Assembly (NCBI GenBank): GCA_003222385.1
Contig: QHVV01000108.1
Span: forward strand, 7,425-45,346
Source: Acidobacteriota bacterium
GTDB taxonomy: Bacteria > Acidobacteriota > Thermoanaerobaculia > UBA5066 > Gp7-AA6
Length of the DNA stretch: 37,922 nt
Direction of reading: 5' to 3'
How positions within the stretch are numbered: the stretch's first letter is position 1; the number at the start of each line of letters is the position of its first letter. Both the position numbers and the translations under genes were made by a program. The notes below the pieces were generated by a model. It saw only the letters and a program-made list of their open reading frames with translations. It was not told the DNA's origin and made no database searches. This document shows, in pieces, positions 1 through 37,922 of the stretch.

Positions 1-917
1 AACCTCGGCCAGATCTTGTCGTTCGCGCGGCCGCGTCAACCGCTGCAGCTGAACGACGGCGAGATCTTCGAACGGCTCGGAATCGCGCGCGAGGTCCCCG
101 ACTTCTTTTGCGTCGTGACGGCGTATCCGGACGAGCCGCCGATCCACGCGTACGCAGCAGTGATCGACAACCGCTCGCAGGATCCGATCTTCGTGACCGG
201 TCAGGACGCGGCGGCCATGCCCGAGCCCAGCATCACGCTCCCGGCCGCGGCCTCGCTCCACGGCGCGGGCGGCACGTTCTTCCACAGCGACGCGCGGATC
301 TGGAACGCGTCTCCGACGACGTTTGCCACCGTCCTCGCCCGGTACGTCTGCTTCACGGGAAGCTGCGGCGACGCGGAGCAGTCGTTCCTGGTCGCGCCGC
401 GGCACGAGATGGTCTTCGACGACGTGGTCCCATCTCTTTTCCACGCGCCGGAGACCGGCGGCGCGATCGAGTTCGTCAGCGCGACCGCTCCGCGCCGACG
501 CTCGGAATGTTCGTCCCGGGTCTCGCGCCCCGCCGCGCGTCTCCCGCGGTCGTGTTGAACGGGCTCTCGCATCCGGCGACTTCCGATTCCGGCTCGCGCG
601 TCAACGTGGGGGTCTTCAATCAGGCGGACGTTCCCCAGCTCGTCACGTACCGTCTCTTCGATGGATCCGGCAACCCTCTCGGCGAGACCGTCAGGCTCTT
701 TGCGGCGAGAGAGATCTTTCAGGTCAACGACGTCTTCCCTTTCTTCGGCGTTTCTGGAGCGCTCGAGAGCGCGTACTGCCTGGTCGAAGGAAATGAGAAC
801 CTGCCGCTCTTCGCCTACGCGGCGGTCATCGACAACCGATCCCAGGATCCGATCTTCATTCCGGCGGAGGACGACCCGGAGCATCCCCCGATCGTTCCGC
901 TCTCGGCGCCGAAGTAA
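1..917 (+). CDS. Secreted repeat-domain protein, 5'-partial and frameshifted
   Basis: The reading frame is open at the left edge, so the N-terminus is missing. Frame 1 codes well from base 1 to about 485; coherent sequence then continues in the frame ending with TAA at 915-917. The two halves are clearly one protein: each carries the identical 15-residue segment AYAAVIDNRSQDPIF (bases 148-192 and 813-857), preceded by a similar 'EIF....V/L' stretch. This implies two tandem domains of about 120-150 residues, probably beta-rich. The same segment style is common at the C-termini of large extracellular proteins in Acidobacteriota; that is recall, not a search result. I cannot assign an activity. 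The shift near 485 is either one lost base (or two gained) in the assembly or a real lesion. The last codon is 11 bases before holA. Confidence 0.6.
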   Translation, partial: PRPDLVVRAAASTAAAERRRDLRTARNRARGPRLLLRRDGVSGRAADPRVRSSDRQPLAGSDLRDRSGRGGHARAQHHAPGRGLAPRRGRHVLPQRRADLERVSDDVCHRPRPVRLLHGKLRRRGAVVPGRAAARDGLRRRGPISFPRAGDRRRDRVRQRDRSAPTLGMFVPGLAPRRASPAVVLNGLSHPATSDSGSRVNVGVFNQADVPQLVTYRLFDGSGNPLGETVRLFAAREIFQVNDVFPFFGVSGALESAYCLVEGNENLPLFAYAAVIDNRSQDPIFIPAEDDPEHPPIVPLSAPK

Positions 918-928
918 GCTCCGGGCCG

Positions 929-2197
929 GTGCCCAAGAAAGAATTCGCCGAAGACGCCGTCCCCTCCTTCGATCAGGCGCCTTCGGTCGTGGCGGTGGTC
1001 GGCCCGGTGGACTTCTTCGTCGAGGAAGCCGCGATCGGCGCGCGCGGCCGGCTCGCGGAAGGAGATGTCGAGGTTCTCCGCTTCGACGACGACGCGCCTC
1101 CGGGCGCGGTCGCCGAAGCGCTCTTGAACCGCCCGCTCTTTTCGGCGAAGCGCCTGGTCGAGATCGACGTCTCGCGGCTCCTCGGCACCGACTCGCCCGG
1201 AAATCTCGCGGAAGAGGCGCTCGACGCATGGACGCGGAAGACTCCGGCGGGTCGCCGCGACGCGTTTCGACGGATGCGGCGTGTGCTCTCGGCCCTGGAC
1301 GTCTCGATCGAGGGGGATCCCGCGGAAGCCGCTTCCGTCGTCGCCCGGAAACTCCGCCGCAAAGAGCTCGCCGAGCCTCTCGCGGAAATCCTCCGGGAGA
1401 TGCCGGAGGAAAGAGCCGCAACGGGAGCCACGCTCGCGTCGACGCTGCGGCTCCTGCTTTCGCGACCGAACGACGGCCTCGTCGCCCTCCTGACCGCGTC
1501 CGACCCTCCGGCGGGGTCCGAGCTGCTGGCCGAGGTGGCCAAGCGAGGCCTCCTGCTCGCGGTCCGCGTCGACGAGGACCGCAAGGAGATCGAGAAGGCC
1601 CTGCGCCGGCTCGCGGCGGCCCGCGCGCGGGAGCGGGACGTCGGGATCGACGCCGAGGCGGTCTCGCGACTCATCTTCCGGACGAACGCGGAGCCCGGCA
1701 TTTTCGCGACCGAGCTCGAGAAACTCCTGGACTGGGCGGGCGACGGAGGACGGATTCGCGCCGCGGACGTCGGAGAACAGGTCTTCGACGAGGCGTCCGA
1801 GGACTTTTACGAGTTCCTGGAGATGGTCGGCAAACGGGAGGCGGGCGAAGCGCTCAAGCGGCTCGAGCGACTGTTCTCGGGCCGGGAGGTCCGCGCCGGC
1901 CAGCGTTCGTTCGATCCCAACGACGGATGGCCGCAGATCTTCCTCGGGATGCTCACGAGCGAGCTGCGCCGCATGCTCTTGATCCGCGCGCAGCTGGACG
2001 AGCCCGGCGCGACGGCGCCCGATCCTCGCACGGACTATCGCGCTTACAAGGCGGCGTCGCGCGCTTCGCGGTACACCGTGCGGGAGCTCGCCCGAGCGCT
2101 CGCGGGAGCGGCGGAGCTCGACGTGAAGCTCAAAACCTCGGCGCCCCCTCTCGAGACCTTGACCGCGTACGTGGGCGGTCTGATCGCCGGCAGCTGA
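929..2197 (+). CDS. holA: DNA polymerase III subunit delta (clamp loader)
   Basis: 422 residues from a GTG start. HolA is the clamp-loader subunit that opens the sliding clamp during replication. The N-terminus 'VVAVVGPVDFFVEEAAI' matches the family's first beta strand and helix. 'LLNRPLFSAKRLVEID' (about residues 66-81), 'EPGIFATELEKLLDW' (about 250) and the helical C-terminal collar ('WPQIFLGMLTSELRRMLLIRAQL') follow the family order. The protein is longer than the usual 330-350 residues because of a charged insertion at roughly residues 85-150. It shows the typical lack of a usable Walker A motif, as expected for delta. It follows the frameshifted secreted protein closely but is probably functionally separate. 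Identification rests on overall pattern and I am fairly sure. Confidence 0.85.
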   Translation: MPKKEFAEDAVPSFDQAPSVVAVVGPVDFFVEEAAIGARGRLAEGDVEVLRFDDDAPPGAVAEALLNRPLFSAKRLVEIDVSRLLGTDSPGNLAEEALDAWTRKTPAGRRDAFRRMRRVLSALDVSIEGDPAEAASVVARKLRRKELAEPLAEILREMPEERAATGATLASTLRLLLSRPNDGLVALLTASDPPAGSELLAEVAKRGLLLAVRVDEDRKEIEKALRRLAAARARERDVGIDAEAVSRLIFRTNAEPGIFATELEKLLDWAGDGGRIRAADVGEQVFDEASEDFYEFLEMVGKREAGEALKRLERLFSGREVRAGQRSFDPNDGWPQIFLGMLTSELRRMLLIRAQLDEPGATAPDPRTDYRAYKAASRASRYTVRELARALAGAAELDVKLKTSAPPLETLTAYVGGLIAGS

Positions 2198-2212
2198 CGG
2201 GCGGGCGTCCCA

Positions 2213-2218
2213 TAAGAT
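2213..2218 (+). promoter_or_regulatory. Candidate -10 box for the SDR gene
   Basis: TAAGAT lies 10 bases before the TTG start of the SDR gene, in the 31-base gap after holA. A start site about seven bases later would give a leader of only a few bases. No good -35 box is visible, so this is weak on its own. Confidence 0.3.
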
Positions 2219-2228
2219 ACCCGCCGTC

Positions 2229-2993
2229 TTGTCCGTCTCGATCGACCTCTCGCCGCGCGTCGCGCTCGTCACCGGCGCCTCGCGCGGAATCGGTCGCGCG
2301 ACCGCGGAGCTTCTGGCCCGCGCGGGGGCGCGCGTCGCCGTCAACTACCGGACCGACGACGCCGGCGCCGAGCAGTTCGTCCGCGAGACCCGCGCGGCCG
2401 GAGGGGAAGCGCTCGCTCTCTCCGGAGACGTCTCGCACCCCGACGAGGCGCGCCAGATCGTCCGCGACGTCGTCTCCGCGTGGGGCCGGCTCGACGTGCT
2501 GGTCAACAACGCCGGGATCTGGGAGGAAAACGCGGCGGGGAGCGCGGACCTCGACGTCTGGGACCGCACCTTCGCCGTCAACGCTCGGGGGGCGTTCGTC
2601 GTGACCGACGCGGCGATCCCGTACATCGAGAAAGAGGGCGGCTCGATCGTCTTCGTGTCGTCGACCGCGGGGCAGCGCGGCGAATCGCGTCATTCCGCCT
2701 ACGCCGCGTCGAAAGGGGCTCTGATCTCGTACACCAAGTCGCTGGCGGCCGAGCTCGGTCCGCGCGGGCTCCGGGTCAACTGCGTCGCTCCGGGATGGAT
2801 CGAGACCACGATGACCGCGCCGGTCCTCGCCGACGCGGCTTCCCGGCAGGAGATCGAGCGAACGATTCCGGTCGGCCGCGTGGGCCGGCCCGAGGACGTC
2901 GCCGGCGCGATCCTCTTCCTGGTCTCGGACCTCGCTCGACACGTGCAGGGGGAGATCCTGAACGTCAACGGCGGAAGCGTGCTCGTCGGCTAA
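2229..2993 (+). CDS. SDR-family oxidoreductase (FabG-like)
   Basis: 254 residues from a TTG start. A classical short-chain dehydrogenase/reductase: cofactor motif TGASRGIG (residues 15-22), NNAG in 'VLVNNAGIW', the catalytic serine region 'IVFVSSTAG', and the YxxxK pair in 'YAASKGALISYTKSLA'. It ends with the usual 'GEILNVNGGSVLVG'. These features predict an NAD(P)H-dependent carbonyl or alcohol reductase in the cytoplasm. Resemblance to 3-oxoacyl-ACP reductase is strong, but no other fatty-acid synthesis gene is nearby, so the substrate is open and fabG is not assigned. The gene is followed after 15 bases by the CPBP protease gene on the same strand. Confidence 0.9.
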   Translation: MSVSIDLSPRVALVTGASRGIGRATAELLARAGARVAVNYRTDDAGAEQFVRETRAAGGEALALSGDVSHPDEARQIVRDVVSAWGRLDVLVNNAGIWEENAAGSADLDVWDRTFAVNARGAFVVTDAAIPYIEKEGGSIVFVSSTAGQRGESRHSAYAASKGALISYTKSLAAELGPRGLRVNCVAPGWIETTMTAPVLADAASRQEIERTIPVGRVGRPEDVAGAILFLVSDLARHVQGEILNVNGGSVLVG

Positions 2994-3008
2994 GCGGCGG
3001 AGGAATCG

Positions 3009-6000
3009 ATGGAGAGATTCGATCGCAGGGATCGGCGTTTCCTGCTCGCCTGCCTGGCGGTGATCGCGATCGGGGCGGCGCTCACCGGGGCTCTCTTCCG
3101 GCGCGCGTTCCCGGAGGCCTCGATCGAGTTCCGCGTGAACCGGTCGGAGGCGCGCGTCCGCGGCGAGAAGCTCCTGAACGACCTCGGCCGGAAGATCTCC
3201 GGCACGCACTTCGCGGGGCGCTTCGAAGTCGAGGAGGAGCCGAAGGTCTACCTGGAGCGCGAGCTCGGGCTCGAGCGGGCGTCGCGCTTCTACGGCACCG
3301 ACGCCAAGGTCTGGCGATGGAAGATGCGGTGGTTCCGGTCCGGCGCGAAGGAAGAGGAGCGCGTCGAGATCACCCCGCGCGGCGACGTCGCGGGCTTCGA
3401 GTCGGTGCGTCGGGAAGACGCTCCCGGCGCGCGCCTGTCGCAGGACGAAGCGCGCGAGCTCTCCCGCCGATTCCTGGACGGGCGGGGGCTGCCGGCCACG
3501 AATTTGAAGCCGATCGAAGTCTCGCCGGTCACGCGTCCGAAGCGCACGGACTGGACGTTCGTGGACGAGAAGCCGGACTTCCGGATGGGCGAGTCGACCG
3601 TGCGCTATGCGACGACCGTCGCCGGAAACGAGCTCGTGCACGTGCCGGAATCGTGGTCCCGAGCGTATCGCCGTCTCCGATCCAAGAACGAGGCGGCCTC
3701 GACGGTCGCGACGTTCGGCTTTTTCCTGACGCTCGTCGTGCTGCTGGGCGTCCTCGTCACGAAGATCGTGCGGCGCGACGTGCGCTGGAAGCTCGTGGCG
3801 GTCTTCGGCGGGATCGCCTGCGTGCTCGCGTTCCTGTCGATGCTGAACGAGATTCCGCTGACGCTCTTCGACTACGACACCTCGAGCCCTCTGTCGAGCC
3901 ACCTGACCCGCCAGCTCGTCCTGGGGATCCTGGGCGCGATCGCCACGGGCGCCGGGATCGCGGTCGTCGTCGCCGGCGCCGAGCCGATCTATCGCGAGCG
4001 ATTCCCCGCGCAGCTTTCGCTCGCGGGGATGTTTTCACGGCGCGGAGTGCGGACTAAGCGGTTCTTCCTCGGTGTCGTGCTCGGCTACGCGCTCACCGCG
4101 TTCTTCTTCGCCTACCAGGCGGTCTTCTACGTAGTGGCGGCGCGGCTGGGCGCCTGGGCGCCCGCGGACATCCCATACAGCGACATGTTGAATACGGCCT
4201 TTCCCTGGGCGACCGTTCTCCTGATCGGGTTCCTGCCGGCGGTCTCGGAAGAAGGCATCAGCCGCATGTTCTCGATCTCTTTCCTGGACCGGATCGGAGC
4301 GGGCCGCGTCATCGCGGTCGTGGTGCCCGCCCTGATCTGGGGGTTCGGGCACTCCGCGTATCCGAATCAGCCCTTCTACATCCGCGGCGTCGAGGTCGGA
4401 GCGGCCGGCATCGTGATGGGCTGGCTGCTCCTGCGGTACGGCGCGCTGCCGCTCCTCGTCTGGCACTTCACGGTCGACGCGACCTACACGGCGCTCCTGC
4501 TGCCCTGCTCCGTTCCGGAAACGCCTATTACGTCCTTTCCGGCGCGGTGGCCGCGGGAATCCTCCTGTTGCCGCTGGCCGCGGCGATCTTCCTCTATCTC
4601 AGACGGGGCGGATTCCTGCCGGAGACCGGACTGACCAACGCGGATGAAGGGTTCGTCCCGACGCCTCCGTCGGCCGCGCTCGCGCCCGAAGAGGCGCCGA
4701 CCGTGCGCGTGGTCTCCCCCGGAATCCTCGGGTTCGCCGCGGTCGCCGCGCTCCTCCTCGTCTCTTCCTTCTTTTTCCGGGTCGAGAGGCCGGAATCGCT
4801 CGCGGAGGACCGAACCGGCCGCGATTCCGCCGAGAACATCGCGCGCCGGTTCCTGCGGGTGAACGGAGCGGATCCTTCCCGCTACCACGTCGTCGCCTAT
4901 CTCGGGACGGGATTCCCGGACGACGAAGAGGTGCGAAGGCAGAAGCCGCAGGAGAACGGGCGGATCCCGGGTTTCTCGGATGCCGCCGCCCGATACGTTC
5001 TTTCCAGGGGAGGAGAACCGGCCTTCCACCGGCTCGCGCAGGAGAACCTGCCGCTCGCGTACTGGGTCGTCCGTTTCTTCGAGCCGGAAAAGAAAGAAGA
5101 GTGGAAAGTCTTAGTCGACGCGCGGCGGGTGCGCGTCGTCGGATTCCTGAACCCCCGGGAAGAAGCTGCCCCGGCCGCGGCGCCCCCCGGGGCGGACTCG
5201 GCGCGCGCCCGCGCGCTGGCTGCCGCTGGCGCGCTCGGATATCCCGCGAAAGACTACGTGGCGGTCGACGTCGGCAGCCAGGACCGCCCCAAACGAACCG
5301 ACACGACGGTCGTGCTCGAGGCCGGGAAAGCGGCCGTGGGAGAGGCGAAGCCCCGGATCACCGCGGTCTTCCACGGCGCCCGTCTCGCCGCGATCTTCCC
5401 TTCGATCCGCGTGCCCGAGACCTTCACGCGGGAGTACGAGCGCCGGCGACCGGCCGACTGGGTGCTCCTCGCCGCGAAGATCGTGGCGATCGGCGCGTTC
5501 GTCGGCCTGGGCGTGATCGTTTTCCTCCGTCTGGTGCGCGGCGGAGGCTTCCGCTGGCGGCGCCTCGTAGGGCCTCTGGGAGTCGCGCTGGTCGGAATCG
5601 CGGTCGCGCTCGCCAACTCGATTCCCAACGTCGGCCGCGCCTATCCGACCGAACAGCCCTATTCCATTTTCGAAGTCGCGGTCGCGTTCTCGTTCGCGAT
5701 CGGCGGCATCGCTTTCCTGTGTCTCGCCGCGTGCGGGTTCGTGCTTCTCTCGGGGGCGCGGCCCGGCTGGAGAGCCGCGCTCCGCCGCAGCGGCTCGCTT
5801 CGCGATGCGCTCGCGCGGGCCGTCATCGCCGCGGCGGGAACCGCGGGTCTCGCCCGCTTCACGGCGGTCGCTTCGTCGCGGTTTCCGGCGCTGTTCGATC
5901 CGGACCCGACGCTGCCGCGGGCGCTCGAGCGCCTGATGCCCGGATACGCCGGCTTCTGGTCGGCCGCCACGACGACGTTCGGGCTGGCGGTCGCCGCGGC

Positions 6001-6463
6001 CGCGGCGGCGCTGGCGTGGCGCCAGCCGACCTTTCAGAGGCGCGGTTTCCGAATCCTCGCGTTCGTCGCGATCCTCTTCGCCCTCGCCCCGATCGGCGCC
6101 CGATCCTCCGGGGAGTTCGCGGCGGCGTTCCTTCCGGAGGTCGCGATCGCCGCCTGGCTCGCCTTCTGCGTCTTCGGGCTGCTCAAGGACCACGCGGCGG
6201 CCTGGGTGCTGTTCGGCGCTCTCTTCTTCGGAGGATCCCGCGCGATCGAGCTCCTGGCCCAGCCCGCGACGGCGGACCGCGCGGCGGGATGGACGGTCGT
6301 GGCGCTGGTCGTCCTGGCGTCGGCCGTACTCCTCGCCGGAAAGCGGGAGCGTCTCGCCCCCGCGGAACCCGTGACCGGATGGACCGCGACCGCCGAACCG
6401 CTTCCGGGCGTGACCGACGGGACGGGTCCGACCGGCGCGACCGAAGCCGTCGAACCGCCGTGA
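3009..6463 (+). CDS. CPBP (Abi) family intramembrane protease with duplicated extracytoplasmic domain, frameshifted
   Basis: Starts at ATG after a good Shine-Dalgarno (GGAGG, 5-base spacing). The first frame encodes an N-terminal membrane anchor, a soluble region, then a helical bundle with the three CPBP motifs: EEGISR (glutamates about residue 414), FGHSAY, and HFTVD (histidine about 486). These are the presumed metal or catalytic residues of Rce1-like type II CAAX proteases. At about 4503 the frame is lost, and coherent sequence ('RSGNAYYVLSGAVAAGILLL') continues in the frame ending at 6461-6463. Read through, the product is about 1,151 residues. The second half holds another soluble region plus several membrane helices. 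Both soluble regions carry 'RPKRTD(W/T)T' about 60-70 residues before a membrane segment, suggesting an internal duplication. The substrate is unknown. It overlaps the M20 peptidase by GTGA. Confidence 0.75.
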
Positions 6464-7998
6464 AGGCGCGCCTCGGGCTCGCCGCGATGATCGCGTTCGC
6501 GCCGCCCGTGCTGGCCGGCGCAGCGCCCGGAGACGCGTTGCGTGATCCGGTCCGTTCGTATCGGGCTTCTCACGAGCTCGCGATCCTCTCCTCGCTCTCG
6601 CAACTGCTCGCGATCCCGAACGTCGCATCCGACCGGGAGAACATCCGCTTGAACGCCGACGCGATCGTCGCGGAGTTCGCGCGACGCCGGATCCCGGCGA
6701 AGCTTCTCGAATCGCCGGATGCGCCGCCCGCGGTGTTCGCGGAAATGCGGGGTCCAGCGACCGCGCGCCGCACCGTCGTCTTTTATGCCCACTACGACGG
6801 GCAGCCGGTCGACCCGTCCCGCTGGACCGGAAAACCGTGGGAGCCGGTCGTCCGGGACGGCCTTCTCGAGCGGGGCGGGAAAGACGTGTCATGGGCGGCG
6901 CTGAAGCCGCCGGTCGATCCCCGGTTCCTGGTCTACGCGCGTTCGGCGAGCGACGACAAGGCGGCCATCGTCGGGCTCCTTTCCGCCGTCGACGCACTGC
7001 AGGCCGCCGGCGTCCCGCCGTCGGTCCACGTGAAGTTCTTCTTCGAAGGGGAGGAGGAGGCCGGCTCGCCCCACCTCGCGCGCATCCTTCGCGACAACGC
7101 GGCGCTCCTGGCCTCCGACCTCTGGCTCTTCTGCGACGGACCGGTCCACCAGAGCGGCCGCAAGCTCGTCTTCTTCGGGACCCGGGGCGTCACCGACGTC
7201 GAGCTGACGGCGTACGGCGCGCTCCGGCGCCTCCACAGCGGCCACTACGGGAACTGGTCGCCCAACCCGGCCGTCGAGATCGCGCGGCTGATCGCGTCGA
7301 TGCGCGATGACGAGGGAAACATCCGGATCGCCGGATTCTCCGACGACGTCCGCCCGCCGACCGACGCGGAACGCCGGGCGGTCGCGGCGGCGCCGGACGT
7401 GGACGAGCCGCTTCGCCGCGAGCTCGGCCTCTCCCGGACGGAGGGGGCGCCCGAGAGGATCGAATCCCGCATTCTGCAGCCGGCTCTGAACGTCCGCGGG
7501 CTCGCGGCGGGAGACGTCGGCACGCGGGCGACGAACTCGATCCCGACCGAGGCCTCGGCCTCGATCGATTTCCGACTGGTGCCCGATCAGACCCCCGAAA
7601 GAGTCCGCGAGAAGGTCGAGGAGCACCTGCGCCGGCAAGGTTATTTCCTGGTGCAGTCGGTCCCGGACGAAGCGACCCGTCTCGCGCATCCGCGGCTCCT
7701 TCGCGTCGCGTGGGGAGCCGGATACCCTTCGTCCCGCACGTCCATGGAGCTTCCGGCATCGCGCGCGGTCGTGAAGATCCTGTCCGACGCGACGGGATCG
7801 CCGGTGGTCCGCCTCCCGACGCTCGGCGGGAGCGGTCCCAACTCTCTGTTCACCGAGATCCTGAAGGCGCCGGTGATCGGAGTCGCGATCGCGAACCACG
7901 ACAACAACCAGCACGCTGCGAACGAGAATCTCCGGATCGGAAACCTGTGGGACGGGATCGAGATGTACGCAGCCTTGATGGCGCGGCTCGACTTCTAG
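6460..7998 (+). CDS. Exported M20-family metallopeptidase
   Basis: 512 residues from a GTG that overlaps the stop of the protease gene (GTGA). The start is chosen for this overlap and because it yields a signal peptide ('LGLAAMIAFAPPVLAGAAP'). M20 metal-binding motifs are present: AHYDGQP (H111, D113), the bridging aspartate in 'RSASDDKAAI' (D165/166), and the catalytic EE in 'FFEGEEEAGS' (198-200). 'NSIPTEASASIDFRL' marks the lid/dimerisation domain, and 'GGSGPNSLF' is near the C-terminus. It probably hydrolyses dipeptides or short peptides outside the cytoplasm; M20 also includes deacylases, so the substrate is not fixed. A long open frame upstream of 6460 is a shadow of the protease gene. 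Confidence 0.88.
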   Translation: MKARLGLAAMIAFAPPVLAGAAPGDALRDPVRSYRASHELAILSSLSQLLAIPNVASDRENIRLNADAIVAEFARRRIPAKLLESPDAPPAVFAEMRGPATARRTVVFYAHYDGQPVDPSRWTGKPWEPVVRDGLLERGGKDVSWAALKPPVDPRFLVYARSASDDKAAIVGLLSAVDALQAAGVPPSVHVKFFFEGEEEAGSPHLARILRDNAALLASDLWLFCDGPVHQSGRKLVFFGTRGVTDVELTAYGALRRLHSGHYGNWSPNPAVEIARLIASMRDDEGNIRIAGFSDDVRPPTDAERRAVAAAPDVDEPLRRELGLSRTEGAPERIESRILQPALNVRGLAAGDVGTRATNSIPTEASASIDFRLVPDQTPERVREKVEEHLRRQGYFLVQSVPDEATRLAHPRLLRVAWGAGYPSSRTSMELPASRAVVKILSDATGSPVVRLPTLGGSGPNSLFTEILKAPVIGVAIANHDNNQHAANENLRIGNLWDGIEMYAALMARLDF

Positions 7999-8007
7999 CC
8001 CGCGGCC

Positions 8008-8817
8008 TCAACTCCCCGTCGAGTGATAGCGGGCCACGCCGCTCTTCCAGAGGGCGAGCGCGATCGAAAGTGAGATCGCGGCCACCAGCGGAACCGCCCA
8101 GAACTCCTTCCCGAACTCGATCCGATGAAGGAACCGTGCCGTGGGGTAGAACGACGCGAACGCGAACGGGATCACGAACGAGAGCGCGAACCGCACCCAC
8201 GCGTCGTAGATCGTCAGCGGATATCGGCCGAATTGCATCAGATTGAAAACCGGCGGCGAAATGCCGATCCGATCCTCGATCCAGAACGACGTCGCGGTCA
8301 GGCCCAGGAAGATCGCGATGTAAATCACCCCTCCGGCGGTCGCCCAGATCGTGAAGAGCAGAACGTCGCCGAAGTCAAAGGAAAGCCGGAGGCGGCGGGA
8401 TGCCCACAGGACCGCCACGATTCCGGTCACGATCGACTCGATCGATTCGAGCCGGAACGACTCGAAGAGCACCTGGAAGACCGACGAGACCGGTCGGAGG
8501 AGAACGCGGTCGAAGCGGCCCTCGATCAGGTATCGATCCGCGAACATCCACAGGTTCCACGAGAACACGTTGAAGATTCCGACGGGGATCAGGGAAAAGC
8601 CGTACAGGAAGACCATCTCCTCGAACTTCCAACCGCGCACCGCGGGCACCCGCGAGAAGACGATCAGCAGGAAGGCGAAGGAGGCCGCCGTCCCGAGAAA
8701 AGACGCGATCACGGCCGAGAAGAAGTCGGCGCGGTACTCGAGGCGCGCCTTGGCGTACTGCGAGAAGTACAGGCCGAACAGGCGCGCATGGCGTCTCACG
8801 CCGGAGCCCTGGGCCAT
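8008..8817 (-). CDS. ABC-2 type transporter permease (COG4587/COG3694-like)
   Basis: 269 residues from an ATG that overlaps the upstream permease's stop (ATGA). About six membrane helices are visible, with 'YLIEGRFDRVLLRPVSSVFQVL' in the first cytoplasmic loop, the hallmark of the ABC-2 permease pair that works with COG4586 ATPases. It is the last gene of a five-gene operon (rsmI, ATPase, glycosyltransferase, two permeases). The two permeases are probably the heteromeric membrane half of one transporter. In this family the cargo is generally unknown; lipid-linked or glycolipid export is plausible here because of the embedded GT-C enzyme. It converges tail to tail with the M20 gene, 9 bases apart. 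Confidence 0.85.
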   Translation of the reverse strand: MAQGSGVRRHARLFGLYFSQYAKARLEYRADFFSAVIASFLGTAASFAFLLIVFSRVPAVRGWKFEEMVFLYGFSLIPVGIFNVFSWNLWMFADRYLIEGRFDRVLLRPVSSVFQVLFESFRLESIESIVTGIVAVLWASRRLRLSFDFGDVLLFTIWATAGGVIYIAIFLGLTATSFWIEDRIGISPPVFNLMQFGRYPLTIYDAWVRFALSFVIPFAFASFYPTARFLHRIEFGKEFWAVPLVAAISLSIALALWKSGVARYHSTGS

Positions 8818-9623
8818 CAGCCTCCCTGGATCGTGATCCGGTGCTGCGACCGGCGCCACACGATCTGCCCGAGCCCGAGAAGGAGGACGGTCCACGCCGC
8901 CTGCAGAAAGAGGAGCCTTCCGGCCTCCGCCCCGGTCACCTTCCCGAGATACAGAGCGGCGGGCGTGTAGTTGATGTGCGGGAACGGCGACGCGAAGAGA
9001 ATCGATCGGAACGGCTGAGGGAAGAGCGTCGTCGGGATGATGAGTCCCGAGAGGACCTCGAGGACGAGGTACTTCGCCCGGAGAATCCCCAGAATCGACT
9101 TCGTGCGGATCGCGATCAGGCCGACGAGGAAGTTCAACGCTGCGACCAGGAAGAACGAAACGACCGCGGAGACCAGGAACATCAGGAGCGCCGCGATCGA
9201 AGCGGGAGGCTGCACCGGAAAGAGGAGCGCGATGACGATTCCGATCGGCAGCGTGAAGAGCGCCGCCCGGAAGGCCGACTGGCCCGCTGCATCGAAGACC
9301 ATGACCGTCTGGAAGTTCACCGGCCGGATCAGGTTCATCGCGAGGCGGCCTTCCTGGACCTGGCCCGCGATGTCACGGTCGATCTCGTTGAAATAGAACG
9401 ACCGGATCGTCCAGCCCACCGCGACGTAGGTGATCATCTGGGGAAGCGTCATTCCCACGACCGTCGGCGAGTGCCGGAAGACCGCGCGCCAGATGAAGTA
9501 GTAGACGGCGACGTTGAAGAGATACGTCAGGACTCCGACGTAATAGCGCGCCCGGTATGCGAGCATGTTGAGAAACCCGATCCGCGCGAACGACATCGCG
9601 GGGCGGACGGCGATCGCGTTCAC
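8817..9623 (-). CDS. ABC-2 type transporter permease (partner subunit)
   Basis: 268 residues if translation starts at the GTG that overlaps the glycosyltransferase stop (GTGA); an internal ATG at 9596 is an alternative. It has about six membrane helices and the loop 'DIAGQVQEGRLAMNLIRPVNFQ', matching the equivalent 'EGRFDRVLLRPV' loop of its partner at 8008-8817. The two sequences are related but distinct, as expected for a heterodimeric permease. The pairing with an ATPase at 11266-12261 of the same family makes an intact exporter likely. Translational coupling at both ends implies stoichiometric production. Confidence 0.85.
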   Translation of the reverse strand: MNAIAVRPAMSFARIGFLNMLAYRARYYVGVLTYLFNVAVYYFIWRAVFRHSPTVVGMTLPQMITYVAVGWTIRSFYFNEIDRDIAGQVQEGRLAMNLIRPVNFQTVMVFDAAGQSAFRAALFTLPIGIVIALLFPVQPPASIAALLMFLVSAVVSFFLVAALNFLVGLIAIRTKSILGILRAKYLVLEVLSGLIIPTTLFPQPFRSILFASPFPHINYTPAALYLGKVTGAEAGRLLFLQAAWTVLLLGLGQIVWRRSQHRITIQGG

Positions 9624-11269
9624 CGCGCGATCTCTCCGGGCGGGATCTCGCGCAGGACCTCGACGACGGCGTAGCGCTCCGGAGGCACCGCACCGAACGC
9701 GAAGGGGAGCGGACCCCAGATGTCCGTGTAGAAGCCCGCGCCGACCGCCGGGGAGAGCGTCGAGAGAAACGGCAACACCGGCACGCCGACGACGGATCTC
9801 GGCGCGAACGATTGCGCCGGCAGCGGCAGGAGGTTCGTGTTGTTGAGCGGCACCGCGATCCGGTCTCCGGGAAGGACGCGCGAACGCCGGAAATCGAGCG
9901 GCCTCGCGCCCGCCTGCTCCATGTAGCGCTGGAAGCCCCAGTGCCCCTCGAACCAGAGGGTCCCGGAGCCGTCGCCGCCCGCTTCCGCGACGATCCGGGG
10001 CGCCGCCTCCCGCGCGGCGCCGGCGAGGCCGAAATCGGCCCACGCCGCGGCGAACGAGAGGACCGCGGCCGCGGCCAGCGGAATTACGGTCGTTGCCCTC
10101 GAAAGGGTGGGATGCAATTCCAGGCGCCGGGCCAGGAGGATGGCCACCGCTGGCGCCGCGGGAAGGAAGGTTCGTGCGTTCACGGTCCAGTTCAGAAAGA
10201 CGGCGAACGTAAACGTTCCCGCGACCCAGAGAAGAAGAAGAACAGACGAAGCGTCACGCCTTCGGCGATAGTCCGCCCACGTGAGAGCGAGGACGTTCGC
10301 TCCGGCGATCGCGAATACCCCGACCTGTGCGATGCCTCCCCACTGCGCGACGAGCCGCGCGGCGGCCGCGATGCCGCCGGCCACCAATGCGGCGACGGCC
10401 GCGGCAACGAGCGCGCGGCGCGACCACAGCCATGGCGCGAAAAAGGCCGCGGAGGCGAAGCACCCTCCGGCGAAGCACAGTCCGACGAGCGCTTTCGTGA
10501 AAACGAGAACCCCGCTGTGGAAGCGGAACAGGATCGCGTAGGTGGCGGCGTCCGCGAGGAGACCCTGGCCGTAGAGACTCCTGGTCCACGTCTGATAGCC
10601 GGTCAGAACGAGGACCGGAAGGATGAGTGAGAGGGCCCACGTTCCGATGCGGCGGGTTCGGACGATGCCGTGAGCGAAGAGGAGTGGCAGGAGGGCCATC
10701 CCGAAGTATTTGGTCAACGCCGCGAGCGACATCAGGAGAACCGAGCCGGTCAATTCCCTGAAGCCGTCACCGCCGATTCCGCGGAGCCAGAGCTCGACGG
10801 CCCAGACCCAGAAAGCCAGCAGCAGCGTGTCGCACATCACGTTCGTGCTCGACACCAGAAACGCGGGACAGAAAAGGGTGGCCATCGCCGCGAGCAGGGG
10901 ATACGAGCACAGACGCCGGGCGAGGACGTACGTTCCGAGAATGGCGGCGACTGCGGGAAGCAGAAACGCGAGATGAAGAGCGGTCTCGGTCTCACCGGCG
11001 ATCGCCGTCACGAGAGCGATGAAGTACGCGGCGAGAGGGGGATTCTTCATGACTTGCCACATGGACAGCTCGGTTCCGAACCAGTTCGCGGAGAACCCGT
11101 AGAAGTCGAGCGGATGCACCCGGATCTGCCGAGCGGCCTTCAGGAAGAGCGTGTCGTCGATATGGAACGCTTTGCCGGCGAAAGGAAGGAGCACAAGCAG
11201 CGTCACCGCCGCGGCGAGGAAGATCTCGCGACGCCCGGCGGGCGCCGGTGCGTGTGCCGCGGTCGTCAA
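9620..11269 (-). CDS. GT-C glycosyltransferase (GT39/ArnT/PMT_2-like membrane protein)
   Basis: 549 residues from a TTG that overlaps the ATPase stop (TTGA). The N-terminal helix is followed by 'FHIDDTLFLKAARQI', placing an acidic pair in the first extracytoplasmic loop as in GT-C enzymes, then 'KNPPLAAYFIAL', a motif typical of ArnT/PMT-like proteins. About ten to twelve hydrophobic segments follow, then a soluble C-terminal region. The family transfers a sugar from a polyprenyl-phosphate donor to lipid or protein on the outer face of the inner membrane. Its position between the ATPase and permease genes of an ABC-2 system, with 4-base overlaps on both sides, suggests it modifies the exported cargo. 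Donor and acceptor cannot be read from sequence. Confidence 0.82.
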   Translation of the reverse strand: MTTAAHAPAPAGRREIFLAAAVTLLVLLPFAGKAFHIDDTLFLKAARQIRVHPLDFYGFSANWFGTELSMWQVMKNPPLAAYFIALVTAIAGETETALHLAFLLPAVAAILGTYVLARRLCSYPLLAAMATLFCPAFLVSSTNVMCDTLLLAFWVWAVELWLRGIGGDGFRELTGSVLLMSLAALTKYFGMALLPLLFAHGIVRTRRIGTWALSLILPVLVLTGYQTWTRSLYGQGLLADAATYAILFRFHSGVLVFTKALVGLCFAGGCFASAAFFAPWLWSRRALVAAAVAALVAGGIAAAARLVAQWGGIAQVGVFAIAGANVLALTWADYRRRRDASSVLLLLWVAGTFTFAVFLNWTVNARTFLPAAPAVAILLARRLELHPTLSRATTVIPLAAAAVLSFAAAWADFGLAGAAREAAPRIVAEAGGDGSGTLWFEGHWGFQRYMEQAGARPLDFRRSRVLPGDRIAVPLNNTNLLPLPAQSFAPRSVVGVPVLPFLSTLSPAVGAGFYTDIWGPLPFAFGAVPPERYAVVEVLREIPPGEIAR

Positions 11270-12261
11270 GCGATTCCTTCGCGATAGATGCGCTTGACCA
11301 CCTCTTCGATCTGAGGCTCTTCGATCATGAGGTCCGTGACCTCGAAGCGGTTGACGATCTCTTTCACGGCGGAGGCCGCGGAAATCGCGCGGCGGTCGAT
11401 GTCGACCGCGTACCGGTGCGACGCGATCTCGCGGGCCTGCAACCCGTTGAAGCGGAGCTCGACGGCTTCCGGCGCGCGCTTGACGTCGAAAACGACCGAG
11501 GTGACCGGCAGAATCCGGTCACGCAGCGAAGCGAGCGGTCCGTCGAAGAGCAACCGCCCGTGGTCGATCACGATGACCCGGCGGCAGAGCGTCTCGATGT
11601 CGGAGAGGTCGTGCGTGGTCAGGAGGACCGTGGTTCCCTCCTTGCGGTTGATTTCCTGGAGAAACTCCCGCACGTTGGCCTTGGCGACGATGTCGAGCCC
11701 GATCGTCGGCTCGTCGAGAAAGAGGAGCGGCGGCCGGTGGATGAGCGAAGCCGCGAGGTCGCACCGCATCCGCTCGCCCAGCGACAGCTTGCGGACGGGC
11801 TGGTGCAGGTACGCGTTGATTCCGAGGACGGTGTCGAAGAGGGCCATGCGCCGCCGGTAGTCCTCGTCGGAGACGCCGTAGATCTCCTTCAGGAGCTTGA
11901 ACGACTCGACGACGGCGATGTCCCACCAGAGCTGCGTGCGCTGTCCGAAGACGACTCCGATCGTCGCGACATACCGGGTGCGGTCCCGGTCCGGCACGAA
12001 CCCGTTGCAGACGATCTCGCCGGACGTCGGAGTCAGGATCCCGGTGAGCATCTTGATCGTGGTCGACTTGCCCGCGCCGTTCGCTCCGATGTAGCCGACC
12101 ATCTCGCCCGGCTCGATTACGAAGGTGACGTCGGAGACCGCCGCGATCTCGGTCTGCACGCGCCGGACGAGGGACTTGAGCGCGGCTGCGAGGCCCTCTT
12201 CCCGGCGGTAGCTCCGAAAGACCTTCGTCAGGCCGGAGACCCGGACGATCGGCTCGGTCAT
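11266..12261 (-). CDS. ABC transporter ATP-binding protein (COG4586-like)
   Basis: 331 residues; ATG overlaps the rsmI stop (ATGA). Walker A 'GANGAGKST' (residues 59-67), signature 'LSLGERMRCDLAASL', Walker B 'LLFLDEPTIGLD' and the switch histidine in 'LLTTHDLSD' are all present. The long N-terminal insertion 'SYRREEGLAAALKSLVRRVQTEIAAVSDV' and 'VVFGQRTQLWWDIAVVES' after Walker A are typical of the COG4586 uncharacterised exporter ATPases. A C-terminal extension of about 90 residues ('VTSVVFDVKRAPEAVELRF...') may be regulatory. It should energise the two permeases at 8008-9623. Confidence 0.92.
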   Translation of the reverse strand: MTEPIVRVSGLTKVFRSYRREEGLAAALKSLVRRVQTEIAAVSDVTFVIEPGEMVGYIGANGAGKSTTIKMLTGILTPTSGEIVCNGFVPDRDRTRYVATIGVVFGQRTQLWWDIAVVESFKLLKEIYGVSDEDYRRRMALFDTVLGINAYLHQPVRKLSLGERMRCDLAASLIHRPPLLFLDEPTIGLDIVAKANVREFLQEINRKEGTTVLLTTHDLSDIETLCRRVIVIDHGRLLFDGPLASLRDRILPVTSVVFDVKRAPEAVELRFNGLQAREIASHRYAVDIDRRAISAASAVKEIVNRFEVTDLMIEEPQIEEVVKRIYREGIA

Positions 12262-13118
12262 CCCTGCCGCTCCTCGAGAGCCACCGCCCGCGCGTAGATC
12301 TCGCGCGCGGGACGTCCCGAGCGGCGCGCGATTTCGCGCGCGAGACCTCGCTTGCTCTCGCCCCGCGCGAGCGCCTGGCGGATCTCCCGTTCGACGTCTT
12401 CGATCGGCTCCGGCGCCGCCGCCCCGGAGGCGGAGCCTCCCTCGACGACGACCGTGATCTCGCCTCGTCCGGCTCCGCGCGCGCGAAAGATCGCGGCCAG
12501 CTCCGGGAGCGTCCCGCGGACCGCCTCCTCGTGGCGCTTGGTCAACTCCCGGGCGACACAGGCGCGTCGCGGGCCGAGAATCCGGGCGGCGTCGTCGAGC
12601 GACGCGAGCAGACGGTGCGGCGCCTCGAACCAGACGAGCGTCTCGGCTCGGTCGGAAAAGCCTGCGAGCGCCCGGCGGCGCTCTCCCGGCCGCGACGGAA
12701 GGAACCCCGCGAAATAGTGGGGAACCGCGGGCAGCCCCGAGATGGCAAGTGCCGCAGCCGGAGCGGACGGGCCCGGGACGACCTCGACCGCGTAGCCTCC
12801 GGCGGCGGCGGCTTCGACGAGCTGCGCGCCCGGGTCTGAAAACGACGGCATGCCGGCGTCGGAAACGAGCGCGACGGTCTCCCCGCGCCCGAGGCGGTCG
12901 AGCAGGTCCGCTGCGCGGGAGCGCTCCCTCGGCGCCGGACAGGAGATGCGCGGGCCGGCGAGATGGACGCGCGAGCCGAGCTTCGCGGTGACGCGCGTGT
13001 CTTCGCAGAAGATGGCGTCGGCCGTCGAAAGCACCCGCGCCGCGCGCGGCGAAAGGTCGTCGAGATTCCCGATCGGCGTACCGACGATCACGAGCTTGCC
13101 GGCTTTGGGCGAAGTCAT
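12258..13118 (-). CDS. rsmI: 16S rRNA (cytidine(1402)-2'-O)-methyltransferase
   Basis: 286 residues, the normal length of RsmI, starting at an ATG with 'GGGAG' upstream. It methylates the ribose of C1402 in the decoding centre using S-adenosylmethionine. Family signatures: 'LVIVGTPIGNLDDLSPRA' at the N-terminus, 'IFCEDTRVTAKL', 'VALVSDAGMPSFSDPGAQLV', 'VVPGPSAPAAALAISGLP' and 'YFAGFLPSRPGERRRAL'. It heads the ABC/glycosyltransferase operon, coupled to the ATPase by ATGA. That is an odd partner for an rRNA enzyme and probably reflects shared transcription rather than shared function. A frame extending upstream to 13439 is not supported. Confidence 0.95.
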   Translation of the reverse strand: MTSPKAGKLVIVGTPIGNLDDLSPRAARVLSTADAIFCEDTRVTAKLGSRVHLAGPRISCPAPRERSRAADLLDRLGRGETVALVSDAGMPSFSDPGAQLVEAAAAGGYAVEVVPGPSAPAAALAISGLPAVPHYFAGFLPSRPGERRRALAGFSDRAETLVWFEAPHRLLASLDDAARILGPRRACVARELTKRHEEAVRGTLPELAAIFRARGAGRGEITVVVEGGSASGAAAPEPIEDVEREIRQALARGESKRGLAREIARRSGRPAREIYARAVALEERQG

Positions 13119-13128
13119 TCGCTCCCAA

Positions 13129-13134
13129 ATAGTA
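13129..13134 (-). promoter_or_regulatory. Candidate -10 box for rsmI operon
   Basis: On the minus strand TACTAT lies 10 bases before the rsmI ATG. Transcription would start next to or within the 'GGGAG' ribosome site. No convincing -35 is visible; the REP-like repeat begins about 20 bases upstream. Confidence 0.35.
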
Positions 13135-13155
13135 CGGTGAGAGTCGCCGGGGGAT

Positions 13156-13227
13156 GGGGACAGACCACGGTTTCCAGACCAATCGAGTCTTGGGGCATGA
13201 TTCTCCAGGAAACCGTGGTCTGTCCCC
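13156..13227. repeat. REP-like palindrome with perfect 20-bp arms
   Basis: The left arm (13156-13175) starts GGGGACAGACCACGG; the right arm (13208-13227) is its exact reverse complement over 20 bases. The 32-base loop contains a smaller stem, AGAC (13176-13179) with GTCT (13187-13190). Perfect long arms, insertion in an intergenic region and the GGGGACAGACCACG core fit a repetitive extragenic palindrome mobilised by a REP-associated transposase. I recall similar cores as multicopy elements in other genomes but cannot check here. Only one copy is in this window. It overlaps the first codons of the next gene. Confidence 0.75.
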
Positions 13228-13973
13228 GAATAAGGAGCCTTCTTGCCTGCCTCGCGTTCGCGCTCGCTCTCGCGGCGACCGCGGACGTGGTCGACCGCAT
13301 CGCGGCGACCGTCAACGACGTCGCGATTCCGGAGAGCGAGGTCCGCAAGGCCATGGTGGTATCGGCGCTGCAGCCTGAGCCGGCAGAGTCGCGCGACGCC
13401 TTTCGAGGCCGGGTTCTCGATGCGCTGATCGACCAGCACCTCGAGTACGAAGACGCGCAGCGATTCGGCTCCGCTCCGCCCGACGCGGCGGAGATCGAAG
13501 CCGCGATGCGCCGCCTGCAGGACCGCCTTCGCGCTGAAGGAAAGGACCCGGAGAGCGAGTTCACGCGGGCGGGCTTGACTGCAGGCGAGGTCCGCGCCTC
13601 GCTCGAACGGCAGCTCGCAATCCAGCGCTACCTTCGTGACCGCTTCAACCCGGTCGCGCTCGCCGACGAGACGAAAGCTCGCGAGGAGTACGAGAAGTAC
13701 TACGTGCCTGAGCGCCGCGCCGCGGGTCTCGCGGTGCCTCCCTTCGAGTCGGTCCTGGAAGAGGTCCGGAGGCGGTCGCAGGAGCGCACGTTCCAGGAGG
13801 AGATCGAGAAGTGGCGGAAGGACCTTCGCGAAAAGGCCCGCGTGGGCGTCTACCGGATCCCGATTCCGGTTCCGACCGAACGGGCGCGGATCTCCCTATC
13901 GTCGATCGCGAAAGTCACCCCGACGCCGCCTCCGCGCGTCCCGCCGACCCCGACGAGCGGTCCGAAGAAGTAG
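13197..13973 (+). CDS. Exported SurA-N-domain protein lacking a rotamase domain
   Basis: 258 residues if translation starts at the ATG inside the REP-like loop; a GTG at 13215 in the right arm is the other in-frame choice. A hydrophobic segment 'SLLACLAFALALAATAD' looks like a signal peptide. Then 'VVDRIAATVNDVAIPESEVRKAM' is the classic opening of SurA/PrsA N-terminal chaperone domains, followed by charged helices ('RRLQDRLRAEGKDPESEFTRAGLTAG' region). No parvulin domain follows; the chain ends in a proline-rich tail (PTPPPRVPPTPT). It is likely a periplasmic chaperone for outer-membrane proteins. The first residues (MILQETVVCPR) are encoded by the repeat, so the native start may have been replaced. 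Confidence 0.78.
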   Translation: MILQETVVCPRIRSLLACLAFALALAATADVVDRIAATVNDVAIPESEVRKAMVVSALQPEPAESRDAFRGRVLDALIDQHLEYEDAQRFGSAPPDAAEIEAAMRRLQDRLRAEGKDPESEFTRAGLTAGEVRASLERQLAIQRYLRDRFNPVALADETKAREEYEKYYVPERRAAGLAVPPFESVLEEVRRRSQERTFQEEIEKWRKDLREKARVGVYRIPIPVPTERARISLSSIAKVTPTPPPRVPPTPTSGPKK

Positions 13974-13979
13974 CGAACG

Positions 13980-14180
13980 TTACGCGCGGGCGGGCTCGTC
14001 CTCGAGCATTCCGCGGATGCGCTCGCGCAACTCCGGCGAGTCTTCGTGTCCATGGCTCGCCACCGCGTGCTGTGTCGCCGCCTCGAGGACCTCGTTCTCG
14101 GTTCCCGAAATTTTCAGCGAGCAGTCTCTGTCACTCGGGAAGCGGCTGCAGTCGGCAACTTTCCTCGTCGAATCGGGCAT
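13980..14180 (-). CDS. DUF1059-family small protein
   Basis: 66 residues from an ATG preceded by a strong AGGAGG (about 6 bases away). Two cysteines (C11, C20) and the pattern 'EVLEAATQHAVASHGHED' followed by 'ELRERIRGMLED' match DUF1059, a family of small cytosolic proteins of unknown role. It follows the HIT gene by 37 bases and converges with the SurA-like gene 6 bases away. A TAGAAT box at 14207-14212 suggests its own promoter. Confidence 0.8.
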   Translation of the reverse strand: MPDSTRKVADCSRFPSDRDCSLKISGTENEVLEAATQHAVASHGHEDSPELRERIRGMLEDEPARA

Positions 14181-14206
14181 GGCAACCTCCTGAAAGTCGG
14201 AGCGGG

Positions 14207-14212
14207 ATTCTA
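14207..14212 (-). promoter_or_regulatory. Candidate -10 box for the DUF1059 gene
   Basis: TAGAAT on the minus strand sits 26 bases before the ATG, leaving a leader of about 19 bases that contains the AGGAGG ribosome site. The -35 region would lie within the 3' end of the HIT gene and shows no clear match. Confidence 0.45.
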
Positions 14213-14217
14213 TCCCT

Positions 14218-14556
14218 TCATCCCGGAGGCCAGCGGAACGGGCGACCGCCCAGGAGGTGAAAGTGGAAATGGAACACGGACTGGCCGGCGCCCTCTCCGT
14301 TGTTCGCCACGAGCCGGTAGTCGGACAGACCGCGCTCCCGCGCGATCGCCGCCGCCCGCGCCGCGAGAGCGCCCACGAGCGGCTCGTCCTCCGGACTCAT
14401 GTCCGCGAGCTGCGCGACGTGCTTCTTCGGGATCAACAGGACGTGCGTCGGAGCCTTCGGGGCGATGTCCTCGAATGCGTAGATCGTCTCGTCCTCGTAA
14501 ACCTTTTTGGAAGGCACCGATCCGTCGAGAATCCGGCAGAACAGGCAATCGCTCAA
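14218..14556 (-). CDS. HIT-family nucleotide hydrolase
   Basis: 112 residues from a TTG overlapping the murA stop (TTGA). The histidine triad is 'VFHFHFHLLGGRP' (H96, H98, H100), where H98 is the expected nucleophile-bearing position. The N-terminus 'CLFCRILDGSVPSKKVYEDE' and 'PTHVLLIPKKHV' are standard for HinT-type purine nucleoside phosphoramidases. C4 and C7 with two histidines may form the zinc site seen in many bacterial members. Cytoplasmic. Translationally coupled to murA, though no functional link is known. A different frame over the same bases (14210-14548) is a shadow. Confidence 0.92.
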   Translation of the reverse strand: MSDCLFCRILDGSVPSKKVYEDETIYAFEDIAPKAPTHVLLIPKKHVAQLADMSPEDEPLVGALAARAAAIARERGLSDYRLVANNGEGAGQSVFHFHFHLLGGRPFRWPPG

Positions 14557-15818
14557 GTCCGTCCCGCCTCTGCCGACACCCTCTTGACCGAGGCGCCCAG
14601 CGCGTTCAGCTTCTCTTCCATCCGCGAATACCCCCGATCGAGATGGTACACGCGCTCGATCGTCGTCGCTCCTTCCGCCGTCAGGCCCGCGATCGCGAGC
14701 GCCGCGGAGGCGCGCAGGTCGCTCGCCATGACGTTCGCTCCGGTCAACCGGCACCCCTCGACGATCGCCCGGCGCCCCTCGAGGCGGATCCTCGCTCCCA
14801 TCCGGACGAGCTCCGCGACGTGGTGGAACCGGTTTTCGAAAATGGTCTCCGTGATGGTCGAGACGCCGTCCAATCCGGTGGCGAGCGCGGTCCACTGGGC
14901 CTGCAGGTCGGTTGGAAAGCCGGGGTAAGGGGCGGTCGCGACGTCCTGCGCGGGCAGCGCGCCTTCCGCGCGGACGCGGAGCACGTCGCCGTCGGCCGCG
15001 ACGCGCACTCCGATCGCGGCGAGCCGGGTCGTCAGAGCCCGCAGGTGCTCGGGGCGGCACCTCCGCACGACGACGTCGCCGCGGGTCGCGGCCGCGGCGA
15101 TCGCATACGTTCCCGCCTCGATCCGGTCCGGGACCACCTCGTGCTCCGCGCCGTGGAGCGCTTCGACTCCCTCGACCGTGACCGTCGCGGTCCCGGCGCC
15201 GGAGATCCGCGCGCCCATCGACACGAGCAGCTTTGCAAGGTCGGCGACCTCCGGCTCCCGGGCGGCGTTGAAAATCCGTGTCGTGCCGTCGGCCAGCGTC
15301 GCCGCCAGCATTGCGTTCTCGGTCCCCGTCACGGTGACCGTCTCGAAGACGACGTCGGCGCCGCGGAGGCGGCTCGCTTTCGCTTCGACGTAACCGTGAT
15401 GGAGAGAGACCTCCGCTCCCAGCTTCCGGAAAGCGGCGAGGTGGAGATCGATCGGCCGGACCCCGATCGCGCACCCGCCCGGGAGCGACACGCGCACTGA
15501 TCCGGCGCGCGCCAGCAGCGGTCCCAGCACGAGGACCGAAGCCCGCATCGTCTTGACGAGCTCGTAAGGCGCGTCGGCCGAGAGGATCTTGGGGACCCCG
15601 ACGGTGACGGCATCCGGGCCGGCCTCCACGGTCGCGCCCACGTGGACCAGCACCTTCTGCATCGTGCGGACGTCGGCGACCCCGGGGAGGTTCGTCAACC
15701 GCATCGGCTCCGCCGTCAGCAGCGCGGCCGCGAGACAGGGGAGGGCCGCGTTCTTCGCGCCGGAGACCGCGACCTCGCCCTCGAGCCGCGCCGGGCCGTC
15801 GATGACGAATTTGTCCAC
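14553..15818 (-). CDS. murA: UDP-N-acetylglucosamine 1-carboxyvinyltransferase
   Basis: 421 residues from a GTG, the family's usual length. MurA transfers enolpyruvate from phosphoenolpyruvate to UDP-GlcNAc, the first committed step of peptidoglycan synthesis, in the cytoplasm. Visible key residues: K22 in 'SGAKNAAL', R92 in 'TMRASVLVLGP', and the catalytic loop 'LPGGCAIGVRPIDLHL' with cysteine 116, the fosfomycin target. Because this position is Cys rather than Asp, intrinsic fosfomycin resistance from the enzyme is not predicted. 'PYPGFPTDLQAQ' and 'ENRFHHVAEL' are further signatures. It lies 15 bases after prmC in a prfA-prmC-murA-HIT operon. Confidence 0.97.
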   Translation of the reverse strand: MDKFVIDGPARLEGEVAVSGAKNAALPCLAAALLTAEPMRLTNLPGVADVRTMQKVLVHVGATVEAGPDAVTVGVPKILSADAPYELVKTMRASVLVLGPLLARAGSVRVSLPGGCAIGVRPIDLHLAAFRKLGAEVSLHHGYVEAKASRLRGADVVFETVTVTGTENAMLAATLADGTTRIFNAAREPEVADLAKLLVSMGARISGAGTATVTVEGVEALHGAEHEVVPDRIEAGTYAIAAAATRGDVVVRRCRPEHLRALTTRLAAIGVRVAADGDVLRVRAEGALPAQDVATAPYPGFPTDLQAQWTALATGLDGVSTITETIFENRFHHVAELVRMGARIRLEGRRAIVEGCRLTGANVMASDLRASAALAIAGLTAEGATTIERVYHLDRGYSRMEEKLNALGASVKRVSAEAGRT

Positions 15819-15833
15819 GGCCCTGTGGAGGAG

Positions 15834-16676
15834 CTAGGTCCGGAGGAGGACCACGACCCGCGGGATGCCGGCCAGGTCGGGAATGATTCGGTCGAGCCTC
15901 CAGGCGCGATGAGCTCTCACCTGACTCTCGACGGCAGGAGCCTGGCCGGCGCCGATCTCGAAGAGAAATGGCGCGCCGGGAACGAGGAGCGTTCCGACCT
16001 CTTCGAGCAGCCGCCGGATCGCGTCGAGCCCGTCGGAACCGGAAAAAAGCGCGACGGCCGGATCGTGATCCCGGACCGTCGTGGAGAGCGCTCCGGCTTC
16101 GGACGTTGCGAGGTACGGGGGATTCGAGATCGCGAGGTCGAAGAGCTCATGGGAAGAGAGCGCCGAGGTCCAGTCGCCGGCCACGAGCCCGAGTCGCGGC
16201 AGGACCGAGTGGCGCGAGCCGTTCGTCCGGGCCAGCGCGAGTGCTTCCGTCGAAACGTCCACCGCGACCGCGCGGGAGTCGGGGCGCTCGAGAAGCCAGG
16301 TGACCGCGAGAGTTCCGCTTCCCGTTCCGAGATCGAGGACGCGCCGCGCCTCCGGGGCCTCGGCGAGCGCGGCTTCGATCAGGATTTCCGTCTCGGACCG
16401 CGGCACGAGCGCGCGGCCGTCGATGGAGAACGGCCGGCCGAAGAAGTCCCACTCTCCGACGAGGTGCTGCACGGGCCGGCCCGCCAGCCGTTTTTCCCAG
16501 AGCGCCTCGAAACGCGACTCCGCCTCGACGGGAAGCTCCTCCCGCGGCTCGAGAGCGAGCGGCCGGCCGTGGCCGATCGAGTGGGCGAGCAGCAGCCGCG
16601 CGTCCCACGGGGTGGCATCGGCGGCGCGTTTCCGGATCGAGCGCGCGGCCGCGTCGAGGACGTCCCGAACGATCAT
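15834..16676 (-). CDS. prmC: Peptide chain release factor N5-glutamine methyltransferase
   Basis: 280 residues; ATG overlaps the prfA stop (ATGA). PrmC methylates the glutamine of the GGQ motif in release factors using S-adenosylmethionine, raising termination efficiency. An N-terminal helical domain ('[30 protein letters not shown]' region, the family hallmark) precedes a Rossmann fold with '[13 protein letters not shown]' and the catalytic NPPY (residues 185-188). Its substrate gene prfA is immediately upstream and translationally coupled, the classic arrangement. The start at MIVRDVL is preferred; a longer frame reaching 16988 lies inside prfA and is not real. Confidence 0.95.
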
Positions 16677-17752
16677 GCTCGGGCCATCTCGTCGCGCAGG
16701 CGCTCCGCCTGGAACTGCGCCGAGAGCGGCTCGACGAGCTCGTCCAGGTTGCCGTCGAGGACCTCCGCGAGCCGGTGCGTCGTGAAACCGATGCGGTGAT
16801 CGGTGATCCGCGACTGCGGGAAGTTGTACGTCCGGATCTTCTCGGAGCGGTCGCCGGAGCCCACCATCTTCTTGCGCTCCGCAGCGATCGCGCCCTCCTG
16901 CTTTTCGCGCTCGATGTCGAGCAACCGCGCCTTCAGGACCCGCAGCGCCTTCGCCTTGTTCTTGATCTGGCTTCTCTCGTCCTGGCACTGGACGACGAGC
17001 CCGGTCGGAAGGTGCGTGATGCGCACCGCGGAATAGGTCGTGTTCACTCCCTGGCCTCCCGGCCCCGACGCGCAGAAGCGGTCCACCCGGAGGTCTTTCT
17101 CCTCGACTCTGACGTCGACGTCCTCGGCCTCCGGCAGGACGGCGACCGTGGCCGCCGACGTGTGGATGCGCCCGGACGCTTCGGTCTGGGGCACGCGCTG
17201 GACCCGATGGACTCCGCTCTCGTACTTCAAACGCGAGTACGCGCCGTCCCCTTCGACCAGCGCTGTGATCGCCTTGATGCCCCCGATGCCGGTGTCGTCG
17301 CGGTCCACGATCTCCACCTTCCAGCGGCGGGCCTCGGCGTACCGCTGGTACATCCGGAAGAGCTGGGCCGCGAAGAGCGCGGCCTCCTCTCCTCCGGTGC
17401 CCGCGCGGATCTCGATGAAGACGTTGCGCGAATCGTTCGGGTCGCGTGGGACGAGGAGGAGCTTCAACTCCCTTTCGATCTCTCCGAGCCGTTCGGTCAG
17501 GCCGGCGCGCTCCGCGGCGGCCATCTGGTAGAGCTCTTCGCCCGGGGAGAGCGACTCGACGAGCTCGCGCGCGCCCTCGAGCTCCCGGGTGACCCGGCGG
17601 TGCTCTTCGTTCTTCGCGATGATCGGCTCGAACTCGGCGAGCGTCTTCTGCGCGTCGCGCACGGCGCGATGATCCTGGACGAACTCCGGGTCCGCGAGCC
17701 GGACGCGGAGCTCTTCGTACTTTCGGCGGATCTCTTCGAGTTTCGAGAACAT
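16673..17752 (-). CDS. prfA: Peptide chain release factor 1
   Basis: 359 residues from an ATG. Recognises UAA and UAG stop codons and triggers peptide release. The codon-recognition tripeptide is PQT (188-190), fitting the PxT pattern of RF1 rather than SPF of RF2. The catalytic GGQ is at residues 232-234 in '[15 protein letters not shown]'. N-terminal coiled-coil and C-terminal domains are complete. The GGQ glutamine is the substrate of the coupled PrmC. Upstream, the 120 bases separating it from rpmE hold an imperfect stem-loop (17779-17819) and a T-run abutting the ATG. Confidence 0.97.
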
Positions 17753-17778
17753 AAAAAGCTGTCAGTCGTCAGCTCTCA

Positions 17779-17819
17779 GCTCTCGGGCTGGAGCGAAACT
17801 GCCAGCCCGGCTAGAGAGC
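17779..17819. repeat. Imperfect stem-loop between rpmE and prfA
   Basis: An 8-bp perfect stem CGGGCTGG (17784-17791) with CCAGCCCG (17802-17809), loop of 10, is extended by GCTCT (17779-17783) pairing with AGAGC (17815-17819) across a 5-base bulge. The flank towards prfA contains CAGCTCTCAGCTCTC-type short repeats. On the minus strand it precedes T5 by about 20 bases, so it could be an rpmE terminator or attenuator, or a remnant of an intergenic repeat. No direct support for either. Confidence 0.45.
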
Positions 17820-17872
17820 GGTGAAGGGAACGGGGCGCGAAGCGAGAGGAGACACGGAGCGCGGCTGTCCGC

Positions 17873-18091
17873 CTAGGCCGGGGCGCTGCTCGGCTTCTTC
17901 TCGTAGCGCTTGCGGAAGCGCTCGACGCGTCCCGCGGAGTCCACGAGCTTCTGCTTGCCGGTGAAGAACGGGTGGCACTTGCTGCAGATCTCCAGGCGGA
18001 GCTCTTTCTTCGTGGACGACGTCGTCCAGGTCTCGCCGCAGGCGCAGTGGACCAGCACTTCGTGGTACTCGGGGTGAAGGTTCTTTTTCAT
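17873..18091 (-). CDS. rpmE: 50S ribosomal protein bL31 (zinc-binding form)
   Basis: 72 residues from the ATG giving '[22 protein letters not shown]', the standard bL31 start. Four cysteines, C16, C18, C36 and C39 (CxC and CxxC), form the zinc site, so this is the zinc-containing paralogue rather than the YkgM type induced under zinc limitation. '[22 protein letters not shown]' is the conserved C-terminal half. A well-placed promoter lies just upstream, leaving only a few leader bases. It is first in the block before prfA, a common neighbour in bacteria. Confidence 0.96.
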
Positions 18092-18101
18092 GGAACCGCG
18101 C

Positions 18102-18130
18102 ATTCTACGGGAGGAAATACGCCGGCGCAA
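18102..18130 (-). promoter_or_regulatory. Sigma-70-type promoter of rpmE
   Basis: On the minus strand TTGCGC (18130-18125), a 17-base spacer, then TAGAAT (18107-18102). The ATG is 10 bases after the -10 box, so the mRNA would have a very short leader or none. This is one of the best-formed promoters in the window. Confidence 0.6.
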
Positions 18131-18176
18131 GCCGGTCGGATTCGAGCGCTGCCGCCCGTCTGACTTTTCGCGTTCT

Positions 18177-18190
18177 GCCGGGCGCCCGGC
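18177..18190. repeat. 14-bp perfect palindrome in the rpmE/FHA divergent region
   Basis: GCCGGGCGCCCGGC reads the same on both strands and lies about 27 bases upstream of the candidate -10 box of the phosphatase gene. In a GC-rich genome such a palindrome can arise by chance, but the position would suit an operator. Confidence 0.3.
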
Positions 18191-18216
18191 TTCCGGGTCG
18201 GGCTTTCGTACGCGAG

Positions 18217-18222
18217 TAGAAT
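18217..18222 (+). promoter_or_regulatory. Candidate -10 box for the FHA-GAF-PP2C gene
   Basis: TAGAAT ends 3 bases before the TTG at 18226. If this box is used, transcription would begin near 18229 and the functional start would be the in-frame GTG at 18235, not the TTG. No good -35 is seen. Confidence 0.4.
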
Positions 18223-18225
18223 CCT

Positions 18226-19902
18226 TTGACCATCGTGTTCTACGTCTACGTGAGCGCGCCCGGCATGGCGGCGCGCAAGTTCCCGCTGGAGAAGCCGGTC
18301 ACGACGATCGGGCGCTCCTCGATGAACGATCTGCCGATCTCCGACAAGATGCTCTCGCGCCAGCACGCGCGGATCGTCAAGGACGACGACGGCGGCCTGG
18401 TCGTGGAGGACCTGGGTTCGCGCAACGGCACCTTCCTGAACGGCGACCGCCTGGCGATCCCCCAGCCTCTGAAGGCGGGCGACCGGATCACGCTCGGGGG
18501 TGTGACCTTGAAGCTCGAGTCGGAGTCCACGACCCGCGTCCGGATCGAAGCGGGCGGCGCGGATGCGCTCGACAACACGATCCTGAAGGCGTCCGCCGAG
18601 CTCCTGCGCGCGCAGCACCAGGAGACGGACCCCCGTCTCCCGGCCGAACAGCTGTCAAAGCTGATCGAGTCGCTCCGAGTCGTCAACGAGCTCACGATCG
18701 AGCTCCTGCGCGACATCTCCGTCGACGAACTGATGAAGTTCCTGATGGACAAGGTGTTCGAAACTCTCATGCCGGACCGGGGCGTGGTCCTGCTCCGCTC
18801 CCGACTGACGAACGAGCTGATCCCGGCGGTCGTCCGGGTCGCGGAGGGGATGTCGGCCGACGACATCCGGCTGTCGAAGACCCTCGTCGCCCAGGTCGTC
18901 GAGAAGAGGAACGGGCTGATCCTGATGGACACGTCGACCGGCTCGGGCGTCTCGCTCGCCGACTCGATCCGCCTCTCGGGGATCAAGTCGGTCCTGGCCG
19001 CGCCGCTCGAGAACGAAGGCGAGGTGGTCGGGCTCATTTACGTCGACAGCCAGGTGGGCCATCGCTCCTTCGAGGAAGCGGACCTGCGTCTCCTGACGTC
19101 GCTCGCGAACGTGGCTGCCGCGAAGATCCAGAACGCGCGGTTGATGGCGGAGGCCGCGGAAAAGAAGCAGATGGACCGGGAGTTCGCGCTCGCCCGCGAA
19201 ATCCAGCAACGGCTCCTTCCGGAGAGCCCGCCGACGATCCCGGGTTATGAGCTGCAAGGCTCGAATACCGCTTCGCGCCAGGTCTCCGGCGACTACTTCG
19301 ACTTCCGCGCGCGGTCCGACGGGAAGGTCTACGCGGCGATCGCCGACGTCTGCGGCAAAGGCGTGGGTCCGGCGCTCCTGATGGCGTCCCTCCAGGCGTC
19401 GTTCCACGCCTGGGCGGACGAGTCAGTTCCGGTGGCCGAGATGACGGGCCGTCTTTCGGAAGCGATCTCGCGGCGCACCGGACCCGACCGTTTCATCACG
19501 TTCTTTCTGGTCCTGCTGGACCCCGCGACCGGGGACGTCGAGTACACGAATGCAGGTCACAATCCAGGAATCCTCTTGAAGTGCGACGGATCCCTCCAGG
19601 AGCTGTCGTCGCACGGCCTGCCGCTCGCTCTCTTTCCGGGCAAGCCCTACGGCTCGTCGCGCTTCACGCTCGGTGCCGGGGACCTGCTGTGCCTGTATAC
19701 CGATGGAGTCACCGAAGCGAACAGCCCCGACGGCACCGAGTTCGGGTTCCCGCGCCTGAAGGAGTTCCTGGGTGGGCAGGTCGGAAGGATGCCCCTCGAG
19801 ATCGAAGACTCCCTATTGAAGGAGCTCGAAGAGCACGCGCAGGGGGAGCCTTTCGCGGACGACCGGACGCTCGTGATGATCCGCCGCACTCCGGCGGCGT
19901 AG
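18226..19902 (+). CDS. FHA-GAF-SpoIIE/PP2C serine phosphatase
   Basis: 558 residues from TTG, or 555 from the GTG at 18235, which the -10 position favours. Domain order: FHA (about 15-95: '[13 protein letters not shown]', 'LSRQHARI', '[11 protein letters not shown]'), a helical linker, GAF (about 160-305), a coiled coil ('[23 protein letters not shown]') and a SpoIIE/RsbU-type PP2C phosphatase (about 330-555) with metal aspartates in 'SGDYFDF', '[15 protein letters not shown]', 'YTDGVTEA' and '[10 protein letters not shown]'. The FHA domain binds phosphothreonine peptides and the GAF domain probably senses a ligand. Such proteins usually control anti-sigma-factor antagonists or other Ser/Thr phosphoproteins. 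No kinase or anti-sigma gene is adjacent, so the target is unknown. Soluble; no membrane segment. Confidence 0.93.
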
Positions 19903-19912
19903 CCGACCGTTC

Positions 19913-21289
19913 GTGACCCGGCTGCTGATCGAGGGGGGCACTCTCCTCGGCCTCTCTTCTCCCGGCGACGTGCAGCGAGGGGCAGACCTCTACGCGCAAG
20001 ATGGCCGCATCCGCGCGGTCGGCGGCGAAGCGCGGCGGCTGGCTCGAGAGGATCCATCGGCCTTCGTCGAAAGGTTCGATGCGCGCGGGAAATGGGTCCT
20101 CCCCGGGTTCGTCCAGGCGCATCTCCACCTGTGCCAGACCCTGCTTCGAAACGGGCCGGACGACCTGGAGCTGCTGCCCTGGCTGGAGAGACACGTCTGG
20201 CCGGGCGAGGCGGCGCACGACGCCGAGACCATGTCCGTCTCGGCGCGGCTGGGGATCGCGGAATTGCTCTCGGCCGGCGTCACCTCCGTGCTCGACATGG
20301 GGAGCGTGCGCCACTCCGATGCGCTCTTCCAGGCCGCGGCAGCCGCCGGCATCCGCTACGTTGGGGGAAACGTCCTGATGGACGACCCCGAGACGACGCC
20401 GCCCACCCTTCGCGCCGCGGCGGAGGAGGGCATTGCCGAGACCGAACGGCTCCACGAGAAGTGGCACGGAAAGGAGAATGGGCGTCTCTCCGTCGCGGTC
20501 CAGCCGCGGTTCGCGGTCTCGTGCACGGACGCGCTGCTTCGCCGGGCGGGCGAGCTCGCGCGCGACCTGGGCCTCGTCGTGCACACCCACGCGAGCGAGA
20601 ACGAGGACGAGTGCGCGCTGGTCGAACGTCGGACGGGCTTGGGGAACCTCGAGTACTTGGACGCCGTCGGGCTGCTCGGTCCGCGCAGCTGCGTCGCGCA
20701 CGTCGTTCACGCGGGGGGGAGCGATTTCCGGCTCCTCGCGCGGCGTCGGACCTCGGTCGCGCACTGTCCTTCGTCCAATCTGAAGCTCGCCTCGGGCATC
20801 TGCCCGGTTCCGGAACTGCGCCGCGCCGGAGTCCACATCGCGCTCGGCTCCGACGGGGCCGCTTGCAACGATTCCCTCGACCTCTTTCGTGAGATGCGGC
20901 TGGCGGCGCTCCTTCCCCGCGCCCGACGGCCGGCGGAGCGGATTCCGGCGTTCGACGTTCTGCGCATGGCGACCCGCGAGGGCGCGTCGGCGCTCGCGCT
21001 GGAGGAAGTCGGAGGCTTGACCGCCGGCGCGCGCGCCGATCTCGTTATCCTGGACCCGGAGACCGCGTGGTCTCTGCCGGACGACTGGTCGGACGAGCCT
21101 TACGGCGCGATCGTCTATTCGATGGGGCGCGAAAACGTCGCCGCGACGGTGGTCGACGGCATCGTGCGATACCGGAAGGAAGATCCTTCGGTCGGGGGAA
21201 CGAAACCAGCGGCGGAAGTGGTTCGCGAGGCGGTGCGGACCCTGCGGGCCCGGATGGAAAAGGCGCCGGCGGCTACGGCGTCGGCGTGA
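19913..21289 (+). CDS. Amidohydrolase (MTA/SAH deaminase or guanine-deaminase-like)
   Basis: 458 residues from a GTG 10 bases after the phosphatase gene, so probably co-transcribed. Metal site: 'GFVQAHLHLCQTLLRNGPDD' (H70, H72), 'VVHTHASENEDE', 'VAHVVHAGGSD', 'HCPSSNLKLASGICPV' and the aspartate in 'IALGSDGAACNDSLDLFREM'. This order is typical of the TrzA/AtzB/MtaD branch, zinc enzymes that deaminate or dechlorinate nitrogen heterocycles; 5'-methylthioadenosine or S-adenosylhomocysteine, guanine and similar compounds are candidates. No purine-salvage neighbour settles the substrate. The 3' end overlaps the convergent M14 gene by 17 bases. Confidence 0.88.
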   Translation: MTRLLIEGGTLLGLSSPGDVQRGADLYAQDGRIRAVGGEARRLAREDPSAFVERFDARGKWVLPGFVQAHLHLCQTLLRNGPDDLELLPWLERHVWPGEAAHDAETMSVSARLGIAELLSAGVTSVLDMGSVRHSDALFQAAAAAGIRYVGGNVLMDDPETTPPTLRAAAEEGIAETERLHEKWHGKENGRLSVAVQPRFAVSCTDALLRRAGELARDLGLVVHTHASENEDECALVERRTGLGNLEYLDAVGLLGPRSCVAHVVHAGGSDFRLLARRRTSVAHCPSSNLKLASGICPVPELRRAGVHIALGSDGAACNDSLDLFREMRLAALLPRARRPAERIPAFDVLRMATREGASALALEEVGGLTAGARADLVILDPETAWSLPDDWSDEPYGAIVYSMGRENVAATVVDGIVRYRKEDPSVGGTKPAAEVVREAVRTLRARMEKAPAATASA

Positions 21290-23906
21290 ACGACGGCGCC
21301 AAGATCGAGGCGTTGCCGAAGAGGAGCGAAGTTCCGAGCCAGAACCCGCGGAAGTTCGGATCGTCCAGGAACGTGATCGCCCATCCCTTTCCGGCGGGCT
21401 CCGCGATCAGGTAAGGGGTTCCCGCCATCCGCTCGATCGCCTCCGGCCAGGCATGTCCGGATGCAAGCGGCTTTTCGCGCTCGATCGATACGACGGTCTC
21501 GAAGGGATCCGGCGGAGCGGTGAGCGGGGCGTCGGTCGCGAGCAGCACTCGCGGCGGCTCGGGGCTTCCGAAGAGAAGAAAGTGGTCGGGCTTCGTGCGA
21601 GTCCGGAAGATCGCGCCGGGGATCCGGATCCGGCGGTTTTCGATGTCGGCTTCGTCCGCCGCCGCCGGCTTCTTCGAGCTCTTCCGCTCTTGCGCCGCGG
21701 CGGCTTCTTTTTCCTTCGCCGATTCCTTCTCCCGCGGCGGTTTCCATTCGGCAGCGCGGGACAGTTCGACGTCCTTCTCGCGGAGAAGGGCCGAGCCCCC
21801 GGCGATTCCGACGAGGACCCCTCCCGCCTTGACCCAGGCGCGCAGCGCCTCGCCGTTTCCTCTGGCGAGAGACGCCGCGACGCTCGAAGCCGCGTCGGGC
21901 ACGATCAACGCGTTGTAGCGCGCGAGCTCGGCCTCGTCGAACGAATCGACGTCGAGCACCGACACGGGGTAGTGGAAGACCCGGTAGAACTGGTCGATCG
22001 CCCAGCCCGACGACGACCGATCGACGCCCGGCCCGGTCAGAAGAGCGACGCGGGCGGGTTTCCAGGTCACGAACCGCTCGGAGCCGAGTGCGATGCCTTC
22101 TTCGGTCCACGCCGACGCGACCCCTGTGAAGTCCGCGCCGGTCGAATCCGCGAGCTCCCGGACGATCGAGTCGAGATCCGAAGGCGCGCCCTCGCGCCGG
22201 AGAAACAGCGACCCGGTCGCGTAGCTCTCTCCGGCGAGGCGGAACTCCTTCGCGGCGATCGACGCGACGACGTGCCTTTCGGAGCAGCGCGCGAGGATCG
22301 GAAACGCCGCGAGACCGGGGGACCGGACGAGGTACCCGAGCCGGGCGCCGGAGCCGACGCGGCCGGGGCGTGGCTCCGCGTCCGCGCCGGCGGGCGCGCG
22401 GCCCGCCATTCGCGAAGCGCGCAGGCCGAACGCCGCCGGCAGGGACCACGCAGTCACGTCGTAGAAACCTTCTTCTTCCCGGCGCAGGAATTTCGTGCGC
22501 TCCGATTCGAGAAACTTCGCCGGGAGCTCTGCCTTCTCGTCGAGAAGCGCCGCGGCGAGCGCTCCCGAGGGCTGCGCGGTCTCGACGATCAGGGGCCCGC
22601 CGTCGTTCTTCTTAGCCGGCGCGCCCTGCCGGACGCGGATGCCCTGCGCGGAAAGGGTCTGAAGGAAGAGCCGCAGCCGATAGGCGTCCTGGTCTCCCGG
22701 GATCACGTAGTAGCGGTCGGTCGACGCGAGGTGGGCCGCCCGGGCCGCGGCGAAGTCCCGCAGAAGCTCCTCGCGGTGCGCCCCGGCCGTCGCGAGCGTC
22801 GTCAGGCCGCTGACGAAATGCTTCAGCGCGCGCTCCTTCAGAGTCAGCAGCGACCCGTCGCGGCGGCGATAGGCGAGCCCGGCGCCCGGGCCGCCCGCCA
22901 TCTCGTAGGTCATGCCGATCGCGCCGTTGAAGAAGGACCACGAGTCTCCGTAGGCCGGATAGAACAGGTCGTACTTCTCGCGCACGAAGTACGTCCACCC
23001 CCGAGCGTCGAAAGCCGACGCGTTCTCGCGCCCGAAGACGCCGAGCCATTTGACCGAGTCGCGATGGAGCCCCGCGTGCAACGGCTCCGCGGACGGGGGG
23101 AAGAAGTACGAGCTCTCGGGACCCATCTCGTGGAAGTCGACGTGCACCTGCGGAGGCGTTCGCGCGTAGCGGGCGATCCGGGCTTGCGTCTCGGGCTGGG
23201 TCACCCAGGCCCAGTCCCGGTTGAGATCGAAACCGAAGTGGTTGGTCCGGCCCCGCGGCCACGCGGGATGGTGCTCTCGCGCGTCGGGGTTCGCGTCGGG
23301 TTCGCCGGTGACCGCGGTCGCGAGCCAGGACAGGTACCGCATCCGGCCGTCCGGATTGGCCATGGGATCCATCGTAAGCACGACGCGCCGCAGGAGCTCC
23401 ACGGTCTCCTGGTTCCGCGACGCGGCGAGGTGGTACAGCGTCGCCATCGCGGCGTCGGGGCTCGCCGCCTCGTCCCCGTGAACTCCGTACGAGAACCACA
23501 CGAAAACGGGGAGATCGGCGGGCACCGTCGTCGCTTTCGTGGACGATGGTAAATAGAGCGACCGCACCTTTCCAGCGAGCTCGTCGAAGCGGGCGAGATT
23601 TTCGGGCGCCGTGACGACCACGAGGAGAAGGTCCCGGCCCTCCGTCGTCTTCCCGTACGTCTCGACCCGAACGCGGTCGGGCGCCGCGGCGGCGACCGCG
23701 CGAACGTAGCTCGAGACGTCTCCGTGCGTCACGAAGCGATCGCCGATCTTGAAGCCGAGCGTCTTTTCGGGAGTCGGCACCCGCGGGTCCATCTGCGCGG
23801 GCGCGTAGTTCGAAGCGATCCCGGCGGCCGAGAACAGTGGGTCTTCCCCCGCGCGCGCCGCGAGAGGCAGCAGGAGACCGATCGCGATCGAGATCGCTCT
23901 TCTCAG
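21273..23906 (-). CDS. Exported M14-family zinc carboxypeptidase with GATase-like domain
   Basis: 877 residues if translation begins at a CTG at 23906, which sits 5 bases after GAGGAG and starts 'RRAISIAIGLLLPLAARAGEDP', a good signal peptide; no ATG, GTG or TTG is in frame between the upstream stop and the ATG at 23792. The ATG form (839 residues) would lack export. Zinc ligands: HGDE (about residue 143-146) and the later 'VHVDFHEMGPESSYFFPP'. A second domain ('ARVALLTGPGVDRSSSGWAID', 'LIVPDAASS', 'AGGVLVGIAGGSALL') resembles class I glutamine-amidotransferase/DJ-1 folds often fused to M14 enzymes. It is followed by a Lys/Glu-rich linker and a beta-rich tail. Likely a periplasmic or secreted peptide-digesting enzyme. 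Confidence 0.87.
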   Translation of the reverse strand: MRRAISIAIGLLLPLAARAGEDPLFSAAGIASNYAPAQMDPRVPTPEKTLGFKIGDRFVTHGDVSSYVRAVAAAAPDRVRVETYGKTTEGRDLLLVVVTAPENLARFDELAGKVRSLYLPSSTKATTVPADLPVFVWFSYGVHGDEAASPDAAMATLYHLAASRNQETVELLRRVVLTMDPMANPDGRMRYLSWLATAVTGEPDANPDAREHHPAWPRGRTNHFGFDLNRDWAWVTQPETQARIARYARTPPQVHVDFHEMGPESSYFFPPSAEPLHAGLHRDSVKWLGVFGRENASAFDARGWTYFVREKYDLFYPAYGDSWSFFNGAIGMTYEMAGGPGAGLAYRRRDGSLLTLKERALKHFVSGLTTLATAGAHREELLRDFAAARAAHLASTDRYYVIPGDQDAYRLRLFLQTLSAQGIRVRQGAPAKKNDGGPLIVETAQPSGALAAALLDEKAELPAKFLESERTKFLRREEEGFYDVTAWSLPAAFGLRASRMAGRAPAGADAEPRPGRVGSGARLGYLVRSPGLAAFPILARCSERHVVASIAAKEFRLAGESYATGSLFLRREGAPSDLDSIVRELADSTGADFTGVASAWTEEGIALGSERFVTWKPARVALLTGPGVDRSSSGWAIDQFYRVFHYPVSVLDVDSFDEAELARYNALIVPDAASSVAASLARGNGEALRAWVKAGGVLVGIAGGSALLREKDVELSRAAEWKPPREKESAKEKEAAAAQERKSSKKPAAADEADIENRRIRIPGAIFRTRTKPDHFLLFGSPEPPRVLLATDAPLTAPPDPFETVVSIEREKPLASGHAWPEAIERMAGTPYLIAEPAGKGWAITFLDDPNFRGFWLGTSLLFGNASILAPSFTPTP

Positions 23907-23945
23907 GGAAGCTCCTCTGGAGGCTGGATTTTAACGACGAGCGGG

Positions 23946-25322
23946 TTACTGCTCGCGGATCTCGAGCCGCTTGATGATCTCGTGGAGCGTCGTGGGTTTC
24001 AACTTCAGGAGCTCCGCGGCGCGCTTCTGGACTCCGCCGGTACGCCGCAGCGCCGTGCGGATCAATCGCCGCTCGTACTCCTCGATCAGGTCGCGGTAGG
24101 TCGACCCGTTTTCGGGCAACCGGATGAGCGCCTCTCCGTGCCCGGGCTGAAGGACGGTCTCGGGAAGAAGGTCGAGGCCGATCGAGCCGCCGGAGCACAG
24201 CACGACCGCCCGTTCGATCGCGTTCTCGAGCTCGCGGACGTTGCCCGGCCAGTCGTAGTCGAGGAGCGCCTTCATGGTCTCCGGTTCGAGGCCCGAGATC
24301 GGCTTGTCGTTCTCGGACGCGTAGAGCCGGACGAAGTGATCGGCCAGGAGCGGGATGTCCTCGCGGCGGTCGCGCAGCGGAGGAATCGGAATCGTGATCA
24401 CGCAGAGCCGGTAGTACAGGTCCTCGCGGAAGCGCCCTTCGCCCACCATCTTCTTCAGGTCCACGTTAGTCGCGGCGATGATCCGGACGTCCGCCTTCTG
24501 CGTCTCGACCGAGCCCAGACGCATGAACTCTTTTTCCTGGATGACACGGAGGAGCTTCGCCTGCGTCTCGAGTCCCACCGTCCCGATCTCGTCTAAGAAA
24601 ATCGAGCCGCCCTCCGCGACCTCGAACAGCCCTTTCTTGTTCGCCACGGCTCCGGTGAAAGCGCCGCGGACATGGCCGAAGAGGTTCGACTCGAGGAGGT
24701 CCGCGGGCATCGAGCCGGAGTTCACGGTGACGAAGGGGGCGCCGGAGCGGGGCGAGTGGGTGTGGATGGCGCGCGCGACGAGCTCTTTCCCGGTGCCGCT
24801 CTCTCCCTCGACGAGAATCGTAGATTTCGACGGGCCCGCGAGCCGGACGAGGTCGAAGACCCGGCGCATCCCTTCGGACTTCCCGACGATGCGGCCGAGG
24901 CCGTAGCGTTTCGAGAGCTCCTCCTTCAGGCGGCGGTTCTCCTCGGTCAGGCGCCGCGCGTCGGCGCCCTTGCGCACCGTGAGTAAGACTTCCTGGTTCT
25001 GGAAGGGCTTCGGGATGTAGTGGAAAGCGCCTTCGCGCATCGCGTGGATCGCGCCCTCGATCGACGAATACGCCGTCACGATGACCACGACGGCGTCCGG
25101 ATCCTGCCGGCGCACGTCGCGCAGGAGGTCGAGCCCGGACCGGTCGGGAAGCATGAGGTCGAGGAGAACGACGTCGTACGGCTCGGCCTCGAACAGGGTG
25201 AGCGCCTCTCCGGCGGTCGACGCGACCGCTACCTCGTAGCCCTCCTTCTCGAGCAGGGTCGCGAGGACGTCGCGAATGACCTCCTCGTCGTCCACGACGA
25301 GAATTCGCAGATCGCGGCTCAC
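23946..25322 (-). CDS. NtrC-family sigma-54-dependent response regulator
   Basis: 458 residues from a GTG overlapping the histidine-kinase stop (GTGA). Receiver domain (1-120) with acidic pocket D11/D12, phosphorylation site D55 in 'VVLLDLMLPDRSG' and K in 'YIPKPF'. AAA+ domain (about 145-375) with Walker A 'GESGTGKE', the sigma-54-contacting GAFTGA motif, Walker B 'GGSIFLDEIG' and arginine fingers in 'FREDLYYRL'. The C-terminal Fis-type HTH ('GGVQKRAAELLKLKPTTLHEIIKRL') binds enhancer DNA. It should activate sigma-54 promoters after phosphorylation by the coupled kinase. One strong candidate target promoter is at 32621-32635 in this window, but no operator is identified. Confidence 0.95.
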   Translation of the reverse strand: MSRDLRILVVDDEEVIRDVLATLLEKEGYEVAVASTAGEALTLFEAEPYDVVLLDLMLPDRSGLDLLRDVRRQDPDAVVVIVTAYSSIEGAIHAMREGAFHYIPKPFQNQEVLLTVRKGADARRLTEENRRLKEELSKRYGLGRIVGKSEGMRRVFDLVRLAGPSKSTILVEGESGTGKELVARAIHTHSPRSGAPFVTVNSGSMPADLLESNLFGHVRGAFTGAVANKKGLFEVAEGGSIFLDEIGTVGLETQAKLLRVIQEKEFMRLGSVETQKADVRIIAATNVDLKKMVGEGRFREDLYYRLCVITIPIPPLRDRREDIPLLADHFVRLYASENDKPISGLEPETMKALLDYDWPGNVRELENAIERAVVLCSGGSIGLDLLPETVLQPGHGEALIRLPENGSTYRDLIEEYERRLIRTALRRTGGVQKRAAELLKLKPTTLHEIIKRLEIREQ

Positions 25323-28051
25323 GAAAGCCTCTCCTTCTTCCCCGACCGGTCGCCCGACGCGAGAGGCAGCGTCACCCACGCGACGGTCCCTCCTCCCTCG
25401 CGGGGCGCGAGGCCGATGTCGCCGCCGTGCCGGAGGACGATGTCGCGTGAGATCGCAAGGCCGAGCCCCATGCCGCCCGCTTTCTTCGTCGTGTAGAACG
25501 GCTGAAACAGGCGGTCGCCCGCGTCGGGTGGAATGCCGGTCCCGCGGTCTGCGATCGACACGCGCGCGACGTCTCCTTCCCGAAGGACCTCGCACGAGAT
25601 GGTCCCGTCTTCGGGCGATGCGTCGCGCGCATTGGTCAGCAGGTTGACGAAAACCTGTTCGAGCTCGCGCGCGTCGCCCAGGACTTCGACCGGCGCGCCG
25701 CCGTCGCCGGAAACGGTCAGCTGTCGCGACCCGAACGAGGTCTCGACGGACTCGGCGGCGTTGGCGAGGACGGCCTTGAGGTCGGTGCGCACTTCCGCGC
25801 GCTTCCTCGGGCGCGCGAATTCGAGCAGGTTGTTGACGAGGTGCGCGGCCCGGAACGTCTGGCGCTCCATCTTCTTCAGGATCGCGTACCGCGGATCGCC
25901 GGGCGACGTCTCCGACAGCAGTAGCTGCGCGTAGGAAGACAGGCCCGCGATCGGCGTGTTCACCTCGTGCGCGACGCCGGCCGCGAGGATACCGAGCGAG
26001 GCGAGGCGCTCGCGCTCGGCAAGTGCCCTCTCCATCTTCAGCCGGTCGGTCACGTCGTCCACCAGCACGACGCGGCGATCGGGCGCTCCCTGAAGACGCG
26101 AGATCGAGACGCGCAGGTCGCGACCGACCCCGTCCGGCCCGGTGAAGGTCGTTTCGAACGTCTTCTCCTCGTCGCCGACCGGCGCGTTCCCGAGCCCGAC
26201 GCCCGGAAGAATTTCGGAGAAATTCCGGGTCAGGAGCTCGGCTTCGTCACGCCGAACGAGCTGCGCGAAAGCGGGGTTCGCCGAGTGCACGCTATCGTTA
26301 CCATCCAGGACGACGATCCCCGAAGACGAGGATCGGATGACGCTCTCCTGGTACTGCTGCAGCGCCCGGATCTCTTCGAGCCGGTCGGCCAGCGCTCCAT
26401 AGAGGCGCGCGTTCTCGTAGGCGAGGCCCGCCTGCGCCATCACGGCGGAGAGCAGCGACTCGTCTTCCGAAGACAGCGGCACGCGCCCGTCCTTGTGCCC
26501 GACGCCGAGCGCGCCGGCGAGCTTACCGCCCGAGTGCATCGCGAAGAACGTGCGGTAGCCCATCGCGTGGAGGTGCTGAGCCGCGGGGTGATCTCCCGGA
26601 CCGAAGGCGGAGGCGCGAAGGCGCCACATCTCTTCGCCGGAGAGCCGCGCGGCGAGCAGCGCGCCTTCGGGCGTGTCGCCGTCGCCGTTCTCGAGCAGGA
26701 AGAGCGAGCAGGGCACGACGTGCAGCCCCTCCTCGACCCGCCGGACGACCGCGTTGACCAGCTCTTCCTTCGGCCTCGGTGTGGAGAAGTCGCGGGCGAC
26801 GTCGAGGAGCGCCCGCCGGGCTCGATATGTCTCGCGGTACTGGATCTTCTCGAGGGCGTCGGTCAGGCGCCTCTTCACCGGGACGAGGAGAGAGGCGAGG
26901 ACGAGACCCGAGGCGAAGGCGATCACGTTCTTGCCGGCGTCGGCCATCCCGACGAGCGTCCGGTCGAGCAGCGCGTTCAGCAGAACGAACGTCATCCCGC
27001 CGAGCAGCACGGCGCCGGTCGCCGCGACCGCCTCGCGGACATAGATCTCCACGTCCCACAGGCGCCACCTGAGAATCGCCCACGCGAACGCGAGCGGGAT
27101 GAACACGAGCGGAACCACCGCGACGGTCGAGAGGAGAGGCGATGCGAAACCGAGCGCCCGGGGCAGCGCGGAAAGAAGCACGAACGGCGCGAGACCCACG
27201 GTGACGCCGAGCACGACCCAGCGGGTCTGTTTTTCGGCGTCGGGGCTCTCGCGGGTCCGGAGGAGGTTCGCCAGCCGGGCGAGGACCGCGATCGCATACA
27301 GCGCGAAATAGAGGAACCAGAGCCGTGTCGCGGTCTCGGCGGCGCGCGCGGCTTCCCGGACGTCCAGGTTCAGGAGCACGGGCTGCGCGGCGACGTAGGC
27401 GGCGGCCGGCAGGTAGAGCAGCGGGATAAGTCGGCGCGACCGGACCGGGCGCGGAAAGATCAGGAAGAGATGAAGGAGAAGAGCGGGAAGCAGGGCGCGG
27501 AAGAAGTCCTCCGCGAGCCAGGTGATCTTCCAGACGGAGTCGTGCGGCCCCGCGGGCGTGAGCACGTAGATCGCGAAGGAAGACAGGCAGAGGGCCCAGA
27601 AGACCCGCGACGCCGGAGCGCGCTCCCGCGCGACCGTGAAGAGCCCGATCGCGAGATAGAGCAATCCGACGAACGCGAGGAAGAGGTACGTGAAGTCCGG
27701 CCGAATGGACGGCTCCTGGATCGCAAGCGCGTTGATCGATCCGTTCGAAAGGACGACGACGCGGTGGGGGAAGGGCCGCCGTCCGAGATCCTTCTCCGGC
27801 CAGTCCAGAGATGCCGCCGTTCGTCCGTCCGCGAGCACGATCCGATCTCCGGGGCGCAGGCCGGCCGCTTCCGCGGCGCTCCCCGGCTCGACACGTCCGA
27901 TGACCAGAGAGTCCCCGGCACGCTCGGCGGCGAAGCCCGCCGTCCGGAAGGTCGCGACCTTTCTCGCGAACGAGACGAATGCGAGTCCCACCGTCGCGGC
28001 GGTCAACGCCACGGCGACGGTCAGAAGAAGAATTTTCAGGCCGCGGGGCAC
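25319..28051 (-). CDS. PDZ-membrane-GAF-PAS sensor histidine kinase
   Basis: 910 residues from a GTG giving 'PRGLKILLLTVAVALTAATVGLAF' as a first membrane helix. A TTG at 28168 would add 39 residues but falls in the predicted -10 box, so it is not preferred. Order: helix 1 (5-28), a PDZ-like domain outside the membrane (about 40-112; 'VEPGSAAEAAGLRPGDRIVLADG'), about eight further helices, GAF (about 430-560), PAS ('SVIRSSSSGIVVLDGNDSV'), HisKA with H695 in 'LAAGVAHEVNTPIAGL', and HATPase ('NLLTNARDAS', 'DRGTGIPP', 'GMGLGLAIS'). Its GTGA overlap with the NtrC regulator makes a two-component pair almost certain. The signal is unknown; a PDZ could bind misfolded or unfinished envelope-protein C-termini. 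Confidence 0.93.
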   Translation of the reverse strand: MPRGLKILLLTVAVALTAATVGLAFVSFARKVATFRTAGFAAERAGDSLVIGRVEPGSAAEAAGLRPGDRIVLADGRTAASLDWPEKDLGRRPFPHRVVVLSNGSINALAIQEPSIRPDFTYLFLAFVGLLYLAIGLFTVARERAPASRVFWALCLSSFAIYVLTPAGPHDSVWKITWLAEDFFRALLPALLLHLFLIFPRPVRSRRLIPLLYLPAAAYVAAQPVLLNLDVREAARAAETATRLWFLYFALYAIAVLARLANLLRTRESPDAEKQTRWVVLGVTVGLAPFVLLSALPRALGFASPLLSTVAVVPLVFIPLAFAWAILRWRLWDVEIYVREAVAATGAVLLGGMTFVLLNALLDRTLVGMADAGKNVIAFASGLVLASLLVPVKRRLTDALEKIQYRETYRARRALLDVARDFSTPRPKEELVNAVVRRVEEGLHVVPCSLFLLENGDGDTPEGALLAARLSGEEMWRLRASAFGPGDHPAAQHLHAMGYRTFFAMHSGGKLAGALGVGHKDGRVPLSSEDESLLSAVMAQAGLAYENARLYGALADRLEEIRALQQYQESVIRSSSSGIVVLDGNDSVHSANPAFAQLVRRDEAELLTRNFSEILPGVGLGNAPVGDEEKTFETTFTGPDGVGRDLRVSISRLQGAPDRRVVLVDDVTDRLKMERALAERERLASLGILAAGVAHEVNTPIAGLSSYAQLLLSETSPGDPRYAILKKMERQTFRAAHLVNNLLEFARPRKRAEVRTDLKAVLANAAESVETSFGSRQLTVSGDGGAPVEVLGDARELEQVFVNLLTNARDASPEDGTISCEVLREGDVARVSIADRGTGIPPDAGDRLFQPFYTTKKAGGMGLGLAISRDIVLRHGGDIGLAPREGGGTVAWVTLPLASGDRSGKKERLS

Positions 28052-28159
28052 GGCTGCGGATTCAGCAATGCGAATGCCACGTTCGGAATTCTGAGAGTCG
28101 CTGCTAAGCCTTTTCCGAAGAGGCCTTTCCGGTTCCTGCCGCCTTCGGGCGCCGCCCGC

Positions 28160-28187
28160 ATTATCCAAGTATTTGAACGCGGTTCAA
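28160..28187 (-). promoter_or_regulatory. Sigma-70-type promoter of the kinase/NtrC operon with overlapping palindrome
   Basis: On the minus strand TTGAAC (28187-28182), a 16-base spacer, then GATAAT (28165-28160). The -35 box is one arm of a perfect palindrome, TTGAAC-GCG-GTTCAA on the plus strand (28173-28187), so a bound repressor would block polymerase. Predicted transcription start near 28153, leaving a leader of about 100 bases before the GTG at 28051. Confidence 0.55.
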
Positions 28188-28197
28188 AATTATTTTG
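28185..28197. promoter_or_regulatory. AT-rich 6-1-6 palindrome upstream of kinase promoter
   Basis: CAAAAT-T-ATTTTG is a perfect inverted repeat immediately upstream of the -35 box and shares 3 bases with the neighbouring palindrome. It may act as an UP element or as a regulator site. The only comparable site in the window is CTAATAATATTAG near the Lrp gene. Confidence 0.4.
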
Positions 28198-28277
28198 GAG
28201 CCGCGGCGGAGTTCCGTCGCCGGAGGCGGGTCGGGACGCACCGCGAGTCGGAGAGGCGAACGGGAACGCGCGGGATG

Positions 28278-30155
28278 CTAGAACGCGAGCGCCAGCCCGC
28301 CGAGGATGCGGTTGGTCGAGGCGGGATCCTCACGCTCGCTCGATGCGGTCGAGCGAGCCGACTCGAGCGCCAGCAGGAGCTTCCAATCCGAGCCGAACGG
28401 CGTCAGGCCGACGACCGAGAGGTCCTGAGCGATCGAGATCGCGAGCTTGTCGGAGTCGTTGGTGTGGCTCGCCGCGGGGCTCCGGAGAGCCTGGCGGACG
28501 CCGCGAACGAAGATCGCGACGCCGGTCTTCGTCGGAAGGATCTCGACGGCTGCCCGCGCCGACCAGAAGCGGCCGTCGCTGTCGGAGATTCCGAAGCTCG
28601 TCGCCGAATCCGGAGCGATCGTTCCGCGGATCTCGCCGTAGCGCACCGCGACGCTGCCCGAAACCTTGTCCGTCAGCCGATGGGTCGCGGACGCCTGCAT
28701 CTGGCGGACGGTGTTGCCGTCGAAGAAATACACGCTGTCGAAATCGGTCAGCAGGTCCCCCTCGAAGAAAGCGCGGACGACTTCGTCCATTCGCTGCGTG
28801 GAGACCTCGAACCGAACCGAGGCATTCCCGGCGCGGCGCTCGAAGCCGACCGCGTAGCTCTCGCGCGAGGCGGGATCCGCGTTGTCTTCGATCGACGCGA
28901 CCCGCGGCAGGACGGTCCCGCTGCTCGCGGCGCCCGATTCGACCACGCGATGGAGGCCGCGCACGAACACGATGGCGCCGTTTCCGAGGTCGTACCTCAA
29001 CGTCGCTCGCGGCCCGACGCCGTAGCCGCCCGCCATGTACCGGCCGACCATTCCACCCTCGACTTCCACCCTCGGAAAGAGCCGCAGCGACGTCGAGGCG
29101 GAGAGATCGGCGTCGGGACCCGAAGGAATGAATGCCCCTTCGGAGCCGACACCCGAAGGTCCCACGGTTGATTCCCGGTGTCGATATGTCATCGCGACCG
29201 AAACGCCCGGAGACTCCTGGACGGGCCGGGCGTATTGCGCGTTGACTTCCCACGTTCGCGACGCGACCGGGAAGAAAGACGTGCCGAGAGCGGTCGCGCG
29301 ATAGAGGTTCGTTTCTTCGATGTAACGAGCTCCGACCGATTCCGCGCGACCTTCCTGCCCGTCCCGGCTCCAGCTCACGCCGTGAGTCTGGAAGCTCGCG
29401 GGGCGATCTTCGCCGAAGCTGATCGTGTGGCGGCGCGTCGAGAGACGAACGCGATCGGCCGGCGACGTGGCCACGTCCAGGGCCAATCCGGCGGCGTTGC
29501 CGCTGGCAGTCTCATCCCGGGTGACCGTCTGGTCCGAGACTGCCGCGTATTCTCCGCGCAGGTCGTACTTCCAGCCGTTGGGCAGGCCTCCCTGGACTCC
29601 GAGCGCGGTCCGGGAGAGGGAGGTATCGCCGCCGACGTCCGTGACGCTTCGGAGTTCGCCCGCGATCAGCCGGTCGAGCCGGATCCGGTCGAGGGAGCTC
29701 ACGGGGGCGTCGGACACTTCTTCGAGAGCGATCTCGCGCAGAACGTCGGCGGGCAGCCGGTCGCGCAGGTCCCAGAGAGTCGATGGAGTGGACGCAGCGC
29801 CCGGAGTGCGGCTGGCCGCCGCGAGCTTGATTTCGACGGTGCTCACGCGCTCCGGAAGAGCCTGGTGCCAGAGCCTCACGAGCGCCGGCAGGAAACCTCT
29901 CTTGTAGGCGATCAGGTCGTAGACGCCGACGGGGGCCGTGGCGAGAACGAACGTGCCGTCGGGCGCGGAGCGAGAGCGGGTGAGCGTCGTGTCGCCCAGG
30001 TTGTAGAAGATGACGAGCGCTCCGGCGATCGGCTGTTCGAGGTGCCGGACGACGCCCGAGATGGGCGGTGCGGGAGGCGGCGAGGCGAAAGCGGTTGCCC
30101 CCGCTCCGAAGAGGGGAACGAACGCCGCGATAAATGCCGGTACGCGTCGGCGCAT
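28278..30155 (-). CDS. Outer-membrane beta-barrel protein with carboxypeptidase-regulatory-like domain
   Basis: 625 residues from the ATG at 30155; an upstream TTG at 30206 lies before the candidate -10 and is rejected. Signal peptide 'RRRVPAFIAAFVPLFGAGATAFA', then a CarboxypepD_reg/Cna-B-like domain (about 30-115; 'ISGVVRHLEQPIAGALVIFYNLGDT...', 'APDGTFVLATAPVGVYDLIAYKRGF'). Then comes a long region of alternating polar and hydrophobic strands with aromatic girdles. It ends in 'RILGGLALAF', a C-terminal phenylalanine typical of barrels inserted by BamA. No clear TonB box or plug domain, so I would not call it a TonB-dependent receptor. Role unknown. Preceded by a hairpin-containing 5' leader. 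Confidence 0.78.
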   Translation of the reverse strand: MRRRVPAFIAAFVPLFGAGATAFASPPPAPPISGVVRHLEQPIAGALVIFYNLGDTTLTRSRSAPDGTFVLATAPVGVYDLIAYKRGFLPALVRLWHQALPERVSTVEIKLAAASRTPGAASTPSTLWDLRDRLPADVLREIALEEVSDAPVSSLDRIRLDRLIAGELRSVTDVGGDTSLSRTALGVQGGLPNGWKYDLRGEYAAVSDQTVTRDETASGNAAGLALDVATSPADRVRLSTRRHTISFGEDRPASFQTHGVSWSRDGQEGRAESVGARYIEETNLYRATALGTSFFPVASRTWEVNAQYARPVQESPGVSVAMTYRHRESTVGPSGVGSEGAFIPSGPDADLSASTSLRLFPRVEVEGGMVGRYMAGGYGVGPRATLRYDLGNGAIVFVRGLHRVVESGAASSGTVLPRVASIEDNADPASRESYAVGFERRAGNASVRFEVSTQRMDEVVRAFFEGDLLTDFDSVYFFDGNTVRQMQASATHRLTDKVSGSVAVRYGEIRGTIAPDSATSFGISDSDGRFWSARAAVEILPTKTGVAIFVRGVRQALRSPAASHTNDSDKLAISIAQDLSVVGLTPFGSDWKLLLALESARSTASSEREDPASTNRILGGLALAF

Positions 30156-30159
30156 AGAC

Positions 30160-30175
30160 GGACCCAGTCGGGTCC
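30160..30175 (-). promoter_or_regulatory. Perfect hairpin in the 5' leader of the barrel-protein mRNA
   Basis: GGACCC-GACT-GGGTCC on the minus strand forms a 6-bp stem with a 4-base loop ending 4 bases before the ATG. With the -10 box at 30184-30189, nearly the whole short leader is this hairpin. No ribosome site is visible, so the structure may control start-codon access, or it could be a protein-binding operator. Confidence 0.45.
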
Positions 30176-30183
30176 TGACTCGA

Positions 30184-30189
30184 AGTATA
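30184..30189 (-). promoter_or_regulatory. Candidate -10 box for the barrel-protein gene
   Basis: TATACT on the minus strand, 28 bases before the ATG. TTGACC occurs upstream, but only 11 bases away, too close for a standard -35 box. Confidence 0.4.
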
Positions 30190-30202
30190 GAATTCCCGCG
30201 GG

Positions 30203-31141
30203 TCAATTGCTATTCCCGGGCAGCGGCCGGGCCCGAGGCCGTAACTCCCGATGAAAGAGTCCCTTGACCACGTGTCCGGCGATCGCCGGGTTTTCCTTCA
30301 GGCGCCGCATCGAGTACGCCTCCCAGGCCTCGCCGTACGGGACGTAGACCCGGAGCCGGTGTCCTGCCGAAACCAGCCGGCGGCGGAGCTCTCCGGCGAC
30401 CCCGAGCAGCATCTGAAATTCATACGCTTCGGGCGGCAGCTCGAGAAGGGAAACGGTCGCGAGCGCCCGCTCGACGAGGACCGGATCGTGCGTCGCGATC
30501 CCGACGTAGCACCCCGCCCCGAGGAGAACGTCCACCAGGGACGAGTAGCTGTCGCGGATCTCTTCCCGGTCCTGGAAGGCGATCTCGTCGGGCTCGACGT
30601 AGATGCCTTTGCACACGCGGACGTTCGCGCGGAGCGCGGCGGCTCTCGCGGCGTCGTCCCGGCTCCGGCGCAGATACGCCTGCAGGACGAGACCGACGTT
30701 TTCGGAGTCTCGGCGAGCTTCCTCGAAGAGACGGATCGTCGCCTCCGTGACGGAGGAGTCCTCCATGTCGATCCGCACGAAGTTGCGGTGACGGCGCGCG
30801 GCTTCCGCGATTCGATCGAATTCGCGGCGACAATGCTCTCGATCGATCTTCAGACCGAGCGCGGTCAGCTTCACCGAGACGTTCGAGTCAAGGTGTCGGG
30901 ACGCGATGCCGTCGAGGGCGCGCACGTACTCGTCGACCGTGCGCCCGGTCTCCTCGCGCTGCTCGACGTCCTCGCCGAGAACGTCGAGCGTGGCCATGCA
31001 CCCCTCGTCGTTCAGCGCGCGGACCGTTTCGAGGGCTTCCTCGAGCGTTTCTCCGGCGACGTACCGATGCGCGATCCGCCGCACGACCGGACGCGGCACG
31101 AGCGGCATCGCCGCGACGACCAGGCGATTGACGAGGTTCAT
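30203..31141 (-). CDS. Proline dehydrogenase
   Basis: 312 residues from an ATG overlapping the comF stop (ATGA). A monofunctional PRODH-type FAD enzyme that oxidises proline to pyrroline-5-carboxylate. TIM-barrel signatures are present: 'SVKLTALGLKID', 'FVRIDMEDSSVTEATIRLF', 'GLVLQAYLRRSRDDA', 'VRVCKGIYVEP', 'YVGIATHDPVLVERAL', 'YEFQMLLGV' and 'RVYVPYGEAWEAYSMRRLKENP'. Its length matches the bacterial single-domain enzymes, and no pyrroline-5-carboxylate dehydrogenase is nearby. The coupling to comF is unexpected and may only reflect genome compaction. The frame running upstream to 31699 is not part of the gene. Confidence 0.94.
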   Translation of the reverse strand: MNLVNRLVVAAMPLVPRPVVRRIAHRYVAGETLEEALETVRALNDEGCMATLDVLGEDVEQREETGRTVDEYVRALDGIASRHLDSNVSVKLTALGLKIDREHCRREFDRIAEAARRHRNFVRIDMEDSSVTEATIRLFEEARRDSENVGLVLQAYLRRSRDDAARAAALRANVRVCKGIYVEPDEIAFQDREEIRDSYSSLVDVLLGAGCYVGIATHDPVLVERALATVSLLELPPEAYEFQMLLGVAGELRRRLVSAGHRLRVYVPYGEAWEAYSMRRLKENPAIAGHVVKGLFHRELRPRARPLPGNSN

Positions 31142-31983
31142 CCCGAGTCGGACGGTTTTTCGTCCCGGTCGAAGTCGTCGCGGGAAGCGCGCGCGAAGCA
31201 CCACACGTCCACCTGTCCGGCGCCCGCCGCGACGAGAGCCCGGGCGCATTCGCGCGCAGTCCACGCCGACGTCGCGACGTCGTCGATCAGGAGAACTGTC
31301 TCTGGAGACGGGCCCTCCGCTCGAAACGCTCCCTCGACGTTCGACCGGCGGTGCTCCAGGGCGAGCGCGCTCTGCCGCGACGTCTCGCGAATCTTGCGGA
31401 GGCGCCGCGGCGAGAACGAAAGGCCGAGCTCCTTCGCCACCGCTTCCGCGAGGAGCTCCGCGGGATGGTATCCGCGGCGGCGCACCGCGCGCGCGGTCGC
31501 GGGAACTGCCGTCACCTCGGACGCGGAAAGCGTCTCTTCCCGCGCGAGTCTGCCGACCACGACTTGCGCGAGCCGCGGCCCGAGATAGTCGGCGCCGCGG
31601 AACTTGAACGCGAGGAGAATCGAACGCGCGCTGCCGCGATACGGCGCGGCGGCCCGAAGCGATCGGAACGACGGCGGATGAATCAGGCAGCGTCCGCATC
31701 GCTCCGCGCCTTCCGCCGCGAGCGGTTCACCGCAGACGGCGCACGCGGATGTGGCCGGCTCCGGGATCGCGCGCCAGCACGCCGAACAGACTCCGCCCCG
31801 GAAGACTTCTTCGACCGGGTTGATTTCACACGCGAGGCAGCGGGAAGGAAGGAAGTATCTCGCGGCGGCCCGGCCGATCCTCTGGAGCGCCGTCGCGGCT
31901 GGTATCGCGTCCCCCTTTCGCGCCGCGATTCTAGACCGCTCACGGAAACGGAAGGAGACGGCGCGGGCGCGGCGTCCGTACAT
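31138..31983 (-). CDS. ComF-family phosphoribosyltransferase-like protein
   Basis: 281 residues from an ATG at 31983; the start is uncertain because the first 45 residues are basic and poorly conserved in style. A zinc-ribbon-like N-terminal part with CxxC pairs ('SRCLAC', 'CSACW', 'CAVCG', 'CGRC') precedes a PRTase-type fold with 'LLAFKFRGADYLGPRLA', 'VPATARAVRRRGYHPAELLA' and the PRPP loop 'VLLIDDVATSAWT'. ComF proteins are needed for DNA uptake in naturally competent bacteria, and a helicase partner is proposed in some species; other competence genes are not in this window. Coupled to proline dehydrogenase; divergent from the small barrel gene 36 bases away. Confidence 0.88.
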   Translation of the reverse strand: MYGRRARAVSFRFRERSRIAARKGDAIPAATALQRIGRAAARYFLPSRCLACEINPVEEVFRGGVCSACWRAIPEPATSACAVCGEPLAAEGAERCGRCLIHPPSFRSLRAAAPYRGSARSILLAFKFRGADYLGPRLAQVVVGRLAREETLSASEVTAVPATARAVRRRGYHPAELLAEAVAKELGLSFSPRRLRKIRETSRQSALALEHRRSNVEGAFRAEGPSPETVLLIDDVATSAWTARECARALVAAGAGQVDVWCFARASRDDFDRDEKPSDSG

Positions 31984-32019
31984 CGTGTAGAGTCGAAACA
32001 GGCTCGTCGGGAGGTGGTC

Positions 32020-32610
32020 TTGTCGATCCGCAAGGTGCTCGGACTCGCGCTCGTCGTCGCGGGAATCTCCGCGACTCCCGGTTTCGCGCAGGACTGGGGG
32101 ATCGGCGCCTCGATCGGTCTCCAAAGCGACATCGAGCGCCATTTCCGGCTCGACGACTTCGCGGCGCGCGACGGAAACGCGTGGGTCGATTTCCGGCTCC
32201 AGGAGAAGGTCCTTCTCCGGGGCACGTTCGGCTCGATGAAGGTGAAGGGGGACAACGCGGGCCGGACCGTCGACGTCAACGGAGAGGACGTTGTCCTTCC
32301 CGATCTCAAAACGCGCATCGACTACGCGACGATCGGGGTGTCGTACCAGTTCTGGGAAGGCGACTACACGTCCGGTTTCTTCGGAGGGATCGGCGGCTAC
32401 AAGGTCAACCCCGATCCGGCGCCTTCCGAAGCCATCACGAATTTTCGCGATGCCCGCGAATCGGTTTTCGGATGGCACATCGGCGTGGACGGCGACCTCC
32501 GGGTGGTCTCGCGCCTCTCGATCGTGGGCCGGCTGACGTTCCACGAGATCTACTCGCTGTCGCGACGCTCGATCCTGACGGCAAATGCGGGGGCGATCTT
32601 CCGCTTCTGA
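32020..32610 (+). CDS. Small outer-membrane beta-barrel protein
   Basis: 196 residues from a TTG preceded by GGGAGGTGG. Signal peptide 'SIRKVLGLALVVAGISATPGFAQ', then about 170 residues of short amphipathic strands ('WGIGASIGL', 'AWVDFRLQEKVLLRGTFGSM', 'TIGVSYQFWEGDYTSGFFGGIGGYKV', 'FGWHIGVDGDLRV', 'LSIVGRLTFHEIY') and the C-terminal motif 'ANAGAIFRF'. This fits an eight-stranded OmpA/OmpW-like barrel (outer membrane protein beta-barrel domain). No OmpA-like peptidoglycan domain. Function unknown; such proteins are often involved in envelope stability or small-molecule passage. Confidence 0.82.
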   Translation: MSIRKVLGLALVVAGISATPGFAQDWGIGASIGLQSDIERHFRLDDFAARDGNAWVDFRLQEKVLLRGTFGSMKVKGDNAGRTVDVNGEDVVLPDLKTRIDYATIGVSYQFWEGDYTSGFFGGIGGYKVNPDPAPSEAITNFRDARESVFGWHIGVDGDLRVVSRLSIVGRLTFHEIYSLSRRSILTANAGAIFRF

Positions 32611-32620
32611 ACCATCGCGG

Positions 32621-32635
32621 TGGCACCCCCTTTGC
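32621..32635 (+). promoter_or_regulatory. Strong sigma-54 (-24/-12) promoter candidate
   Basis: TGGCACCCCCTTTGC: the -24 element TGGCAC and -12 element TTGC with exactly ten bases between GG (32622-32623) and GC (32634-32635), as sigma-54 requires. The next bases, AT, match the extended -12 element. Predicted start near 32647. It lies in a 263-base gap with no long gene downstream on the plus strand. I found no other match of this quality in the window. Confidence 0.65.
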
Positions 32636-32655
32636 ATCGACACGGCGCAACGTTT

Positions 32656-32745
32656 ATGTCCAAGGCAAGCGGTCCCGCCCCCTTTGCCCACTGTACCGAC
32701 CGCCGGAGCTCCCGCGCGGCCCGGCCCAAGACTTTCCGCTTCTAG
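32656..32745 (+). CDS. Candidate 29-codon ORF behind sigma-54 promoter
   Basis: ATG to TAG, encoding MSKASGPAPFAHC... and ending ...ARPKTFRF. It starts about 9 bases after the predicted sigma-54 start, similar to the short leaders elsewhere here. No ribosome site is visible, the peptide is basic and rich in Arg, Ser and Pro, and I do not recognise it. The alternative is that the sigma-54 transcript is a non-coding RNA covering about 32647-32870. The gap also contains CCGGC-GAAA-GCCGG and CTCCC-TTC-GGGAG stems, in keeping with a structured RNA. Treat as a hypothesis. Confidence 0.25.
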   Translation: MSKASGPAPFAHCTDRRSSRAARPKTFRF

Positions 32746-32873
32746 GGATCCCACCCGAAAAGGCCGTCAGGCCGATCCGTCCGGCGAAAGCCGGGCGGAC
32801 GCCCTCCATTCACGTCGCTCTCGCAGCGTGAGGCTCCTCCCTTCGGGAGACTGTTCGCGCTGCGACGAAAGCT

Positions 32874-33350
32874 CTACTTTTCTTTGTCCGGCTCGTTCAC
32901 GAGCGGGAGGAGCGTGGACTCCTTCTTGGAGGCGAGTGAGAGGCAGGTGCGGGTGCGGGCGACCCCTCGGATCGCGAGCAGCCGATGCTGGATGAAGTCC
33001 GCGAGCGAGCCGGGGTTGGACGCCTTGACCTTCAGGCGGTAGGCGAAGTCGCCCGCCAGGTAGTGGCACTCCTGCACGGCCAGGAGCCTCTCGAGATCAT
33101 CGACGAAGCTCTTCTCGAATCGGGGATGCTCCAGGGCGACGTCGATGTATGCGGTGAGCGGAAGGCCCATCTTCTCGTGGTCGAGCAGCGCGACGAAACC
33201 CTTGATCATTCCGTGCCGCTCCATCTTCTTGATCCGTTCGTTGACGGAGGGCGTCGTCAGGCCCACGGCGCCGGCGATCTTCGCCTGCGACAGCTTTCCA
33301 TTGCGCTGCAACATGTCGAGGATTCGGAGATCGATGTCGTCGATAGCCAA
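32874..33350 (-). CDS. Lrp/AsnC-family transcriptional regulator
   Basis: 158 residues from a TTG with GAGG five bases before it. N-terminal winged HTH (about 3-60: 'DDIDLRILDMLQRNGKLSQAKIAGAVGLTTPSVNERIKKMERHG' in outline) and C-terminal RAM ligand-binding domain ('GFVALLDHEKMGLPLTAYIDVAL', 'VQECHYLAGDFAYRLKVKA', 'IRGVARTRTCLSLASKKE'). Lrp-type proteins bind DNA as octamers or dimers and respond to amino acids. It is transcribed divergently from the DnaJ-like gene with an AT-rich palindrome between them, so autoregulation is likely. The proline dehydrogenase gene nearby is a conceivable target, by analogy with PutR-like Lrp regulators, but nothing here proves it. Confidence 0.93.
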   Translation of the reverse strand: MAIDDIDLRILDMLQRNGKLSQAKIAGAVGLTTPSVNERIKKMERHGMIKGFVALLDHEKMGLPLTAYIDVALEHPRFEKSFVDDLERLLAVQECHYLAGDFAYRLKVKASNPGSLADFIQHRLLAIRGVARTRTCLSLASKKESTLLPLVNEPDKEK

Positions 33351-33392
33351 TCCGTCCTCGCCTTATAGAATTAGATAGCAGAAGAGTTGCGA

Positions 33393-33405
33393 CTAATAAT
33401 ATTAG
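33393..33405. promoter_or_regulatory. AT-rich palindrome, candidate Lrp/AsnC operator
   Basis: CTAATA-A-TATTAG, a perfect 6-1-6 inverted repeat in the 111-base divergent region. It is embedded in an unusually AT-rich patch (about 33363-33407) for this genome. Lrp-family sites are AT-rich inverted repeats of 13-15 bases, so this fits autoregulation of the adjacent regulator, with possible effect on the DnaJ-like gene. Confidence 0.5.
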
Positions 33406-33443
33406 ACTCTCGTCGGGTGTCAAAGTCTTAATTTCGGCCTGAC

Positions 33444-33449
33444 TATAAT
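33444..33449 (+). promoter_or_regulatory. Consensus -10 box of the DnaJ-like gene
   Basis: A perfect TATAAT ends 12 bases before the ATG; the predicted start gives a leader of about 6 bases with no ribosome site. A TG two bases upstream resembles an extended -10. The -35 region (around 33418-33426) is weak. Confidence 0.5.
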
Positions 33450-33461
33450 CGCGCCAAACGG

Positions 33462-34478
33462 ATGAAAAAGCGCGATTACTACGAGGTTTTGGGTGTGTCG
33501 AAAGGTGCTTCCGAGGCCGACGTCAAGAAGGCCTATCGGCGCCTGGCCCGAAAGCTTCATCCGGACGTCAACCCGGGCGACAAGACCTCCCAGAAGCGTT
33601 TTCAGGAAGTCCAGGAAGCCTACGAGGTCCTGAAGGATTCCGAGAAGCGCCGCGCCTACGACCGCTTCGGGCACGCGGCTTCGTCCGCGGGCTTCGATGC
33701 CGAAGCCGCGGGGGGCTTCGGCCGCGGGGGCTCGCCGTTTCCCGGGGGAGGATCTCCGTTCCCGAACGTCTCCTACGAGTCCACCGATTTCTCGGAGCTC
33801 TTCGGAAACATCTTCGGCGGCGCGTCCCGGTTCCGGACCGGCCCCGAGAACGGAGAGCCGTCCTACGGAACGATCGAGGTTCCCTTCCGCGACGCCGTGC
33901 TCGGAGGAACCGCGTCGCTATCTCTTCGTCGCGAGAAAGAGTGCCCGACATGCCACGGATCGGGACGGACCGGGCGCACGGTCTGCGCGACCTGCCGGGG
34001 AGCGGGCAAGGTCGCGGAAGCCGAGACGATCCGGATCCGGATTCCGGAAGGCACCGCGGACGGAGGGACCATCCGCATTCCCGGAAAGGGTGGACCCGGC
34101 TCCCGCGGCGGAGAGGCGGGAGACCTCTTCGTCACGGTGCGCGTGACGCCGCACTCCTACTTCGAAAGACGCGGGGACGACATCCACGGAATCGTCCCCA
34201 TCACCGTGAAGGAGGCGTACGCCGGGGCGGAGATCGACGTCCCCACGATCCACGGCACGTATCGCGCGAAGATCCCGGCCGGGACGCAGGGACGGCAGAA
34301 GTTCCGGCTGCGCGGAAAGGGAGTGAAGAACCCGCGCACGGGAGAGACCGGAGACCACATCTATACGGTGCGGATCGTGGTGCCGAACTCGAAGACGCCG
34401 GCCGGCCTCGACGCCACGACGCTGCTCGACTCGCTGTACGAGCGTCCGGTGAGAGAAGGGTTACCGAAAGGAATCTAG
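33462..34478 (+). CDS. DnaJ/CbpA-like co-chaperone with two zinc motifs
   Basis: 338 residues. J domain with HPD (33-35), Gly/Phe-rich linker (about 70-130), then a DnaJ C-terminal substrate-binding domain interrupted by only two CxxCxGxG motifs, CPTCHGSG (161-168) and CATCRGAG (175-182). DnaJ normally has four motifs making two zinc centres, and CbpA has none, so this is intermediate: one zinc centre at most. '[23 protein letters not shown]' and the C-terminal domain II '[31 protein letters not shown]' are intact. It should stimulate a DnaK partner, which is not in the window. The gene is alone with its own promoter, divergent from the Lrp gene. Confidence 0.92.
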
Positions 34479-34499
34479 ATCCCTCGCTTCGCTCGGGAT

Positions 34500-34524
34500 G
34501 ACGCGCGAATGCCTTTCGCGCGTC
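34500..34524. terminator. Bidirectional terminator-like hairpin
   Basis: A perfect 10-bp stem, GACGCGCGAA with TTCGCGCGTC, loop of 5, between two convergent genes. It is preceded by a weaker ATCCC/GGGAT hairpin at 34479-34499. There is no T-run, so termination may be Rho-assisted. Confidence 0.5.
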
Positions 34525-34529
34525 GCGCG

Positions 34530-35597
34530 TCAGTTCGCGCTGGCCATCCCCAGGACGAGAGACAGCGCGCGCTCGTACGACATCGTGTCGCCGAGCTGGA
34601 TCGCCTTCACCGAGTTCCATTCGCGGCCGTCGAAACGCGTGTAGAGGAGCCGGTCGGCGTCCCGCCAGTAGAACGTGGGTCGGTATCCCGCTCCGAGCGC
34701 GGTTCCCATCGAGGCGATCCGAACGGGTGCGGTCGGCGCGAGGGGCGCGTCGCCCACCTCTCCCACGATCGGGATGTGGCGGCGCATCCACGTGATGTTG
34801 CCTTCGCCCGGCGTTCCGAGATCGGTCGGGAAGGTGATGCGAACGACGACGTTCCTGCGTTTGTTGAGATCCGCGAAGCTCGCGAGGATCGCGCCTCCCG
34901 GCCCATCGGAGTGGAGCGCCGGAAACAGATACGCGCCGGAAGCCACGTCCTCGTAGGTGGTCGGCCCTCCGCCTCCGGACAACACCGGCAGGTCGTACAC
35001 GGCGACGTTCGTGAAATCGAAGTTCTCTTCGTCGAGGAAGATCGGCGCATATCGGGCTTGGGCGTACTGGGACTCCTCCCACCACACGATCGAGAGGATC
35101 GACCGATCCGCCGAAAGCGCCTCGCCGTTGTCGCCGGTCCAGTGGACCGTCGTGTGCGAAAGCCGCATCTGCGGGTTGTAGGCTCTCGACATCCCGAGGT
35201 TCGGAAGGAGAACCGAGGTCTTCCACGCGCCGTCGCGCAGGACCCCGATCTGCAGAACGTTGACGGGCGTCAACTCTTCCTTCCAGAGCAGCAGGAGCGA
35301 ACCGGTCGGTTCGTCGAAAGCCAGATCCAGGTTCCGCTTGACGTTTCGATCCTGCGTGCCCGGAACGATTCCGAGCCGCACGGAGCCGTCCTGCGCGTGC
35401 GCGGTCCATTCGATGACGTAGTCGTCGGGCTCGACCGACCCCGGCGCGAGACCCAGGTCGGCGGCCGTTCCCGATTGAACCTCGTACAGGGTCCCGTCCG
35501 CCGCGAGAAGCGACTTCTCCTCGGCCACGGCCGGCACCGCGAGCGCGAGGACGAGCGCCGCCGCGCCGAGCGAGATTCGGGTGAACAGCCGGTTCAC
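34530..35597 (-). CDS. Secreted protein of unknown function
   Basis: 355 residues from a GTG, 4 bases after the TPR gene. Signal peptide 'NRLFTRISLGAAALVLALAVPAVA'. The mature chain is beta-rich with repeated strand-and-loop units ('GSLLLLWKEELTPVNVLQIGVLRDGAWKTSV', 'RSILSIVWWEESQYAQARYAPIFL', 'YRPTFYWRDADRLLYTRFDGREW'), suggesting a beta-propeller or sialidase-like fold. I see no catalytic motif. No lipobox, so probably periplasmic or extracellular. Last gene of an XRE-TPR-secreted operon, which may regulate or process it. Confidence 0.75.
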   Translation of the reverse strand: MNRLFTRISLGAAALVLALAVPAVAEEKSLLAADGTLYEVQSGTAADLGLAPGSVEPDDYVIEWTAHAQDGSVRLGIVPGTQDRNVKRNLDLAFDEPTGSLLLLWKEELTPVNVLQIGVLRDGAWKTSVLLPNLGMSRAYNPQMRLSHTTVHWTGDNGEALSADRSILSIVWWEESQYAQARYAPIFLDEENFDFTNVAVYDLPVLSGGGGPTTYEDVASGAYLFPALHSDGPGGAILASFADLNKRRNVVVRITFPTDLGTPGEGNITWMRRHIPIVGEVGDAPLAPTAPVRIASMGTALGAGYRPTFYWRDADRLLYTRFDGREWNSVKAIQLGDTMSYERALSLVLGMASAN

Positions 35598-35601
35598 GTT
35601 C

Positions 35602-36504
35602 TCAAGCCCTCAGGTTCAACATTCCCATCACGCTGATCTGGTGCAGGTAGTGCTTGAGCGCGGGGAAGTCGGGGTAGTAGTTCGCGAGTGCTTCGTAGTG
35701 GTCGTCGGCGCTTTCCGGCCGGCCCATCGTCGAATAGATCTCGGCCAGGAGGTAGTGGGAGTTCTTGACGACGTCTTCCCGGCCGAACTCGTTGCCCAGG
35801 CCGAGGGCGCGGATTCCCCAGCTCTCGCCCTGCTCCAGCTTTTCGAGCTTCAGCATGGCGAAGCAGAGGTCGAGGCTCGGATAGTCCATCGCCTGCCGGG
35901 CCCCCAGGCTGTCGAGAACGCTGATCGCCTTCTGGACGTAGGGCAATCCGATCTCGACCCGGTCCATCGCGATGTGGCAGTAGCCGAGGTTGTCGCAGAC
36001 CACGGCGCCTTCCCGCGAGAGGCCGTCGCCGCGCGCTTCGAGCCGATCGAGCGCTTCCTCGAACAGAGCCTTCGCCGACTCGAACCGGCTCTCGCGAAGC
36101 TCGAGGTTGGCGAGGAGGTTCATCGACGCCGCGGTCCACTCCTCGAGCCCGAGGTCTCGGCTCTTCTGGAGGGCGGCCTGCGCGTAGAACGCGGCCCGTG
36201 AGGTTTCGCCGCGGACTTCGTGAGCGTGCGCCGAAGCGTATGCGGCGAGGACGCCGTTGGGGCTCGCCGGGCTCCGCAGCAGGATCTCCTTCAGGGCGGA
36301 GAGATCGAAGTCCTGCCGGTCCATCTCGAGAAGCGTCGTGGCGCGGTTGCAGGTGAAGAGATCCTCGAGGTCCCGGTCTTTCCAGGAGCGGGCCAGGGCG
36401 AGGCCGTCCTCGTAGAGCGACAGGGCACGGTCGTAGTCACCCGCCCAGATCGCGTCCCGGGCGGTCTTCCGCAGAAACTCCAGGTGTTTGCGTCGCTCGG
36501 TCAT
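35602..36504 (-). CDS. TPR-repeat cytosolic protein
   Basis: 300 residues from the ATG at 36504 (a GTG at 36510 is possible). All-helical, with about six tetratricopeptide-like helix pairs: 'RDAIWAGDYDRALSLYEDGLALARSW', 'SRAAFYAQAALQKSRDLG', 'LLANLELRESRFESAKALFEEALDRLEARG', 'LGYCHIAMDRVEIGLPYVQKAISVLDSLG' and 'YLLAEIYSTMGRPESADDHYEALANYY'. No signal peptide or membrane helix. It lies between an XRE regulator and a secreted protein. TPR domains in RRNPP-type regulators (Rap, PlcR, Rgg) bind signalling peptides, so a split regulator is one possibility; a simple scaffold is another. Confidence 0.85.
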   Translation of the reverse strand: MTERRKHLEFLRKTARDAIWAGDYDRALSLYEDGLALARSWKDRDLEDLFTCNRATTLLEMDRQDFDLSALKEILLRSPASPNGVLAAYASAHAHEVRGETSRAAFYAQAALQKSRDLGLEEWTAASMNLLANLELRESRFESAKALFEEALDRLEARGDGLSREGAVVCDNLGYCHIAMDRVEIGLPYVQKAISVLDSLGARQAMDYPSLDLCFAMLKLEKLEQGESWGIRALGLGNEFGREDVVKNSHYLLAEIYSTMGRPESADDHYEALANYYPDFPALKHYLHQISVMGMLNLRA

Positions 36505-36559
36505 TTCCACCCGTCTGGATGCGGAGACTTGCGCGATTCTAAACCCGGAGCGGGCGATC

Positions 36560-36940
36560 TCACTCTTTTTCTTCCCGGGAAGGGCTCTCGGAGTCGGGAC
36601 GGGTCTCTTCCTGCATCTTCTTGAACCGGACGAAGTCGCGGACTTCCTGCCGCGCCTCCTCCGAAAGGCCGCGGTACTCCGTGACGAGCTCGCGGTCTTC
36701 CGGACCCGCGGTCTCGCTCTCCCCGAAGAACTCGCCGATCTTCAGATCGAAGACCTGGAGCAGCTTGAAGAGCGTGTCGAGTCCGACCTTGTATTCCCCC
36801 TGCTCCATGCGCGAGAGGTCCGACTGCGCGATGCCGATCTTGTCGGAGAGCTCCGTCTGCGTGAGGTGGTGACCTTTGCGCAGCTCGCGGATGCGCGAGC
36901 CGACCAGATTCACTTTCCGGGGAGAAGGATAGGGAGACAT
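36560..36940 (-). CDS. XRE-family helix-turn-helix regulator
   Basis: 126 residues from an ATG. Cro/C1-type HTH at about residues 12-66 ('IRELRKGHHLTQTELSDKIGIAQSDLSRMEQGEYKVGLDTLFKLLQVF'), followed by a charged helical tail ('LSEEARQEVRDFVRFKKMQEE'). No sensor domain, so it may respond through a partner; the TPR protein 55 bases downstream is the obvious candidate. Divergent from the ABC permease gene with only 59 bases between the start codons, so it may control both directions. Confidence 0.92.
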   Translation of the reverse strand: MSPYPSPRKVNLVGSRIRELRKGHHLTQTELSDKIGIAQSDLSRMEQGEYKVGLDTLFKLLQVFDLKIGEFFGESETAGPEDRELVTEYRGLSEEARQEVRDFVRFKKMQEETRPDSESPSREEKE

Positions 36941-36955
36941 TTTGCCGGGATGCTA

Positions 36956-36983
36956 TTGCGCCATAAAAGCGCGTCACTATAAT
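36956..36983 (+). promoter_or_regulatory. Sigma-70-type promoter of the ABC-2 permease gene
   Basis: TTGCGC (36956-36961), a 16-base spacer and a perfect TATAAT (36978-36983), 16 bases before the ATG. The -35 TTGCGC is the same as in the rpmE promoter. It overlaps the region where the divergent XRE gene must have its promoter. Confidence 0.55.
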
Positions 36984-36999
36984 CCCCCCTCTGCGACGA

Positions 37000-37772
37000 A
37001 TGTCAAGAGACAGCCGCCGACTTTCTGCCAACCTTTTCCTGCTCAAGGAGATGGTCGTCCGGGACCTGCGCGCCCGGTACGCCGGATCGGGGCTCGGCGT
37101 CGCGTGGGTCTTCGTCCAGCCCGTCCTCTGGATGGTCCTCTACACGGCCGTCTTCTCCGTGATCCTGCGGGTACCCGTCGAGCAGGGCTTCGCGAACTTT
37201 CCGGAGTTCTTCTTCCGTGGATGGCGATCCAGGAAGGGATCTCGCGCGCCGCTTCGGCGCTGCCCGATAACGCCGTCATGGTGAAGAAGGCGGTCTTCCC
37301 GATCGAGATGCTCGTCGCGTCGGTCGTCGTCTCCGCGGTGGTGAACCAGTTGATCGCGTTCTCCGTCTTCGCCGCGTACCTGCTCCTCCTCGGTCACCTC
37401 TCCGTCTGGATCGTGCTCGCTCTGCCCGCGCTGGCCGTCCAGGTCCTTCTGACGTACGGAATCGGCTGCCTCGCCGCGACGATCACCGTCTTCGTGCGCG
37501 ACGCGGGGCACGCGATCGGGATCCTGCTCTCCGTCGTCTTTTTCGCGACCCCGATCGTGTATCCCGCCTCGATGGTTCCCGCGCGGTTCCGACCGATCCT
37601 GGAGGCCAACCCGGTCGCCCATCTGGTCGCCTGGTATCGGGACGCCTTCACGCTCCACACGCTGCCCGAGCCCCGTTCCGTGCTGTACCTGCTGGTCGTT
37701 TCCTCCGTGGCGGGACTCCTCGGAGCGCTGCTCTTCGTCCGTGCGCGGCCGCACTTCGCGGACCTGATTTGA
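37000..37772 (+). CDS. ABC-2 permease of polysaccharide export type (Wzm-like), frameshifted
   Basis: The first frame gives 'LLKEMVVRDLRARYAGSGLGVAWVFVQPVLWMVLY', the typical start of O-antigen/teichoic-acid exporter permeases, and runs to about 37213. Coherent sequence continues in another frame from about 37209: 'LPWMAIQEGISRAASALPDNAVMVKKAVFPIEML' in outline, then four more helices and 'NPVAHLVAWYRDAFTLH', 'ARPHFADLI'. Comparison with the family suggests several bases are missing around a TTCTTCTTCC run, where the motif 'xxGLLPW' is expected. About 257 residues if repaired. The partner ATPase (Wzt-like) is not in the window. Cargo would be a surface polysaccharide. Confidence 0.8.
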
Positions 37773-37840
37773 GCCGGAAATTGAAATTCGGCCGGTCCCG
37801 CCCGGCTTACGGAGGGTCGAATTCCCGATCAGGAGGTTTC

Positions 37841-37922
37841 GTGAACAGGAAGCTCCTTCCGCTCTTTCTCGCGGCCGCGGCCGTCGCCGGTTTCGGCTGT
37901 TCTTCGTCGCCGCGCTCGAACG
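37841..37922 (+). CDS. Putative lipoprotein, 3'-partial
   Basis: Begins at a GTG preceded by AGGAGG (37831-37836) and runs off the window. The 27 visible residues form a lipoprotein-like signal: 'NRKLLPLFLAAAAVAGFGCSSSP', with the cysteine at about residue 20. The lipobox is unusual (G-F-G-C rather than L-A/S-G/A-C). Downstream of the ABC permease; it could be an export-associated lipoprotein such as a polysaccharide-export protein, but nothing past the signal is visible. The 68-base gap before it contains a small GCCGG/CCGGC hairpin (37791-37806). Confidence 0.6.
   Translation, partial: MNRKLLPLFLAAAAVAGFGCSSSPRSN

Follow-up and report, generated by a model that had tools for sequence, protein, structure and literature searches.

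CrcZ of Pseudomonas is a sigma-54-controlled regulatory RNA. The Qrr RNAs of Vibrio work in a comparable manner, with a sigma-54 promoter and an enhancer-binding protein leading to a regulatory RNA (PMC10162802). In enterobacteria, GlmY is an envelope-linked small RNA. It has a sigma-54 promoter and a two-component activator, QseE/QseF (PMC6075780, PMC3162934). Pxr, from myxobacteria, comes from a small RNA gene that stands alone behind a predicted sigma-54 promoter, and its stem-loops are conserved in the clade. Accumulation of Pxr requires a conserved stem in the 3' part of the RNA (PMC5684412).

The candidate presented here likewise stands alone behind a predicted sigma-54 promoter and carries a 3' hairpin. 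However, Pxr belongs to another phylum, follows its own activator gene (pxrR) and does not lie between convergent genes; this comparison is made by description (PMC5684412). The candidate differs from GlmY in that its region has no Rfam match, and the NtrC-type pair found 4-9 kb upstream also occurs in a relative without the module. Qrr and CrcZ are also from another phylum, and again no Rfam match links the candidate to them. On these likenesses, it would belong to the broad kind of sigma-54-dependent small RNAs. We do not claim membership in the Pxr, GlmY or Qrr families.

We analysed a stretch of 37,922 nucleotides (the window) from contig QHVV01000108.1 of an uncultured Acidobacteriota bacterium (GCA_003222385.1, here G000), whose assembly has 3.6 Mb in 231 contigs. 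Two relatives were compared: G002, another genus of the same family, and G001, a third genus. The sequence-only reading of this DNA had described a TGGCAC-N5-TTGC element with exact GG-N10-GC spacing, in a 263-base gap, and downstream of it 800 bases without a conventional gene on its strand. We find all of these. The element is on the + strand at 32621-32635, the gap spans 32611-32873 between an outer-membrane-type gene (+) and an Lrp/AsnC gene (-), and dnaJ, which begins at 33462, is the first gene to follow on the strand of the element. That reading ended at 32745. This limit cuts off a conserved block (32738-32811) which it had not singled out. The features are the following.

32020-32610, + strand: outer-membrane-type protein gene, 196 aa (open reading frame with a signal-like N-terminus), the upstream neighbour
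32621-32635, + strand: sigma-54 -24/-12 promoter, TGGCAC-CCCCT-TTGC, TGGCACCCCCTTTGC, exact match
32647-32648, + strand: predicted transcription start, about 12 bases past the GC, from sigma-54 promoter geometry
32656-32745, + strand: open reading frame MSKASGPAPFAHCTDRRSSRAARPKTFRF, 29 codons, from ATG at 32656 to TAG at 32745, probably no gene
32738-32811, + strand: conserved block that would form the 3' half of the presumed RNA, 63/74 bases identical in G002
32770-32804, + strand: 35-base stretch with no change in G002 (alignment)
32776-32799, + strand: 10-pair hairpin UCCGUCCGGC-GAAA-GCCGGGCGGA (folding)
32874-33350, - strand: Lrp/AsnC-family regulator gene (lrp; Pfam PF13404, PF01037), the convergent neighbour
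33462-34478, + strand: dnaJ (Pfam PF00226, PF01556), the first same-strand gene past the promoter

The order of outer-membrane gene, gap, convergent lrp and dnaJ is identical in G002. The coding neighbours of the locus show protein identities down to 71-84%. The outer-membrane-type protein has no Pfam match, and its gene has counterparts at the same position in G002 and G001. The Lrp/AsnC regulator is 84% identical in G002 and 78% in G001. Searched against named organisms, it found two known relatives (Acidobacteria metagenome bins) and otherwise distant Lrp proteins only. Ahead of lrp, a near-consensus sigma-70 promoter, TTGACA-16-TATTAT, lies on the - strand at 33396-33423 and is present in both genomes (G002: L002 2021-2048).

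The sigma-54 element begins 11 bases past the stop codon of the outer-membrane-type gene and is the sole exact match to TGGCAC-N5-TTGC within the window. Its GG (32622-3) and GC (32634-5) are exactly 10 bases apart. The base following TTGC is A, which is part of the extended sigma-54 consensus. At the corresponding place, between the same two genes, G002 retains TGGCAC-TCTTG-TTGC. The ten defining bases are identical in both genomes and the five spacer bases are mostly different. Around the promoter, identity is 31% before it, 50% in the leader and 46% in the open reading frame region. Dinucleotide shuffles produced a perfect same-strand site in 6 of 30,000 cases for the window gap and in 16 of 30,000 for the G002 gap (2e-4 and 5e-4). 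Loss of the -24/-12 element in close relatives had been named as evidence against the promoter. The element is exact in G002, but G001 is without the whole module: about 50 bases separate the same genes there, and both the promoter and the conserved block are absent.

Across the genome, the exact sigma-54 motif has 14 copies, against 10 of a reversed control pattern. We rejected this count as evidence, since 14 against 10 is uninformative. That the promoter is more than chance is indicated instead by the placement of the genome's exact sites and by the exact conservation in G002. Ten of the 14 sites stand some 26-90 nt ahead of a plausible gene start, and for nine the distance to the start codon is 26-61 bases, with a Shine-Dalgarno-like stretch present; this placement was scored for the forward pattern only and serves as support, not as a statistic. 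The rpoN gene is intact, and about a dozen strong matches to the sigma-54 activator domain (PF00158) are present in the genome. With this machinery and the conservation in another genus, the promoter reading is supported, and the element at 32621-32635 is very probably functional.

The proteins behind the exact sites are mostly exported or envelope proteins: DUF6600, an OMP beta-barrel, a WXXGXW-repeat protein, an M48 peptidase and DoxX. Published work likewise sees sigma-54 as governing the bacterial exterior (PMC3162934). The same bias holds across the family (L037-L041, L045 and L046 in G000; L132, L138, L145 and L147 in G001 and G002). Some exact sites precede small exported proteins rich in tyrosine and glycine, with no Pfam match. 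Two genes for such proteins, about 2.7 kb apart on one contig (G000:C112), are behind sigma-54 sites. Another exact site is located about 85 bases before the rpoN start codon (G000:C122:12717-12731, - strand; L043). Its position suggests that rpoN could be autoregulated.

Behind the promoter at 32621-32635, the comparison of G000 and G002 shows no conserved coding sequence. The conserved element is the block of 74 bases (32738-32811), starting where the 29-codon frame has its stop codon. It is 85% identical between the two genomes, against 31-50% in its flanks, and the pattern of its substitutions, read off the alignment, is not codon-like. The fold of the block favours the + strand. Its z-score is -2.5 (+) against -0.7 (-) in the window and -3.0 (+) against -0.4 (-) in G002. 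A 39-nt segment with the hairpin reaches -27.0 kcal/mol, with z-scores of -5.2 (+) and -3.2 (-). Only on the + strand does the hairpin have its U-G pair and its GNRA loop. The hairpin pairs are invariant across the two sequences, with no compensatory changes visible.

From these comparisons, we favour, with moderate confidence, a small RNA under sigma-54 control that would be some 165 nt long or longer and whose 3' half is conserved. The sequence-only reading had offered either a non-coding RNA or a small open reading frame. The conserved and strand-biased hairpin block supports the RNA. The open reading frame is unsupported.

A small protein of 29-32 residues under sigma-54 control would be the other product of this promoter. 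The G002 counterpart, of 32 codons, also runs from ATG to TAG, so start, stop and reading frame recur at matching places, and the peptide is arginine-rich in both genomes. However, 14% of shuffled peptides align as well as the two peptides do. We rejected the small-ORF gene on this lack of conservation beyond the shuffled level. The frame has no Pfam match. Its start codon is about 9 bases past the presumed transcription start, and a leader of this length would have no room for a Shine-Dalgarno ribosome-binding site. Moreover, the strongest conservation runs from the stop codon onward, past the frame. The 29-codon frame is probably not a gene, and the small protein is a very improbable product.

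Three other readings were weighed. A real promoter could drive a long antisense transcript over lrp into dnaJ (excludon-like), so that active sigma-54 would mean less Lrp and more DnaJ. The gene arrangement allows it: in G000 and G002, lrp lies antisense directly downstream and dnaJ follows on the same strand. The 3' end of lrp would be antisense to any read-through, and a scan of the window finds no terminator between block and lrp. We consider this unlikely, however. The very stable hairpin precedes lrp, a leader of 827 bases would be unusual, and lrp owns a conserved sigma-70-like promoter. The antisense transcript also leaves unexplained why the 74-base block alone is conserved. Rather improbable, too, is that the block works as DNA, bound downstream of the promoter by the enhancer-binding protein or by another regulator of the promoter or lrp. 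Sigma-54 promoters with enhancer sites downstream are known, and the block is an imperfect inverted repeat in single copy. Yet such a site needs no RNA hairpin of 10 pairs that has a GNRA loop, a U-G pair and a better + strand fold, and in a DNA search the genome's other sigma-54 promoters lack the block. It is quite doubtful that lrp or the outer-membrane-type gene has its 3' end or terminator region in the block, with the promoter as a separate element. The scan finds no terminator, the - strand fold of the block is at shuffle level, and 35 unchanged bases are rare for terminators. In G001 the convergent genes are about 50 bases apart without the block. For this reading speak the position between two convergent genes and, on the - strand, GGCC-N4-GGCC followed by UUUU or UUU.

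Under the small RNA reading, an enhancer-binding protein of the genome would fire the RpoN promoter at 32621-32635. A non-coding RNA would then begin near 32647 and run through the block at 32738-32811. Its end would lie beyond the block; the scan of the window gave no Rho-independent terminator, and a scan of G002 gave one weak candidate, at chance level. The functional part would consist of the single-stranded 5' portion of the block (UAGGNAUCCCACC...AAAGG) and the very stable GAAA-loop hairpin. The hairpin would most likely stabilise the RNA or bind protein. The C-rich conserved stretch UAGGNAUCCCACC would be the likeliest seed for antisense pairing with other mRNAs. An Hfq relative is found in all three genomes (the G002 match is below the curated cut-off), which makes a base-pairing RNA plausible. 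Cell-surface control would be the likeliest theme, since the other exact sigma-54 sites of the genome mostly precede exported or envelope proteins.

A search for antisense target sites of GGTGGGATNCC gave none common to G000 and G002. The locus itself aside, all GGTGGGATNCC sites are within long open frames. One of the sites in G000 (G000:C60:6238-6248, L188) extends to 13 nt of perfect complementarity to the block, UAGGGAUCCCACC; it lies within the DUF6600 gene, and this gene itself follows an exact sigma-54 site. We rejected it as a target: it has no match in G002 and is probably due to chance.

An NtrC-type regulator (23946-25325, - strand) stands next to a histidine kinase with PDZ, GAF and PAS domains (25319-28168, - strand). 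The regulator is one of two sigma-54 activators on the contig, and the pair (23946-28168) has counterparts with 85% and 83% identity in the two further genera. As the dedicated activator of the module it was rejected, since it is at a similar distance in G001, which is without the module. The pair stays a candidate activator without specific support.

Rfam gave no match at the gathering threshold in the window, and none up to E 5 in 32610-32900. On the G002 region it gave only IMES-2, on the other strand, with 14.2 bits against a cut-off of 54.7. On these negatives in the window and in G002 we rejected a known Rfam family. A likeness to the c-di-GMP riboswitch was weighed by eye and is unsupported.

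We ran a covariance search across relatives, as the sequence-only reading had proposed, with a model built from two sequences, on 147 genomes from the class and 396 from the phylum, under Infernal's stricter filters. It finds the element in G000 (E 4e-27) and G002 (E 6e-26), and weak matches only elsewhere. Further searches for the block comprised a DNA search of 101 genomes and a pattern search of 149 class genomes. Beyond G000 and G002, the inspected matches are in open reading frames or overlap them, except for one (L162) that comes right after a gene end. None of the inspected weak matches has a sigma-54 site upstream, and we read them as chance. The block was not found in viral contigs. 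Within the sensitivity of a two-sequence model, the element appears confined to two genera. As G001 has the same neighbours without the module, the module would be dispensable or recent. Its history may be a gain in two genera or a loss in one; both fit.

The chances are about even that this is an undescribed family of sigma-54-controlled regulatory RNA, present in one Acidobacteriota family only, which would couple envelope signalling to post-transcriptional control. A literature search combining sigma-54, small RNA and Acidobacteria found no paper. Regulatory RNAs of Acidobacteriota are little studied, and a promoter with a hairpin across two genera is a concrete, testable candidate. The case also suggests a practical route to such RNAs in uncultured phyla, through orphan sigma-54 sites that are retained between convergent genes. 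The candidate leaves the general picture of sigma-54 biology unchanged: it would be a known kind of regulator, not a new kind of system.

Directly behind the presumed small RNA, the window carries a dispersed hairpin repeat, about 54 bases long (32816-32869). It has the form CGCAGCGTGAG-SCT-CCTCCC-loop-GGGAGA-CT-NCTCRCGCTGCG, and its internal loop looks conserved. One more copy is present in G000 (L024 759-820) and copies occur at about eight places in G002 (L025-L031). The repeat is REP-like, and it is also found in a genome from another family of the same order (G004, L034).
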